From Leptospirales bacterium (GTDB lineage: Bacteria; Spirochaetota; Leptospiria; Leptospirales; Leptospiraceae), in the NCBI GenBank assembly GCA_013297885.1, contig JAAFIR010000009.1:5001-69000 (forward strand): 64,000 nt of DNA, given 5' to 3'. The notes beneath the pieces were generated by a model that saw nothing but the letters and a program-made list of their open reading frames with translations, had not been told where the DNA came from and did no database searches. Both the position numbers and the translations under genes were made by a program. Shown piece after piece: positions 1 through 64,000 of this stretch (its first letter is position 1; each line of letters starts with the position of its first letter).

Positions 1-904
1 CTTCTGGTAAACCTTGAACTTTGACTCCTGACAAACCTGTTAACTGAAATGCTGATGATTTATTTTGAATTGCAGTGGCTAGTCCTGAAGAAAGCGATTT
101 TAATGGGAAGCTAGATTTCACTTTGATAATGGATTCGGCTCCGTTTTGAATAATTTCTTTTGGAACACCTGATAAAAAATTTTCTCCATTTAATTTGAGA
201 TCATACTTCATATCAGAAAAAAGTAATTTTGATGCTGCTTGGTTTATTAAAGAAATATCAAATTCTGTTACAACATCAACATCTACATTTGAAAGTCCTG
301 CACTGGCAGCTGAACCAATTGATGTTTTTTTTCCTGATAATAAATTATCTAAATAATTCATTGCAGAACTTTGAAGCCCAGAAGAATTGATCTTTGGTTC
401 AGGTCGAATGATTTTGAAATTTTTTATATCAATAGATGGAAGAACAGCAGGAACTTGTTTTAGTTGATCAATAGGAAAATCTAACTGTTTTTTCCCCGCA
501 AGTTGAAAACTTTCAGGAATGGGTAACGCAAAATTTCCTTTCAAGTTCAAATCTAGAAGATCTTTGTTCTTTACATTTTTATAAATATTTACCAAATCTT
601 GGTATTTAAGTTCTAAATCAATTGCTTGTGCCTTAGTTGAATTTGCATCAATTTTTCCAAAATCATTTTTAATATTGCTGAGTCTTGTGCCTTCAATCAT
701 CACATCCATATCAATTAAAGATTTTGGTAGTGAGACCGGATAGGGATTTTCAATATCAGTAAATAGTTTTAAAGAAATATTTTCTAAATTAATTTTAGAA
801 ATATCAACGGATTTTAATTTGAAGTTTGGGCTTTTTCCACCACCCATGAAATTTTGAAGTGCTGTACAATTAATTAAAAACAGAACGAGAATTATTTTTT
901 TCAT
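1..904 (-). CDS. LEA2-type (water stress/hypersensitive-like) lipoprotein, 3' end outside window
   Basis: The ATG is at 904-902 and the frame stays open to base 1, so about 301 residues are seen and the C-terminus is missing. The first residues, MKKIILVLFLINCTALQNF, form a lipoprotein signal with LINC as lipobox, so the protein should be membrane-anchored. The segment after about residue 45 (FTDIENPYPVSLP) has the Asn-Pro-x-Pro pattern of LEA14/WHy beta-sandwich domains, and similar strands recur later, suggesting two such domains. It lies 3 bases after the glycosyltransferase stop and probably ends that operon. Lipoprotein status is well supported; the LEA2 assignment is by motif recall only. 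Confidence 0.7.
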   Translation of the reverse strand, partial: MKKIILVLFLINCTALQNFMGGGKSPNFKLKSVDISKINLENISLKLFTDIENPYPVSLPKSLIDMDVMIEGTRLSNIKNDFGKIDANSTKAQAIDLELKYQDLVNIYKNVKNKDLLDLNLKGNFALPIPESFQLAGKKQLDFPIDQLKQVPAVLPSIDIKNFKIIRPEPKINSSGLQSSAMNYLDNLLSGKKTSIGSAASAGLSNVDVDVVTEFDISLINQAASKLLFSDMKYDLKLNGENFLSGVPKEIIQNGAESIIKVKSSFPLKSLSSGLATAIQNKSSAFQLTGLSGVKVQGLPE

Positions 905-907
905 ACT

Positions 908-1600
908 TTACCTAAATAAATTATATTTTAAAATACAGTAGATTGCTCTGACTCCATCCTTCCAACCAATTTTTTTTCCTTCATCATAAGTTCTGCCATA
1001 ATAAGAGATTCCAACCTCATAAATTCTAATTTCTTTTATTTTTGTAATTTTTGCAGTAATTTCTGGTTCAAAACCAAAACGATTTTCTTCAATTTTAATT
1101 GATTGAATAATTTCTCTTTTAAAAGCTTTATAACATGTTTCCATGTCTGTCAAATTGATATTTGTGAAAAAATTAGAAAGTAAAGTTAAAACTAAATTCC
1201 CTACTCTATGCCAAAAATACACAACTCGATGTGGACCTGCTCCTAAAAATCTTGAACCAAAAACAACATCTGCTTTACCTTTTAGTATTGGATCAATTAC
1301 TATAGGAATTTCAAATGGGTCATATTCGAGATCTGCATCCTGAACAATAACAATATCGCCTGTTGCTGCTGCAAAACCAGTTCTTAAAGCTGCACCTTTA
1401 CCTTGATTAAATTCATGAAGAACTAGTTTGTTGTAATATTTTTTTAAATCATTTTGTAATATATCTCTTGAACCATCTTTTGAAAAATCATCTACAACAA
1501 TTATTTCTTTATTTTTGTATGGAACTTTTTTTACGACTTCAAGTATATTTTTTATAGTATTTTTTTCATTATAACAAGGTATCACAATTGAGAGTTTCAT
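908..1600 (-). CDS. Family 2 glycosyltransferase, polyprenyl-phosphate sugar synthase type
   Basis: A 230-residue soluble GT-A fold enzyme. It opens with the nucleotide-binding strand [12 protein letters not shown], has [10 protein letters not shown] near residue 38 and the metal-binding DAD at residues 88-90. The late motif DMETCYKAF is typical of dolichyl- or undecaprenyl-phosphate mannosyl/glucosyl transferases. No C-terminal membrane segments are present, so it resembles the catalytic-domain-only form. It likely moves a sugar from a nucleotide donor to a lipid phosphate at the inner membrane. Its ATG overlaps the upstream stop as ATGA, so translation is probably coupled to the preceding unknown gene. 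The exact sugar cannot be read from the sequence. Confidence 0.88.
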
Positions 1601-2379
1601 ATACCAATAATTCCTTTCATTCTAAAATCAGTAATAATTCCAAGAATCTTATTTAAAATTAAAGGCAAACTTGATTCGAATGATTTGTTTTGAAAATTAT
1701 CAAAAAGTTCTTTTTCTAATTTTTCATTAAACTTAAAATTTAATTTAAAATTGAATTTAGTTTTTTCTTTTGTTTCCAAAATACAATCATTAATTTTTTT
1801 TAGAGCTATACAACCGTCTTTAATAATATTTTGAGAATCTTGTTCAATTTTAGAAGTGTTTCCAGAAGCTAAAATCCTAACATGCTCCATTAACCTTAAT
1901 GGAACTGTTCCTTTTTTACTTAAACCAATTCTTTCTAGCTGTAAAATAGAATCTTGAAACCCATTAATTTCAACTGTTCCTCTATAAATTTGATAAATTA
2001 AATTAGTTTCAATTTCCAAAAAATTCCTGATCGCACCAGCAAAATATTTTAATTCAAGTTTTGCCATTGGATGAAATTCAAATTTTGAATATTTTGAGAT
2101 TTTAGCTTCCTGCTCTTCAAGAATTTTATTAAAAGTTTCACCTTTTCCAAGTTCTCTTTTATTTTTTAATTCAATTTGTTTTTTCTTTAGTTCCTCAAAA
2201 AAAAGGATTTCTTGTTTTAAGAAATTTTCAATATTTCCTTTTTCGATTAAACAATGATTGTATCTCTCTTCAAAACCTTTTAAACTAAAAATACTTGGAC
2301 TTTCTAGTGAATAAGTTTTATATTCTAATCTTATTTTACTAAGAAGTTTTTCTTTGTCTAAATTACTTAATTCAGGCAT
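1597..2379 (-). CDS. Hypothetical protein, helical, 260 aa
   Basis: I do not recognise the family. The protein is Lys/Glu-rich, predominantly helical by composition, and has no signal peptide or membrane segment. A charged stretch around residues 60-95 could form a coiled coil. It overlaps the upstream gene by 8 bases and the downstream glycosyltransferase by 4, so it is translated within a compact operon. The context gives no function beyond possible association with the glycosyltransferase. Coding potential is good: it is long, unbroken and packed edge to edge with its neighbours. Confidence 0.7.
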
Positions 2380-3436
2380 TTTCTTTGACTTTTTTTTGAA
2401 AATTATCTAAGTTTCTTCTTAAATAATTTAAATCATTCATACAAAATATTATCCCAGACTTTGCATCTTCAAACTGGGATTGTTGAACAGAATTTAAAAT
2501 CCTCATGTCAACTTTTTTATTTAATAAATTTAAAACCTCAGTATTCATTTTTGAATATTTATTTGATAAAATAATTAAATTATCCAATAAATCCCACTGT
2601 AATATGTAATCCAATTTTATTTCAGTCGAATTTAAAGACGATATAAAATCTTTTTGGATTCTATTATAATTCATAGTGTAATGGTTAATAGATTTTGGAA
2701 AACTTGTTATCTCTTTTAACTTAGCTGAATAAGTTTCTAATGGAATAAAAATTTCTGTATCAAATTCCCTACTTATATTTGATAAAATATTTTTATTTTC
2801 TGATGGATCACCAATTAGTTCAAAATAACGAGAATTCTTTAAGTTTACAATAGAAGAATTTATTCTATCTTTGTCTTTTCCTAAAGACTTTAATATTTTT
2901 GCAAAATAAAATTTATATTCTTGAATTGTTGTTGGGATTTCAATTTCATTTTCTAATTTTTTAGGTTCAATTTTTTTAAAACTTGTTTCCTCAATGTTTA
3001 AATCAAAATCTTCTTCTATATCTTCTTCTACTGCTTTTATTTTACTAAAAGTAAAAATAGCTTTTATTTTAGTTAAAGTCTGATTGAATTTTTCAAACTT
3101 AAGAGGATTGCTTTTTTCCTCTTCAAATTTTGATTCAACTTCTTTTACTTCTGATTTTGATTGTTTAATTGATTCTAAAAACTCTTCATCTTCAAAATCA
3201 GTTTCAGATTCAAATGATTGTTCATTTTGTTCAAAAGTTTTTTTTGTGAGAGAGGAATTTTTTTGGAGTTCCGATTTAGTGTGTAATCTAAAAATTTCTA
3301 ATTTTCTAGTATCTTTAACAAACCGAACAACATACTTATTTCCTTCTCTATCCTTGAATTTTTTGTTCATAAAATTCATATTTAACTTTTTTTTTAACTC
3401 TTCAATTGAGTTTATACTAATATAATCTTCAGCCAT
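2372..3436 (-). CDS. Hypothetical protein with acidic central region, 354 aa
   Basis: Not recognised. The N-terminal 60 residues look like a small globular domain (KFKDREGNKYVVRFVKDTRKLEIFRL is split here as KFKDREGNKY then VVRFVKDTRK). A Ser/Glu/Asp-rich, probably disordered stretch runs from about residue 75 to 165, followed by a helical C-terminal half. No signal peptide or membrane segment is visible. It overlaps both operon neighbours by 8 bases. The domain layout, a small head, an acidic linker and a helical tail, suggests a cytoplasmic scaffold or regulator, but that is inference. Confidence 0.68.
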   Translation of the reverse strand: MAEDYISINSIEELKKKLNMNFMNKKFKDREGNKYVVRFVKDTRKLEIFRLHTKSELQKNSSLTKKTFEQNEQSFESETDFEDEEFLESIKQSKSEVKEVESKFEEEKSNPLKFEKFNQTLTKIKAIFTFSKIKAVEEDIEEDFDLNIEETSFKKIEPKKLENEIEIPTTIQEYKFYFAKILKSLGKDKDRINSSIVNLKNSRYFELIGDPSENKNILSNISREFDTEIFIPLETYSAKLKEITSFPKSINHYTMNYNRIQKDFISSLNSTEIKLDYILQWDLLDNLIILSNKYSKMNTEVLNLLNKKVDMRILNSVQQSQFEDAKSGIIFCMNDLNYLRRNLDNFQKKVKENA

Positions 3437-3713
3437 ATTGTAATAAATATATATACGAATTTAAAACCAAATCACCTACAAAAGATTCAATAGAAACAAA
3501 TTTTTCTTTGGCTAACAAATAAATTTGGAAATAAATTTCCTTTTCTAAATTAATACTTTTAAGAATCTTTTCATTTGAAATTATACAAGAAAAATTTTCT
3601 TCATCAAATTGAATTATTCCAATTAATAATAATTGATTCCAATCTAATTTTTCAGTTTTAACGAAATCAAAAACAATTTTATCTACTTCAATAAAAATTT
3701 TAAACATATTCAC
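3429..3713 (-). CDS. Hypothetical protein, 94 aa, first gene of operon
   Basis: A small cytoplasmic protein of unknown family with alternating hydrophobic and charged residues. It begins MNMFKIFIEVDKIVFDF and has no signal peptide. The upstream sequence, read on the minus strand, carries a purine-rich GTTAGGAGTG stretch just before ATG, a good ribosome site that supports this start. It overlaps the 354-residue gene by 8 bases and appears to be the first gene of the run that ends with the LEA2 lipoprotein. Confidence 0.62.
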   Translation of the reverse strand: MNMFKIFIEVDKIVFDFVKTEKLDWNQLLLIGIIQFDEENFSCIISNEKILKSINLEKEIYFQIYLLAKEKFVSIESFVGDLVLNSYIYLLQYG

Positions 3714-3769
3714 TCCTAACTAAAGTAGTTAAAAAAATGAAATTTTACAAAATTTTTCTAATTAATGGA

Positions 3770-3800
3770 TTGACTGTGTAGGATTCTTTAAAATTATAGT
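3770..3800 (+). promoter_or_regulatory. Candidate sigma70-type promoter of rpsT
   Basis: TTGACT at 3770-3775 matches a -35 box. A TATAGT at 3795-3800 gives 19 bases of spacing (TTATAG would give 18). It lies 20 bases before the rpsT start, so the leader would be very short. The spacing is not ideal, so this is a candidate only. Confidence 0.4.
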
Positions 3801-3820
3801 TTTAGTTCACGGGTAAGAAA

Positions 3821-4084
3821 TTGGCAAATTTAAAATCTACAAAAAAAGATATACGCAGATCTGAAAGAAGAAGAGAGAAAAACTCTCAACAAAGATCTGC
3901 AATTAGAACATTTGCAAAAAATGTTTTAAAATCTGTAAAAGCTGGAAAAAAAGATGAAGCTAAAGCAATGTTAAACACTTTTTCTTCATTAATTGATAAA
4001 GCAGCAAAGAAAAAAATTCTACATAAAAAGAATGCTGATAGACATAAAAGTCGTTTAGCTCTAAAAGTGAATTCTATCAAATAA
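3821..4084 (+). CDS. rpsT: 30S ribosomal protein S20, TTG start
   Basis: An 87-residue, strongly basic protein beginning MANLKSTKKDIRRSERRR, with the internal NVLKSVKAGKKDEA and the C-terminal HKKNADRHKSRLALKV typical of S20. It binds 16S rRNA early in 30S assembly. The start codon is TTG at 3821, with no ATG in a plausible place. The upstream GGG at 3811 is a weak ribosome site. In E. coli rpsT also starts with UUG and represses its own translation, so a similar control is possible here. It precedes tRNA-Val and glmM. Confidence 0.97.
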   Translation: MANLKSTKKDIRRSERRREKNSQQRSAIRTFAKNVLKSVKAGKKDEAKAMLNTFSSLIDKAAKKKILHKKNADRHKSRLALKVNSIK

Positions 4085-4111
4085 GTATAAAATAAATTCG
4101 GGAATCATCTC

Positions 4112-4184
4112 GGGCGATTAGCTCAGCTGGGAGAGCAGCTGCCTTACAAGCAGCGGGTCGGCAGTTCAATCCTGTCATCGCCCA
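4112..4184 (+). tRNA. tRNA-Val (anticodon TAC)
   Basis: A complete 73-base cloverleaf. The acceptor stem GGGCGAT pairs with ATCGCCC, the anticodon stem GCTGC pairs with GCAGC around the loop CTTACAA, and the T arm is GGCAG-TTCAATC-CTGTC. The anticodon TAC reads GTA/GTN valine codons. The discriminator base is A and CCA is not encoded, so it must be added by the CCA-adding enzyme. It sits between rpsT and glmM with only 9 bases before the glmM ATG. Confidence 0.97.
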
Positions 4185-4193
4185 TAATTACTT

Positions 4194-5558
4194 ATGAATC
4201 AATACAAACAAAGTCCTTTGATGGTTTCTATTTCTGGAGTCAGAGGTACCATTCCTGATTCTCTCAACTTTGAAGTTATTCAAAATTATCTTTTAGCCTA
4301 TGTTAAAGTTTTAAATCCAAAAATAGTTATAATTGGAAGAGACTCAAGACCAAGTGGTGAATACATAGAATACTTTTCAATCGCCATTTTAATATCTCTA
4401 GGAATAAATGTTAAATCAATTGGTATTGTCCCTACTCCAACTTTAAAATCAATAGTCAAAGAAACAAAAAGTAGTGGTGGAATTATGATTTCTGCATCCC
4501 ATAACCCTATAAATTGGAATGCATTTAAATTTGTAGGAAAAGACGGATTTTTTTTCAATGCTGAACAAATTTCTAATCTTCGCTCTTATGTTATCAATTC
4601 CTCAAATTTGCCAAAACCAATTTTTTTTCCAAAATATAAATTAGAGTTTGCTGGAAAAGAATTATGGGATTTGCATATAAATTCAGTTTTAAAAAGAATT
4701 AACCTAGCAAAAATAAAAAAAAGAAAATTTACCGTATTTCTCGATGCTGTTAATGGTGGGGGGAGTTTAGTAGTTCCTTATTTTCTAGAAAAATTAGGTT
4801 GCAAAGTCATACATGTTAATACTACCCCGAATGGAATTTTTCCGAGACCTCCAGAACCTACAGAAGAAGCTTTAAAATCGAGTTCAAGATTAATAAAAAA
4901 GTCAAAAGCAGATATTGGTTTTGCTTTAGATCCTGATGCAGATAGACTTGTTATACTTTCTCCTAAGTTTGGAGCAATTTCTGAGGAATATACTTTACCT
5001 ATAAGTCTTTTTTCTACTTTAGATTCTTCAAAAAAAAATGTAATAATTAATTTATCCACTAGTAGTATAACAAAATTTGTTGCGAATCAAAAAAGTAAAA
5101 TAGTAATTTATTCAAAAGTTGGTGAAGCAAACGTTGTCTCTGAAATGATTAAACAAAAAGCTTTTTTTGGAGGAGAAGGAAATGGTGGAGTAATTGATCC
5201 AGAAATTAGCTCATTTGGAAGAGATTCTCTTGCAGGAATTGGACATATACTTAATTATTTAGCTCAAAGTAACCAGAGTATAGATAAAGTCTTAGATTTG
5301 ATGCCAAAATTATTCATGTCAAAAAAAACTTTTACTATTCAAAATAAAAACTTGTCTTTACTTTTTAATAAGCTTAAAGAATCATTTCCAAAAGCCTCTA
5401 TTGATGATAGAGATGGGGTTAGAATCGACTTAGAAAATTCTTGGTTACATATTCGTTCATCGAATACTGAACCAATTTTAAGAATAATAGCTGAATCTGA
5501 CTCTAGTAAAAATTTGAATTCTCTTTTAGAGAAAGCAAAAATAATTATTGAGAGCTAA
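4194..5558 (+). CDS. glmM: Phosphoglucosamine mutase (phosphohexomutase family)
   Basis: A 454-residue alpha-D-phosphohexomutase. The phosphoserine loop is SASHNP, the metal-binding loop DPDADR, the sugar-binding loop GEGNGG and the phosphate-binding loop RSSNTEP near the C-terminus, all in the family order. The ser-loop reads SASHNPINWNAFKF, the form seen in phosphomannomutase/phosphoglucosamine mutases outside the classic E. coli type, so substrate choice is not fixed by sequence. The glmS gene starts one base after its stop and a GlmU-like gene follows, which makes conversion of glucosamine-6-P to glucosamine-1-P the best reading. Confidence 0.85.
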   Translation: MNQYKQSPLMVSISGVRGTIPDSLNFEVIQNYLLAYVKVLNPKIVIIGRDSRPSGEYIEYFSIAILISLGINVKSIGIVPTPTLKSIVKETKSSGGIMISASHNPINWNAFKFVGKDGFFFNAEQISNLRSYVINSSNLPKPIFFPKYKLEFAGKELWDLHINSVLKRINLAKIKKRKFTVFLDAVNGGGSLVVPYFLEKLGCKVIHVNTTPNGIFPRPPEPTEEALKSSSRLIKKSKADIGFALDPDADRLVILSPKFGAISEEYTLPISLFSTLDSSKKNVIINLSTSSITKFVANQKSKIVIYSKVGEANVVSEMIKQKAFFGGEGNGGVIDPEISSFGRDSLAGIGHILNYLAQSNQSIDKVLDLMPKLFMSKKTFTIQNKNLSLLFNKLKESFPKASIDDRDGVRIDLENSWLHIRSSNTEPILRIIAESDSSKNLNSLLEKAKIIIES

Positions 5559-5559
5559 T

Positions 5560-7392
5560 ATGTGTGGAATAGTTGGATATGCAGGGAATAAAAATGTAGA
5601 ATCAGTTTTGATTGTTGGTCTTGCTTGTCTTGAATACAGAGGTTATGATTCAGCAGGTATTGCAGTAGTTGATGAAGACGAAATTATAATCAGAAAAGAA
5701 AAAGGTAAAATAAAAGCCTTAGAAGCTCTACTGAAAGAAAAACCTGTAAAAGGTAAAGTTGGACTAGGGCATACAAGATGGGCAACACATGGTGAGCCTT
5801 CTAGGATAAATGCACATCCTCATACAAATGAAAAAAATACTATTGCTGTTGTGCATAATGGAATTATAGAAAATTATATTGATTTAAAAAATGAACTTCA
5901 ATCAAAAGGTTATAGATTTCAAAGTAGTACTGATACTGAAATAATTCCTCATTTACTTAATGATGAACTAAAATCAGGAAAAAAAATTGATGATGCTTTA
6001 ATGTCAATTTACAAAAGAATAATTGGTAAGTGGGCAATAGCTGTTGTATTTGAATCTGAACCAGATAAAGTTTTTTTTGCACAAGATGGTGCACCACTTT
6101 TAATAGGGAAAGGGAAAAATGAATATTTTTTAGCTTCGGATTTATCTGCTTTAATTAGAAACTGTGATGAAGTTGCCTATTTAAGTTCTAAACAATGGGG
6201 ATTTTTCACTAAAGAACAATTTCAATTATTTAATTTTGAAGGAGTAAAAATTGAAGCTGAATTTAAAAAGCAAGAACTAAAATGGGAAGAAGTTGATAAA
6301 ATAGGTTTTCCTCATTATATGCTTAAAGAAATTCACGAACAAACTTCTATATTTAGAAGGGTTTTAGAAAAAAGAATTAATGATAAAAACGAAATTGAAT
6401 TTACAGAATTAATTGCATCTAAAGAATTTTTAACAAAAGTTAATCGTTTTGTAATTCAAGCCGCAGGAACAAGCCTTCATTCTGGTATGATAGGAAAACA
6501 TTATCTTGAACAGTTTGCAAAAGTCCAAACAGATACGGATATGTCTTCTGAATTTCGTTATAGAAATCCTGTTGTTGAAGGTGATACAATGATTATTGCA
6601 ATTTCACAATCCGGTGAAACTGCTGATACTTTAGCTTCTGTTCATGAAGCTAAAGCAAAATTTTTAAAAGTAATTTCAATGGTTAATAATGTTAATTCTA
6701 CAATTGCTCGTGAATCAGATGCCTTTATTGATACTTGTGCTGGAGTAGAAATTGGAGTTGCAAGTACAAAAGCATTTACTGCACAAGTTTTACATTTATT
6801 TTTATTCTCCATTTATCTCGCTCGTTTAAAATGGATGATTACCGATGAACAAATGAAAGAAATTGTTGATGAAGTAAAAACTCTTCCCACTAAAATTGAA
6901 TCTATTTTACAACGTGCTTCCGAAATTGAAAAATGGGCTAAAGATTTTGTAAGTTCAAAAGATTTTGTTTTTCTAGGTAGAACCTATAATCATCCAATTG
7001 CTTTAGAAGGTGCTTTAAAATTAAAAGAAATTTCTTATATTCACGCTTCTGGATATGCCGGTGGAGAATTTAAACATGGACCAATTGCATTAATTACTTC
7101 AGATGTTCCAGTTGTATGTATTGCAAATAAATCTGAAATTTATCCAAAAATGATTTCAAATATTCAAGAGATCAAAGCCAGAAATGGGAAAATCATTTCG
7201 ATTGTAACAGAGGGTGACACAAGTGCAAAATCAATGTCAGACTATTGTTTTGAAATTCCTGATACTCATGATTTTTTAAGTCCAATTCTTTCTGTAATTC
7301 CTCTTCAATTATTATCTTATTATGTTTCAGTAGCAAGAAGTTGTAATCCCGACCAACCAAGAAATTTAGCTAAAGCTGTTACAGTGGAATGA
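5560..7392 (+). CDS. glmS: Glutamine-fructose-6-phosphate aminotransferase (isomerizing)
   Basis: A 610-residue enzyme, matching the usual length of about 609. I place the start at the ATG at 5560, because the catalytic Cys must follow the initiator Met (MCGIVGYAGN); an upstream in-frame TTG at 5548 would bury it. The N-terminal Ntn glutaminase domain is followed by two SIS domains with ISQSGETADT and EGALKLKEISY, and the C-terminus ends in LAKAVTVE as is usual. It makes glucosamine-6-P, the first committed step to UDP-GlcNAc. It lies one base downstream of glmM and overlaps the next gene as ATGA. Confidence 0.97.
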   Translation: MCGIVGYAGNKNVESVLIVGLACLEYRGYDSAGIAVVDEDEIIIRKEKGKIKALEALLKEKPVKGKVGLGHTRWATHGEPSRINAHPHTNEKNTIAVVHNGIIENYIDLKNELQSKGYRFQSSTDTEIIPHLLNDELKSGKKIDDALMSIYKRIIGKWAIAVVFESEPDKVFFAQDGAPLLIGKGKNEYFLASDLSALIRNCDEVAYLSSKQWGFFTKEQFQLFNFEGVKIEAEFKKQELKWEEVDKIGFPHYMLKEIHEQTSIFRRVLEKRINDKNEIEFTELIASKEFLTKVNRFVIQAAGTSLHSGMIGKHYLEQFAKVQTDTDMSSEFRYRNPVVEGDTMIIAISQSGETADTLASVHEAKAKFLKVISMVNNVNSTIARESDAFIDTCAGVEIGVASTKAFTAQVLHLFLFSIYLARLKWMITDEQMKEIVDEVKTLPTKIESILQRASEIEKWAKDFVSSKDFVFLGRTYNHPIALEGALKLKEISYIHASGYAGGEFKHGPIALITSDVPVVCIANKSEIYPKMISNIQEIKARNGKIISIVTEGDTSAKSMSDYCFEIPDTHDFLSPILSVIPLQLLSYYVSVARSCNPDQPRNLAKAVTVE

Positions 7393-8414
7393 AAAAAAGA
7401 ATTTTAATAGATGAATCAAATATCCCATCATCAATTAAAATTATAACCCGACTAAAATCATTCTCTGAACTTAGAACTGGAATTTATTCAGCACTTAATA
7501 GATTAAGAATATTAGATTTTGATATTTATTATAAAAATCCAAATGAATTTTTTTTAAAATCTTTTTTAGAAAGAAATCCAGATATTAAAATCTTCAATAA
7601 TGAATTGATTGATGCTACTTTAACTTCTGAGAATTTTGAATCGTGGAAAATTTTATCAAATTTATCAAAGTCAATTTTTGAAGACTTAAATTTATTCAAA
7701 GAAACTAATAATTGGTATAAAAAAATTCAATTGAAGTTAAATAAATTTTCTTTAGTTGGAAAAAAGAAAAATTTATTTATCCATAGAGATGCAAAAATTT
7801 ATCCTAATGTAGTATTTGATACAAAAAATGGAGCAATTATAATTTCTGAAAATGTTACAATATCACCTTTCAGTTTTATTGAAGGACCATGTTTTATAGG
7901 TAAAGACTCTAAAATTGATAATGCTCGAATTACAGGTGGAACAATCATTGGTGAATCATGTAGAATTGGTGGTGAAGTTGAAAATTCAATCTTCGAAGAC
8001 TATTCCAATAAACATCATGAAGGTTTTGTAGGGCATTCGCATATTGGTTCATGGGTTAATTTTGGAGCTTTATCAACCACATCTGATTTAAAAAATAATT
8101 ATGGTATTATCAAAATCAAATTTAAAGAAGAAGAAATCTCTACTGATACAATTAAATTTGGTTCTATAATTGGGGACTATACTAAAATAGCAATTGGTGT
8201 AATGCTAAATACAGGTTGTACAATTGATATAGCTTCAAACTTAATTTCTGATAGAGTAAAAGGTTATATTGAACCATTCTATTGGTTAGATAATGAAAAA
8301 TATAAATTAGATAAATTTATTTCCGATGCAAAAAAAATAATGTTAAGAAGGAATATTGCTCTTACCAAATCTCAAGAGGATTTAATTATTTCAATTTATC
8401 ATGGCAATTCTTAA
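7389..8414 (+). CDS. GlmU-like left-handed beta-helix sugar nucleotidyl/acetyltransferase
   Basis: A 341-residue protein. Residues 1-120 contain [10 protein letters not shown], resembling the RPxxELRxGI signature of the alternative GlmU family (NTP_transf_4 type). From about residue 130 there are hexapeptide-like repeats ([21 protein letters not shown]) ending in the GlmU-like [14 protein letters not shown] and NYG segments. It probably acetylates glucosamine-1-P and may also uridylylate it. It overlaps glmS by ATGA and the next gene by 14 bases. The classic nucleotidyltransferase motif LAAGxGTRM is absent, so whether it does both steps is uncertain. Confidence 0.72.
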
Positions 8415-9999
8415 ATCTGAAATTAATACAAGTTCTATTGAGTTTAAAGAGAATGAATCAAGTTTTTTAAATTTTAAACATTCAATTGATCAAATAAATA
8501 AAAAAAATTTACTTGGTGGTGGTGTTAAATTAATAGAAAAACATAAATCAAAAGGTAAACTCACTGCAAGAGAAAGGATTGATTTATTATTAGATAAAAA
8601 TTCTTACTCTTTTGAAGTATGTCAATATGCAGCAGAAAATGTATACAAAGATTTAATCCCCTCAGCAGGAATTATTTCAGTAATTGGCAAAGTTTCTGGA
8701 ATTGATGTGATGATAATTGCAAATGATGCAACAGTTAAAGGTGGAACATATTATCCACTCACAGTTAAAAAGCATTTGAGAGCTCAAGAAATTGCTTTAG
8801 AAAACTTTCTTCCATGTATTTATTTAGTTGATTCTGGAGGAGCTTTTCTTCCTCTTCAAGATGAAGTTTTTCCAGATAAAGAACATTTTGGAAGAATTTT
8901 TTTTAACCAAGCCCAGATGTCAAAGTTAGGAATTTTACAGTTAGCAGCTGTAATGGGTAGTTGCACTGCTGGTGGTGCATATATTCCTTCGATGTGTGAT
9001 GAATCAATTATTGTAAAAAATACAGGAACTATTTTTCTCGGTGGACCTCCATTAGTCAAAGCGGCAACTGGTGAAGAAGTTACTGCTGAAGAGCTTGGAG
9101 GAGCTACTGTACATACTACAATTTCAGGAGTTGCAGACCACTTTGCAGAAAACGATGAACATGCAATTCTAATTCTTAGAGAAATTTTACAATATTCAAA
9201 TTTTGAAAAGAAAAAAAATATTAGTAAATTTACTGAACCAGTTTTTGATTCAAAAGAGATTTACGGAATTATAAATAAAGATCCAAAAAAATCATACGAT
9301 GTTAAAGAAATCATTTTAAGACTAGTTGATGGTTCTGACTTTTTTGAATTTAAAAAAAATTATGCAACTACTATTGTCACTGGTTTTGCAAAAATTTATT
9401 CTATGGATATTGGAATAATTGCAAATAATGGTGTATTATTTTCAGAATCTGCCTTAAAAGCAACACATTTTATTCAACTTTGTAATTCAAAAAATATACC
9501 TATATTATTTTTGCAAAATATTACTGGCTTTATGGTAGGAAAAAAATACGAAAATAATGGTATAGCCAAAGATGGTGCAAAATTAGTAAATGCAGTTGCT
9601 ACTTCCAATGTACCAAAATTTACTATAGTTATTGGTGGATCTTATGGTGCGGGAAATTATGGGATGTGTGGTAGAGCTTTTAATCCAAGATTTTTATGGA
9701 TGTGGCCCAATGCAAAAATTTCTGTAATGGGTGGTGAACAGGCTGCAAATGTTTTACTCACAGTTAAAAGAGATCAACAAATTAAAGAAGGTAAAAATTT
9801 TACTATTCAAGAAGAAATAGATTTTAAAAAACCTATTCTTGAAGAGTATGATTTTAAATCTTCTGCGATTTATAGTTCTGCCAGAATTTGGGATGATGGA
9901 ATTATTGATCCTGCACAAACAAGAGAAGTTTTAGGATATTCGATTTATCTTAGTCAAAAAGAAAAATCAAACCCGAGTTATGGAATTTTCAGGATGTAA
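8401..9999 (+). CDS. Acyl-CoA carboxylase carboxyltransferase (beta) subunit, methylcrotonyl-CoA type
   Basis: A 532-residue carboxyltransferase with the two crotonase-like halves. Signature stretches are [46 protein letters not shown] and [15 protein letters not shown] in the N half, and [16 protein letters not shown] in the C half. These match methylcrotonyl-CoA carboxylase beta (leucine breakdown) more closely than propionyl-CoA carboxylase. The enzyme needs a biotin-carboxylase/carrier alpha subunit, which is not in this window. Its ATG lies inside the 3' end of the GlmU-like gene, so the two are translationally linked though apparently unrelated in pathway. Confidence 0.87.
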
Positions 10000-10052
10000 A
10001 AATGAATTTTTTTTTTAAAAATAAATTAAATATATTTTCAGAATAATTTTTT

Positions 10053-11879
10053 ATGGAAGAAGAAAGACTTAAAATTCTAAAAGAAAAAATTAAAAATTTA
10101 GGACCTATCTCAGGCTGTTATCTATGGAAAAATAAAAACGAAGATGTTATCTATGTTGGAAAAGCAGTTCGTTTGTCTGAAAGAGTTAGAAGTTATTTAA
10201 ATCCAAATATAACTGATTTAAAAACTTTATCCCTCCAAAAAGAAATTTACGATTTTGAATTTATTGCAACTAACCAAGAATTAGAAGCATTAATATTAGA
10301 AGATAATCTAATAAAAAAATATAATCCTAAATACAATATTAGATTAAAAGATGATAAGTCTTACCCTTTTATCTGTGTATCAACAGATGAAAATTTTCCA
10401 ATGGTATATTTAACAAGAAAAGTTAAACTTGATAAAAAAAAATATTTTGGTCCTTATACTGATGTTAAAGGAGCAAGACAACTTCTTAAAACGATCTATC
10501 AAATCTTTCCTATCAGAAAAACAAAACAGAATCTTCCACTTTCAAAACCAAGGAGACCTTGTTTAAATTTTTATATTAAACGCTGCCTTGCTCCATGCCA
10601 AGGAAATATTTCTACAGATGATTATAATATCATAGTAGAACAAATAATAAAATTTTTAGATGGTAAAAAAGAAATTTTATTACATGAGATAAGGCTAAAA
10701 ATGCAAGTTCATTCTGAAAAAATGGATTTTGAAAGAGCAACAATTTATAGAGATATGATAGAAAATATTCAATCTCTTCAAAGAAGACAAACTATAGTTA
10801 ATAAAGTGGGTGGTGACGAAGATATCATTGGTTTTGCAAAAAATATTGATGAGGGTCAAGTTGTAATTTTAGAAATTAGAGATGGAAGACTAGATGGAAA
10901 AAAATCATTTGCTTTAAGTGGTGTTGAAAATTCTAAAGATGAAGAATTTATTTTTTCTTTTCTACGAATTTATTATTTAAGAGCTGGATTTATTCCAAAT
11001 CTAATTATTTTACCTCAAACAATCCAAAAAGATATAGAAATTTTACAAGAAGCAATTTCAAATAAAGTTGGTTTTAAACCAAAAATCTTTTCGCCAAAAC
11101 AAGGAGATAAAAAATCTTTGCTTAATTTAGCTCTTAAAAATGCTGAAATGAATTTGACTGAGAGAATTCTTGCTACAAAATTAAGAGATCAAACTGAAAG
11201 TTTAAAACAATTAAAAGAATTTTTAAATTTAAAAGAAATTCCAAATATAATCGAATGTTATGATATTTCACATTTCCAAGGAACTGAACCAGTTGCTTCA
11301 GGGGTAATGTTTGTAGATGGAAAACCTTATAAATCTGGTTATAGAAAATATATTATGAAGTCTTATAAAGGTATTAACGATCCTGGAATGATGCATGAAG
11401 TAATTTCTAGGAGACTGCAAAGAATTTTAAATGAAAATGATAATTTACCTAATTTAATTGTAATTGATGGTGGACTTACCCAGCTTGGAAGAGCAACTGA
11501 AGCAGCGAATGCTTTAGGTCTCGAAAATCTAGCAATGATTGGTCTAGCTAAAAAAAAAGAAGAAATTTATTTTCCAGGTGAAGATACTCCATACCAATTT
11601 GATATTAATTCTCCTGCAATTAGACTATTAAGACAAATTAGGGACGAAGCACATCGTTTTGGTGTAAGTTTCCATCGATTTAGAAGGAATAAAAAAACAA
11701 TGAGATCAATACTAGAAAATATACCTGAAGTGGGGCTAAGCAGAAGAAAAGCAATAATCAAATTTTTAGATGGGAAAAAAAAAGTTGAAGCAATCAGTCT
11801 TGAAGAATTAAAATCAATTTCTGGTATAGGTGATAAAATTGCCTTGAAAATTTTTGAAAACATAAAAAAATTAAATTAA
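10053..11879 (+). CDS. uvrC: Excinuclease ABC subunit C
   Basis: A 608-residue UvrC. The N-terminal GIY-YIG nuclease has GCYLWKNKNEDVIYVGKA, a Cys-rich segment follows (RRPCLNFYIKRCLAPC), then a UVR motif near residue 205 (KMQVHSEKMDFERATIYRD), the RNase H-like C-terminal nuclease with ECYDISHFQGTEPVAS and VIDGG, and two helix-hairpin-helix motifs at the end (IPEVGLSRRKAII, ISGIGDKIA). It makes both incisions in nucleotide excision repair with UvrA and UvrB. Length and domain order are normal. The receiver-kinase gene starts at the base after its stop. Confidence 0.97.
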   Translation: MEEERLKILKEKIKNLGPISGCYLWKNKNEDVIYVGKAVRLSERVRSYLNPNITDLKTLSLQKEIYDFEFIATNQELEALILEDNLIKKYNPKYNIRLKDDKSYPFICVSTDENFPMVYLTRKVKLDKKKYFGPYTDVKGARQLLKTIYQIFPIRKTKQNLPLSKPRRPCLNFYIKRCLAPCQGNISTDDYNIIVEQIIKFLDGKKEILLHEIRLKMQVHSEKMDFERATIYRDMIENIQSLQRRQTIVNKVGGDEDIIGFAKNIDEGQVVILEIRDGRLDGKKSFALSGVENSKDEEFIFSFLRIYYLRAGFIPNLIILPQTIQKDIEILQEAISNKVGFKPKIFSPKQGDKKSLLNLALKNAEMNLTERILATKLRDQTESLKQLKEFLNLKEIPNIIECYDISHFQGTEPVASGVMFVDGKPYKSGYRKYIMKSYKGINDPGMMHEVISRRLQRILNENDNLPNLIVIDGGLTQLGRATEAANALGLENLAMIGLAKKKEEIYFPGEDTPYQFDINSPAIRLLRQIRDEAHRFGVSFHRFRRNKKTMRSILENIPEVGLSRRKAIIKFLDGKKKVEAISLEELKSISGIGDKIALKIFENIKKLN

Positions 11880-12986
11880 ATGAAGCCTAAAGTATTTATT
11901 GTTGATGATGTAGAATATAATTTAATTTTACTTGAACAGATTTTTTTAGGTTGTAATTATGATGTAAGAACTTCTATTTCTAGTAAAGCTAGTTTAAAAA
12001 TACTAGAGAGTTATAGCCCTGATATTTTTTTAATTGATGTTATGATGCCTGAAATGAACGGTTTTGATCTTTGTGTAGAAATAAAAAAAATTCCACATTT
12101 AAAAAAAGTTCCAATTTTATTTATTTCAGCAATTTCAGAAATGGATGCAAAGTTAGAAGGCTTAAGAGTTGGGGCAGTTGATTATATTATTAAACCTTTT
12201 GAAAATGAAGAAGTTATAGAAAGAACAAATATTCATTTAAAAATTTATTTTTTAGAAAAAGAAAATGAAAAAATGATTGATTCACTAAACCAAACAAATA
12301 AAGAAAAAGACCGTTTAATGTCGATTATTTCTCATGATATGAAATCTCCAATTACTTCTATAATGATTTATTCAGAAATAATGAAAAACTCTGAGAAAGT
12401 TTTAGAAAAAGAAAAACTATTCAAATATTCAAATTCAATTTATGATTCTTGTAGAAAAATTCTAGAAATGATAAATGAATTAAATGAAGTTTCTAAAATT
12501 TCTGCAAATTTAAATGATATAATAATTACAAAATTTAAACTAATTGAGTTTACAAAAAATTTAGTTAATTTAGCTGAACCACAATTCCAAAAGAAAAATA
12601 TTGATTTTAATTTAGAATTTCAAAACCCAGATCTAGAAGTAAATTTAGATGAAAGAAAATTGAATCATATCTTTAGCAACTTAATTTCAAATTCAATCAA
12701 ATTTACTGATATAAATGGAAAAATTAAAATTAAACAATCTCTTTTAGATAATAAAATTCTAAAAATAGAAATTTCTGATAACGGTGTAGGAATTGCTCCT
12801 GAACTAATACCTACTCTGTTTGACAAATTTAGTAAAAGTCAAAGAAAAGGAACTTTAGGAGAGGTTGGCTCTGGACTGGGGATGTTTATTACTAAAGATT
12901 TTGTCGAAAATTTAGGTGGAAAAATTTCAGTTAAATCAGAATTAAATCTAGGTACTAAGGTTTATTTAGAGTTTTACAATTTTTAA
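11880..12986 (+). CDS. Hybrid response regulator-histidine kinase (receiver first)
   Basis: A 368-residue soluble protein. The N-terminal receiver has the acidic pair DD at 9-10, the phospho-acceptor D53 (FLIDVMMPEMNG) and K105. A short coiled linker leads to HisKA with H152 (ISHDMKSP), followed by an HATPase domain with an N box (HIFSNLISNSIKF), G1 (DNGVGI) and G2 (GSGLGMF). With no membrane segment or sensor domain, it probably takes phosphate from another kinase and passes the signal on, or is switched by receiver phosphorylation. It directly abuts uvrC. Its last 32 bases overlap the convergent gene on the other strand. Confidence 0.93.
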   Translation: MKPKVFIVDDVEYNLILLEQIFLGCNYDVRTSISSKASLKILESYSPDIFLIDVMMPEMNGFDLCVEIKKIPHLKKVPILFISAISEMDAKLEGLRVGAVDYIIKPFENEEVIERTNIHLKIYFLEKENEKMIDSLNQTNKEKDRLMSIISHDMKSPITSIMIYSEIMKNSEKVLEKEKLFKYSNSIYDSCRKILEMINELNEVSKISANLNDIIITKFKLIEFTKNLVNLAEPQFQKKNIDFNLEFQNPDLEVNLDERKLNHIFSNLISNSIKFTDINGKIKIKQSLLDNKILKIEISDNGVGIAPELIPTLFDKFSKSQRKGTLGEVGSGLGMFITKDFVENLGGKISVKSELNLGTKVYLEFYNF

Positions 12987-14439
12987 ATTCACTTAAAGTA
13001 TCTTTTATAAAAATTGTTTCTTCAGAAGTAATTCTATTTGATTGTAATTTTGATTCTAAATGATCACTAACAAACTTAGCTGAAGGGTTACAATAATTTT
13101 TAAAATATCTTAGAGATTTCATTTTTGCAGAATAATTATCTGAAGCTAAAATTAAATAATTATATAAAATCTTTTTATTAATTTCTTCCAAATCTAAAGT
13201 TGCATGATCATCAAAACAATTTTTAATCAAAATATTAGGAATATCCAAGTTGGATGGACAATCTCTTTTTAAAGTTGAAATAAAGCTTTTAGCTTCATTC
13301 TCTGATAATATTAAAAAATTATTGGGAAATTTTTCATCTGAGCCTGTAAACTTGATTGGTTTGTCACCAATCTGAATTCCTAATTTTTCAGTTTGTTTAT
13401 TTTCAATTGTAATATCAAAATCATCAATTATTTGATTAGAATTATTTAATTTAACAGTTTTTTTTGCTTTATCTGTTAAATTAAAGTTAACTTTTCCAAT
13501 AGAACTTTCATTTACGTTAATCTCCATTTTTTCTTTAGAACTACTATCAACATTCATTAATAATTCTTCTTTGGATTTATTTTCTACATTTAAAATTATT
13601 TCTCCAATGGAATGATTTTCTATATCTACTATTGTCTTTTCTTTGGATTTATTTTCTAAATTAATATCAATTTTATCCAGAGTCTTCGGTCCAATACTTA
13701 CTAATAACTTATCTTTTTCAGAACTCATGCTTATATTAGCTTTATCTAATGAATAAGAATTAATTTTAACATCTTTTGTATTTATAACTGTAGAAAATTC
13801 TTTTTTATATTCTGAATTTTTTTCTTTGATTAAGTCAGCAGAAGTGGATGAGTTAGAATCATCATCACTAGAATTATGAATGGCAATTTCATCAGTTGAT
13901 AAAATTTTTAAAAATTTGGGGTATTGGTTAATTTTTTGGTTAGGATTTTCAAATTTAATATCATAAATACCATTTTCTAAATTTTCAGTCATTAATTCCA
14001 ATTTTGTTACTGATAGTAAATTAGTTTTTAAAACATTTTTTTGATTTTCTTTTAAAACTGTAACTTTTGTATTTTCTAAAAAGTTTTCACCAATTAAAAT
14101 AAATTTTTTTCCTTTTTCTACATTTACTTCTTTTTGCTTTAATAAAACTAGATTAGATTGGATTACTTTTAAAGGATTCCAATAAGAAAACACAACTGGT
14201 TTTCTAAATAAATTTAGAACTGCAATTCTGAACTCGTAATTGCCTTTATCTAAATCAGGATAAAAAATGTTTAGATCAGAAAAAAACTCAGAAAGTTTTC
14301 CTTTCTCATTTCTAATTTCAACTTTATAACCATTTGCATTTGAAATTGGTTTCCATTCTATAAAACCACGTTCAACTTTTTTATCTAGACCAACTAGATT
14401 TAATAACAAAAAAAATAGTATTAACTTTAAATATTTCAT
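12955..14439 (-). CDS. Exported protein with FN3-like and IPT/TIG-like domains, 494 aa
   Basis: A signal peptide is visible (MKYLKLILFFLLLNLVG). Residues 25-90 look like a fibronectin III-type strand set (GFIEWKPISNANGYKVEI, then GNYEFRIAVLN). Residues 100-180 resemble an IPT/TIG domain (GKKFILIGENFLENTKVTV). Residues 220-350 hold an irregular repeat of short beta strands built on ENKSKE-type units. The tail is Cys-containing. It is third in the operon after the cyclase and the FecR protein, separated by one base, and shares the FN3 fold with the latter, so an envelope partnership is plausible. Its exact role is unknown. The 3' end overlaps the convergent kinase gene by 32 bases. Confidence 0.7.
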   Translation of the reverse strand: MKYLKLILFFLLLNLVGLDKKVERGFIEWKPISNANGYKVEIRNEKGKLSEFFSDLNIFYPDLDKGNYEFRIAVLNLFRKPVVFSYWNPLKVIQSNLVLLKQKEVNVEKGKKFILIGENFLENTKVTVLKENQKNVLKTNLLSVTKLELMTENLENGIYDIKFENPNQKINQYPKFLKILSTDEIAIHNSSDDDSNSSTSADLIKEKNSEYKKEFSTVINTKDVKINSYSLDKANISMSSEKDKLLVSIGPKTLDKIDINLENKSKEKTIVDIENHSIGEIILNVENKSKEELLMNVDSSSKEKMEINVNESSIGKVNFNLTDKAKKTVKLNNSNQIIDDFDITIENKQTEKLGIQIGDKPIKFTGSDEKFPNNFLILSENEAKSFISTLKRDCPSNLDIPNILIKNCFDDHATLDLEEINKKILYNYLILASDNYSAKMKSLRYFKNYCNPSAKFVSDHLESKLQSNRITSEETIFIKDTLSEFKNCKTLNKP

Positions 14440-14440
14440 T

Positions 14441-16279
14441 TTATTCTCTATAAATAGTTTCTGGGGAAATTACTTTTATTTCTTCAGGTTTTAATTTTTT
14501 CAAGGGATCAGAAGTCAAATTAATTTCAAAACTTGAAACGCTGATTTTTTGATTTTTAATATTTGGTTGAATCCCTATCACTTCCCAAATAAATTTACCT
14601 TCAGAAAGTTTTGAAAAATCATTTAATTTAAATTCAGTGGAATTTAAAGTTTTTGAAATCACAACTCTACCTGATTTTGTTTTAATTTTAAATATATAAG
14701 AGGAAACTCTTTCTTGTGGTTTCCATTGAAATAGTATAACTTTTGAAAGTGAGATATCAATTTGCTTATTCAGTGGTGAAAGTAATTTTACTGAGCCAAG
14801 TTTTTCTAATTCACTTAAAAGAATTTGGAATTGTGAAGATTTTGATTCATCATTATAAACTATTCTCCAGTAATACTTGCCAGATTTTGTAAAATTATAT
14901 GAGTAAGAGTTTGTTTTTAAATCTTTTGAAACAAGAATTTCTGAAAAATTTTTATCTTTAGCTAATTCAAATTTAGAATCTTCTTTTAAAAACCAATTAA
15001 AAATAATCGTTTTCTTCTCTTCTGCAAATTTTAGGATTTGATACAATTTAGGAAAGTTTAAACTTAACTTTGAATTACTTTTATTAATAGTTGAGTTTTC
15101 TTTTTCTGTATTACTTAATTCATTTTCTTTGATAGCTGAACCAATTAACATTTTTTTTGTTGGAGAAATAATGTCTAGAATACCAATAATATTTGATCGA
15201 GTAATTACTCTCCAATAATAAACTGAGTCATTCAAATCTGAAACAGAATAAGTATTTGTTTTAGTTGTATAAATTTTTAAATCTTTCGAAAAGTCTTTAT
15301 CTTTAGCAATTTCTAAAGTGTAATCTTTTACATTTTGCATTTCATTCCATTTAAATCTAACAGCTTGATTATTTTGGTATTTAGAATTTTCTGGTGGAGT
15401 CTGAGTTACGAATTCAACTTCTTTGAATAAATTAAATTTAAAAACTTCACTAGATTTTTTTTCACCAGAATCAGTTGTTCCTTCAACTTTCCAATAATAT
15501 ATTCCTGGAGCTAAACTAGTTGTATATGAATTTGTATTTAGGGTAAATTGGTTTGAGTTAAAAAAATTTCGATATTGGCTAAGAAAAATTTTTCTAGATT
15601 TGAGTTTGGTTTTTTCAATCCAAGAAAAATTCATACTCATCTTATCATTAAAAAACAAAAACTTTTTTGAATCAATAGGAAATTCTAAAATAATAGATGG
15701 AGAAGATATTTTAAATCCATCTTTGGTTGTTTCTAAAGTTTCATTTTGATTAATTTCTTTTTGCCCATTTTTATCAAGTAAAATTGCTTTTCCTTCTTTT
15801 ATATTTACTTTTAAACCATTTTCATTTGATTCAATTTTAGCTTGGCCTTCATTTAATTTTAGTTTTTGTCCTTGGTAATCAATTGTCAAATCATTGGAAC
15901 TAGACTTTTTTTTATTGATGGAAAAACTTCCACCTTGAAAACGAATATTAGGGGAACTATTATCGGTATCCAGAAAAATCATTGAATTTTGATCTATTTC
16001 GATTTCAGTTCCATCTTTTAATTTGATTTTTGCATCTGACTCTGAAAAAGTTCTAATAGTGTCTTTATTTTTAATTTTAGTTTCAGAATCTGTTTTTCTC
16101 CAAACAACTGATGAGAAAAATTTTCTTTGGATTGTGTTAAATTTATAACTTACAGTTCCAATTGAGTCAGAATCAGAAACATCAATTTTTTTATTAAGAT
16201 CAATGTAGAATAAACCTATAAAAAAAAAGCCAATTAATAAAAGAAAAAATATAAATAAATTTTTATTCCAAAATTTCAT
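14441..16279 (-). CDS. FecR-domain envelope protein with FN3-like repeats, 612 aa
   Basis: One N-terminal membrane anchor (residues 8-27, NLFIFFLLLIGFFFIGLFYI) is followed by a FecR-type domain near residues 60-170, with SDAKIKLKDGTEIEIDQNSM as its core. C-terminal to this are at least three FN3-like units, each ending in a YYW motif (PGIYYWKVEG, SVYYWRVITR, GKYYWRIVYN). FecR modules normally transmit envelope signals or bind surface structures. It overlaps the adenylate cyclase gene by 17 bases and sits one base before the IPT/FN3 gene, so the three form a single operon. Coupling of an envelope sensor to cAMP production is my inference. Confidence 0.82.
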   Translation of the reverse strand: MKFWNKNLFIFFLLLIGFFFIGLFYIDLNKKIDVSDSDSIGTVSYKFNTIQRKFFSSVVWRKTDSETKIKNKDTIRTFSESDAKIKLKDGTEIEIDQNSMIFLDTDNSSPNIRFQGGSFSINKKKSSSNDLTIDYQGQKLKLNEGQAKIESNENGLKVNIKEGKAILLDKNGQKEINQNETLETTKDGFKISSPSIILEFPIDSKKFLFFNDKMSMNFSWIEKTKLKSRKIFLSQYRNFFNSNQFTLNTNSYTTSLAPGIYYWKVEGTTDSGEKKSSEVFKFNLFKEVEFVTQTPPENSKYQNNQAVRFKWNEMQNVKDYTLEIAKDKDFSKDLKIYTTKTNTYSVSDLNDSVYYWRVITRSNIIGILDIISPTKKMLIGSAIKENELSNTEKENSTINKSNSKLSLNFPKLYQILKFAEEKKTIIFNWFLKEDSKFELAKDKNFSEILVSKDLKTNSYSYNFTKSGKYYWRIVYNDESKSSQFQILLSELEKLGSVKLLSPLNKQIDISLSKVILFQWKPQERVSSYIFKIKTKSGRVVISKTLNSTEFKLNDFSKLSEGKFIWEVIGIQPNIKNQKISVSSFEINLTSDPLKKLKPEEIKVISPETIYRE

Positions 16280-18170
16280 ATTTCACTTCTTTTTCTTCAG
16301 CACTAGATTTTTTTCCTTTCTTTTTTGAAACTGTTTTATCTTCTTCATCCATTTCAATTCCGATTATTTCACGAAGTTCTTTTAAAGTTTTTGGACAAGT
16401 TGGATCATCTTTTCGACCAAGAACCGCATAAATTGTTTGAGCTTCTTCTTTACCTTTAACTTTAATAGTTTGCATTTTTTCTACGTTAAAAATAGTATCA
16501 ACTTTTGAGTAAGCTTCTTCTGAAATGAGAATATCTGTTCCAAACGGTTTGTTTAGAGATTCAATTCTTGAGGCTAAATTTACAGCATCACCAATAACAG
16601 TATATTCTAATCTTTCATTTGAACCAATTTGTCCAGAAATTACATAACCAGAATTAATACCACATCCTATTTTAATAATGGGTTTTTTATCTGAGCCACG
16701 ACCTTTATTAAATCTAAGTAATGCTTCACGCATCATCAAAGTTCCATTAATAGAATTTTCAACAGCATTATCATCTTGTTTTAATGCACCCCAAGTTGCC
16801 ATAATAGCATCTCCAATAAATTTATCAACAATGCCGTTTGTCCTATTAACACAATTTACCATTTCAGTCATATAAGCATTTAAAAATTCTACTACTTCCT
16901 CAGGTTCTAATTTTTCTGATATGGAGGTAAAACTTCTAATATCTGAAAAAAATATTGCACAATATTTTCTTTCTCCACCTAATTTTATTTCACCTTTCAT
17001 AGCCATTTCAGCTAGTTCTTTATTCACAAACTTACCAAAAGCATCTTTCATTTTTTCTCTTTCGTCTAAACCTTTTGACATAGAATTAAATGAATGAGTT
17101 AAAACACCAACTTCATCTTTTGATGGAATTGGAAGATTTACATGATAATTGCCACTTTCAATCTGACGAGCTGCAGTAACTAATTTTAAAATGGGTTTTG
17201 TTAAACTATTTGCAAAAACATATACAATTATAATTGCAAACATCAATACAGCTATCATCAAATATATATTTCTTCTTTGAATAGCATAAACTTCTTCTAA
17301 CGCTTTATCTTTTTCAACTATAGTGATTAAACCGCCACCAGAAAATCCAAGCTTTTTATAAGAACCTATGAATTCAATTCCATTTGAATCTTTAAATTCC
17401 ATTTTTAGTGGGATATTTGATTTGCTAGTATCAAGAGCTTTAAAAATTTCTAAATTTGATAAATTAACTTTGTTAATAATATCTTCTTGATTTGGACTTG
17501 CTAAAATATTTCCTTTTTCATCAACTAAAACAGTTTTAGTGATTCCACTAGTTTGAAAACTTTCAAGAATTGAACTTAACTTTAAGAAACATAAAATAAT
17601 AGATTTTTCTGAGTTGATTTCTTCAAATGGAATTGACATTCCAATAATTGGAGTGGGATATTCATCACTAAAATTTCTTAGTAAAGTTCCACCCTCGATT
17701 GAACTAAAAAAATCTTCTTGGTGAGTTGTGATTATTTTATCAAAACTTAAATTTGATTCTTTTTCATTTAATCCTTGGGTGTAATTATTAATAATTTTTT
17801 TTATTAATTTCAATTCCCCATTTTCTTTTTTATATATACCGACATATAAAATTTCTGATTCATTTTCAAAAAATAATTTTTCAAATCTTTCAGACTTATT
17901 TGAAATCAACTCATCACCAAGAAGTTTTAAGTTTTTTGATGTTGAAATGAATTTGGATATGATATTATTAGCTTGAATTCCAACAACTTCAAGGGTGTTT
18001 TCTTCGATTCTTGTGATACCATCTTTTTTAAAAAAATAGGTAGCTAAACTGATGATAACAGATAGTGAAACTAAAATAATTATTGAAATAATTAATAGTA
18101 GTTTTCTTGTAATTGTGTAACTTGATAAAGCTATGTTATAATTAGTAGCTAAGTTTTTATTATAATCCAT
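16263..18170 (-). CDS. Membrane adenylate cyclase, sensor-HAMP-class III cyclase
   Basis: 635 residues: TM1 at about 22-47, a Cache-like extracytoplasmic sensor (50-298), TM2 (302-321), HAMP (322-375) and a class III cyclase domain (400-590). The metal aspartates are D410 (FFSDIRSF) and D454 (FIGDAIMATW). K450 and D528 occupy the adenine-specifying positions, and N531 and R535 the transition-state positions (VNLASRIE), so ATP is the likely substrate. The tail is charged and lysine-rich. An alternative downstream start is possible, but this ATG keeps 20 residues before TM1. It heads the operon with the FecR and IPT proteins. Confidence 0.93.
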   Translation of the reverse strand: MDYNKNLATNYNIALSSYTITRKLLLIISIIILVSLSVIISLATYFFKKDGITRIEENTLEVVGIQANNIISKFISTSKNLKLLGDELISNKSERFEKLFFENESEILYVGIYKKENGELKLIKKIINNYTQGLNEKESNLSFDKIITTHQEDFFSSIEGGTLLRNFSDEYPTPIIGMSIPFEEINSEKSIILCFLKLSSILESFQTSGITKTVLVDEKGNILASPNQEDIINKVNLSNLEIFKALDTSKSNIPLKMEFKDSNGIEFIGSYKKLGFSGGGLITIVEKDKALEEVYAIQRRNIYLMIAVLMFAIIIVYVFANSLTKPILKLVTAARQIESGNYHVNLPIPSKDEVGVLTHSFNSMSKGLDEREKMKDAFGKFVNKELAEMAMKGEIKLGGERKYCAIFFSDIRSFTSISEKLEPEEVVEFLNAYMTEMVNCVNRTNGIVDKFIGDAIMATWGALKQDDNAVENSINGTLMMREALLRFNKGRGSDKKPIIKIGCGINSGYVISGQIGSNERLEYTVIGDAVNLASRIESLNKPFGTDILISEEAYSKVDTIFNVEKMQTIKVKGKEEAQTIYAVLGRKDDPTCPKTLKELREIIGIEMDEEDKTVSKKKGKKSSAEEKEVKYEILE

Positions 18171-18321
18171 GACAACTTCTTCGAAATTTAATTCAATTTC
18201 TATTAGATTATTATTTAGACTATTTTTTTTACAAGAATTTTCTTATTTATAGTTTAATTTATTGTAAAATTTTGTTTAAAATAAATTTTCATCTAACATT
18301 CTATTAATCAAAAGGTATTCT

Positions 18322-20064
18322 ATGGCAGATTTAAAAAAAGAAATTCTTTCAAAAAAGAGATTTGGTATTTCTTTACATTTAGTTTCATTATTAACTAAAG
18401 AATCATTCGAAATAGGTGATTTTTTGACTCTTGAAAAACTAATTCCATTTTTAAAAAACACTGGAATAAGCATTTTACAAATTCTTCCTCTGAATGACAT
18501 GGGTTTTGGTAGAAGTCCATATAGTTCTATCTCTGCTTTTGCAATAGATCCGCTTTATATCTCGTTAAAAAAATTAGGTATCGAAAAATTTTCTAGAAAA
18601 TCAAAAATTGAATTTACTCAGATTAATATCAAACGAGTTAGAGAATTAAAAATAATTCAATTAAAAGAATTTTTTGAAAGTATAAAAACGAATGAACTTC
18701 AAAAAAAATTAGAAACTTTCCAAAAAGATCACTCTTGGTTAAAATCATATATTGCTTTTAGAATTAAATACAATGAATTTATGGGACAAGATTTTTCAAC
18801 TTGGGAAGAAGATTATTCAATAGAATATGAAAATAGAATTTTAGAAGAAAATGAAACTGAAAAAAATTTTTTACTATTTTTACAATATACCGCTTTTGCA
18901 CAATTAAATGAAATAAAAAATCTATTTGAAGAAAATAAAATTTACTTAAAAGGTGATATGCCAATACTAACATCAAAAAATTCCTCAGATGTTTGGGCAA
19001 ATAGAAAATACTTTTATTTAAATCTAAACGCTGGAGCACCTCCAGATCAATTTAGTGAAGAAGGACAAAATTGGTCATTTCCGATTTTTAACTGGGATGA
19101 AATTAAAAAAGATAATTATTCTTGGTGGATAGATAGATTAAAGTTTTTAGAAAATTTTTTCCATCTATATCGAATTGATCATGTTCTTGGTATGTACAGA
19201 ATTTGGGCAATTCCTGAAAATGCAACTTCAGCAAAAAAAGGTTATTATTTTCCACAGATTGGAGTTAGTAAAAAAGAATTTGAAGAATTAGAACTTAATC
19301 CCTTAGAATTTTTGGAAAGAAAAATTATTTATGAGTTTGAAAAAGATAAATTTATTTTTTATTGGGACTTTTATAAATTTCCAGGCTACTACACATTAGA
19401 TGAAGAAATTAAAAAAAAACTTTTTCCACTTTCACATAAGCATTTAAATAATGAAGAAAAGACTTGGAAAAAAAAGGGTGAAGAAGTTTTGAATCTATTT
19501 TTTGACACAACAAATATGTTAGCTTGTGCTGAGGATTTAGGTGCAGTTCCTGGATTTGTTAGAGATAGCATTAAAGAAAATGAAATTATTGGTCTAGATA
19601 TTATTCGTTGGACAAGATCTTTAGAAAATGGTGAGTTTATAAAACCAGACGGTTACAGAAAAACTGCTGTTTCATCTTTTTCTGTTCATGATACTTCATT
19701 AGCATTAGATTGGTGGAATGAATTAAATGAAAATGATAAAAAAGATTTTTCTTTATTAGTTGGTTCAAAAGAAATCAATAAATCAGACTGGCTTAAAAAA
19801 TTAATACAATTTGCTTCCAGCACAAATAGTTTATTTTCAATTCAACTATTCCAAGATATTTTATTTGATGAAAATTTATTTTCAAGTTTAGAAAAAAAAT
19901 TAAATCCACTACTTCAACCAGAATTACATAGAATAAATATTCCTGGAACACATGAAGATAAAAACTGGGGTTACCGATTTCCAATTTTTTTAGAAGAAAT
20001 TATGAATTCAGAAAAACTGAAAAACGATTTACAGGAAATTTTAAAACAAACTGATAGATTTTAA
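18322..20064 (+). CDS. malQ: 4-alpha-glucanotransferase (amylomaltase)
   Basis: A 580-residue GH77 enzyme. Markers in order are GISLHLVSL at the start, ILPLNDMG with SPYSSISAFAIDPLYI, the nucleophile Asp region FRIDHVLGMYRIWAIP (YRIDHVLG), the acid/base Glu region CAEDLGAVP, and the second catalytic Asp region SFSVHDTS, ending in NIPGTHEDKNWGYRFP. It transfers glucan segments during maltodextrin or glycogen metabolism in the cytoplasm. Its stop overlaps the ispD ATG as TAATG, so it is co-translated with ispD although the pathways are unrelated. Confidence 0.95.
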   Translation: MADLKKEILSKKRFGISLHLVSLLTKESFEIGDFLTLEKLIPFLKNTGISILQILPLNDMGFGRSPYSSISAFAIDPLYISLKKLGIEKFSRKSKIEFTQINIKRVRELKIIQLKEFFESIKTNELQKKLETFQKDHSWLKSYIAFRIKYNEFMGQDFSTWEEDYSIEYENRILEENETEKNFLLFLQYTAFAQLNEIKNLFEENKIYLKGDMPILTSKNSSDVWANRKYFYLNLNAGAPPDQFSEEGQNWSFPIFNWDEIKKDNYSWWIDRLKFLENFFHLYRIDHVLGMYRIWAIPENATSAKKGYYFPQIGVSKKEFEELELNPLEFLERKIIYEFEKDKFIFYWDFYKFPGYYTLDEEIKKKLFPLSHKHLNNEEKTWKKKGEEVLNLFFDTTNMLACAEDLGAVPGFVRDSIKENEIIGLDIIRWTRSLENGEFIKPDGYRKTAVSSFSVHDTSLALDWWNELNENDKKDFSLLVGSKEINKSDWLKKLIQFASSTNSLFSIQLFQDILFDENLFSSLEKKLNPLLQPELHRINIPGTHEDKNWGYRFPIFLEEIMNSEKLKNDLQEILKQTDRF

Positions 20065-20759
20065 TGAATAACATTTATGGTGTAATTCTAGCTGGTGGAT
20101 CCGGTACTAGAATGAAAAATCAAATTCCAAAACAATTTATGAAAATTGGAGGAATAACATTACTAGAACACTCAGTGAAAAAATTTAAGTCTTGGGGTTT
20201 TTTTAAATCTATCATTATTGTTTCCAATCCTGATTATATTTTTGAAACAGAAAAATTATTGATCAAGTATCTTGAAGCAAATGATAGAATAATTGAAGGA
20301 GGAGAAACAAGGCATGTCTCTAGTTTAAATGGAATTTCTGCAATACCTTATGATGAAAATGATGTTATCATTATTCACGATTCTGCTAGACCCTATTTTC
20401 TAAACCAAGAACTTCATGAAATTGCAAATTCTGCATTAATGTATGGAGTTTCAAGTATTGCTGAAAATGTAACAGATACAGTCGTTCAATCTACAAATTC
20501 TAAAGTAGAAAATATTTTGAATAGAGACTCAATCTATTTAATTAAAACTCCTCAAGGAATTCACTCTTCGGTTTTGAAAAATTTACTTAAGAATCAATCA
20601 AATACACTACCAACAGATCTTTGCTCTTGGGCAAAATCGATTGGAATAGAATCTTATCTTGTTCATTCCAATCCATTTAATATAAAAGTTACCAAAGAGG
20701 GAGATCTGGAAATTGCTGAAAAATATTTGGATTTATTTAATAAACTGGAGACAAATTGA
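20064..20759 (+). CDS. ispD: 2-C-methyl-D-erythritol 4-phosphate cytidylyltransferase
   Basis: 231 residues, the usual length. The N-terminal CTP-binding loop is LAGGSGTRMKNQIPKQF, with IIIVSNPDY, IIHDSARP and KTPQG in the expected order; VTKEGDLEIAEKYL closes the domain. It activates MEP with CTP in the non-mevalonate isoprenoid pathway. It overlaps malQ by one base, and the following DUF309 gene starts at a TTG inside its stop codon. Confidence 0.95.
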   Translation: MNNIYGVILAGGSGTRMKNQIPKQFMKIGGITLLEHSVKKFKSWGFFKSIIIVSNPDYIFETEKLLIKYLEANDRIIEGGETRHVSSLNGISAIPYDENDVIIIHDSARPYFLNQELHEIANSALMYGVSSIAENVTDTVVQSTNSKVENILNRDSIYLIKTPQGIHSSVLKNLLKNQSNTLPTDLCSWAKSIGIESYLVHSNPFNIKVTKEGDLEIAEKYLDLFNKLETN

Positions 20760-21211
20760 AATTTGATCCAGAAGTAAATCCTATACTCGAAAAAATTTCT
20801 TCCACCACTTCACCTGAAGAAACTAGAGATTTTGCTTTTGAACAAGGAATTTTATTTTATAAGAGAAAAAAATTTTTTGAGACACATGAAATTTTTGAAT
20901 TTCAGTGGAAAAAAGAAAAAGATGAATTCAAATTATTTTTACAAGCATTAATTCAAATTTCAATTGCTATGAATAAAATTTTTGTAAATCCAAATTTAGT
21001 TGGGGCAAAATCTCAATCTGAAAAAGCAGTTTCTAAACTAAAAGATCTTTTAGAAAAAAATTTCTTTACAGATACAGGAAAAAATTTTACTAAAAATTTA
21101 ATTTTAAATTTAGAAAGTTTAATTTTTAAATTAGATAGAAACCAAGATTTGGATTTATACCAAGAATTTAGTTTTGAATTTGAATATAAAAAACTAATAA
21201 AAGAGATTTAA
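20756..21211 (+). CDS. DUF309 domain protein, TTG start
   Basis: A 151-residue protein. The motif FDFEQG-FYKRKKFFETHEIFEFQWK (given here in two parts: EQGILFYKRKKFFETHE and IFEFQWKK) followed by LFLQALIQISIAM is the DUF309 signature of a small helical fold found in many bacteria, with no fixed biochemical role. The start is TTG at 20756, overlapping the ispD TGA, with GGAG eight bases upstream acting as ribosome site. There is no signal peptide. It closes the malQ-ispD run. Confidence 0.82.
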   Translation: MKFDPEVNPILEKISSTTSPEETRDFAFEQGILFYKRKKFFETHEIFEFQWKKEKDEFKLFLQALIQISIAMNKIFVNPNLVGAKSQSEKAVSKLKDLLEKNFFTDTGKNFTKNLILNLESLIFKLDRNQDLDLYQEFSFEFEYKKLIKEI

Positions 21212-21287
21212 AAATTTAGTTACAAGAAATTTTATGAATTTAATTTTACTATTATTTGAAATGAGATTAATTCTAGGAGATATCTAA

Positions 21288-22502
21288 ATGAAATTTTTAT
21301 TTAATGTAATTTTACTTTTGATAATTATTTTAAATTGTAATCCTCCTTCTTACAAAAGTCCATGTAGCCAAGAATCAAATTTTTTTAAAGCATATGCAAC
21401 GTATAATACAATTGCACAAAATAAACAAGATTTTTGTGGTATAAAAATAACTAGGACAAGCACATTCACAGCAACAGGAGTTGGGACAGGAACAGGTATT
21501 GGCACAGGAACAGGTATTGGCACAGGGACGAGTCCAGCTGTTTTATCTTCCACAAAAGACATCATAGCTTATTCCATTCCTTCCCTTGGAGTTACAGGAA
21601 TCATAAATGGAACATCAATTAGTTTGTCTTCAACTACCGTAAATAGTTTCACTCCTCAAATTGCAATATTCACAATTACAGGAGCTTCTGTTTCAGTTTC
21701 TGGAACTCCTCAAATTAGTGGAACCACTGCCAATAATTTTTCATCCAATTTAAACTATTTAGTAACTGCTGCTGATGGATCAACAAAAACATATACTGTT
21801 ACATTTACCGCACCAAGAGCTTTAGGTGGAGGTTCGTCACTTCGAATTTGGTTAAGAGCAGATGGATTAATATTACCAGATAATTCACAAGTTACTAGTT
21901 GGAGTGATAGTAGTGGATCTGGAAATGATTTCATTCAAAACACTAGTGCTTTAAAACCTATTTTTCGAACCAATCAAATTAAAGGTTTACCTGTTTTAAA
22001 TTTTTCAGGTGGAAAAAACATGGGTATCGCAGGAGCTACCATGTTACATTTGGATGCAAGTGGAAGTTTTTTTATTGTATTTAAAATGAATGCTTCTACA
22101 AATTCACAATCCATATTTAATGTTGGAGGTTCTAATAATAGGCAATTTGATTTAACTCATCCAAGTTTAAATTTTTCACCAGGCAGAAATGGTGTTGGAA
22201 GTTGGATTACATCTGGAGCTTCAATTCCATTATCCACTTTTTTAGCAATTGGAACTGTATAGTTATTAACTACAAGTTCAAATGAATTTTGGAATGGAGA
22301 TTTAAAAGGGACTCAAACAGCTGGTTTATATACTTATGCTGGTGGAACAACTGGTTATATTTCAAATAATTTATTGGATGCTGATATTGCTGAAATCTTA
22401 TTTTTCAATACTGCCCTTTCTCAAAACGAAGTGGACAAAGTTTTTTGTTATCTTAGAGCAAAATACGATTTAACTTCCACAAACACAAGTTGTGGAATTT
22501 AG
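21288..22502 (+). pseudogene. LamG-like lipoprotein interrupted by an in-frame TAG
   Basis: The ATG at 21288 opens a lipoprotein signal (MKFLFNVILLLIIILNCNPP). A Gly-Thr repeat linker follows, then a small cadherin/Big-like domain (residues 85-175) and a LamG/concanavalin-like domain from about 180 (LRIWLRADGL, SWSDSSGSGNDF). A TAG at 22260-22262 stops it after 324 residues, inside the LamG fold. The same frame then continues for 79 sense codons to TAG at 22500, with the expected LamG ending (DADIAEILFFNTALS, then a paired Cys). The natural protein was therefore about 404 residues. One base change would restore it, so it is a young pseudogene, a read-through gene or an assembly error. Confidence 0.8.
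21486..21528 (+). repeat. 18-bp tandem repeat encoding Gly-Thr linker
   Basis: Two perfect copies of ACAGGAACAGGTATTGGC plus a partial third lie in frame in the LamG lipoprotein, encoding the TGTGIG linker just after the lipobox region. Copy-number slippage would change linker length by six residues without shifting the frame. Confidence 0.85.
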
Positions 22503-22533
22503 TTGTTTCTGATAGAGAAAATTTTTTCTTCAT

Positions 22534-22603
22534 AAGCGATAGTGATACAAAATGTCGCGAAGCGAGTGCGAAGCACGGAACCATTTTGTAGCACGGTTTT
22601 TCC
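22534..22603 (+). repeat. Structured intergenic repeat, copy R1
   Basis: Block A is AAGCGATAGTGAT. Then comes an outer stem TACAAAATG (22546-22554) pairing with CATTTTGTA (22582-22590). It encloses two mini-hairpins with GAA loops, TCGC-GAA-GCGA and GTGC-GAA-GCAC. Block B, AGCACGGTTTTTCC, follows. It is much richer in G+C than its surroundings and lies after the LamG pseudogene. Copy R2 near 30.9 kb is the same element in opposite orientation. Confidence 0.88.
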
Positions 22604-22787
22604 AAGGGAATTAAGAATTTTGAATGAAGAATTAAAAATTGAAACTAAGAATTTTTTACTTCTTTTTCAAATTTATCATTTTTAATTTTTCATTCTTTTC
22701 TAGATCAAATGGAAAAAATCACCCAAAAAAAAATTTAGAGTAAAATAAATGTAGAAAAATTAAAGCCCAAGTTTCAATTTGTTTTTT
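22604..22787. other. AT-rich intergenic spacer beside repeat R1
   Basis: No gene is visible. It contains loosely repeated GAATTAAAAATT/TTAATTTTTCATTC-type strings in both directions. Similar strings adjoin repeat R5 (about 52.85 kb) and the palindrome at 55.6 kb. Confidence 0.5.
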
Positions 22788-23648
22788 ATGAAAAGAATCC
22801 TATTCCTTGTAACAATCCTTCAATCTTATTTATTCCAAAATTGTAGTCGTTTGGATTTAATTGATTACTCACCTAAAATTTCGCCTAAGGCTTTTTTGGA
22901 ATCTCAACATTTTATAAATATCAAACTTGGGGATTTAGAATTTGTTTTAAGCCAACCAGTTTCTTCATTGATAGTTTATTTTGTTAGTTTTTATACGATC
23001 TATGTAGGATTTCTTTTTTTAAAAGATTTAAAAAATCAGAAGTCTAGACTTTGGTGGGGGGTAGGACTATTACTCACTGGAATTGGTGCAGTATTTGCTG
23101 GAACTAGCTACCAAGCATTTGGTTATGAAATTAAATGTGCTGGAAAAGAATTTTGTTCATGGACTAGCACTTGGGAAATCATTTACGAAATTTTTACAGG
23201 TCCTGGTATGAATGCATTTTTAATTGCATCTGCTTATTCTAACACAACAGGAAATTTTAGAAAATCAATTATTTATTATGCTATTATAAATACTGCTCTT
23301 TATGTAGGTTTAAATCTTTATGGTGCTGTTGTTCCAATTCAATTTTTTGTTTCATTTGAATTTTTAATGGCAGTTTCCACTCCTTCAGTTTTATTTTTTA
23401 TTTGGTTGTACCAAAACTCTTATACTAAAAATAAAGATGTTATGAGTTTGTATTTGAGAAATTCTTGGATTGTTTTGATATTGGTTATTGTCGCTTATGT
23501 GGTGTACATGATTTTAGGCATCACACAAAGTTTATGGAAAAATGGAATTTGGTTTTCAGAAAATGATGTACTTCATGTGGGAATGATTTATTGGATTTAT
23601 TATATTCATAAAAATTTAGTGAATAAAGTAAAAGATGTGAGTATATAA
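22788..23648 (+). CDS. Polytopic membrane protein of unknown function, about 286 aa
   Basis: I start it at the ATG at 22788 (MKRILFLVTILQSYLFQNC) rather than the upstream TTG. An N-terminal signal-like segment ends in QNC, possibly a lipobox or simply TM1. About seven hydrophobic segments follow. The last ends DVLHVGMIYWIYYIHK, with His residues four to fourteen positions apart. The seven-segment layout with a late His-rich helix faintly recalls the CREST hydrolase superfamily, but key residues cannot be aligned by eye, so I give no function. It ends before a bidirectional terminator hairpin. Confidence 0.72.
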   Translation: MKRILFLVTILQSYLFQNCSRLDLIDYSPKISPKAFLESQHFINIKLGDLEFVLSQPVSSLIVYFVSFYTIYVGFLFLKDLKNQKSRLWWGVGLLLTGIGAVFAGTSYQAFGYEIKCAGKEFCSWTSTWEIIYEIFTGPGMNAFLIASAYSNTTGNFRKSIIYYAIINTALYVGLNLYGAVVPIQFFVSFEFLMAVSTPSVLFFIWLYQNSYTKNKDVMSLYLRNSWIVLILVIVAYVVYMILGITQSLWKNGIWFSENDVLHVGMIYWIYYIHKNLVNKVKDVSI

Positions 23649-23696
23649 TCTTTTTAATTTATAAAACAAATATTACAAATTATAAAGAAAGGAAAA

Positions 23697-23736
23697 TTAG
23701 TTTTTCTTAAGCTAGTCTTTGTTTAAGAAAAACTAA
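23697..23736. terminator. Bidirectional intrinsic terminator between convergent genes
   Basis: TTAGTTTTTCTTAA (23697-23710) is a perfect 14-base inverted match to TTAAGAAAAACTAA (23723-23736). The stem contains T runs on both strands. It sits between the stop of the membrane protein (23648) and the stop of the convergent metallophosphoesterase (23733), so it can serve both. Confidence 0.75.
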
Positions 23737-24590
23737 AATTGTATCAAAGGAAGTTCAGTAATTTTTTTTTCCCTTTTTTGATAAGCAAATCTTTTCAATT
23801 TTATGTTTTCATTTTCTAATTCAATTAGATGAAAACCTGTTTCATGAGTTTTGTCCCATAGTCTTGTGCTAGAAGCGGAATTGATGATTGTGAATGGAAT
23901 TTTCTCATCTTCTAATTTTACCCAATTTGTATGAGCATGACCATGAAGGTATAAATGAATTTTTTTTTCTTTTAAAACCTGAACCACCTCATCACGATTA
24001 GTCATTTTATGATAAATAGATTCTTCATGTCGTGGGTCATTCCAAATTGGATGATGACAAACTAAAATTATTTTTTTTGAAGAATGATTTTTTTTTAAAA
24101 TATCCAGTGACTTGTTCAAAATTTCTAAATCAATTTTTCCGCTGGCATTAGCAATTGGAGTTGGGGAATTTGAATCAAGCCCAAGAAAAATTTTGTCTTC
24201 TAGAATTTTGATTTTTGAATATCCGTTATCTAAAATATCTTCACCTAAAAACTCACCAAAATATTTTTCAAATAAATGAATATTTTTTTCTGAATAACGA
24301 TCATGATTTCCGGGAATGATAAAAGTTTTTTTATTTAAGATTGGACTTAAAATTTTTTTTGCTTCAGAAAATTCTTTTTCATGAGAAATATTTGTAATAT
24401 CACCAGAAATTACTAAAATATCATAGTTTGAATTATTAATATGAATCATAATTTCTTTTATTACATCTATTGGGTGAAGTTTTCTTCTTCTAAAATGAAA
24501 ATTCAAATACCCAATTAAAGATTTTCCTAAAAGAGAAAAAACTCTAAGTTTTGTTGGTAAATGTAAATCTGAAATATGAATGATTTTCAT
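23733..24590 (-). CDS. Calcineurin-like metallophosphoesterase
   Basis: 285 residues with the full dimetal set: ISDLHLP at the start, ISGDITN, IPGNHDR, CHHPIWND and LHGHAHTNW. It probably hydrolyses a phosphomonoester or cyclic nucleotide diester in the cytoplasm; the substrate is not indicated. The ATG at 24590 shares a base with the stop of the lipoyl-domain gene, so the two are coupled. Its 3' end lies in the terminator hairpin. Confidence 0.9.
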   Translation of the reverse strand: MKIIHISDLHLPTKLRVFSLLGKSLIGYLNFHFRRRKLHPIDVIKEIMIHINNSNYDILVISGDITNISHEKEFSEAKKILSPILNKKTFIIPGNHDRYSEKNIHLFEKYFGEFLGEDILDNGYSKIKILEDKIFLGLDSNSPTPIANASGKIDLEILNKSLDILKKNHSSKKIILVCHHPIWNDPRHEESIYHKMTNRDEVVQVLKEKKIHLYLHGHAHTNWVKLEDEKIPFTIINSASSTRLWDKTHETGFHLIELENENIKLKRFAYQKREKKITELPLIQF

Positions 24591-24835
24591 TAATCTAGTT
24601 CTAAAACCCCAAGAATTTGGTTTTTAGTGACAATATCACCTGAATTGGCAAAAATTGATTTGAGTATTCCTGAATGAGGGGACTCGACAGGGAATGCTGC
24701 TTTGTCAGTGACTAATTCTAGCAACTCATCCCCTACTTTCACTGTCTGATTAACAGAAACATACCATTTTAGTAGTTCAATTTTATCTGTATCACCTAAA
24801 TCGGGAGTTTTTAACTCAAAGCTTTTTGAATCCAT
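24590..24835 (-). CDS. Stand-alone lipoyl/biotinyl domain protein, 81 aa
   Basis: The whole protein is one lipoyl domain: [20 protein letters not shown], then [21 protein letters not shown], with the lipoylated Lys in TDKA, and a closing repeat strand ending GVLELD. There is no catalytic acyltransferase domain, so it is not an E2 enzyme by itself. It may be a mobile carrier, a regulator or a separated E2 domain. It is coupled to the metallophosphoesterase by a one-base overlap. The DKA core favours lipoate over biotin, which usually sits in MKM. Confidence 0.85.
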
Positions 24836-24918
24836 AAATTAAATCCTACTTGCCAGTATAACCTTTAAAATTAATTTGAAATTAATTCTTTAAATACAAG
24901 TCTTAATTAAATAGTTTT

Positions 24919-25758
24919 ATGACAAATACAAAAAAATTCTTATCTAGTTCAGAAATCAATGCTTCAATGGATGAAATCATCAAAAGAAATAGTATTCATC
25001 TACAATTGACTGGTCTAACTCGTGACACTCGTGATATAATCTCTAGTATCATCAATGGTCTTTTAGAAAGAATCGGAGTTGATCCACTTTCTTCTTTTCA
25101 TTTATTTAGCGGTCTAATGGAAGCTTTACTTAATGCTTTAAAAAGTAACATTCGATTTACAATTTTTAAAAATGAATTAGCAAATAAATTAAAAGATGTA
25201 GAAAATTCTGAACAAGAAATTGAAAGACTTTTAAATATAATAATGGATACATCTGCTCTAAGAGATGCAATGCAAAGATATGTGGTTCCAGAAAAAATCA
25301 AAAAATTAGTTCAATCCATTTTATCTTTAGAAGACAAAGTTAGAGTTAAAAAAGCTAATATTTCTGAAAATGATAAAGACTTTTTATTTTCAGTTCGCGA
25401 AAAAATGAAATCAGAAAACAGGAAAATTTCAGTAAAAATCCGTCTTGATGAACAAGAACTTTATATTCGAATCAAAAATGATTCTCCAATAATGGATTCT
25501 GATATGGATAGAATTGGTGAATCTAGGGTTAAACATTTTCAACTCTTTGAAGAAGGAAGATCTTCAGATTATTTCCGCCCTGAATATTTGGATGAAAAAG
25601 AATCAGCTGGATTTGGTATTGCAATGATTGATGAAGGTTTTTATAGTATGGGTTTAAATCCACTTGAGCAATTTACTTATACTCAAGGTAAAACTGCAAC
25701 AACTGTTTATATGACATATCCTTTAGAAAAACTCAAATCTGGTGCATTTTCTTTATAA
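24919..25758 (+). CDS. GHKL-type ATP-binding protein without kinase core
   Basis: 279 residues, cytoplasmic. An N box-like MEALLNALKSN near residue 70 and a G2-like ESAGFGIAMIDEGF near residue 235 indicate a histidine-kinase-like ATPase fold, with an unusual helical insertion between them (residues 85-155). No phosphorylatable HisKA helix, receiver or membrane segment is present. Such proteins often act as anti-sigma or switch kinases. Divergent from the lipoyl gene with an 83-base gap. Function is otherwise unknown. Confidence 0.68.
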   Translation: MTNTKKFLSSSEINASMDEIIKRNSIHLQLTGLTRDTRDIISSIINGLLERIGVDPLSSFHLFSGLMEALLNALKSNIRFTIFKNELANKLKDVENSEQEIERLLNIIMDTSALRDAMQRYVVPEKIKKLVQSILSLEDKVRVKKANISENDKDFLFSVREKMKSENRKISVKIRLDEQELYIRIKNDSPIMDSDMDRIGESRVKHFQLFEEGRSSDYFRPEYLDEKESAGFGIAMIDEGFYSMGLNPLEQFTYTQGKTATTVYMTYPLEKLKSGAFSL

Positions 25759-25821
25759 TTTTATAATTATAAAATACTGTTTTAATTTTTAATTCAATTT
25801 TCTATATTAGATTTTATTAAT

Positions 25822-26715
25822 ATGCCGAAACAATTTTATAACTTAAAAATTAAATTATTTTTATTTTTTTTATCCCATTCTATTTATTCGGAAACTATTC
25901 TACTTGAAAATTTGGAATATGATAATCCTGTTTTAAAAGAGCTCAGAGAGTTTGTAAAAATAAATTTAAAAAATTCTAAATCTAGTTCTGAACTTCCCAC
26001 CAAATTAAAATTTTATAAGTACAAAGTTTCTAAAGGTGATAATTTTTTTAGAATTATGGCTAGAACTGGAATGAATATTGATACACTTTCATCAGCTAAT
26101 CACTTAAGTTCACCACAAGATATTAGAGTTGGAATGATACTCATGATTCCAAACATGAGAGGTGTTTATGATATTGATGAACTAGAAAAATCAGAAAAGA
26201 ATAAAAAGATTTTATCTGAAAAATATGACGTATATGAAAAAAATATGATTTTTGATGAGGAAAGAAAAGAATATTTTTTTGCAGGTAAAACACTGACCAA
26301 ATTAGAAAAATCTTTTTTTTATGGACTAGTTTTTCATCCTCCACTTCAAAAAGGTTCACTCACATCAGGATATGGAACTAGAACAGATCCATTTACAAAG
26401 AAAAAAACATTTCATGGTGGTCTAGACATTGCTTCATCTAAAGGAAGCCCAGTATATGCTTCTGCGGATGGAGAGGTAATTTTTTCTGATAAAAAAGGGG
26501 GATATGGTAAACTAATTATTATAAAACATATTATGGGATTTGAAACTAGATATGGCCATCTAGACGAGTTTAAAGTTAAAGAAGGTGAACTTGTAAAACG
26601 TGGTGACTTAATAGGAAAAGTTGGAAGCACTGGAAGAGCGACTGGTCCTCATCTACATTTTGAAGTAATCAGAAATAAAAAAAACGAAAAGCCAATTTTC
26701 TATAAACATTATTGA
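25822..26715 (+). CDS. LysM-M23 peptidoglycan endopeptidase
   Basis: 297 residues with an N-terminal signal or anchor (LKIKLFLFFLSHSIYS). A LysM domain at about 65-110 (YKVSKGDNFFRIMARTG, then VGMILMIPN) binds glycan. The M23 domain at about 170-290 has the zinc ligands in HGGLDI and HLHFEV, with YGHLDEF and VGSTGRATG between. It should cleave peptide cross-links in the periplasm or regulate an amidase. Both zinc motifs are intact, so it is expected to be active. Confidence 0.93.
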   Translation: MPKQFYNLKIKLFLFFLSHSIYSETILLENLEYDNPVLKELREFVKINLKNSKSSSELPTKLKFYKYKVSKGDNFFRIMARTGMNIDTLSSANHLSSPQDIRVGMILMIPNMRGVYDIDELEKSEKNKKILSEKYDVYEKNMIFDEERKEYFFAGKTLTKLEKSFFYGLVFHPPLQKGSLTSGYGTRTDPFTKKKTFHGGLDIASSKGSPVYASADGEVIFSDKKGGYGKLIIIKHIMGFETRYGHLDEFKVKEGELVKRGDLIGKVGSTGRATGPHLHFEVIRNKKNEKPIFYKHY

Positions 26716-26805
26716 ATTTTAATTTCTTGACAAGAATTTTAAATTTTTCAAATTCTATTCTTGAAATTTTATCTTTAATTAGTATTCATTTCGTTTTGTA
26801 CTAAT

Positions 26806-27088
26806 TTGGATTCTAAAAAAAATGGAATTAATTTAACTTTCTTAAATTTTTTAACTAGATTAAGTTCAATAAAAAGTATTACAGCAGGAATTGGCACTGG
26901 TACAATGACTTGTAAGTTCAGGAACTTGAAGTGGTATTGCAACAGGGATAACAATAAACTATTCTGTGTAAGTTCTTCCAACTTTTAACTATACTACAGA
27001 TGCTAGCGGAACGACTCAAATCAAAATTAGACCAAGCCATTCACCTTCTTCAAATGTTAATATAAATTTAGTTCAATTTAATAATTGA
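26806..27088 (+). pseudogene. Remnant of a Gly-Thr-linker lipoprotein
   Basis: An open stretch from 26806 reads SSIKSITAGIGTGT, similar to the linker of the lipoprotein at 21.3 kb. After a frame change near 26912 the reading continues as SGIATGITINYS and FNYTTDASGTTQIKIRPSH to a TGA at 27086-27088, crossed by TGA at 26927 and TAA at 26969. The composition matches the C-terminal part of an exported beta-rich protein. Several lesions make this a dead gene. No start or signal peptide survives. Confidence 0.6.
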
Positions 27089-27112
27089 GCATCTTATTCA
27101 GAGTCTAGTTAA

Positions 27113-27418
27113 GTAAAGATAAAACTAATTTTATTTATACAATTTGTAATTAGTTGGGGTATAACGGAAGAAAAAATAGTTGAGGATAATTATTTAGTAA
27201 TTTTTATCCATGGGTTTAAAGGTTCAAATCTTTATATTGGAAAAAAAAGTTTTGTTTAAACACTTCAGATGTAGTTAGTATTTTCTAATACAGATATTAT
27301 ACTTCCCGTAAAATGAGAAAATACAATTCAAAAAAAAGGTCTTTTCTTGTTATCGAAGTTTTTTAGAAAAGAATTATTCCATCAGTCTTTTCTAAAAAAA
27401 GTCTACAAAGCATGCTAA
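27113..27418 (+). pseudogene. Decayed alpha/beta hydrolase (LCAT/PGAP1-like lipase) N-terminal fragment
   Basis: The frame from 27113 reads as a signal peptide whose first codon is now GTA (KIKLILFIQFVISWGI), then YLVIFIHGFKGSNLY, the oxyanion-strand motif of lipase and LCAT-like hydrolases, ending at TAA 27260. The neighbouring frames continue LNTSDVVSI, then SNTDIILPVK, a TGA where Trp is expected, and ENTIQKKG. This order (HGFxGS, WLN, LPVxW, NxIQ) fits the start of the family. The start, frame and catalytic region are all lost. A perfect 14-base inverted repeat at 27359-27372/27386-27399 lies in its end. Confidence 0.65.
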
Positions 27419-27555
27419 TATTCAATGTAATATTTATAAAAAAAAGATCTTTTGAGTTCAAACAGAATTAAAGGAAAGATAAATTAGAAACTCTTTAAAA
27501 AATAACATAACTTTTTAAATTAGGATTTTTTTTAATTCTGTCGATTAATTCTATA
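27419..27555. other. Short spacer without recognisable gene
   Basis: AT-rich sequence following the hydrolase remnant and leading into the TTG-initiated TPR gene. I see no coding or RNA signal beyond homopolymer runs. Together with 26716-27418 it forms a stretch of about 840 bases with no intact gene. Confidence 0.5.
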
Positions 27556-28623
27556 TTGAGACTTTTATTTTTTTTATTTCCAATATTTTTATTTTCCGAT
27601 TACGAAGAAGATTTAACTAAAGCATATGTTTTTTATTTAGATAAAAATTGGAAATTATCCCGGGAAAAACTCCAAAAAATTGATTTAGAATATGAATTAA
27701 AAGATTGGAGATTTTATTCTTTAAAAGGAGAAATTGAAGAACAACTTGGAGAAACTACTGAAGCATTAAAAAATTATACAATAGCAGTTTCGCTGAATCA
27801 AACAAATTCAGAACTTTTCAAAAGAATTTATGAAATTTATACAAATTTAAAAAAACCATTTCATGCATTTGAATACATCAGACTATATTTATCTCAAAAT
27901 CCATATGATACAAGAATGAGATATAAAGCAATGTTACTTTCCAAAAGAATTGGTGAAGATAAATATTTTGAATTTTCAAAAAATAAATTTAATTCTGAAA
28001 GTATCCCTGAATCAGAATTTATAAATTTGGAATTAAAATTAAAACAAAAAAAATACAATGAATTAGAAACTAATTTAACTGAATTAAAATATAAATATCC
28101 TTTTGAAGTGGGAATTTATAACTTAGAAAAAAAAATTTTTTTAGAAACAAAAAACAAAACTAAACTTGAAGAAAATTTTTTAGAACAAGCAATTCTATTT
28201 GAAAGTAAAGAAAGAGTAATTTTGGAACTTGCAAATTTTTATAAAGAAGAAAAAAAATATTTAAAAGCATTAAATTTATATAGAAAGTATTTTTTTTTGA
28301 GTTTAAAAAAAGAAAAAATTTTTGAAGCAAATATTTTTTTAAAAGAAATCTATAGAAGCTTAAACAAAAATGATTTTTTGGCTTTTGATGAATTAGAAGA
28401 TTTTTTCTTAGTTCCTCAAAAACTTCTACAATTAAAAAGACTTTCTATCACCTATCCAAACCAAAGAGAAATTTTAATTCTTGGAATTTATTTTTCAAAA
28501 AAAGAAAAAAATGAGACTGAAGAAATCTACTTTCAAAATAAACTAAAAGCTAGAGATGAAAAAAATGAATTCTCTGAGCTTTTAAATGTTTATTCTTTAT
28601 TTCTAAAAGAGGATTTATTTTAA
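27556..28623 (+). CDS. TPR-repeat exported protein, TTG start
   Basis: 355 residues. The TTG at 27556 opens MRLLFFLFPIFLFSDYEED, a short signal peptide. The remainder is helical with TPR-like pairs (for example LKGEIEEQLGETTEALKNY and ELANFYKEEKKYLKALNLY). It is probably a periplasmic or membrane-bound interaction scaffold. It is Lys/Glu/Phe-rich like its neighbours. No catalytic motif is visible. Its last 9 bases overlap the convergent gene. Confidence 0.78.
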   Translation: MRLLFFLFPIFLFSDYEEDLTKAYVFYLDKNWKLSREKLQKIDLEYELKDWRFYSLKGEIEEQLGETTEALKNYTIAVSLNQTNSELFKRIYEIYTNLKKPFHAFEYIRLYLSQNPYDTRMRYKAMLLSKRIGEDKYFEFSKNKFNSESIPESEFINLELKLKQKKYNELETNLTELKYKYPFEVGIYNLEKKIFLETKNKTKLEENFLEQAILFESKERVILELANFYKEEKKYLKALNLYRKYFFLSLKKEKIFEANIFLKEIYRSLNKNDFLAFDELEDFFLVPQKLLQLKRLSITYPNQREILILGIYFSKKEKNETEEIYFQNKLKARDEKNEFSELLNVYSLFLKEDLF

Positions 28624-29316
28624 TTTAGATAGGGCTTCTTCTTTTTGTCTATCAATTTGTGTTACCTGTTCTTTTGCAGAGTCTAGTATTTTTTGAAATT
28701 GACCATCTTTATCTTTTTCACCATCTTCTTTTTGTTGTTCAATTAAATATTCTATGATTTGAATTCTATCATTAGCATTTTTTTTTTGGCTATCAAAATG
28801 CATATTCGCTTCATCTAGTGTGAATTTTCCAGAGTTAACAGCATTTCCTGCTTTGATGATTTCATTATCCTTTTGTGCTTTTTTATCATTTTCAAACTTA
28901 GTAATTTTTCTTGGAATTAAATCATTATCAGGCATGTATTTTCTTAATTCATCAAATTGAACAAGTTGCTCTTCATCAAAAGCTTTTCCTGTTTGAGGAT
29001 TTGTTGGGTAAACAAAGTCTGGATTTTGACCAGTTGGGTCTTCTTCATAATTCAAACCAACTGCTTTCATAAACTCTCCATCAAAAATTGAATCATTATG
29101 ATTTCGACAACCTTTCCTTGGAGTTTCGCCATCATCCATAAGACAAGGATTTGCTTTTCCAGTTGCTACGGCAAAAAGACCGTTTGCATTTGCTTTTTTT
29201 GTTGATAAACTTCTAGAGGAATTAGATTTTTTTCCACTACCAAAAAAAGTAAATAGAAGAGCAATTAAACCTATTGCAACAAGAATTGATGGAATAATAT
29301 ATTTTGAACTTTTCAT
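28615..29316 (-). CDS. Membrane-anchored hypothetical protein, 233 aa
   Basis: One N-terminal membrane segment (IIPSILVAIGLIALLFTFF, residues 7-25) is followed by a Lys/Ser linker, a region with two Cys (NPCLMDDGETPRKGCRNHND) that might form a disulphide, and a long charged helical tail (about 150-233). No family is recognised. It is divergent from the lipoprotein at 29.3 kb and convergent with the TPR gene. The extracytoplasmic location is supported by the anchor and the paired Cys. Confidence 0.68.
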   Translation of the reverse strand: MKSSKYIIPSILVAIGLIALLFTFFGSGKKSNSSRSLSTKKANANGLFAVATGKANPCLMDDGETPRKGCRNHNDSIFDGEFMKAVGLNYEEDPTGQNPDFVYPTNPQTGKAFDEEQLVQFDELRKYMPDNDLIPRKITKFENDKKAQKDNEIIKAGNAVNSGKFTLDEANMHFDSQKKNANDRIQIIEYLIEQQKEDGEKDKDGQFQKILDSAKEQVTQIDRQKEEALSKLK

Positions 29317-29344
29317 AAGTTTATAATCCTAAAACTAGGTGAAT

Positions 29345-30160
29345 ATGAAAGAATTTTTTCAGAAAATAATGATTGTAATTTTATTTTTTTTATTTTCTTG
29401 TGGAACAAACACTGACACTCCAATAGTATTTGCTCCTCTACTTTTTGCTACAAACCCAATAAATGTTCCTCAATTTTTAGGTGTTATCCCAACTGAACAA
29501 ATTCCAACAATAGGTCCAGGAATTCCAGATCTTCCCTCAAGCCTAATTAATCCAAATAAACCTGAATTTATTATTAAGTATTTTGTTACAAATTCAGAAC
29601 CACAATTTGTTGGATATAATTTGAGTATAACATCTCAGAACCCAACTCTAATTGAGACTCAAGCTGGAGTTGCAGGTTCTGTTTATACAGAAAATGGCAT
29701 TGAACCATCTTTTCCCCATCTTTCAATTGAAAATTCTACAGCAAGTTCAAGTCTAAAAAAAAGAAAAATTTCTTGGCGGGTACCTCCACCAAGTTCTTTA
29801 TTATTTCAAAAATGTGAAATTTATACTTTTACATTAAGAGCTGTTTTAAGTAATGTTCCACAAACTTCTAATCCTTCAGTTCCTGTTCAATCTTGTGCAA
29901 GTATGGAGCCAAATAAATGTCCTGTTGGTAGCAGTTGTAATCCAAAAGCTTGTTCAGTTGAAGGAATTATAAATGCAAGTACACCCTACTCACATTGTTC
30001 TGCTGGCTGTCAAGTTGGAACTTACTGCAATCCGTGTACAATTTTAGATTCAACAGGAAGAATTAAACCAGGTTGTGAATGTCCTGAAGGAGTGAGCCCC
30101 AATTTTGCACCTACAACAATTGGAACAGCTACAAATACTCATATTGGTTGTAATAGATAA
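29345..30160 (+). CDS. Cys-rich lipoprotein, about 271 aa
   Basis: I choose the ATG at 29345, with AGGTGA just upstream as ribosome site, over the GTG at 29339. MKEFFQKIMIVILFFLFSCG is a clear lipoprotein signal with the LFSC lipobox. A Pro-rich segment (residues 20-65) leads to a beta-rich region, and the last 90 residues carry about a dozen Cys in close pairs (for example CSVEG, CSAGCQVGTYCNPC), probably a disulphide-knotted surface module. Family not recognised. Confidence 0.75.
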   Translation: MKEFFQKIMIVILFFLFSCGTNTDTPIVFAPLLFATNPINVPQFLGVIPTEQIPTIGPGIPDLPSSLINPNKPEFIIKYFVTNSEPQFVGYNLSITSQNPTLIETQAGVAGSVYTENGIEPSFPHLSIENSTASSSLKKRKISWRVPPPSSLLFQKCEIYTFTLRAVLSNVPQTSNPSVPVQSCASMEPNKCPVGSSCNPKACSVEGIINASTPYSHCSAGCQVGTYCNPCTILDSTGRIKPGCECPEGVSPNFAPTTIGTATNTHIGCNR

Positions 30161-30242
30161 AAATAAAATTTTTCTTTTCTTTTTACTCGTCTAATTAGTA
30201 ATGATACAAAATCAGCTTTTAACTGATAGAAAGGACAAAAGA

Positions 30243-30788
30243 ATGAATCAAACTGCTTTAGAAATTAAACCAGAAATGACAATGGGAGAAATTCTCAACA
30301 ATTATCCAAGTGCAAAAAGAGCATTATTCCAAAAATATCACATTGGTGGATGTTCTAGTTGTGGATTTTCAATGGAAGAATCTCTTCAAGAAGTATTTGT
30401 AAATCATAGAAGAGACAAAGAAGTTTTGAACGCTATTCAGCATATTTATGACTCAGCTGAAGTTGATAAACAAATGCAAATCAATGTTAAAGAGCTTAAT
30501 GATAAACTCCAAGCTGGAGAAAAAATAGAATTAGTTGATGTTCGAGAAGATTGGGAAATTGAAATTGCTTCACTACCAAACTCCCAAATAATTACTCAAA
30601 AATTAGCTTATGAAATTTTGAATAAATGGGACAAATCAACTACAATAGTTTTTATTTGTCATCATGGAATTAGAAGTTTAGAGGCAGCTTCCTACTTTAA
30701 AGGACATGGTTTACCAAATGTTAAAAGTCTCACAGCTGGAATAGATGCTTGGGCTTTAGAAATTGATTCTACTATGAAAAGATATTAA
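30243..30788 (+). CDS. DUF1858-rhodanese fusion protein
   Basis: About 181 residues from the ATG at 30243, which has AAAGGA nine bases upstream; an earlier ATG at 30201 lacks a good site. Residues 10-60 (MTMGEILNNYPSAKRALFQK, then GGCSSCGF) match the DUF1858 helical fold with a CxxC-type pair. The C-terminal rhodanese domain has VDVREDWE and the active-site Cys in FICHHGIRS. It probably carries sulphane sulphur, or acts in Fe-S or redox chemistry, using both the Cys pair and the persulphide Cys. No partner gene is adjacent. Confidence 0.85.
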   Translation: MNQTALEIKPEMTMGEILNNYPSAKRALFQKYHIGGCSSCGFSMEESLQEVFVNHRRDKEVLNAIQHIYDSAEVDKQMQINVKELNDKLQAGEKIELVDVREDWEIEIASLPNSQIITQKLAYEILNKWDKSTTIVFICHHGIRSLEAASYFKGHGLPNVKSLTAGIDAWALEIDSTMKRY

Positions 30789-30926
30789 TTTTAAAATTTA
30801 GGACGATGTCAGCTTTAAAGTATAGAAAGTAGAATTTTATTGATAAAAGGTGATATTTTAATTATTCAAAAACAATCTAGTAATTATTCATTTTAATATA
30901 TTTCAACTACTCTCTATACTCTTAAA

Positions 30927-30994
30927 CTGACCCGGGCTACAAAATGGTTCCGTCCTTCGGACTTGCTTCGCAACATTTTGTATCCCTATCGCTT
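30927..30994 (-). repeat. Structured intergenic repeat, copy R2
   Basis: Read on the minus strand it has block A (AAGCGATAGGGAT), the outer stem TACAAAATG/CATTTTGTA, mini-hairpins TTGC-GAA-GCAA and GTCC-GAA-GGAC, then GGAAC and block B (AGCCCGGGTCAG). The 45-base core differs from R1 at exactly four positions, which form two compensatory pairs. It lies between the rhodanese and ankyrin genes. Confidence 0.88.
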
Positions 30995-31049
30995 GTAGAG
31001 AAACAAATCAGATTTTAAATCATCCTTGCACACAATTATTAAGCTCTAT

Positions 31050-34000
31050 ATGTTTAGAATATTTTTTTTAATTTTATATTTTATAACTAATGTATTAATT
31101 TCAGAGGAAAATTTTTTTGATGTTATCAAAACAAAAAATTTAAACAAAATAAAATTATCCCTTCAAAATGGTTCAAATATTAACCAAAGAAATGATTTTA
31201 ATACTACTCCATTAATTTATGCAACTGAATTACAAAATATAGAGTTAGTAAATTTTCTTCTAGAAAATGGAGCCAATCCAAATTTTTTTAACTATAGAAA
31301 TGAAACTCCACTGGTAATTGCTTTTAAAAAAAATAATTTTACAATAGCGGAAAGTTTATTAAAATTTAAAGCAAATCCTAATTATGAAGATATAGACGGA
31401 AATTCAATTTTACAAATGGAATTTCCTTATCTTGATAAATATAAATTTTTTGAATTATTATTAAAATATAATGCAAATATCAACCATAGAAATTCCCTAG
31501 GTGAAACAATTTCATTTAAATATAAAAAAGATTTAGAAGTGTTAGAATATTTAGTTTCTAAAAAATTAAATCTAAATTTACAAAATTTAGATGGTAATTC
31601 TATTTTATTTCAGGCGATTGAAGAACAAGATTTAGAACTAGTAAAATTTATTTTAGATAAAAAAGTAAATCTAAATATTCAAAATTTTTCTGGTGATACA
31701 GCTTTAATGACAGCAGTTTATTTTGATAATTTAGAAATACTCGATTTAATACTCCAACTAAAACCAGATTTAGATATTGGAGATATCGAAGGTATGACAG
31801 TTTTAATGCATTCAATTGAGAAAAAAAACTTTATATTTGTCAAAAAAATTTTAGAACAAAAACCAAATTTAGAAAAAAAAGATAATAAAGGTTACACAGC
31901 TTTTTTATATTCAGTTCTAAATAATGATGAAAAAATAATTGAGCTTATTATAAATTCAAAACCAAATTTTAAAATTAATTCCTACAATGATTATAATGCT
32001 TTAATGTTAGCAGCTTATAAAGGGAATTTAGATTTAATTAATTTTTTAATTGAACAAGGATTAGATGTTGAATTTTCAACAAAAAAAAATGAAACTGCAA
32101 TTTACCATTCAATTAGAAATTATAAAGAAAGACAATTTGATGCTTTAAATTTAATTTCAAAATATAAAAAAAATAAAAAAAAAGATTTAGGACTTCTTGC
32201 TAGTATAAATTTTAATGATCAAAAATCTTTAGAATATTTTATAGAATTTAATTATGATCTAAATATTAAAAACAATGATGGAAATACAGCTTTAATGTTA
32301 ATAGCAAAATTTGGACATGTCCATTTATTAAACTTAATTATTGACAAAGTTAATTTAAATGAAAAAAATAAATTAGGTGAAACAGCTTACGACATTTCAA
32401 TTAAAGAAAAAAATTACCAAATAACAAAATTATTAAATCCAAAATTTAACCCACCAAAGATAATAAAACCATCTCCAAAAGACATTCAAACAAAATCATT
32501 TCCTCTATTGATAATAGAAAAAGAAAATCATGAATTAGAAGATTTTATAAAAAGTGATGATGTCATTTCACTTAAAGAATTGTATTCAAAAAATAGATTT
32601 AAAATCAATTCACTTTATTCTGAAAAAACTCTAAGTCCATTGATGTACACAATCTATTATGGTAGTTACAAATGTTTTCAATTTATATTTTCGTTAAATC
32701 CAAATTTGAATTTATTAGATAAAAAAGGTAATCATGCTCTTTTTCAAATTTTAGAATTTGCTAAACTAGAAGCAAATCACAAAATTTTACCAGAACATTA
32801 TTTTTTTTATAATTTTTTAAATTCAAAAATTGATTTAAACCATAAAAATAAATTTGGAAATTCTTTTTTTCATGAAGCAAGTCTTTTAGGTTTAGATAAT
32901 ATTTTTTTAATAACTGATAATCAAAAAATCAATTGGAATTTAAAAAATGATAAATTCCAAACAAATTTTCTTTTAGCTTGCAAACAAAAAAATGATTTTT
33001 TAATAGATTTTTTTATAAAAAAACAAGCGGATTTAAATACTTTAGATTCAGAAGAAAATTCTTGTTTAAATTACTTAGCTGAAAGCACAGAGAATCCCTA
33101 TTCTTCTTTTCAAAAATTAATCCAAGCAGGCATAAAAATCGACACTGAATCAATTTCTGGGAAAAAACTTGTTCAAAGTATTTATAAAAACGGACATAGA
33201 AAATTATTAAAACTTTTAAAATCTAATTTTGAAAAAAAAACTTTTCCAAAAATTATAATTGAAGAAACTGATAAAGATAAAGAAGTTAATTTTCGAGATT
33301 CTAATTTGAATACAAAATTGATGATTGCAATTAAAAATTCCAATTTTCAACAAATAAAGAAAATTATAAATGAAAAAGAAAATCTTGATTTTTATGATTC
33401 TAACCAAGATACTCCTCTTCATATTACTGTTTTACAATCTAATTTTGAAATTACAAAACTTCTTTTAGAACATAAAGCAAACCCAAATTATAAAAATAAA
33501 GAAGGCTATACTCCATTAATGACAGCTTGTTTTAATGGTGATTTTGAAATTGTAAAATTACTCATTGAATATGACGCTAATATTTCAATAAAATCAAACC
33601 AAAATGATATTGCTTTAATGATTGCTGCTAGATATGGACATAAAAAAATTCTAAATTTTTTATTAAAAAATAATTCACATCCAAATTCAATTAATAAATA
33701 TTTTGGTACAAGTTTAATTGCTTCAGCCAAAGCGAATGAATTTAAAATTTCTAAAATACTTTTAGATTCTGGTGCTAATCCAAATTTGAAATTCTCAGAT
33801 GGCAACATACCTTTATTTTACGCAGTTCAGAATGGAAATATCAGACTTACTAAATTATTAATTGATCATAAATCAAAAATAACTCATAAAAATATTTTTG
33901 GGGAAAACACATTAGATATTCTTTTAAAAAATTATCAATTTCGAAAATTTAAATTTCTTTTAAATGAAAATATTTTATTAAAAGATGAATTAATCTATGA

Positions 34001-34253
34001 ATTGATCTTAAAAAAAGAGTATGAATTTTTAATGCTTTATTTAGAAAAGATTAGAACAGATAAAGAAAGTTTTAAAGAAAATTATTTTTATAATCCAATA
34101 AGTTATGCAATATGTTTAAACGATGAAATAGCTTTTAAAATTTTATCTGATTTTGGTTTTCCTAAAAATAGAAAGAATGAGTTAAATTTTTCTCCTAAAG
34201 ACTATGCTAAAGATTTTAATTATAAAAATTTTCTAAAGTATTATGAGGATTAA
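31050..34253 (+). CDS. Large exported ankyrin-repeat protein
   Basis: About 1067 residues from the ATG at 31050; a TTG at 31026 would add eight residues before the signal peptide MFRIFFLILYFITNVLIS. The rest is a near-continuous array of ankyrin repeats; clear units include NTALMLIAKFGH, GYTPLMTACFNGDFEIVKLL and NPNYKNKEGYTPL, with some diverged ones in the middle. A linker near residue 470-500 splits the array in two. Ankyrin arrays bind proteins, so this is a secreted or periplasmic binder. The TrkA-like gene begins at the next base, suggesting co-expression. Confidence 0.9.
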   Translation: MFRIFFLILYFITNVLISEENFFDVIKTKNLNKIKLSLQNGSNINQRNDFNTTPLIYATELQNIELVNFLLENGANPNFFNYRNETPLVIAFKKNNFTIAESLLKFKANPNYEDIDGNSILQMEFPYLDKYKFFELLLKYNANINHRNSLGETISFKYKKDLEVLEYLVSKKLNLNLQNLDGNSILFQAIEEQDLELVKFILDKKVNLNIQNFSGDTALMTAVYFDNLEILDLILQLKPDLDIGDIEGMTVLMHSIEKKNFIFVKKILEQKPNLEKKDNKGYTAFLYSVLNNDEKIIELIINSKPNFKINSYNDYNALMLAAYKGNLDLINFLIEQGLDVEFSTKKNETAIYHSIRNYKERQFDALNLISKYKKNKKKDLGLLASINFNDQKSLEYFIEFNYDLNIKNNDGNTALMLIAKFGHVHLLNLIIDKVNLNEKNKLGETAYDISIKEKNYQITKLLNPKFNPPKIIKPSPKDIQTKSFPLLIIEKENHELEDFIKSDDVISLKELYSKNRFKINSLYSEKTLSPLMYTIYYGSYKCFQFIFSLNPNLNLLDKKGNHALFQILEFAKLEANHKILPEHYFFYNFLNSKIDLNHKNKFGNSFFHEASLLGLDNIFLITDNQKINWNLKNDKFQTNFLLACKQKNDFLIDFFIKKQADLNTLDSEENSCLNYLAESTENPYSSFQKLIQAGIKIDTESISGKKLVQSIYKNGHRKLLKLLKSNFEKKTFPKIIIEETDKDKEVNFRDSNLNTKLMIAIKNSNFQQIKKIINEKENLDFYDSNQDTPLHITVLQSNFEITKLLLEHKANPNYKNKEGYTPLMTACFNGDFEIVKLLIEYDANISIKSNQNDIALMIAARYGHKKILNFLLKNNSHPNSINKYFGTSLIASAKANEFKISKILLDSGANPNLKFSDGNIPLFYAVQNGNIRLTKLLIDHKSKITHKNIFGENTLDILLKNYQFRKFKFLLNENILLKDELIYELILKKEYEFLMLYLEKIRTDKESFKENYFYNPISYAICLNDEIAFKILSDFGFPKNRKNELNFSPKDYAKDFNYKNFLKYYED

Positions 34254-34952
34254 ATGAATAAAAAAAAAATTGCAGTAATTGGGCTTGGTGATTTTGGAAT
34301 TGAACTTGTAAAAAGCCTTTATAACGAAGGTCATGAAGTAATAGCAATAGATAAAGATATTGATCGAGTTGATATGATCAAAGATTATTCATACAATGCA
34401 ATTTCCATAGATTCAACTGATGAACAAGCAATGAAAAGCCAAGGACTTGATGAACTTGATTACGTAATTTTAGCAGTTGCAGATGATTTTGAAACACTAA
34501 TTATTACTGCTGATATTTTAAAAAGAATTGTTGTTAAAGAAATTATAGCTCGTTACCAAACTGACTTACATATTCGAATTTTGAAAATGCTTGGCATTAC
34601 AAATGTATTTAATCCTGAAGAAAGAGCTGCAAGAAATATGTCTGAAATGTTTGGACATTCCAGTATTAAAGGGAGTATTATTTTATCTGAAAATTACCGT
34701 ATTGCTGAACTATTAGTTCCTGAATTTTTCGAAGGAAAAACAATTTTTGAAATTGGTTTAAAAGAAAAATACAATTTACTTTTAATAACAATTAAACGAA
34801 CTAAACAAACAGTAAAAGGGAAACGTAAAGATGATGAAATTAAAATTGAAACTATAGGGATCCCAAATTCAGAAACAAGTTTTAGGAATAAAGATATAAT
34901 GGTTGTTTTTGGACTTCATGAAAATATCGAAAAATTCTTAAACAGAATTTAA
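34254..34952 (+). CDS. TrkA/KtrA-like potassium channel regulatory subunit
   Basis: 232 residues. The RCK N domain has the NAD-binding loop GLGDFGIEL, an acidic residue after strand two (IAIDKD) and DSTDEQ, followed by an RCK C (TrkA_C) domain from about residue 135. It gates a TrkH/KtrB-type potassium channel in response to nucleotides. No channel subunit gene is adjacent. It starts one base after the ankyrin stop, and its 3' end overlaps the convergent kinase gene by 4 bases. Confidence 0.9.
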   Translation: MNKKKIAVIGLGDFGIELVKSLYNEGHEVIAIDKDIDRVDMIKDYSYNAISIDSTDEQAMKSQGLDELDYVILAVADDFETLIITADILKRIVVKEIIARYQTDLHIRILKMLGITNVFNPEERAARNMSEMFGHSSIKGSIILSENYRIAELLVPEFFEGKTIFEIGLKEKYNLLLITIKRTKQTVKGKRKDDEIKIETIGIPNSETSFRNKDIMVVFGLHENIEKFLNRI

Positions 34953-37294
34953 TTCTTCATTTCTAAAATTGCTTCTTTAATTGCAATTGCTGAATACGGT
35001 TTTCCAATATGTGTTTTAAAACCAACAAGTTTATATTTTTGCTTATCTTCTTCAAATACATTTGCAGTTAAAGCAATAATTTGTGGTTTAATTTGTGATT
35101 CAGATAAAATTAATTCAGTTGAAACTATTCCATCCATATTAGGCATTTGAATATCCATAAAAATTAAATCATATTTTTTTTCTCTAGTTTTATTTAATGC
35201 AATTTGACCGTCATTTGCAATATCTACTTCATAACCTAAATTTTTTAAAATCTTTTTTATAAGCAATTGATTTACTAAATTATCTTCAGCTACTAAAATC
35301 TGAAGTGGAATTTCATCTGATAGTTTTTTTAATTCTTTAGTTTGTTTTATTTCTATTTGAACTGAATCGAGTATTTCCATTGGAAAACTAAATTCAAAAC
35401 TACTCCCTTTATTTTTATTGGATTCATAACGAATTTCTCCTCCAAGAATTTCTAAAATTTTTTTGCTAATATATAGTCCCAATCCAGATCCACCATATTT
35501 TCGATTTAAGTTTGAATTTGCTATTGAAAACTCTTTAAATAAATTTTCTTTTACTGATTCATGTATTCCAATTCCAGAATCTTTAATTTGTGTAACTAAT
35601 AAAATTTGTTTTTGATTGATGGTTTTAATAAAAACTTTAACTTCAATTAAACCCTTTTCAGTAAATTTAATTGCATTACTGAACAAATTTAAAAAAACTT
35701 GTTTGTATCTCTCCATATTACATTGGACATACTTTGGTATATTTTTTTCAAATTGAACTGATAAAGATAATTTTTTCTCTTCAATAAGATAAGTGTTATT
35801 TTTGATTAAATCTTGTAAAAAATCTACTATATTCATTTTTTTTGTTTCATTTAATATTCTACCTGAGTCAATTTGAGTAATTTCAAGTATATTATTTATC
35901 AAAAACATAAGATTTTCTGCACTGGACTCAATATGGTTTAAAAATTCTTTTTGCTCTTTTTTTAACTCAGTTTGATTTAACAAATCAGTCATTCCCAATA
36001 CTCCATTTAAGGGTGTTCTCAATTCATGACTTATAACATTTAAAAAATCGGATTTTGTTTTAGATGATTTTTCTGCTTTTTCTTTTGCTAATTCTAATTC
36101 AACTGTTCTTTCACTTACTTTTTTTTCTAACTCTAATGTATAATTCTTTTGAGAAATATCTTTTTCATAAATTGTTTTTGACATTAAGTTTAATGAATTT
36201 ACTAAAACTTGAAACTCATCTTTACTTTTTGTTTTAATAAAAAAATTGAAATTATTTGATCTAGATTCATTTAAAACTTTAATAATTGAAAAAATTGGTT
36301 TAGTCAAATAAAAGGAAAACAGTATACTCAATGAAAAAATTAAAATTATACTATACATAATATAATTAAATAGTGTATAATAAATCTTGTTTTTAAAATC
36401 TAATATTTTTTGATTTGTAAAATCATATACAATTATTCCTGAAACTTCATTTTTCGAATCAAATACAGGAACAAAAATTGATAAAAAATAACCATAAAGA
36501 GATTTTCTAAAATCTGAATCTAAATAAGCTTGTTTAGATCGAATTAAATATTTTAACTTTTCCTTAAGTAAATTATCAGGAAAATAAAAATCTCCAGGTC
36601 TTCCACTAGACTCGTTAACACCTGTTACAGAAATTGTTGCCTTGTATTCTTTACCATTAATAATAAATTTTTCATAAGCAAATTGTTTTAAAAGTTTTTT
36701 GGAATATACATTATTATTAATTTTGATTTCAAGTTTTTCAGTTGTTGATGCTGTAAACAACTCAGTATTTGCAATCATTACTTTTGTTTCAGACTTAAAT
36801 CGATGAAAACTTACAGGTAGTTTTTGGGAATCTAACTCCATTTCAAAATCATCATAATAATCATTATGAAAATATTTAATAAATAAATTTTTTGTTTGAT
36901 CAGTTGAAATACTAATTGCACCAGTTTCAAACTCAATCCAAATTATTTCAAATGGAAAAGAATTTGCTACAAGAAAAAAAAAATCATCTTTTACTTTATC
37001 AAATTTAATTAAATAAAGATAAGTATCTTTCTCATCATGTTTCCAAAGATTTTGAATTAAATTTTGTATAAACTTGTAATATTCAGTATTCATATCAGAA
37101 AACTTCCAAGTTTTAATTTTATCCCCATCAATTAAATTGCTAATTGAATTTAGGATTCTCAACTTTTCATCTAAATGTCTTTGTAAAAAAATTTCTTTCG
37201 CTTTTTCAAAAATAACAAATCCAACTGTTGAGGTTAAAATTAAATTAAACAATAATGTAAATAAAAATACTTTTATTTTTATTGAAATTTTCAT
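34949..37294 (-). CDS. Membrane hybrid sensor histidine kinase
   Basis: 781 residues: TM1 (9-29), a large extracytoplasmic sensor (30-308), TM2 (310-330), a HAMP-like linker, a coiled coil (375-412), HisKA with H423 (ISHELRTPLNG), HATPase with N box (NLFSNAIKF), G1 (DSGIGI) and G2 (GGSGLGLY), and a C-terminal receiver with D714 (FMDIQMPNMDG). All catalytic residues are present. It should phosphorelay through an unlinked phosphotransfer protein. It overlaps msrA by 4 bases, so it may be expressed with it. The ligand is unknown. Confidence 0.93.
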   Translation of the reverse strand: MKISIKIKVFLFTLLFNLILTSTVGFVIFEKAKEIFLQRHLDEKLRILNSISNLIDGDKIKTWKFSDMNTEYYKFIQNLIQNLWKHDEKDTYLYLIKFDKVKDDFFFLVANSFPFEIIWIEFETGAISISTDQTKNLFIKYFHNDYYDDFEMELDSQKLPVSFHRFKSETKVMIANTELFTASTTEKLEIKINNNVYSKKLLKQFAYEKFIINGKEYKATISVTGVNESSGRPGDFYFPDNLLKEKLKYLIRSKQAYLDSDFRKSLYGYFLSIFVPVFDSKNEVSGIIVYDFTNQKILDFKNKIYYTLFNYIMYSIILIFSLSILFSFYLTKPIFSIIKVLNESRSNNFNFFIKTKSKDEFQVLVNSLNLMSKTIYEKDISQKNYTLELEKKVSERTVELELAKEKAEKSSKTKSDFLNVISHELRTPLNGVLGMTDLLNQTELKKEQKEFLNHIESSAENLMFLINNILEITQIDSGRILNETKKMNIVDFLQDLIKNNTYLIEEKKLSLSVQFEKNIPKYVQCNMERYKQVFLNLFSNAIKFTEKGLIEVKVFIKTINQKQILLVTQIKDSGIGIHESVKENLFKEFSIANSNLNRKYGGSGLGLYISKKILEILGGEIRYESNKNKGSSFEFSFPMEILDSVQIEIKQTKELKKLSDEIPLQILVAEDNLVNQLLIKKILKNLGYEVDIANDGQIALNKTREKKYDLIFMDIQMPNMDGIVSTELILSESQIKPQIIALTANVFEEDKQKYKLVGFKTHIGKPYSAIAIKEAILEMKN

Positions 37295-37803
37295 TGATTA
37301 TGTTTCAAATATTTCTCAACTTTAGATTTTACAACATATGCACAATAAGGAACATTAGGATTATCATTATAATAATTTTGGTGATAACTTTCTGCTGTAT
37401 AATAATTTGTAAACTTTGTAATCTCAGTTACTATTGGGTTTTGAAATTTTTGAGAAATTTTTTCAATATATAAATTGAAAAACTCTTTTTCAGATTCTGT
37501 TTCAAAAAAAATTACTGAGCGATATTGAGTTCCTTCATCATTACCTTGTCTATTTTTTGTAGTGGGATCATGGATAACAAAAAAGATTTCTAAAATCTTT
37601 TCTATATTTATTTCGGAATCATCAAAAGTTAATTTTACAACTTCAGCATGTCCTGTTGTTTCATTACAAACTTCTCTATAAGTAGGATTTTCTTTATGTC
37701 CACCAGCATAACCAGATTCAACTGAAATAATTCCCTCTACCAACTGGTAGACTGCTTCTAAACACCAGAAGCAGCCTCCGCCAAGGATAATTGACTTATT
37801 CAT
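37291..37803 (-). CDS. msrA: Peptide methionine-S-sulfoxide reductase A
   Basis: 170 residues from the ATG at 37803, giving MNKSIILGGGCFWCLEA with the catalytic Cys at residue 11. A longer reading would add 13 hydrophobic residues encoded in the upstream gene and is less likely. GYAGGHKENPTYREVC and HDPTT are standard MsrA motifs. It reduces S-methionine sulfoxide in proteins. It overlaps the DUF1569 gene upstream by 8 bases and the hybrid kinase downstream by 4. Confidence 0.95.
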   Translation of the reverse strand: MNKSIILGGGCFWCLEAVYQLVEGIISVESGYAGGHKENPTYREVCNETTGHAEVVKLTFDDSEINIEKILEIFFVIHDPTTKNRQGNDEGTQYRSVIFFETESEKEFFNLYIEKISQKFQNPIVTEITKFTNYYTAESYHQNYYNDNPNVPYCAYVVKSKVEKYLKHNQ

Positions 37804-38245
37804 AATTGATATAACTAAAATGATGAGCAATATGTAATGCATTCAACTTTTCAGTTTCTTGTAAGTCAGATTTTCCATAAAAAGGGTGTTCGAATAATTC
37901 ACCTTTATGAGTTTTTAATTGATTAATTAGAGTTTTTAATTTCTCTAATTCTGGTTTAGGATCTAATTCTATTCTTTCTTTTGCTGCTTCAGGATTATCT
38001 AATCCTGCTTCCATAAAATCTTTTTTTAAAATTTTATTTTTAAAAAATTTTCCAAAAATAACCCTAACTAACCAAGGAGCAAGTTTAATCTTTCCAGTTA
38101 AATTACTTTCTGGACCAACTGCAACATGTTGTAAAATTTGACCATAAGACCAAAGACCAACAGTCTTAACATTTTTTGCTTTTTCTAATTTAGCGATCTC
38201 TGAAAGAATATCGTCATAAGATTTAAATCGTAAGTTTCTATACAT
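37796..38245 (-). CDS. DUF1569 (DinB-like) protein
   Basis: 149 residues. LWSYGQILQHVAVGPESN and the C-terminal HIAHHFSYI place His residues as in the DinB/YfiT-like four-helix metal-binding fold of DUF1569. There is no signal peptide. Proteins of this fold include thiol-dependent transferases, which would suit its coupling to msrA in a redox operon, but the substrate is unknown. Confidence 0.8.
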   Translation of the reverse strand: MYRNLRFKSYDDILSEIAKLEKAKNVKTVGLWSYGQILQHVAVGPESNLTGKIKLAPWLVRVIFGKFFKNKILKKDFMEAGLDNPEAAKERIELDPKPELEKLKTLINQLKTHKGELFEHPFYGKSDLQETEKLNALHIAHHFSYINYE

Positions 38246-38315
38246 AATTCCAAATTTTATTGAATTTAAAATTTTTAAATTAGTTTTTAAAAAATTTAAA
38301 ATCTATACAATTTAA

Positions 38316-39230
38316 CTATTCTTTTTTTGTTACCTTAGATTCAGTTTTATTTAATATATCAGGAACAAGTTTTTCTGAGAATCCTGATATAAAACACCAT
38401 ACAACTAATAGTGCATAAGATTTATCATCAAAAATTGGAACGCTTGTTGTAAAAATTGGTATAAAGTCCCCAGAAATTAATTTTGCTTGAAAAAAATAAT
38501 ACATAATAAGACCAGAAGTAAATCCAATTATAGCCCTGGAGAAAATATAATCTACTCTATGAATTACTTTTAGATCAGTTAATGAACTAGAATTTAATCT
38601 ATCTTTTAATCCCATTAACATACTAAAAGTAGAACCAAGCCAACCACTTGCTAAAGATGTGAGAATTGCATCTCCTTTGGTTCCTTTTTTTAAAGAAAAT
38701 ATTTCGATTATAAAACCAATTTGATCAATAGCAAAAAATAACAGAATAGCCATAAAGAATAAAACACTAGTTCTAATTCTTGTTAGTGCAATGTATGTTT
38801 TTTCTAAATCTTGGACATCATCTACTAATTGAATTTTTTCATTTAAACTATTAAGTAAATTTTTTTTATCTGAAAAACTTAATTTTTGATTTATTTGTTC
38901 TTCATAAAATTTTACAGTTTCAGGTAATAATTTTTCTTTTGCTTCAAGGAGTTTAATTTTTAATTCAATTGTAACTTCTGCTTCAGAATAAAGAGAAACC
39001 AGATACAACTCAATTTGAGATAAACTAGTCCAAGTTTGATCAGTTGCAAAAAGTTCTTCTAATTTTAAAATAATTTTATCAGTTTTTTTTGGAAAATTTC
39101 TTTCATAACTTAATTTTTCAAACTTAGTTTCTAATAATTTGTATTGTTGGTTTAAGATTAATTTATCAGGTTTAGGAATAAAATTTATTTTTAACCAATT
39201 CCAAAAAGAAGTTTTTTTTATAAAGCTCAT
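38316..39230 (-). CDS. Membrane protein of unknown function with long cytoplasmic helical region
   Basis: 304 residues. The first 150 residues are charged and helical, with no signal peptide. The second half has about four hydrophobic segments (for example SVLFFMAILLFFAIDQIGFI and AIIGFTSGLIMYYFF), with a short Gly/Ser loop between two of them. No family is recognised. It follows the region of structured repeat R3 and may have its own promoter. A leader hairpin lies directly before its ATG. Confidence 0.68.
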   Translation of the reverse strand: MSFIKKTSFWNWLKINFIPKPDKLILNQQYKLLETKFEKLSYERNFPKKTDKIILKLEELFATDQTWTSLSQIELYLVSLYSEAEVTIELKIKLLEAKEKLLPETVKFYEEQINQKLSFSDKKNLLNSLNEKIQLVDDVQDLEKTYIALTRIRTSVLFFMAILLFFAIDQIGFIIEIFSLKKGTKGDAILTSLASGWLGSTFSMLMGLKDRLNSSSLTDLKVIHRVDYIFSRAIIGFTSGLIMYYFFQAKLISGDFIPIFTTSVPIFDDKSYALLVVWCFISGFSEKLVPDILNKTESKVTKKE

Positions 39231-39236
39231 AAAATC

Positions 39237-39282
39237 CTTTTGTTGGTTTAAGGAATTTTTTAAACCAATCCAATAACAAAAG
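39237..39282 (-). promoter_or_regulatory. Imperfect hairpin just upstream of the 38.3-39.2 kb membrane protein gene
   Basis: CTTTTGTT plus GGTTTAA (39237-39251) pairs with TTAAACC (39260-39266) and, after a bulge, AACAAAAG (39275-39282). It begins 6 bases before the ATG on the minus strand and could occlude the ribosome site, or be the end of an upstream terminator. Function is inferred. Confidence 0.4.
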
Positions 39283-39377
39283 AGAAATTATTTAATTGAT
39301 ATTGTCAATGAATAAAAATTTTTCTATAGAGAATTGATTTTAAGTTATTTTCAAAAAATTTTTATCAATTCATCAAA

Positions 39378-39500
39378 GTAGCGAATACGAGAGTTAGGGA
39401 TTGAAACGTGGTCAAAAAATTTTTTTATAAAATTTTTTGACCGAAGTTGAAAGCCCGACCTTTTATTTTGCAAAGCAAAAAAAAAGGGAACTCCCTAACT
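39378..39500 (+). repeat. Structured intergenic repeat, copy R3 (three-way junction layout)
   Basis: Outer stem AGTTAGGGA (39392-39400) pairs with TCCCTAACT (39492-39500). Inside are a hairpin with 14-base arms, GGTCAAAAAATTTT (39410-39423) and its complement (39429-39442), and a second, TTTTGC-AAA-GCAAAA (39466-39480). Conserved blocks are GGGATTGAAACG before hairpin one and GTTGAAAGCCCGACC between the two. Its right end overlaps the stop codon of the Ser/Thr kinase gene. Confidence 0.85.
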
Positions 39501-41199
39501 ATTGTTTAGCTACACAGCGGATTAAAAAACGATTTGCTTTTGGTGAATAAAAATTTTCATAACCACGCATAGAAATATTATAAGCTGAGTCAGGATCATC
39601 TTCATGAGATGTTGAAGTCCAATATTCACAACAAGGATTTTTTAATTTTTTGATTCCAGAATTAAATGCAATTTTAAATTCATTTCTAGTTGGAAGTCTC
39701 ATTCCTAAACTTTTACAATGAGCCAATCCTTGAAACCAAGAAAGTGTTTTTACTTCAGATGTTTGCCAAACTAATCCACCGTAATTGATCAAACCATTAT
39801 CTGGTAAATCTTTGATGGATTTAGTCTCTTTTGTGGGTGGTGTGATTTCAGGAATTTGATCAAGTGAGATTGTAAATGCATTCATTTGGTTTACATCTTT
39901 AACTTCAGTTTCAAATTCTACTTCTTGGTAACCTTCTAAGTCAACTTTAAATTTATAAACACCTGATTCAGTTTTCATGGTTTCAAATGGAGTTTTACCA
40001 AGTTCAAGATTTGTTGTTTTATCAATTAATCTAGCACCAGAAGGAGTGGATTCAATTCGTAAATTATTTTTTGACATTTTATCAACTATTGGATTTTCAG
40101 AAAGTATTTTATAAAGTACTAATGAACCAACACTTAATCCAAGAACAACGATTGCAGCAATTAAAGTTAAATTAAACTTTTTTCTAACAGTATTTTGTTT
40201 TAATGTTAACGGAAGATCTTCACCAGAAACTTCAGTTAAAGCTTCTGCAAATTCTTTAGCTGATTGGTATCTTTTTGCTTTATTTTTTGCACAAGCTTTT
40301 TCGATGACATTTTCCATTTCACCGCCTAGAGTTGAAAAATCAGGATCTGGTCTTTCTGCTCTAGATTTTACTCTTCCTGATAGGCTAGGAATTTTTTCTT
40401 TCACTTGTTTAATCATAATGGAAAGTCCGGAATCACCTTTAAATGGAAGTTCACCAGTAACTATTTCAAAAAGCATTATTCCAACAGAATAAACATCAGA
40501 ACGTCCATCAATGTCTTTTCTACCTTGGCATTGTTCAGGACTCATATAATTTGCAGTTCCCATTGTCATTTTAGTGCGAGTGATAGAAGACTCAGTTACT
40601 TTAGCTATTCCAAAATCAACAATAATTGGTTCACCAGAAAGGCGATACATGATATTAGCTGGTTTTATGTCACGATGAGATTGTAAATTATTCAAATGGC
40701 AATAATGAAGTGCATCTAAAACTTTAGTAATAAGACTAATTGCTTCTCTAACTGGAAATTGAATTCCTTGGTCTTTGTATTTTTTAATTTTTTCAGCTAC
40801 AGATCCACCAGGAGCATATTCCATAATATAATATGGTCGGTTTTCAACAATTCCCACATCAATAATTTCAACGATGTTAGGATGACGAAGTTTTGCTGGA
40901 GTTCTAGCTTCAAGTAAAAATCGTTCACGAATTTCTTCATCATCGGAAATATCTTTATTTAAAATTTTTACAACAATTTTTCTTTGAAGTGCAGTTTGTT
41001 CACCTAGATAAACAGTTGCCATTCCCCCTTTACCAATTTTTTTTTCGATACTAAATTTTGGGGAAAGATGTTTTGCTAATAATTCAACATCAGCATCAGG
41101 CTTATTACCTGGGACAACCCCTTGTAAACTGTTTCCACAGTTATGACAAAATTTAGAATCAGGAGGATTCTCAGCACCACAAAAAAAACATTTAATCAT
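39499..41199 (-). CDS. Zinc-ribbon Ser/Thr protein kinase with PEGA and DUF1566-like domains
   Basis: 566 residues. A zinc ribbon (C4, C7, C18, C21) precedes the Hanks kinase domain: GKGGMATVY, VVKIL with K78, HRDIKPAN with D177, DFG at D195 and SPEQ. One membrane segment (343-364) leads outside to a PEGA domain (380-447, STPSGARL) and a C-terminal Lcl/DUF1566-like domain (470-565, MRLPTRNEF, EYWTSTSHEDD). It should sense something through the outer domains and phosphorylate cytoplasmic proteins. Its ATG overlaps the gcvH stop by 4 bases, so it is expressed with the glycine cleavage genes. Confidence 0.92.
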   Translation of the reverse strand: MIKCFFCGAENPPDSKFCHNCGNSLQGVVPGNKPDADVELLAKHLSPKFSIEKKIGKGGMATVYLGEQTALQRKIVVKILNKDISDDEEIRERFLLEARTPAKLRHPNIVEIIDVGIVENRPYYIMEYAPGGSVAEKIKKYKDQGIQFPVREAISLITKVLDALHYCHLNNLQSHRDIKPANIMYRLSGEPIIVDFGIAKVTESSITRTKMTMGTANYMSPEQCQGRKDIDGRSDVYSVGIMLFEIVTGELPFKGDSGLSIMIKQVKEKIPSLSGRVKSRAERPDPDFSTLGGEMENVIEKACAKNKAKRYQSAKEFAEALTEVSGEDLPLTLKQNTVRKKFNLTLIAAIVVLGLSVGSLVLYKILSENPIVDKMSKNNLRIESTPSGARLIDKTTNLELGKTPFETMKTESGVYKFKVDLEGYQEVEFETEVKDVNQMNAFTISLDQIPEITPPTKETKSIKDLPDNGLINYGGLVWQTSEVKTLSWFQGLAHCKSLGMRLPTRNEFKIAFNSGIKKLKNPCCEYWTSTSHEDDPDSAYNISMRGYENFYSPKANRFLIRCVAKQ

Positions 41200-41582
41200 T
41201 GTAAGCTCGAAATATATTCCTCATATTTTTTAGCATCCATTAATTTATCGGATTCTAAAATCTCAAAATTTTGAATTTTTACCATCCAAGCAGAATAAGC
41301 ATCAGCATTTACACTTTCAGGTTTTTTTGAAAGTTCTAAATTCGTTTCCATAACATCCCCAGACATGGGAGCATATAAATCTTCAGCAGCTTTTACAGAT
41401 TCGATAGTTCCAAAACTTTCTGCTTGTTTTAATCTTTTACCTATTTTAGGTAAATCAACAAAGACAATATCACCTAGTGCATTTTGTGCAAAATCTGAAA
41501 TTCCAAATGTAGCAACACTACCTTCAATTTTTACCCATTCATGTTTTTCGGTGTATTTTAAACCTTCTAAAACTTTAGCCAT
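41196..41582 (-). CDS. gcvH: Glycine cleavage system H protein
   Basis: 128 residues of standard H-protein sequence: GLKYTEKHEWV, FGISDFAQNALGDIVFVDLP and the lipoylated Lys in ESVKAAEDLYAP. It carries the aminomethyl group between GcvP and GcvT. It lies 8 bases downstream of gcvT with GAGGG just before its ATG, and overlaps the kinase gene by 4 bases. GcvP is not in the window. Confidence 0.97.
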   Translation of the reverse strand: MAKVLEGLKYTEKHEWVKIEGSVATFGISDFAQNALGDIVFVDLPKIGKRLKQAESFGTIESVKAAEDLYAPMSGDVMETNLELSKKPESVNADAYSAWMVKIQNFEILESDKLMDAKKYEEYISSLQ

Positions 41583-41590
41583 AATTCCCT

Positions 41591-42703
41591 CTAATTTTTT
41601 TTCACAGAACCTGTGATGAATGATTTTTTAAATATAATAGCTTTTTTCTTTTCATTGCGAATCAAAATAAATATTTCTTTTCTATCTTCATTAAATTCAG
41701 CTTTAATATATGCTAAACCAATTGATTCTTTTAAACTGGGAGAGTAACCACCAGAAGTGGTGTTTCCGATTTTTTCTCCAGTTCCTGAATAAATTTCATA
41801 ATTTTCTCTTAAAATTCCAGAGTCCACCAATTTGATTCCGACAGTAAAATATTCTGATTTATTTTTTTTCTCAGTTATAATTTTTTCATAGGATAAATAA
41901 GGATTTTCTTTTTCTTTAACAATCCAACCAATACCAGATTCAACAGGAGTTTTTGAGTCTGAAAGTTCATGACCATATAAAGCATATTTTGCTTCGAGTC
42001 TTAATGTATCCCTAGCTCCGAGTCCCACCGGAACAAGACCAAAAGGTTTTCCAAATTCTAAAACTTCTGACCAAATTTTTACCCCTAAAGAGTTTGAGGA
42101 ATAAATTTCAAAACCATCTTCACCAGTATAACCAGTTCGAGAAATTATTACATCTTCTCCAAATAATTTTACTATAGTAAAATGATAGTAGTTGAGTTTA
42201 GAAAAATCTAAATTTGAATATTTGGAAAAAATCTCATCTGCTTTTGGACCTTGAATTGCAATTTGGTGAAAGTTCTCACTTAAATTTTGTATTTTTAAAT
42301 TATTAGAATTGTATTTTAATAAATGTTCATATACTTTTTCAAAATTGGAAGCATTAGAACATATCATATATTTATTTGGTGAAAATTTATATAAAGTTAT
42401 ATCATCAACAAGACCACCGTTTTCATTTAAAACTGCATTGTATTGAACTTGGAAATTTTCTAAATTACTGACAGTGTTACAAGTGAGTTTATCTAAAAAA
42501 GATAATAAAGAAGTTTCTTCACCTTCTAAAAAAATCTCTCCCATATGTGAAACATCAAATAGACCAGCATCTTTTCTAGTTGCTAAATGTTCGTTAATAA
42601 TTGAAGTATACTGAACAGGCATTTCCCAACCACCAAAAGGAACCATTCTAGCAGAAAGAGATTTATGGGTATTGTTTAGTGGAGTGCGTTTTAAATTTTC
42701 CAA
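41591..42703 (-). CDS. gcvT: Glycine cleavage system T protein (aminomethyltransferase)
   Basis: 370 residues. [50 protein letters not shown] with [21 protein letters not shown] and [12 protein letters not shown] are all canonical GcvT motifs, including the folate-site Asp in the DD pair. It transfers the methylene group to tetrahydrofolate and releases ammonia. First gene of the gcvT-gcvH-kinase operon, with AGAGAGGAAG as a strong ribosome site. Confidence 0.97.
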
Positions 42704-42802
42704 ATCTTCCTCTCTAAAACCAAATACTATAACTTGGTAAATATTAAAATGAATTTTCCTTTTTTTTAAAAATGAGTTTATCTAGAAACTGAAATTAAAA
42801 AA

Positions 42803-43828
42803 ATGTTTTTCATGGCAGTTTCAAATGATTCAAAACCTATTTTAGTAGCTATTTTAGCTAATTCAATTATTGCAATTTCCAAAGCCGTTGGATATTTGTT
42901 TAGCGGTTCATCAGCTTTACTTTCTGAAACAATTCATTCTATTGCAGATGTAATGAACCAATCTTTACTTTTACTAGGTATTAAACGTGGTGAAAAAGAA
43001 TTTTCAGAAATGTACAATTACGGACATTCTCAAGAAAGATTTTTTTGGAATTTAGTCTCAGCTATGGGAATTTTTGTGCTTGGTTGTGGGGTTACGCTTT
43101 ATCATGGAATTCACGATTTAATAACTCATGAAGAATTTAAAAAAGCTGGAACTGAACAATTTATAATTTTAGCAATTTTAGTTATTTCAATCTTTGTTGA
43201 ATCCTATTCTTTTAAAGTTGCAATTGATGAAATTTCAACCCAGGCAAAATCTAGGAATAAAAAATTTTTTACTTATTTAAACGAATCAATGGATCCTTCC
43301 GTATCCGCTGTTTTTTGGGAAGATTTAGCAGCAATTATTGGACTTTTATTCGCTCTTGTTGGAATTGTTTGTACAGAAATTTTCCAAAACGATACTTTTG
43401 ATGCTGTTGCAAGTATATTAATCGGACTACTTATGGGCTGGATAGCTTTTCATTTAGCACTAGAAAATAAAAGATTTCTTTTAGACAAAGCTATTCCAAC
43501 TTATGAAATGAATTTGCTTAATGAAGTTTTAAAATCTAATAAATTAATTAAAGAAGTAAAAGATATTCGCACAATAGTTCTCGGTCCTGATAGATTAAAA
43601 TTTAAAGCAGATATTATTTTAGATACTGAAAGCTTAACCAAAAAAATTAGAGCTAAGTATTCAAAAAAATTAAAAACTGATTTAAAAAACCCTGAAAAAT
43701 TTGAAAAATGCTTAATTGATTTTTCTGATGAATTAGCTAAAGAAAAAATAAAAGAACTAGATAAAATTAAAACTGAATTAAAACAAGCGTTACCTAATTT
43801 ACAACATGTGAACTTGGTACTCGCATAA
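42803..43828 (+). CDS. Cation diffusion facilitator (CDF) family transporter
   Basis: 341 residues. LANSIIAISKAVGYLFSGSSALLSE is TM1-2, with SETIHSIADVMNQ carrying the family HxxxD metal site in TM2. A second metal site candidate, ISTQAK then DPSVSAVFWEDLAA, lies in TM5 with an Asp. The C-terminal cytoplasmic domain spans about 225-341 and is Lys-rich. It should export Zn2+, Mn2+ or Fe2+ by proton antiport. The start at 42803 is followed by another ATG at 42812; either is possible. Confidence 0.9.
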   Translation: MFFMAVSNDSKPILVAILANSIIAISKAVGYLFSGSSALLSETIHSIADVMNQSLLLLGIKRGEKEFSEMYNYGHSQERFFWNLVSAMGIFVLGCGVTLYHGIHDLITHEEFKKAGTEQFIILAILVISIFVESYSFKVAIDEISTQAKSRNKKFFTYLNESMDPSVSAVFWEDLAAIIGLLFALVGIVCTEIFQNDTFDAVASILIGLLMGWIAFHLALENKRFLLDKAIPTYEMNLLNEVLKSNKLIKEVKDIRTIVLGPDRLKFKADIILDTESLTKKIRAKYSKKLKTDLKNPEKFEKCLIDFSDELAKEKIKELDKIKTELKQALPNLQHVNLVLA

Positions 43829-43838
43829 GGAGAATTAA

Positions 43839-44867
43839 ATGAAGAAAGCATTAATCAGTGGTATAACAGGTCAAGATGGTTCCTATTTAACAGAACTTCT
43901 TTTAGAAAAAGGTTACGAAGTTCATGGAATTGTTAGACGTTCTAGTTTATTCAATCGTCATCGAATTGAGCATCTCAAAGATAACCCAAAACTTTTTTTA
44001 CATTATGGTGACCTCACAGATTCAAGTAATTTAAATCGTCTTCTTGAAAAAATTAATCCTGAAGAAATTTATAATCTTGCAGCCCAGTCACATGTTGGAG
44101 TTTCTTTTGAAGTCCCAGAATATACTGCAGAAGTTGATGCAGTTGGAACTTTAAGATTTTTAGATGCAATTAATGAAGTTGGTTTAAAAAAGAAAACAAG
44201 ATTTTATCAAGCTTCTACTTCAGAATTATATGGACTAGTACAAGAAGTTCCTCAGACTGAAAAAACTCCTTTTTATCCACGTTCTCCTTATGCAGTAGCA
44301 AAGCTATATGCTTATTGGATTGTTGTAAATTATAGAGAAGCATTTGGTCTTCATGCTTCCAATGGAATTTTATTTAACCATGAATCTCCAAGACGTGGTG
44401 AAACTTTTGTAACTAGAAAAATTACTTTAGGTGTTGCTGGAATCAAAAGTGGAAAAATGAAAGTTTTAAAAATGGGAAATATTGATTCAAGAAGAGATTG
44501 GGGATATGCCCCTGATTATGTTCAAATGATGTGGATGATGTTACAACAAGAAAAAGCAGATGATTATGTAGTTGCAACAAATGAAATGCATACTGTTCGA
44601 GAATTTATTGAAAAATCTTTTGGAATTGCTGGATACGAGATAGAATGGAAAGGCAAAGAAGAAAACGAAATCGGTTTTGATAAAAAAACTGGACAAACTT
44701 TAATTGCTATCGATCCACGATACTATCGTCCAACAGAAGTAGAACAATTATTAGGAAACCCTGCCAAAGCAAAAAAAGTTCTTGGTTGGGAGCCAAAAGT
44801 AAAATTTGAAGAATTAGTTAAAATAATGACAATTGCAGATCTCAAAGATGTTGGAATCAATATTTGA
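43839..44867 (+). CDS. gmd: GDP-mannose 4,6-dehydratase
   Basis: 342 residues of the extended SDR type. [15 protein letters not shown] binds NADP, IVRRSS and GDLTDSSNL follow, and the active site shows QASTSELYG (Thr/Glu) with [12 protein letters not shown] (YxxxK). [17 protein letters not shown] and [12 protein letters not shown] are gmd hallmarks. It makes GDP-4-keto-6-deoxymannose for surface polysaccharide sugars. AAGGAG precedes its ATG. The next gene starts at a TTG in its stop codon. Confidence 0.97.
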
Positions 44868-45553
44868 ATAAAGAAGTCAAAAATGCAATTGAAGCAATTT
44901 TAGGTATTGAATCTGGAATGACATTGATGGTTGGAGGTTTTGGATTGTGTGGAATTCCAGAAAACTCAATTGATGCTTTAAAAAATTCTGGGATTCATAA
45001 TCTTACTATCATTTCAAATAATTGTGGAATTGATGATTTTGGATTAGGAATTTTACTTCAAAATAAACAAATTAAAAAAATGATTTCGTCATATGTGGGT
45101 GAAAATAAAACTTTTGAAAAACAATTTTTAGATGGTAGCCTAGATGTGGAACTTGTTCCTCAAGGCACACTCGCTGAAAAAATCCGTGCTGGTGGAGCAG
45201 GAATTCCTGCTTTTTATACTCCAACAGGTGTAGGGACATTAATTGCTGAAGGAAAAGAAACCAAAATTTTTGAAGGAAGAACTTTTATTTTAGAAAATTC
45301 GCTTAAGAGTGATTATGCGATTGTAAAAGCTTGGAAAGGTGATAGGCTTGGAAATTTAATTTATAGAAAAACAGCAAGAAATTTTAATCCTATTATGGCA
45401 ACTGCTGGAAAAATCACAATTGCTGAAGTTGAAGAATTAGTGGAAGTTGGTGAACTTGATCCAGATCAAATTCATACCCCTGGAATTTACATTAAAAGAA
45501 TTTTCCAAGGAACAAATTACCAAAAAAGAATTGAAAGAAGGACAGTAAAATAA
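44864..45553 (+). CDS. 3-oxoacid (succinyl/acetoacetyl) CoA-transferase subunit A, TTG start
   Basis: 229 residues: [54 protein letters not shown] and [13 protein letters not shown] are typical of class I CoA-transferase alpha subunits (ScoA/AtoD). With subunit B it moves CoA between succinyl-CoA or acetyl-CoA and acetoacetate. The start is TTG at 44864, overlapping the gmd TGA. It shares one base with the subunit B start. Confidence 0.95.
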
Positions 45554-46215
45554 TGCCTCTAAGCCAAGATGATTTTATCAAACGGGTTGCTTCTGAAATT
45601 AAAGATGGTTATTATGTAAATCTTGGGATTGGAATGCCCACTTTAGTTGCAAATTTTATCCCAAAAAAAATGGATGTAGTTCTACAATCTGAAAATGGTC
45701 TTTTGGGAATGGGAGAATTTCCTACTGAACAAGAAATTGATCCAGATTTAATTAACGCAGGAAAACAAACAGTAACTGCAAGTCTTGGTGCTTCTTTTTT
45801 TTCTTCTTCAGACTCATTTGCTATGATTCGAGGTGGTCATATTGACCTCACAATTCTTGGTGCTATGGAAGTTTCTTCTGAGGGTGATTTAGCAAATTAT
45901 ATGATTCCCGGAAAAATGGTAAAAGGAATGGGTGGTGCAATGGATCTAGTCGGTGGCGCAAAAAAAGTTCTAGTGATGATGGATCACACCACTAAAGATG
46001 GAAAACCAAAACTCTTAAAAAAATGTACACTTCCACTGACTGGAGTAAATTGTGTACAACAAATTATAACAGAGCTTGGAGTATTTGAAGTTATAAATAA
46101 AAAATTAGTTTTAACAGAAAAAGCAGAAGACATCACGATTGCAGATATACGAAATAAAACTGAAGCAGAATTTTCAGTTGCAAATAATTTAGTTAATATA
46201 AAAATTTCTAAATGA
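45553..46215 (+). CDS. 3-oxoacid CoA-transferase subunit B
   Basis: 220 residues. [30 protein letters not shown] with the catalytic Glu that forms the enzyme-CoA thioester, and [15 protein letters not shown] are standard ScoB/AtoA sequence. It completes the heterodimer with the preceding gene. Its 3' end overlaps the NamZ-like gene by 4 bases (ATGA). Confidence 0.96.
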
Positions 46216-47327
46216 AAAAAATTGGAATTTTAACAAACCAATCAGCTTATTCTACTCATTACCATTTTCAAAAAATAGATGGACTTCATACATTGTTTTT
46301 ACCTGAACATGGTTTATTTGCTGAACTTCAAGACCAAGTTTCAGGAAGTAGTTTAAAATACAATTATGGAAAAGTAAAAATAGTAAATTTATATGGAGAT
46401 TCTGAATCGAGTCTTTATGTTGATGAAAAAGATTTATCAGAATTAGACGAAATTATTTTTGATATAGGGGATGTGGGATCAAGGTATTATACTTTTTTAA
46501 CAACCTGTTTTTATATTTTACAATCTGTTCATACATATCACAATTTTTCAAAAAAAAGAATTAAAATAAAAATTCATGAGAACAAAAATCCAATCGGAAA
46601 AAAAATTGAAGGAACTCCACTTGAGAATAAGTATTCTTCTTTTGTTGGGGTTGAAACTGTATTACATCGACATGGACTTAGTATTTTCCAACTGATGAAA
46701 TATTACCAACATGAATTTGACTTAAATGTTGATTTAGCCAAAATTGATTATACAAATAAATATAAATTTAAAGAAAATCCATTTTTATGGATTCCACCCT
46801 CCCCAAATATTCCAACACTTGAAACTTGTTATGCTTATGTTGGGCAATGTTTAATAGAAGGTACTAATTTATCTGAAGGAAGAGGAACCACAAAACCGTT
46901 CCAAATTTTTGGTTCTCCATATATCAATATTCAAGATGAAAAACTTATTAAAGAGCTTACTATTTATCAAAAAGAAAATGTTCATTTAAGACCACTACTC
47001 TTTATGCCAACATTTCATAAATACAAAGACCAAATTTGTAGTGGGTTTCAAATGATGATTAAAGACAAAAATAAATTTGATTCTTTATTATTTACAATTC
47101 ATTTACTTAAAACTTTAAAAAAGTTTTATCCTGAAAATTTTCAATTTTTAAAAGGGGTATATGAATTTAGGTCAGATAAATCAGCAATTGAATTACTATC
47201 GGGAGACGATATTATTTTAAACTATTTTAAGGATGAAAGTTTTAAATACAAATCTATAAAAGATTATTTTAATATGCAAGAATCTAAATGGAAAAAGAAG
47301 ATTAAAAAATTTAGTCTTCTTTTTTAA
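46212..47327 (+). CDS. DUF1343 / NamZ-like exo-beta-N-acetylmuramidase family protein
   Basis: 371 residues. [55 protein letters not shown] and [16 protein letters not shown] follow the family pattern, which in Bacillus removes terminal MurNAc from peptidoglycan fragments. No signal peptide is visible, so it may act on imported muropeptides in the cytoplasm. It is coupled to the CoA-transferase by ATGA, and its last 17 bases overlap the convergent channel gene. Confidence 0.87.
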
Positions 47328-50300
47328 CTAAAATCTCCCAGATTTTCTTAACTCTTTTAATTATTTTTTGCATTAAAGTTTCTTTTGGTGCTTCTGGTGG
47401 AAGTTCATTCATAATTTTTTGAGTCATTGTATCTTTTTTTCTAGTGTTTGAAACTTTATCCACTAGTTTAAAAATATCTTGATGAGCTTTTAATAATGGA
47501 TCAAAATTTTCTTTTGTAATTTCAATTAGTTTTGTATCAGTTAGTGCAATAATATCAACTGTTCTTGCGGCTCCAGTAAGTAATGCCATTTCTCCAAAAA
47601 AGTTTCCAGCCCCAAGTGATGCGACTTCTAACATTTTACCATTTTCTAATTTTGTTTGAACCGAAACAACACCCTCTGCAATAACATACATAGAACGATT
47701 TGTATCTCCAGTAAATACAATTGTTTCTGAAGATTTAAAAATTTGAGTTTTAGAAAATTTTGCTAAATAGTTTCTTTCATCTTCACTAAATGAATTAAAC
47801 AAATCAATATCTCTAAAAACATTTTCAGGTAATTGGGCAATATCCCCAATCATTCTTTTACCTTTAAAAATATTTACTTCATGACGTTGCATTGCAGGTT
47901 CAATTCCCGAACGATGAAGATGAGTCCAAATGGATGTGAAGACAGCTTTTCTTACAGCATTTTTTCTTTGGTAATCTTTCCAACAATACCCAATCATATA
48001 ATCAGCAGCCCAATCAGAAAATTCATTTAGTCGAGTATAAGGTGCAGGATCTTTTAAAACTCCATCAGCTGATAAAAGTGCATCTAATAAAACTTTTTGA
48101 ACTCTTTTTGTGTTCACTTTGGGATCTATTTTGATAGTAAACCAAAACTCAATTATATCATCTTTGTTTCCAAAATTTTGAATTTGTGATTCTGATGCTT
48201 TTGAATTTGGAATGCTCACAATTATCATATTTCTAGTTTTAATTCTGGTTGTTCTCCAAGTAACATCTACCACTTTTCCTTCATCCGAACTTCCAATTTT
48301 TACCCAGTCACCAACTTTAAATGGACGTTCAAGATTAATTGCAATACCTGAAAAAACATTGGAAATATTAACTTGAATAGCAAGACCAATAATCATGGCT
48401 ACCACACCTGAGGTTGCTAATAATGAAGTAATTTTCTGATCAAACACAAAAGCTACGATTGCAAAAAAAGTTAAGATATATACAAATGTTGCTAAAAATA
48501 AACGAACAACTGTTGGAATTTTATTTCCAGTTTTAATTTCTAGCGGATCCCAAATAAATCTTTCGATAGCTTGAATTAATTTTTTTGCAGGAATAATCCA
48601 CCATAAAATATCAAAAGCAATTATAATAGATTTAATAGTATAAATTGAAAGATCTTCTAATAATCGATCTATAGTTTCAATTTCAATAGCAACTAAGAAA
48701 ATGAATAAAAAGAAAGTACTAGCTGCCCATAATAAATTTGCATTTTTTTGAAATAACTTCAACCTGTTGACTACAAAAATTCCTAGTAAAACTAGTGTTG
48801 ATAAAATTAAATAAAATGTTGCATGAGTTGAAGGAAATAATCCTCTTACAGAAAATTCATTTTTCTTAATTCGAACTCCTAAATTAAATCTAGAATATTC
48901 CGCTTGTCCATCTTTAGTATTTAAATATTTTGGTGAACCAAGCGAAGGTCTTGAAAGTACATCCTGAAAAAACCAAGTGTTTGCCACAAACCAACCAGTG
49001 CTAGGAGAAAGTAAAGTTTGGTAATATTTTCTTAAAACTTCAGCTTTTTTGGAATTAATTCCCATTCCAATTACATCAATTACATAAATTAAATTATTTC
49101 TGGTTAAATGTTTATGTTTAAAATTAACTCCAAGTGCATTATAACCAAGTTCAAATTTTACTGGAAGTAAATCTGCTTTAAAATTTCCTTTTATATGAAA
49201 AACTTTATAGGTCCCATTATCTGAAATTTCTTGTTCTATTGGTTCTCCAAGTTTAATTTGTTCAATTGAATTTAAAAATTCGATGTCTTCCGGTTTAATA
49301 TTTCCTTTGTATCTAAACCATAAATGAAAATCTAAATAATAAGTGAGCTTAGAAAAATCTATATTTGTAATTTCATTTAATTCAATTCCGGTATAAATCA
49401 CATTTGTTTTGTATAAATAACTTTTATCAATTTGAATTACTCTTTCTTCTCTAAGTGCTTCTTCCATATTGGTGATTTCTTTTAGATTTTTTACAGCTTG
49501 AAGTTGGGTCAAAGAAGAAATGATATTATTAGATTTATAAGCTCCAATTGAGATTGGTTTTGGAGAATCTCCTTTTTCATCAAAATAATTAAATCCTGTT
49601 ACTCCTTCAATTGCATCTTCAATATTACGTAGAGTTGCTAAATGATCTCTAATTTTTTTTCTATCTTCTGCTCTTGAACTAGAAGTATTATTTACATCTA
49701 CCTTATTAATTGCATCCAAAATCACCATTGCAGAATCATAAGCATAGGCTGCTCTCCAATCTGGATCTTGTTTATAAATTGATTTGTATTTATTTTTAAA
49801 GTCTTGTGCTTTTTCATTTGCATTATCAAAAATGAGTGGACTAATTACCATTAAATCATCTGAATAAAAACCGGGATTAGTGATTTCTTTTCTAATTTTT
49901 GAAAAATTTTCTAAAAAAGTATTTGAGGCAAAAGCATCAGGAGCAATTAAACGGTTGTTTAAATTATTTTCCTTAAATTGTTTCATAAAATAAGAACCAT
50001 CACCTGGATTCATACTTAAAAAAATCAAACCTTTGTATCCTGAGGTTTTTAAAAAATTTATAATTTGATTTATTTCTTTTTCTGTTTGTTCTCCTTTCCC
50101 TGAAGTTATTTTCCAACGATAGTTAGGGAAAACTTTTTCATCTTTAACAGTTTTTTCAAAAATTTCTGCAAGTGAATTTCCGTATACAGCATCCTCAGAA
50201 ATAATTGCAACTTCTTTTACTTTTAAAACTTTTGCTACATAATCACCTAAAAACTTTCCTTGTGAAGAATCATTAAAAATTGCTCTAAAATACCAGTCAT

Positions 50301-50721
50301 TTCCTTCAGTAACTTTTACATTTGTGGAAGATGGAGTAAGAGCAACAAAACCATTTGCTTTATAAATTTCTCCACCTTTAATGGAGCAAGAACTTTTATT
50401 ATGCCCAATCACAGCAAGTGCTTTATTATCTTTTACAATTTCATTTGCTCTAACAACTGCTTTGTCGTCGTTATTTTCATCATCATATACATCAATTAAA
50501 ACTTCTCTACCATCAATGCCACCTTTTTCGTTGACTTCATCAACAAAAAGTTTTACACCATGATAATAGGATTTGCCGTTTGCTGCTGATTTGCCTGTCA
50601 TTGGTCCAACAACAGCAATCCGAATAGCTTGTCCACGTTTGATGATAAGTTTATAAATGGATGTGATTGCAAAAATACCTAAAAAGATTCCAATAATGTG
50701 TTTTCTATACTTGTATAACAT
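47311..50721 (-). CDS. Periplasmic ligand receptor-MscS channel-cyclic nucleotide-binding fusion, 1136 aa
   Basis: Domains in order: a TM anchor (9-26), a type I periplasmic binding domain of the Leu/Ile/Val receptor kind (34-395; VVGPMTGKSAANGKSYYHGV, EVNEKGGIDGR, GHNKSS), a beta-rich domain (430-610; LDFHLWFRYKG), about five TM helices (633-800), the MscS core with pore helix and beta domain (765-950; ERPFKVGDWVKIG), and a CNB domain (985-1085) with the phosphate cassette GEMALLTGAARTV including R1053. CNB-bearing MscS relatives are known as cAMP-gated channels. Here a solute receptor is joined on the outside. It is preceded by about 170 bases of AT-rich leader. Confidence 0.93.
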   Translation of the reverse strand: MLYKYRKHIIGIFLGIFAITSIYKLIIKRGQAIRIAVVGPMTGKSAANGKSYYHGVKLFVDEVNEKGGIDGREVLIDVYDDENNDDKAVVRANEIVKDNKALAVIGHNKSSCSIKGGEIYKANGFVALTPSSTNVKVTEGNDWYFRAIFNDSSQGKFLGDYVAKVLKVKEVAIISEDAVYGNSLAEIFEKTVKDEKVFPNYRWKITSGKGEQTEKEINQIINFLKTSGYKGLIFLSMNPGDGSYFMKQFKENNLNNRLIAPDAFASNTFLENFSKIRKEITNPGFYSDDLMVISPLIFDNANEKAQDFKNKYKSIYKQDPDWRAAYAYDSAMVILDAINKVDVNNTSSSRAEDRKKIRDHLATLRNIEDAIEGVTGFNYFDEKGDSPKPISIGAYKSNNIISSLTQLQAVKNLKEITNMEEALREERVIQIDKSYLYKTNVIYTGIELNEITNIDFSKLTYYLDFHLWFRYKGNIKPEDIEFLNSIEQIKLGEPIEQEISDNGTYKVFHIKGNFKADLLPVKFELGYNALGVNFKHKHLTRNNLIYVIDVIGMGINSKKAEVLRKYYQTLLSPSTGWFVANTWFFQDVLSRPSLGSPKYLNTKDGQAEYSRFNLGVRIKKNEFSVRGLFPSTHATFYLILSTLVLLGIFVVNRLKLFQKNANLLWAASTFFLFIFLVAIEIETIDRLLEDLSIYTIKSIIIAFDILWWIIPAKKLIQAIERFIWDPLEIKTGNKIPTVVRLFLATFVYILTFFAIVAFVFDQKITSLLATSGVVAMIIGLAIQVNISNVFSGIAINLERPFKVGDWVKIGSSDEGKVVDVTWRTTRIKTRNMIIVSIPNSKASESQIQNFGNKDDIIEFWFTIKIDPKVNTKRVQKVLLDALLSADGVLKDPAPYTRLNEFSDWAADYMIGYCWKDYQRKNAVRKAVFTSIWTHLHRSGIEPAMQRHEVNIFKGKRMIGDIAQLPENVFRDIDLFNSFSEDERNYLAKFSKTQIFKSSETIVFTGDTNRSMYVIAEGVVSVQTKLENGKMLEVASLGAGNFFGEMALLTGAARTVDIIALTDTKLIEITKENFDPLLKAHQDIFKLVDKVSNTRKKDTMTQKIMNELPPEAPKETLMQKIIKRVKKIWEILVKKED

Positions 50722-50895
50722 AGCCCAAAAACCATTTAGAATTTAGGAAATTTCTTAACAAGGGAAAAAAAAATTGGTTTAGATAGTTTTTTTGGTGATT
50801 TTTTTTACTTAATCTTTAAGCTATTAGGAAATTGACGAATAAACAGTATTATCTAGTGAAAATAAAATTGGTTTAGGTAAAAAAACCGGGCTTTT

Positions 50896-51117
50896 TTGAT
50901 AGTATTTTGGAAAATTCATAAAGTTAGAACAACTCATTTATTTTATCAACTTAGTTTAAGAGCCGGTGATAAAGTTCGAAGAGTAAATGGTATTCCATTA
51001 AACAACTCTCAGAAGATGTTAGAACTTTGGTCAAATATTCAAAACTCTTCAATTGTAACAATTGATATTGAAAGAAAAGGAAGTATTTTAGGATATGAAT
51101 TTCATATCAGGAATTGA
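50896..51117 (+). pseudogene. Remnant of a GspC-like PDZ domain
   Basis: From about 50940 the frame reads HLFYQLSLRAGDKVRRVNG, IPLNNSQKMLEL and VTIDIERKG, closely matching the C-terminal PDZ domain of type II secretion protein GspC. Only the last 60 or so residues of such a protein are present, with no start, no transmembrane part and no HR domain, and no other gsp gene is nearby. It is a fragment, perhaps left by a rearrangement. Confidence 0.65.
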
Positions 51118-51271
51118 TTATTGGGAAATTTGTTTATTAATTATTTTTATCAAAATCCTGAAAAGATTATTTTTTTTATTTGGAAATATTCCTTTAGAAG
51201 AAATGATTCATTTGGTTAGAGAAAATTTAGATAAATACAAAGAACTTTCTGAATCAGTTGTTTTTGTTTAA
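51095..51271 (+). CDS. Small ORF of unknown status, 58 aa
   Basis: The ATG at 51095 lies in the last bases of the PDZ remnant in another frame. The 58-residue product begins MNFISGIDYWEICLLIIFIK and ends in a well-formed helix (IPLEEMIHLVRENLDKYKEL), which looks like genuine protein sequence rather than noise. It may be the tail of another gene joined by the same rearrangement. No family is identified. Confidence 0.35.
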   Translation: MNFISGIDYWEICLLIIFIKILKRLFFLFGNIPLEEMIHLVRENLDKYKELSESVVFV

Positions 51272-51290
51272 ATTTAATTTTCTCAACACT

Positions 51291-51424
51291 AAGCGAAAGT
51301 GATTGAAACGGCGTCAAAAAATTTCGTATGAAATTTTTTGACGGGAGTTGAAAGCACGGTTTTTTTCACCTACGGGTAAAAATACTTTATCGCATAATCA
51401 AAGTTAGGTGAAAAAAATTCGCCC
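51291..51424 (+). repeat. Structured intergenic repeat, copy R4
   Basis: Block A AAGCGAAAGTGATTGAAACG, hairpin one CGTCAAAAAATTT (51312-51324) with its complement (51331-51343), block B GTTGAAAGCACGGTTTTTTT, hairpin two TTTTTTTCACCTA (51360-51372) with TAGGTGAAAAAAA (51405-51417), block C ATTCGCCC. It lies upstream of the aminotransferase, with its C end toward the gene. Confidence 0.87.
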
Positions 51425-51470
51425 ACCTCACCCCAACTAGATTTCTATCGGACAGTTTTAAACTTAAAGC

Positions 51471-51500
51471 CCCTCTCCAAGTTTTACAACTTAGAGAGGG
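51471..51500. repeat. Hairpin between R4 and the aminotransferase
   Basis: CCCTCT and AAGTT (51471-51483) pair with AACTT and AGAGGG (51488-51500), with a two-base internal mismatch. A partly similar GGAGAGGG/CCTCTC string recurs to 51534. It has no T tail, so it is not a clear terminator. Confidence 0.55.
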
Positions 51501-51631
51501 AGAACTCCTCTCTGTTTCGTTAAATGGAGAGGGTTATTAACAAAAAAATTTATCGATTTATGCAGAGTTGGATGAGGTAAAACAACTTGAATCCAAATAT
51601 TTTTGAAAAAAAATGACATTAGGAGTGAATT

Positions 51632-52846
51632 ATGTATTTAGTTGCAAAACGTTTAGATGTAGTGGAGCCTTCACCAACTCTCGCAATTACTGCAAGAGCA
51701 AATGCTTTAAAAGCAGAAGGAAAAGATGTTGTTGGTTTTGGAGCAGGTGAGCCAGATTTTGATACCCCTGAATTTATAAAAAATGCAGCAAAACTTGCAA
51801 TGGACAAAGGTCAAACTAAATACACACCAGTTTCTGGAACTGTTACTTTAAAAGATGCAATCATCAAAAAATTTGAACGTGACAATTCTTTAAAATACGA
51901 AAGAAAAAATATCATCGTTGGTGTTGGTGGAAAACAAGTAATCTATAATTTTTTTATGGCAACCTTAAATCCTGGTGATGAAGTAATTATTCCTGCACCG
52001 TATTGGGTGAGTTATGCGGACATTGTGAGACTTGCTGAAGGTGTGCCAGTGATCGTTCAAACTAAACTAGAAAATAATTTTCAAATCACATCGGATGAAT
52101 TAAAAAAAGCAATTACACCAAAAACAAAAGTTTTTATTTTTAATTCTCCATCAAACCCAACAGGTGCAATGTATTCCAAAAAAGATATTGAAAGCTTATG
52201 TGATGTTTTAATCAAAGAAAAAATTATTATCATGTCAGATGATATTTATGAAAAAGTTACTTATGATGGAATGGAATTTTTTAATCCTGCAATGCTTTCA
52301 AATGAACTCAAAGAAAGAACTTTTATTGTAAATGGAGTTTCAAAAGCATACTCTATGACTGGTTGGAGAATTGGTTATGGTGCAGGAAATCCTGAAATCA
52401 TAAAAAACATGGACACTATGCAAGGTCAATCCACTTCAAACCCGACTTCCATTTCTCAAGCTGCAGCTGAAGAAGCTCTTAAAGGAGACCAAAGCTGCAT
52501 CACTGAAATGGTAAAAGCATTTGATGATCGCAGAAAAAAAATTGTAGCTGCCTTAAACAACATCAAAGGTGTAAATTGCAGAACTCCTCAAGGTGCGTTT
52601 TATGTTTTTCCTTATATCACTGGTGTTTATGAAACTGATGGATTTAAAAAACTTCTCACTGCAAATCCAAACACTTCCAAAAGCAAATTATTTTGTGATG
52701 TGCTTTTAGAAAAATACGAAGTTGCTTGTGTTCCTGGAATTGCATTTGGAGATGATTCTGCAATACGTTTGTCATACGCTTTAGGTCAAGCAAATATCGA
52801 CAAAGGTGTAGAACGAATTGCAAAAATGATTTCTGATTTGGGATAG
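51632..52846 (+). CDS. Class I/II pyridoxal-phosphate aminotransferase, aspartate type
   Basis: 404 residues. SPTLAITARANALKAEGKDV, GAGEPDFDTP, KYTPVSGTVTLKDAI, APYWVSY, NSPSNPTGAMY, SDDIYEKVTYDG and the PLP lysine in NGVSKAYSMTGWRIGYG give the aspartate/prephenate aminotransferase subgroup (aspB-like). AGGAG precedes the ATG. The gene appears richer in G+C than its surroundings and is isolated between inverted copies of a structured repeat (R4 and R5), so it may have arrived or moved as a unit. Confidence 0.95.
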   Translation: MYLVAKRLDVVEPSPTLAITARANALKAEGKDVVGFGAGEPDFDTPEFIKNAAKLAMDKGQTKYTPVSGTVTLKDAIIKKFERDNSLKYERKNIIVGVGGKQVIYNFFMATLNPGDEVIIPAPYWVSYADIVRLAEGVPVIVQTKLENNFQITSDELKKAITPKTKVFIFNSPSNPTGAMYSKKDIESLCDVLIKEKIIIMSDDIYEKVTYDGMEFFNPAMLSNELKERTFIVNGVSKAYSMTGWRIGYGAGNPEIIKNMDTMQGQSTSNPTSISQAAAEEALKGDQSCITEMVKAFDDRRKKIVAALNNIKGVNCRTPQGAFYVFPYITGVYETDGFKKLLTANPNTSKSKLFCDVLLEKYEVACVPGIAFGDDSAIRLSYALGQANIDKGVERIAKMISDLG

Positions 52847-52883
52847 ATAAGAATTAAAAATTATAAATGTTGAATGATAAATT

Positions 52884-53007
52884 GGGCGAATTTTTTTCAA
52901 ACAGTGGGTCTTGACCCGCTGTTTGAAAAAAACCGTGCTTTTCGCTACTTCTGAATCCTCGGGTTAAAACCCGAGGCTATTCAGAAACGCTTCAATCACT
53001 TTCGCTT
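52884..53007 (-). repeat. Structured intergenic repeat, copy R5 (inverted to R4)
   Basis: On the minus strand: block A AAGCGAAAGTGATTGAAGCG, a hairpin with arms CTGAAT plus CTCGGGTT, block B AAAAGCACGGTTTTTTT, a hairpin CAAACAG-x-GGGTC with its complement (one mismatch), and block C AATTCGCCCA. Blocks match R4 nearly base for base while both hairpins are unrelated in sequence. It lies 38 bases after the aminotransferase stop. Confidence 0.87.
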
Positions 53008-53059
53008 CTATTGAAAAATATTTTTTGTTTTGTAAAAATTAAACACTAAAAGGAAATTT

Positions 53060-53170
53060 ATGAATGAAGAATATAAATTTCAAGGAATTGATTTACTCGA
53101 AAAAATTTTTGAATTCAATTATTTTTTTTTAAAGATGATTCGACTTCTTCTAAAAAATTTTTCTTTTTAG
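53060..53170 (+). CDS. 36-codon ORF, probable truncated 5' end of a gene
   Basis: AAAGGAAATTT just before the ATG at 53060 is a good ribosome site. The product starts MNEEYKFQGIDLLEKIFEFN and then loses character and stops, overlapping the convergent paralogue gene by 56 bases. This looks like the front of a gene whose remainder was replaced. Family not recognised. Confidence 0.3.
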   Translation: MNEEYKFQGIDLLEKIFEFNYFFLKMIRLLLKNFSF

Positions 53171-53873
53171 CCATTTCTTTCCAAGTTTTATTCAATAAAT
53201 ATCTGTATGGTTCTTCTATTTTTAACTTAATTGCTTTAATACTCACTAAACTTGGATTTAATCTCAAAATATCAATTCTAAATTTTGCATAATCATTTTC
53301 GATCTCATGAGTATCCTCATCAATTTTTTTATATTTAAAATTGCCATAAATGTAATTTGGATATTTAGGGTTTTGGAAACATTGAGAGCAAATAATCGTA
53401 AAATACATATCTTCAGGTTGTTTTTCTAAATTACTAAATGTTAGGTCGTAAGTAAAATAAATACTTGTATCTTCTTTATTTTCAGAATCATTCAAATCTC
53501 TAAATTCAAAACCATATTTATAACTAAATTCATAAATTCGAATCATCCTTTCTCTATTTTCAATAAACCATTTTTCTTCTTTAAATATCCAAATCACTGA
53601 AGAATCTTCTATGTATCCTTTTATTCCATTACAGTCATAATAACTAAAATGTTCTTCATATATATTATTTTTTGTAAAAGTAGAAACAGAAAAATTTTTT
53701 TCATCATCTCGGAACCAATTAATAACACTTCCTTTCGGACAAATATTTATTATTTTTTTTGAAATTTCATTTTCATACATTTTAGAATCTTTTAAAATAA
53801 AATGTAAAGCCGATTTACTATATAGTTCAAAAGTAACAAGAAAAAGTATTAATATTAAATTTTTAGTTTTCAA
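53115..53873 (-). CDS. Exported hypothetical protein, paralogue B of tandem pair
   Basis: About 252 residues from a TTG at 53873, which gives MKTKNLILILFLVTFELYSKS, a proper signal peptide, with GGAAA seven bases upstream. A longer ATG reading at 53918 would hide the signal and overlap the neighbour by 56 bases. Shared marks with the upstream gene include CPKGSVINW, YYDCNGIKGY, YKYGFEFRDL and KFRIDILRLNPS. Family unknown; secreted or periplasmic, mostly beta. It overlaps the upstream stop by 11 bases. Confidence 0.66.
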   Translation of the reverse strand: MKTKNLILILFLVTFELYSKSALHFILKDSKMYENEISKKIINICPKGSVINWFRDDEKNFSVSTFTKNNIYEEHFSYYDCNGIKGYIEDSSVIWIFKEEKWFIENRERMIRIYEFSYKYGFEFRDLNDSENKEDTSIYFTYDLTFSNLEKQPEDMYFTIICSQCFQNPKYPNYIYGNFKYKKIDEDTHEIENDYAKFRIDILRLNPSLVSIKAIKLKIEEPYRYLLNKTWKEMAKKKNFLEEVESSLKKNN

Positions 53874-54705
53874 CTTTTTGTTTCCATATTTTTCCAAAGA
53901 TTGTATTACTTTGTCCATTTATAAGATTAAGCTTATCCTCGAGTAAAGTAAATTTTAAGGTTGTAGGTTTTTCAGACAGTATATCAATTTGAATTTTGAT
54001 TACTTGATTCTCTATAAAATAAACTTTATCACTTAAATTTTTAAATTCAAAATATTTGTATTTAATATTTTGAATTTTATCATATTGTTCTCCATTACTA
54101 AAACAAGGATTTTCATTTCCGCAAACCAAAATTAAAAAAACATCAGGGAGTTTAAACTTCGAGTCAACATGTTTAATATAGTTTTTAAATTGAGAAGCAT
54201 GCTTCTTCATTTCAATAAATCCAAAATTAGAATAAAAATTTAACTCTTCAATTTCATTATAACCGTCATCTTCTAAATCGTAACTGTAAATTTCACGATA
54301 ATTGTAACCGAAACGAATCAAAAAAGAAGATAGTTCTAATATTTTATTCTTATTCACTTCTAAAAATTTTTTATCACTAATTATTGAATCATGTGTATCA
54401 GAAATTGGTAAATAAGCTTTAACTCCATCACATGTATATATTGACAAAAATTCACTCATTATATTTGAAATTTCAAACTTTTTCGGTTTTGATAAAATGA
54501 AACCATATTGTCTTTTTGAATCGTATGTACCAGTATATTCTATGATTGTCCCTTTTTTACAAATTTTATTTATTGGTCTAAATTCCATATCATACATTTC
54601 TAAATCTATATGCATAATTGTAAATTTTCTCTCTTGATCAATGGGAATTATATAAATTATTATGCAGAAATAAAAAATTAATTTATTCAATATTTTATAT
54701 AACAT
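53863..54705 (-). CDS. Exported hypothetical protein, paralogue A of tandem pair
   Basis: 280 residues with an N-terminal hydrophobic segment (LIFYFCIIIYIIPI). Positions matching paralogue B are CKKGTIIEY, IYTCDGVKAYL, IRFGYNYREI, VCGNENPCF and KIQIDILSEKPT, in the same order and spacing, so the two arose by duplication. Several Cys suggest disulphides outside the cytoplasm. No known family. The pair forms a two-gene operon in an otherwise decayed region. Confidence 0.66.
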   Translation of the reverse strand: MLYKILNKLIFYFCIIIYIIPIDQERKFTIMHIDLEMYDMEFRPINKICKKGTIIEYTGTYDSKRQYGFILSKPKKFEISNIMSEFLSIYTCDGVKAYLPISDTHDSIISDKKFLEVNKNKILELSSFLIRFGYNYREIYSYDLEDDGYNEIEELNFYSNFGFIEMKKHASQFKNYIKHVDSKFKLPDVFLILVCGNENPCFSNGEQYDKIQNIKYKYFEFKNLSDKVYFIENQVIKIQIDILSEKPTTLKFTLLEDKLNLINGQSNTIFGKIWKQKVEN

Positions 54706-55395
54706 TCATTCAAAAACTCGCTTAAAGACTTAAGCTTTTTTGGAGAATTTATCAGATAGAATTTCACTTGACCTGATTTTTCTTAAAATCTAAAATCTGT
54801 TTTTCAGTTAAACCAGTAACTTTACAAACTTGTTGTAGGGGCATTCCAAAATGAAGAAAATCAAGGGCAGTCTCTAACTTACCTGCTAACTTACCTTTCT
54901 CAATCCCTTTCAATTCTCCAATCTCAATGCCTTCTATTTTTGCAGCTACTACTTGAGTATTGATATACAATTGAGATTTTCTTCTTGCTTCTAATAAACT
55001 TTTATTTTTTGGGTCAGAAGAAAATGAATCATATTCTTTGAAGACTTTTTTTAGTTTTGGATTTTTTTTGACTAATGTATTCATCTCTTCCTCGTTTAAT
55101 TCATGTCCATTTTTTAAAGTAAAAAGCCAAGATTTAAAATCTGAATCTAAATTTGCGATTTGTTCTTTTAGTTTCGTAAGCTATATCATATGAAATTCTA
55201 AATCATTTGTCAAGAGAATTTCTGGATTGTCTTTTTCTCTAAGATGGAAAACAGAATGAAATTTTTGGTTTTTGACAAGTTCAAAATCAAGAAATTAAAT
55301 AGAATAAATTTTAGGTAAAACTCCATATTCATCACCTTTTTTTAATGCTTTAGAGTAAGTCTGTGACCAACCGCAGACAAAATCTTGTCGAGGTT

Positions 55396-55446
55396 GCCAG
55401 TTGCCGCTGGAAGCGAATAGCAAACTGGCTAACTGCGAAGCAGTTA
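55396..55446. repeat. Double-hairpin palindromic insert inside the Rpn pseudogene (R6)
   Basis: GCCAGTT (55396-55402) pairs with AACTGGC (55423-55429) around a loop holding AGCGAATAGC, directly followed by TAACTGC-GAA-GCAGTTA (55430-55446). The 51 bases lie between the RILF and WSQTYS codons of the Rpn gene and keep the frame open on both sides. GCGAAGC and AGCGAATA link it to the intergenic repeat family. Confidence 0.75.
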
Positions 55447-55601
55447 AAAACAAAATCCTTTTTTCAAAACCAGTTTCCATCTGCGATTGCATTTCAATTA
55501 GAAATCTTTACCCGTTAACATCTTCTGCATGAATATCTAAAATAGAAAGTTTTTCTAGTTCGGTTGCTTTAACTTGAGCAAGCTCAAGAATTAATAATGA
55601 T

Positions 55602-55683
55602 AAATGATGAATGAAAAATTTTATGAATACAGAAATTCATAATTTATAATTCTAAATTCATCATTTGAGCGAAGCGAATAAGG
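55602..55683. repeat. AT-rich palindrome plus GCGAAGC segment inside the Rpn pseudogene (R7)
   Basis: AAATGATGAAT (55602-55612) is a perfect inverted match to ATTCATCATTT (55656-55666), with further AATTCATAATTTATAATT self-similarity in the loop. It is followed by GAGCGAAGCGAATAAGGC. It replaces the codons expected between FLFKA and LELAQ of the Rpn protein and introduces several stops. Confidence 0.6.
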
Positions 55684-55804
55684 CTTTAAATAAAAAATTA
55701 TCCGTAAAAGGGATTTTATCTGACATGATTTTTAGATTAGAGTAGAATTATTCTTTAATTGAAAAAGTTTAGATAAGTTCGTTTTTTGGTAAACTTTTTT
55801 TTAA

Positions 55805-56008
55805 GAACGTTTTAATCATGTTATCGTAATCGATAATTCTCATGTTAGAAAACTTGCAATCGAATATATGAAATATTACAACGAATTTAGAACACATTCC
55901 CACTTAGCAAGAGATTCTCCTCTCGGTAGAGAGGTGAATCTTAAACCGGAAAATAATTCTAAACTGAAAGCAACTCCGCAAGTAAGTGGGTTGCATCATT
56001 CTTATTAA
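55805..56008 (+). mobile_element. C-terminal remnant of an rve-type (IS3/IS481-like) transposase
   Basis: After a TAA the frame reads FNHVIVIDNSHVRKLAIEYM, KYYNEFRTHSHLARDSPLG and ends TPQVSGLHHSY at TAA 56008. The YYN-x-x-RTHSHL and QVxGLHH motifs are the usual C-terminal end of DDE integrase-type transposases. The catalytic DDE core, the helix-turn-helix and recognisable terminal repeats are absent, so it is an inactive fragment. Confidence 0.75.
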
Positions 56009-56163
56009 TTGGAAAATAATTCCCATGTCATGAAGGTTGCTTAATACTCTGACTCTGACTTTTTGGTGGGAACAGGGCAGTATTTAAAAACTAAAACTAT
56101 ATTTATAACAAATATATCTTCTTCAAAGCTAGGATTGGTATATTTGGATAAAATTAATTTATA

Positions 56164-56655
56164 CTATTTTCCAATTTCCAATCTTCTAATTTTTTTTTTG
56201 GATTTGATTCCTGAATTGAAAGAAATAATATCATTAAGTTTAAATTTTTCTTTAGTATAGAAAATAATTTCTTTATTGTTAACTTTTATTTTGTTAACAA
56301 ATAAATTAAAATTATTTTGATCAAATTTTTTTTCCCAGCGAAATAAAATTCTTTTATCAAAATCTGAAATTGATTCATTATTTATACTATTATCAGAAAC
56401 TTCAATTAATGTTAAATAATCACTTCCTTCATTACCAAGTGTTATTTCATCAATAACAAAATAATTATCTTCATAAAAACATAATAAATAATATAAATAT
56501 ATAAAGTTGGAAGAATCCAATTTACAATCTTTTGTATTAGCTATAATTCTTTGTTAAAATGAATCGGTAAATTTCTTATAATATAACTGACTCTAACTTG
56601 CTTCTTTTTTTTTACAAAAAAATAGAAGTAGTATAATAGAAATTATTTTTCTCAT
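56164..56655 (-). pseudogene. Lipoprotein gene with two in-frame stops
   Basis: AGGGGAAAAAC precedes an ATG at 56655. The first codons give MRKIISIILLLFFCKKKEAS, a clear lipoprotein signal. TAG then TAA interrupt the same frame (after EAS and after KKFTDSF), after which it runs open for 126 codons (QRIIANTKDCKLDSSNFIY at its start; later EITLGNEGSDYLTL) to the stop at 56164. The original product was about 163 residues. No family is recognised. Confidence 0.68.
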
Positions 56656-56852
56656 TGTTTTTCCCCTTTTTAATCAAATACAAAATTAGTATTTACTGGG
56701 ATTTTAAATCCTCTGTCCATAAAAATATCAATTCTTGTAATTTAGTAAATCATTTCTTTTTTAAAATATAACACAAAGTTAATTAAGAACAAATTGATTT
56801 GTATGGATATGATTTGTATTGACTTAGATTATTTCTTGAATATAAAAGAAAT

Positions 56853-57068
56853 ATGTTTACTAGAATGATTTTATTCCTATTATTTTTCTTATTTTACAAA
56901 AAAGAAGAGAGTATTTCGCAGAAACAAACTTCAAATGAAAATCTTATTGAAATAGAATTAAAAACTATTTTAACTAGTTAGACTTTTGGACATGGTTCAA
57001 GTCATCATGGATTTAGTTTGAGTTTTTATGAAAATCAAAAATTTGTTTTTAATAAAGTGAGGTTTTAA
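56853..57068 (+). pseudogene. Small lipoprotein-like gene with amber stop and lost lipobox Cys
   Basis: The ATG at 56853 opens MFTRMILFLLFFLFYKKEES, which resembles the neighbouring lipoprotein signal but has Tyr where the lipobox Cys would be. A TAG at 56979 interrupts after 42 codons. The same frame continues TFGHGSSHHGFSLSFYENQK to TAA at 57066. The remnant is about 71 codons long and its family is unknown. Confidence 0.5.
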
Positions 57069-57159
57069 TTTAAATCATAAAACATAATTTGAATACAACG
57101 AAAAAAAAATTCTTCCAAAGGATAAATAAAGCTAAACTATGTTTTTTGTTGGAGTTAAA

Positions 57160-58203
57160 ATGAAATTCATTGTCCTAATTTTTTTACTTGCTTATTGTTC
57201 AAATACAGAAAATAAAATGAATTCAGAAAAAATCATAAATATTTCTGAATTTGAAAAAGATGTTCTTCCTGAAAAACGTGGACTAAATGCAGAACATTAT
57301 CCAACATCCAATGAAAGAAGAATTGATTTTTTTATGAAACCAATTTCAAATTTAGGCGGCTGTTATATTGGAGTTGGGACAGATCAAAATTTTAGTTTTA
57401 TAGCAAAAGCAAAATCAGATTATTCTTGGCTTATGGATTTTGATCCTGTAATTGTAAAAGTAAATTTGATTCATTTGTATTTTTTGACTATTTCAAAAGA
57501 CTATGAAGATTTTAAAAATCTTTGGGCTAGAAAAAATGAAAAAAAATCTTTTGAGTTAATTAAACAAAAATTTTCATCAGATAAAGATTGGAAATTAACC
57601 CTTAAAGCTTGGGAAGTTTCTCATAGAAATTTTTCTGGGGTTGAGGATAGATTAAATGAATTAAATTTTATGACTAAAAAATTTGGTTTAGTTACTTTTT
57701 CAAATAATCCTGAAGAGTTTTTATTTCTAAAAAATAAAGTTTCTGAAAATAAAATTGTAGCTGTAAATGGGGATTTAACAGGTTCTAAAACCATGAGAAA
57801 TATTTCTAAACTTGCAAATTCAATTGGTTGTAAAATTAGAATTTTATATTTATCAAATGCAGAAGAATATTTTCGCTATCCTGAAAATATGAGAGAAAAT
57901 TTTATTTCTCTACCATCAGATGAAAAAGGTTTAGTGATTCGCACAATGACATCTGGAACAAAAAATATTTTTGGTTATCCTGAAGGAGAAAAATTTGAAG
58001 ACTCATTTCCACTCCATTACAATCTTGAACCGATTCTTTCACTTCAAGAATGGATGAAATTTAAAGCTTATATTTCAACTGTGGATATGTTAAAAAAAAG
58101 AGAAACAATTTCAAAAGGTTTTTCTATTTTAAAATCTGGTCCAATCGAATTTGGTTTAAAAGAAACAGGAGATATTCAAACTAAACCAATTGGTTTTCAT
58201 TAA
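57160..58203 (+). CDS. Lipoprotein of unknown function, about 347 aa
   Basis: The ATG at 57160 gives MKFIVLIFLLAYCSNTENK with the LAYC lipobox; the earlier ATG at 57139 adds seven residues before it. After a short linker comes a mixed alpha/beta domain with GCYIGVGTDQNFSFIAKAKS and WLMDFDPVIVKVN near residues 70-105, and VAVNGDLTGSKTM near 205. The VGTDxN and DFDP pattern looks like a nucleotide- or cofactor-binding fold, but I cannot name it. It ends abutting the convergent cyclase gene with no spacer. Confidence 0.75.
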   Translation: MKFIVLIFLLAYCSNTENKMNSEKIINISEFEKDVLPEKRGLNAEHYPTSNERRIDFFMKPISNLGGCYIGVGTDQNFSFIAKAKSDYSWLMDFDPVIVKVNLIHLYFLTISKDYEDFKNLWARKNEKKSFELIKQKFSSDKDWKLTLKAWEVSHRNFSGVEDRLNELNFMTKKFGLVTFSNNPEEFLFLKNKVSENKIVAVNGDLTGSKTMRNISKLANSIGCKIRILYLSNAEEYFRYPENMRENFISLPSDEKGLVIRTMTSGTKNIFGYPEGEKFEDSFPLHYNLEPILSLQEWMKFKAYISTVDMLKKRETISKGFSILKSGPIEFGLKETGDIQTKPIGFH

Positions 58204-58824
58204 TTAATAATTTAACTTAAATGCTTTTTTGCCACCAGGAATTTTTACATCGAGCAAACTTGTATTTAAGTTAATTGTTTTTGTATTTTCTTTTGCATTT
58301 TCGGTGAGTAAAATTTCCCAAGCTTCAGCTGTGTCTTCACCAAGTTTTGAAGCTGCATTTACTTCTTCACCAAATACATCATCATCTCCAATTTTTAAAA
58401 CCGGGCCATAACCAATACCAACACATAACAAAACTTTTTCAGCATCTGCTTTTGTTTTGTTGTACTCTTTTAAAGTATTTTGCATTTGAATGGCAGCTGA
58501 AATTGCTTTTTCAGGTTTTTTAAAAATTACTAAAAGAGAGTCACCTTCTTTTTTCAAAAGGATTCCATCATTTTCATCAATACATGGAATTAATAAACGA
58601 TGAGATTCATAAATGATTTGTAAAAAATGTATAATTCCAAACTCAACAACATTTCTCGAAAATCCAGAAAGATCAGTGAACATGACAGCCCAAGTTTCTT
58701 CAAACAAATCTTTGATTCTACTATCCACAGCTTTTTTGTCTGAATTATTTTCTAATCGAAGTCTGATTAGATTTTCAAGTCTGTCTTCTGATGCATTAAT
58801 TTTAATTTGTTGAAATATAGCCAT
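58204..58824 (-). CDS. Soluble class III nucleotidyl cyclase domain protein
   Basis: 206 residues, one CHD domain with no membrane or sensor part. Metal aspartates D51 (MFTDLSGF) and D95 (KKEGDSLL) and purine-contacting K91 are present, as is the Asn of VNAASK; Lys replaces the usual transition-state Arg, and a Glu stands where the adenine-specifying Asp usually is (GEEVNAASK). It may be an active cyclase with altered specificity or a weak one. Contrast the larger membrane cyclase at 16-18 kb. Confidence 0.85.
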   Translation of the reverse strand: MAIFQQIKINASEDRLENLIRLRLENNSDKKAVDSRIKDLFEETWAVMFTDLSGFSRNVVEFGIIHFLQIIYESHRLLIPCIDENDGILLKKEGDSLLVIFKKPEKAISAAIQMQNTLKEYNKTKADAEKVLLCVGIGYGPVLKIGDDDVFGEEVNAASKLGEDTAEAWEILLTENAKENTKTINLNTSLLDVKIPGGKKAFKLNY

Positions 58825-59327
58825 GACACAAATTAAAAATTAGTTTTAGAATTTACAAGAATTTTTCTTTATTTAGATTTTTATTTTATAAAATCAATTT
58901 TCTTAAACCCTTACTCAAATCTGGATTTAGAAGCCTGTTAAAAAATTTTTGAGAAAAAATTTAATAAATTTGTTTTTCAAAATTCTCTTTTTTTGTGCTA
59001 AAATTTTTAATAGCCTTTTTACTGAAAGTGATTTTTCATTACAAATAAAATCCATATAAAAGTTATTAACAAATTGTCCCAGATTTAGAATCGAGCTAGG
59101 CAGGGTAAGCGAGATTTTAAATCTTAATAATACAGAAATGGAGTTGGTGTTACTTTTTTAAAACGAAAAAGTTTTGTTGGTTAATTCTTAATTACTGAAT
59201 GTACAAACTAAACCAAATCAATTTTATATAAATTTTTGGTTTGGAATTCATATAATCAAAATTTCATAAATAGAATTTCAATAAAATTTTTTTTATCAAA
59301 GAAATGATGCTCTTATTTTTTTTCTTT
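58825..59327. other. 500-base AT-rich spacer, no clear gene
   Basis: Runs of A and T with no convincing start, ribosome site or hairpin. On the minus strand a stop-free stretch of roughly 80 codons ends near 58938, but it lacks an early start and familiar sequence. A promoter for the cyclase gene may lie at its left end. Confidence 0.45.
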
Positions 59328-59636
59328 CTAAATTACTATATCAATTTTTTTGTCATTGATTTCAATCAATGCCTGTTGTCCGTATAGTTTAAGTAAACTT
59401 ACAGCAGCAAATTCTCTTGTAAAGTCATCATCACTTTTGAGCAACTTTAATAAAATTGTTTTCGTTTTTTTATGCTTGTACTCTCCGAGAGCTAAAGCTA
59501 GGGATTGATTTACAGAATTTGATTTTTTTTCCAAAAGAAAAAGCAACTCGCTTGGGTCAGCTCGTCTTATTTTACTCTCTATTTTCCTAAGTAGTTCACA
59601 TATTTCTTCTTCATTTTCAGAGTTCTGAAGTTTATT
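59328..59636 (-). pseudogene. C-terminal HEAT-repeat part of a gene split by a one-base frameshift
   Basis: The frame, open from just after a TGA near 59648, reads KLQNSENEEEICELLRKIES, RRADPSELLFLLEKKS, then HEAT-like helices (NQSLALALGEYKHKKTKTI, DDDFTREFAAVSLLKLYG). No start with a ribosome site exists, and it continues naturally from the upstream gene if one base is added in the run around 59631-59640. It is therefore the back half of the next entry. Confidence 0.72.
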
Positions 59637-60148
59637 ATAATTTTGTCATATCCAATATCTTTAATTGGTGGTTCAATTTTTTCGCGAAGACGTTTTCCTT
59701 TTATAGAACCAGAAGGAATACAAACTGGACAGGCACAAGTCGGTTTTGTATTATGACTAGTAGGATAATATCTCCAACCTAATTTTTGGGGAAGAATTTT
59801 TATTTTACTAATTTCACTCGCTAATATTTTTCTATCAACTATCAATTCATATCCAAGTGGATCTTCCAAACTCATAATTTCTTTTATAGCGTGAGTGAGT
59901 TTGATGTGCTTATGCTCTTGATTAAATTTTCCTGCATAAACTAATTCTTCACTATCTAGTTTAAAATATACACCTACGTATGTTCTTGTTCCACTTCTTT
60001 TTAATTCTCTGAGCCATTGATGGGAAACATAAAAATTTTGTAATACTGGCATACAGAAAATACCTTTTCGGTCTTTTCGTAATTTAATTCCATTTTTTTG
60101 TATATTCGAGGATTCTCTTTCGTCTGCGAGATGAACTAATAGTGGCAT
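59579..60148 (-). CDS. N-terminal part of a HEAT-repeat protein (frameshifted), 189 aa
   Basis: MPLLVHLADERESSNIQKNG, GIFCMPVLQNFYVSHQWLRE and a four-Cys-like segment (TCACPVCIPSGSIKGKRLRE) belong to a conserved bacterial family in which this N-terminal domain is followed by HEAT repeats. Here the reading frame leaves the family pattern after DIGYDKII, adds about 19 unrelated residues and stops. The true partner continues in the next frame (59328-59636). A recent pseudogene, a programmed shift or an assembly slip are all possible. Confidence 0.7.
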   Translation of the reverse strand: MPLLVHLADERESSNIQKNGIKLRKDRKGIFCMPVLQNFYVSHQWLRELKRSGTRTYVGVYFKLDSEELVYAGKFNQEHKHIKLTHAIKEIMSLEDPLGYELIVDRKILASEISKIKILPQKLGWRYYPTSHNTKPTCACPVCIPSGSIKGKRLREKIEPPIKDIGYDKIIINFRTLKMKKKYVNYLGK

Positions 60149-60222
60149 TTTTATTCTCTTTTTATAAAATCACTTAAAGTTTTCGGGCTTTGAGTTCATG
60201 CTTGTTTTTGAGCACAAAACTT

Positions 60223-60432
60223 TCAACCTTCATTGAAGATCCACAAAACTCCAATTCCAATTTGATAACCACCGCATCTTGGGCTTTCTCTTAAATCTCT
60301 TTGAGTTAGTAACCACAAAAAACCAAATGGACTAAAAAATAATTGTCTTTGAGCTTTTTGTTTTTCTTTTTTGTCATTATTTGTGCAGAAGATGAAACAG
60401 GAAAGAATTGAAATTAGAAAAATGGATTTCAT
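60223..60432 (-). CDS. Small lipoprotein, 69 aa
   Basis: MKSIFLISILSCFIFCTNND is a lipoprotein signal with the FIFC lipobox. The short mature part has a hydrophobic stretch (LFFSPFGFLWLL) and a Cys near the middle. Its ATG overlaps the stop of the upstream (frameshifted) gene as ATGA, which supports it as a real second gene of that operon. Function unknown. Confidence 0.6.
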   Translation of the reverse strand: MKSIFLISILSCFIFCTNNDKKEKQKAQRQLFFSPFGFLWLLTQRDLRESPRCGGYQIGIGVLWIFNEG

Positions 60433-60739
60433 TGAGAAATATTTCTAGCTTGCATTGCAACAATCACTAACATTCTAGATTGAATCATAAACTCAATAGA
60501 GGTTTTGAAAAACTCTTTGTCAATTTCTGGATTTGATTTGATTCGATCTTCCAATTCTCCATATAAGGCTATTGCTAAAGCAAAAAAGGTTCTGGTTTTT
60601 CAACTGGATAATTATCTAAAACAGATTGGGCTTTTTGTAAAGCAATTGCAAGTGTTAACTTTTTAAAATCTTTATCAATTCCAACACACATAAAATGAAA
60701 AATCATTAAAAAAAATGAAATTATTATTTTTGTTTGCAT
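60429..60739 (-). pseudogene. Small exported protein gene broken by a one-base shift in a homopolymer
   Basis: The ATG at 60739 gives MQTKIIISFFLMIFHFMCVG, an export signal, then KKLTLAIALQKAQSVLDNYP. At the six-base A run (60582-60587 on the plus strand) the frame breaks. With one base more it continues FFALAIALYGELEDRIKSNP to QARNISQ and a TGA that overlaps the next start. The intact product would be about 103 residues. The lesion may be a sequencing slip. Confidence 0.65.
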
Positions 60740-60912
60740 GACTTAAGTTTACCATATACTACTAGAGTTGTCAATTAAAAAATACAAATTTACTCTTATA
60801 AATCAAATAAAAATTTATTTTTTCTAGGATTAGTAAAAAAAAAATAAAGAACCAATGTTTTTTTTGCATCATAAAAATTAATTAGAAAAATCAATTTTAT
60901 AATTCTATTTTT

Positions 60913-61998
60913 TTAATTACTAAAAAAATATTTTAGCAAATTTTTTGTTTGTGTAGCATTTAAATCTTTTCCAAAAAATTCCCCATCAACCCAAATTTCA
61001 AAATGAAGGTGAATGCTATCGTTATTGGATTTTGCTTCACCCATTAAACCTGAATTTCCTGCATAGCCAATAAATTCACCTTTTTTTACTTTTTGTCCTA
61101 AGTTCAAACTTGGGTTTAAAGCGGATAAATGATTATAAGTTGTTATCACACCGTTTTTATGATCTATCCAAATTTGCCTTCCGCCAAAATCTCTATCTAC
61201 AAAAGTCACAGGATGAGTTTGGTTGTAATTTGAAATTTCTTTAAATTCAGCTTCAGTAATTGGAATATAATTTTTATCTATACGAATAATTTCACCATCT
61301 CGAGCAGATAAAATTTTTGTTTCTGAATCCACTTTTGTAGTTAGTCCAAAAAAATTTTCTTTATAAGAAATATCTAAACCTTTATGAACTCCATTTCTGT
61401 ATTTTCTTGGAGCACCAGGAAGAGATGCATCATCAAAAGGAATAATTCCATTTTCAACGGGTATTGTATAACCTGTTAATTTATCTTCAATTCCGTTCAG
61501 TAATTTTTGTCCCATAAAAATTTTAATAGATGAAATTGATATGGAAGTTTCATCATTTTTTGGAAAATAAAATCTAATTGTAGAAGCATCAATTCCTGAA
61601 AAAAATAATTTAGATTTTTTTTCTTTATTAGGATTTTCTAATATAGTTGTCCAAACTTCACGATTTAGAACTTGAACTTGGTAAGAAGTTTCTGAGTAAA
61701 ACGAAAATTGAACTTCTACAGAAGTCAGTAATCTTTTTGAACCAAAATCAATTATTATCCATTCATCTCCAGTTTTTTTATCACTAATCCAATTTGTGTT
61801 TTGGTTTGAGTCAAATAAATTTTGTCCACAATGAAATTCTATTGCACAAGATGAAATTGTATATTTAAAAGGTGCAACTATAAATTTTCCAAATCCAATT
61901 TCACCTTTTACATTTTGTAAACTTTGTCCAAATTGTGATTTTAATGGCAAACTACAAAAACTAAATATACAAAGTAAAATATAAGTGATTAATTTCAT
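60913..61998 (-). CDS. M23 peptidase with N-terminal discoidin-like (F5/8 type) domain
   Basis: 361 residues. An export signal (MKLITYILLCIFSFCSLPL), possibly a lipobox FSFC, precedes a beta-sandwich at about 35-165 with LFDSNQNTNWISDKKTGDEW and IIIDFGSKRLLTSVEV, as in coagulation factor 5/8-type carbohydrate-binding modules. The M23 domain (about 195-350) has zinc ligands in HKGLDIS and HLHFEI plus TTYNHLS and VKKGEFIGYAGNSG. It probably trims peptidoglycan while bound to a glycan. It overlaps mtnA by 4 bases. Confidence 0.9.
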   Translation of the reverse strand: MKLITYILLCIFSFCSLPLKSQFGQSLQNVKGEIGFGKFIVAPFKYTISSCAIEFHCGQNLFDSNQNTNWISDKKTGDEWIIIDFGSKRLLTSVEVQFSFYSETSYQVQVLNREVWTTILENPNKEKKSKLFFSGIDASTIRFYFPKNDETSISISSIKIFMGQKLLNGIEDKLTGYTIPVENGIIPFDDASLPGAPRKYRNGVHKGLDISYKENFFGLTTKVDSETKILSARDGEIIRIDKNYIPITEAEFKEISNYNQTHPVTFVDRDFGGRQIWIDHKNGVITTYNHLSALNPSLNLGQKVKKGEFIGYAGNSGLMGEAKSNNDSIHLHFEIWVDGEFFGKDLNATQTKNLLKYFFSN

Positions 61999-63065
61999 TT
62001 TAAAACCTTTTTGATTTCTGTTTTAATTACTGGTGAAATAATTCCTTTTTCTGTAATTATAGCTTTTATGTATTTTGACAATGTCACATCAAAACCAGGA
62101 TTTAAAGCTTTTGCCCCAATCGGACTAAGTGTGCCTTTTGGGATCAAGTTTTCTCCTTTATGGTTTTTTAAAAAAGAATTTTCAGTTAATTCTTCACTGG
62201 CACGAAGCTCTATTGGAATATCTTTACCTGATTTTAATTTAAAATCAAAACTTGTTTTGGTACAAGCTACATAAAAAGGAACATTGTATTCTTTTGCGAT
62301 AATTGCTAAATTAGATGTTCCAATTTTATTTGCAGTATCTCCATTGGATGAAATTCTATCTGCACCAACAATTACAGCATCAATTTTTTTTGTGGACATT
62401 AACCAAGAAGTCATACCTTCTCCAATTAAATAACATTCAATTTTTTCTTCCATCATCTCAAAGGCTGTTAGTCTTGAACCTTGTTGGTAAGGTCTTGTTT
62501 CATCAGCAAATACAGTAACTTTATAACCTTTATCTCTGAGACTTCTAATTACTCCAAGTGCAGTTCCATGACCAGCTGTTGCAAGACTACCTGTATTACA
62601 ATGAGTGATTATATTTAGTTCTTTTTTCTTTTTTGAAAATAGAGATGTTCCAAATTCAGATAATTTTAAATTACATTCTAAATCATTTTTAAAATAAGTG
62701 TCCGCAAAATCCAATGCAGATTTTTGTAAAATTCTGTTTTCATTTTTTTCGTAAAATTCTTTTGTAAAAATTTTTAAAAATTCTTCTAATGCCAATTTTA
62801 AATTTACAGCTGTTGGTCTTGATGATTTTAAAAATTCCACACGACTTAAAAATTCTTTGTATGTTTTTTTATTTTCAAGTTCTAAAACTAAACCATAAAG
62901 ACCAGCCATTGCAATTAATGGTGCACCACGAAGAGTCATTTTTTTAATTGAATCCACTACTTCATCTAGTGTTTTACAAATTATAAATTCTTTTGATTTT
63001 GGAATTTTAGTTTGGTCCAAAATAATTAATTTATTTTCTTTCCATTCAATGGATTTTAAATTCAT
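61995..63065 (-). CDS. mtnA: S-methyl-5-thioribose-1-phosphate isomerase
   Basis: 356 residues. MTLRGAPLIAMAG, ITHCNTGSLATAGHGTALGV with the catalytic Cys, FADETRPYQQGSRLTAFEM and VGADRISSNGDTANKIGTSN with the catalytic Asp are all MtnA motifs. It converts methylthioribose-1-P to methylthioribulose-1-P in methionine salvage. It is the first gene of a two-gene operon with the M23 peptidase. No other salvage gene is nearby. Confidence 0.96.
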   Translation of the reverse strand: MNLKSIEWKENKLIILDQTKIPKSKEFIICKTLDEVVDSIKKMTLRGAPLIAMAGLYGLVLELENKKTYKEFLSRVEFLKSSRPTAVNLKLALEEFLKIFTKEFYEKNENRILQKSALDFADTYFKNDLECNLKLSEFGTSLFSKKKKELNIITHCNTGSLATAGHGTALGVIRSLRDKGYKVTVFADETRPYQQGSRLTAFEMMEEKIECYLIGEGMTSWLMSTKKIDAVIVGADRISSNGDTANKIGTSNLAIIAKEYNVPFYVACTKTSFDFKLKSGKDIPIELRASEELTENSFLKNHKGENLIPKGTLSPIGAKALNPGFDVTLSKYIKAIITEKGIISPVIKTEIKKVLK

Positions 63066-63343
63066 AATAAACTCATTTTTATTTTTGTTTAGTTAGACAA
63101 TTGTTTTTCAATTTGCTAAATTCTTTGTTTTTTTAAAAAGAAAGATTCTATTTTATGACAACATCAAAATTTTTACAATTTAGAAAGAAAGTTTTTAGTT
63201 TGGATAAAAAGTTTCCTATTCATTAAATGTCAAGTATACAAAAAAAAATCTTAATACAAAAAAATTAAATTTTATATTTTATTTTAATTAAAAAAAATAA
63301 TATTTCTTGACTAAATTATTTTATTTGTGAGCATTCCTGTATT
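63066..63343. other. Divergent intergenic region between mtnA and the open-ended gene
   Basis: 278 AT-rich bases with promoters for both directions expected. TTGACT at 63307 resembles a -35 box for the rightward gene, but no well-spaced -10 follows it. I see no hairpin or small gene. Confidence 0.4.
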
Positions 63344-64000
63344 ATGTTAGAAAAAGGTTCAAAAGAAAGACCCACTGGAAATTTAATTATCTATTGTCAT
63401 GTCATCGGAGAAAATCCTTTTCAATCAGGATCTCAAATAATTGCTTCCAATGTTGTAGTTAGTTTTTTAAAAATAAATGACAATTTTCCTGTGGTAACTT
63501 TTCCACCTATTTCGTTTGAAAATTTGGATGAGTTAAAAAAAATTTTAGTTCAGAACGAAGACCTTTATGATTTAGCAAGACTCCCTGATTTCAGGATGCC
63601 TGAAGAAAAAGAACAAGGAAATCAATACATACAAAATAGAATGGAACAATACAATCATTTTGTAATGAAATATGTTGACCTATGTAAAAATCGAGAAAAT
63701 TCTCCTTTGCCCCTTTTAAATGTTGAAGGACCAAAAGATTATATTGAAGCTTTGAGAAAATTGTCTACTGAATTCAGAAGTTCCACTGGAATTGTAAAAG
63801 ACACAACTCAGTTAAAATTAGAAAATTTCATAACTGAATTTTCTCCTGCATATCCACAATTTGATTTAAGCAACTATCAAAAAGCTTTGTTTTTCCCAGG
63901 TCAAAAAGGTGAAGTTTTAGTAAGGTTATATATTCAAAAATATGAAGCAATTCAAAACGAAAAATATGAAACTGCATCATTATTAAAAAAACAAATTTAT
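63344..64000 (+). CDS. Hypothetical protein, 3' end outside window
   Basis: The ATG at 63344 opens a frame that is unbroken to base 64000 (219 codons). It starts MLEKGSKERPTGNLIIYCHV and contains FENLDELKKILVQNEDLYDL and KLSTEFRSSTGIVKDTTQ. It is cytoplasmic by composition, with no signal peptide. The N-terminal stretch suggests a small beta domain followed by helices. Family not recognised. The next 100 or more bases beyond the window would decide its length. Confidence 0.7.
   Translation, partial: MLEKGSKERPTGNLIIYCHVIGENPFQSGSQIIASNVVVSFLKINDNFPVVTFPPISFENLDELKKILVQNEDLYDLARLPDFRMPEEKEQGNQYIQNRMEQYNHFVMKYVDLCKNRENSPLPLLNVEGPKDYIEALRKLSTEFRSSTGIVKDTTQLKLENFITEFSPAYPQFDLSNYQKALFFPGQKGEVLVRLYIQKYEAIQNEKYETASLLKKQIY

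Follow-up and report, generated by a model that had tools for sequence, protein, structure and literature searches.

REP sequences and BIMEs are moved by RAYT (Y1) transposases (PMC2817692), and REP sequences are targeted by the IS110-type elements IS621, ISPpu9, ISPpu10 and ISPa11 (PMC1525189, PMC8450116). The BOX repeats of Streptococcus pneumoniae (PMC3049150) and the mitochondrial double-hairpin elements (PMC5910586, PMC2800124) are small dispersed repeats able to form hairpins. The Flavo-1 RNA motif (Rfam RF01705; Weinberg et al. 2010, PMC2864571) is listed by Rfam as an sRNA. Several 5′ transcripts of F. psychrophilum coincide with Flavo-1 matches, and in the transcriptome of this organism such matches occur in sense or antisense alike, many of them outside transcribed regions (PMC9723704).

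The locus described here lies in a 64,000-nucleotide stretch of DNA, analysed as a whole and referred to as the window (G+C 27%), taken from a metagenome assembly of a member of the Leptospiraceae, which comprises 72 contigs and 4.6 Mb. As an earlier note had described, two repeats, R4 (51293–51424, + strand) and R5 (52884–53005, − strand), stand in opposite orientation around a class I/II aminotransferase open reading frame (ORF) of 404 amino acids (51632–52846, + strand; PF00155, E = 2.5e-79). Block A (AAGCGAAAGTGATTGAA) is exact in both copies (51291–51307, +; 52991–53007, −), as is block B (AAGCACGGTTTTTTT; 51352–51366, +; 52926–52940, −), and block C (AATTCGCCC) is found at the inner ends of R4 and R5, with the C ends pointing to the aminotransferase. 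Both intervening hairpins are unlike between the two copies yet foldable in each (RNA z −4.7 and −8.9; DNA z −6.9 and −9.1), again as the note had it. Block A has 193 matches in the genome at up to two mismatches against 1 for a reversed-pattern control, and its recurrence is therefore not due to chance. We consider it reasonably probable that R4 and R5 are copies of a non-coding, high-copy mobile DNA repeat whose identity resides in its folded strand, and that the aminotransferase is not its cargo.

A three-helix fold maintained by compensatory changes

When 76 copies are read side by side, the apparent constant blocks and random hairpins resolve into one fold. This consists of helix P1 (GCGAA/TTCGC), an A, helix P2 (GTG/CAC), an A·G mismatch, two pairs, tandem G·A mismatches, helix P3 (two to three pairs) and hairpin 1, followed by GG, hairpin 2, the P1′ strand and CC, and most bases of R4 and R5 take part in it. 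In R4 (+ strand), the P1 5′ strand GCGAA (51293–51297) pairs with 51418–51422, with compensatory changes among copies, and the 5′ strand of P2, the inner A·G and tandem G·A mismatches and P3 (GTGATTGAAAC, 51299–51309) pairs with 51347–51357. The fold and the analysis of exchanged halves described below place exchangeable hairpin 1 (GCGTCAAAAAATTT...) at 51312–51343. Block B in terms of the fold (51347–51359) comprises the P3′ and P2′ strands and the GG linker and forms the junction of both exchangeable halves. It is followed by exchangeable hairpin 2, folded with a T7...A7 stem (51360–51417), and by block C, made up of the covarying P1′ strand TTCGC and CC (51418–51424).

R5 (− strand) scores 94.5 bits with covariance model R1 and adopts the same fold, with P1 formed by 53001–53005 and 52886–52890, hairpin 1 at 52949–52987, P2′ at 52935–52937 and hairpin 2 at 52891–52932. 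The window holds a further full copy at 39391–39495 (+; 79.4 bits) with the P1 variant GAGTT/AACTC and the P2 variant GGG/CCC, and a diverged copy at 22536–22724 (+; 25.4 bits, E = 2.5e-4) with the P1 variant GCGAT. A second diverged copy, read by eye at 30801–30992 (−), has P1 GCGAT/ATCGT and P2 GGG/CCC and is related to the copy at 22536 through a 75-nt inverted match of 87%. A probable remnant, consisting of block B with one mismatch and a hairpin-2 stem, lies at 50879–50893 (−).

The fold is conserved through compensatory changes. P1 takes the forms GCGAA/TTCGC, GCAAA/TTTGC, GCGAT/ATCGC, GCGTT/AACGC, GAGTT/AACTC, GTGAG/CTCAC and others, and P2 takes nine complementary forms, including GTG/CAC, GGG/CCC, GAG/CTC and ACG/CGT. 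In a 46-copy alignment, two-sided changes occur in 26 of the 29 pairs (15.8 when shuffled), standard pairing holds in 95.5% of 1,302 pair cells (74.8% when shuffled) and 270 cells are compensated (70.5 when shuffled), values that no shuffle reached. The pairing signal is destroyed by sliding the partner strand by one column. In a set of copies gathered with the pairs under test left out of the search, pairing at P2.2 holds in 49 out of 49, with four pair types, against 24.6 expected. DNA energy parameters give back the fold in R4 and R5.

Similarity between copies often starts about 19 bases before P1 and stops within a few bases after CC, and these points are taken as the approximate ends of the element. 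In R4 the 5′ edge (51274–51292, +) is a T-rich stretch followed by CAACACTAA (consensus TTTTTCAATACTAA), and it is common, to about position −19, to otherwise unrelated copies, with support from position frequencies.

Exchange of hairpins and the relationship to Flavo-1

The earlier note viewed the constant blocks with replaceable stems as signs of a recombining repeat, and suggested aligning the copies for evidence that hairpins move between them. When the halves are compared, 46 copy pairs have 5′ halves at least 90% identical and 3′ halves less than 60% identical, and a further 18 show the reverse pattern; both halves are alike in a single pair (L122; 100% and 97%). The 5′ half of R5, for example, is 98% identical to that of the copy at L014, the 3′ half of which is unrelated. 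With one half alike and the other different in 64 pairs against 1, both hairpins are exchanged between copies by swapping of halves at block B, which bears out this part of the note. BOX and mitochondrial double-hairpin elements, compared here by description, share with the three-helix repeat the character of small, dispersed, hairpin-forming repeats, and are also modular in build; a constant three-helix core with two hairpins that are exchanged around it is, to our knowledge, specific to the present case.

Copies with the GGAAATCC class of hairpin 1, which have the common core GAUUGAAGCGGAAAUCC...GAUUGUAGCGGAAAGC, are Flavo-1. If the curated covariance-model cut-off of 42 bits is taken as the lower limit for membership, Flavo-1 is present in at least 60 copies in the source genome, two in G006, one in G033 and at three plasmid loci. 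R4 and R5 have no Rfam match above the cut-off; among weaker matches, R5 aligns best with Flavo-1, at 24.9 bits and so below it, and no match is reported for R4. Full-length model R1 likewise recognises the Flavo-1 copies above the cut-off on Paraclostridium bifermentans plasmids and on plasmid pE30-1 of Leptospira kobayashii, and P1 and the remaining fold are present in these copies too. Rfam Flavo-1 is the inner half of the three-helix element. Whereas Rfam models this inner half only, here it is enclosed by P1 and joined to a second hairpin, its hairpin 1 comes in several classes that are unrelated to one another, and its behaviour is that of interspersed repetitive DNA. Because plasmid and Leptospiraceae copies match the full-length model, the motif is broader than the Bacteroidetes and larger than modelled.

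A pattern scan for flavobacterial and viral copies gave 24 exact-pattern loci, none of the 17 scanned reaching the Rfam cut-off, and most look like chance; matches to the core on Rhizobium and Paracoccus plasmids are also chance, with no model match. On five P. bifermentans plasmids the Flavo-1 element is surrounded by about 900 bp of non-coding sequence that is 76–79% conserved (L092, L093, about 1960–3030). In G033 a Flavo-1 match (L082:1112–1904) overlaps the end of an apparent adenine-methylase gene beside a restriction-type gene and may represent an intragenic insertion.

Genomic placement and inserted elements

Across 590 kb of contig sequence (all of contigs 15 and 28, and 130 kb of contig 17) the covariance model finds 67 copies, which scales to about 520 per genome if the distribution is uniform, or an estimated 500 in round figures; in 1.09 Mb of sequence selected because it surrounds copies, the model detects 184. 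The repeat, of about 130 bp, ranges from about 75 to 290 bp and is typically 95–160. Copies occur in both orientations across the chromosome, and their orientation relative to neighbouring genes is nearly even (47/41/38/33). They are dispersed between genes: in a sequence that is 81% coding, 181 of 183 copies fall outside ORFs. For genes directed toward the 3′ end of an element, the stop codon is at a median distance of 22 bp, compared with about 135 bp for the closest gene at the 5′ side.

An exact search for block A in 40 relatives gave no match. The covariance model finds the element, with a different sequence and the same fold, in six of seven relatives from the family (congeners and other genera), with per-genome counts that are lower bounds from 64 candidates scored per genome, and does not find it in 53 more distant Spirochaetota. 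A joined-flank search for empty sites returned self or weak matches only and no convincing empty site, and no target duplication or direct repeat was noticed at copy flanks. In G004, a duplicated stretch of 912 bp (L065, L072, 1425–2336) contains an element, followed by the remnant of a protein that carries an intein-like (HINT-like) motif, and gives no clear boundary information.

The repeat is used as a target by another mobile element. A shared terminal sequence, joined to the element at one fixed point of P1, is found on at least 13 contigs, and the other side of this insertion, which encodes a transposase C terminus, is found at 11 contig ends (right junctions at L029, L052, L122, L142 and L190–L198; left junctions at L033, L039 and L201). 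The insertion, present in at least 13 copies of the repeat, accounts for many of the assembly breaks, and an internal relic lies at L187:5570–5850. A full-length protein from a congener (L209:574–1596), the C terminus of which is 63% identical to the transposase fragment of the source genome, has the DEDD and Transposase_20 domains of the IS110 family. A PF02371 search of the source contigs gave no match, its own IS110-type copy not being assembled, probably because the insertion sequence breaks the assembly. IS110-type elements are known to target REP, and the present insertion, with such an element at one fixed site in many copies of a repeat, parallels them; the target here is the P1 strand of the three-helix repeat rather than a REP sequence. 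A second repeated sequence (TTTTGCATAACTATTTGGATTTAG...), perhaps another insertion sequence using the three-helix repeat, adjoins GAGTT-type copies at the C5, C30, C56 and C66 contig ends (L018, L204, L048, L050).

The only Y1 (IS200-like, Y1_Tnp) transposase gene found in the genome (L057:1408–1830) is flanked by different palindromes, CAGTGGGT...ACCCACTG, with the nearest three-helix copy about 560 bp upstream; no RAYT gene flanked by the three-helix repeat was found when this gene was checked. The CAGTGGGTCAAGACCCACTG palindromes of its flanks also occur inside hairpins of the three-helix repeat: 16 Y1-type palindromes lie within elements (2% of the sequence) and 14 outside.

The repeat resembles REP sequences and BIMEs in its high copy number (being extragenic at more than 100 copies per genome), in forming a fold, in its doublets and opposite-orientation neighbours and as the target of IS110-type insertion sequences. 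It differs in being longer, with a three-helix fold of about 130 bp where REP is a single imperfect, GC-rich palindrome headed by GT(A/G)G; GTAG is seen only inside some hairpin 1 classes. We also considered a MITE of a DDE transposon and rejected it, as the P1 end helix covaries rather than being fixed and no flanking direct repeat was noticed. Nine copy pairs lie 31–97 bp apart (L035, two at L038, L041, two at L037, L024, L121 and L115, from the own-genome sample). These are all the pairs closer than 150 bp, they are always arranged head to head with their 5′ ends facing, and together with other close inverted pairs they are reminiscent of REP doublets and BIMEs (PMC2817692).

Nature of the repeat

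The earlier note read the two inverted copies as the ends of a mobilised unit carrying the aminotransferase, which would resemble a composite transposon. Such a reading would fit the inverted orientation of neighbouring copies closer than about 4 kb (21 inverted to 5 direct, p = 0.0025) and the differing gene distances on the 3′ and 5′ sides of the element. Every family genome searched, however, has a clear orthologue of the gene (78–88% identical, with two near-identical matches in G001), and at none of these loci are repeats nearby or the neighbouring genes the same. A composite transposon would be present or absent as a whole or occur in more than one place, and neither a second unit nor a target duplication was found. 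Spacing is random, with 13 pairs closer than 1.5 kb and 14.6 expected from random placement, and beyond 4 kb orientation is even (18:20); a strict alternation of orientation along the chromosome, seemingly strong in tiles around copies, is largely gone once whole contigs or long stretches of them are read, leaving only the effect under 4 kb. As two copies at a spacing of 1.5 kb are to be expected given the density, the bracketing of the aminotransferase needs no special explanation, the orientation bias excepted. The gene is above the mean in G+C, as the note had sensed (34.1% against 28.0%, s.d. 4.3, for 607 ORFs longer than 600 bp), but unremarkably so, because 8% of genes are as high. The proposal of a 'cassette-like or recombining element' therefore survives in its second half, through the exchange of hairpin halves, and not as a cassette with cargo, which we regard as highly improbable in view of the orthologues without repeats; the aminotransferase looks like an ordinary bystander.

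Functional RNAs tolerate G·U far better than A·C. In the three-helix repeat, mismatches are G·T in 49 and A·C in 46 of 3,325 pair cells, compared with 6 G·T and 2 A·C in a control of only six tRNAs; with the two equally common, neither strand is favoured and the fit to a functional RNA is poor. Conserved A·G and G·A mismatches are typical of RNA too, and the elaborate covarying fold with its RNA-like non-standard pairs, the sRNA listing and the 5′ transcripts at F. psychrophilum matches (PMC9723704) would be in keeping with Flavo-1 and its extension being a true structured RNA, trans-acting or mRNA-linked, highly amplified and selected as a transcript. This we think unlikely given the mismatch counts, the nearly even orientation to neighbouring genes, the hundreds of copies in one genome with far fewer found in congeners (as lower bounds) and the published matches in sense and antisense alike, many outside transcribed regions (PMC9723704), although equal G·T and A·C could also arise by neutral decay of dead copies of an RNA-derived source. 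Alternatively, template-switch repair within palindromes (quasi-palindrome correction) might keep the arms complementary in what is the inert debris of an extinct element, as the equal T and A runs in the arms of hairpin 2 and the very few imperfect pairs might indicate. We hold this to be distinctly unlikely: P1, P2 and P3 are only 2–5 bp long and split by loops and a whole hairpin, yet covary, the repeat has conserved unpaired bases, and the near-identical L122 pair argues for recent spread or duplication. On balance, the sequence evidence suggests that the three-helix repeat is mobile DNA and not a gene for an RNA, and Flavo-1 is probably not primarily an RNA gene. Weighing against mobility are the joined-flank search, which gave no convincing empty site, the absence of target duplications at copy flanks, and the different palindrome beside the one Y1 transposase gene.

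For a mobile DNA repeat, we infer movement as a folded single strand. The strand would fold once it is unpaired, as may happen at a replication fork or through extrusion, and an enzyme acting in trans, our best guess being an HUH/Y1 single-strand transposase, would copy it into intergenic sites. Hairpins may then be exchanged at block B through template switching or conversion, and other elements land in the copies, palindromic repeats in the hairpins and the IS110-type insertion sequence in P1. The aminotransferase would simply lie between two independent insertions.

More tentatively, and as a possibility to which we lean somewhat less than not, Flavo-1 may form half of a type of mobile DNA repeat not recognised before, which would occur at least in Spirochaetota, on Bacillota plasmids and, from the literature, in Bacteroidota. 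The heritable identity of such a repeat would reside not in its sequence but in the three-helix fold of its single strand, in which hairpins are interchangeable. The family offers a concrete and testable answer to an open annotation question, the nature of Flavo-1, and extends the targets of guide-directed IS110 systems beyond REP. It also serves as a warning that strong covariation alone is no proof of an RNA gene. The family displays modular hairpin exchange between copies, and lets fold-preserving evolution be tracked over hundreds of copies in one genome.
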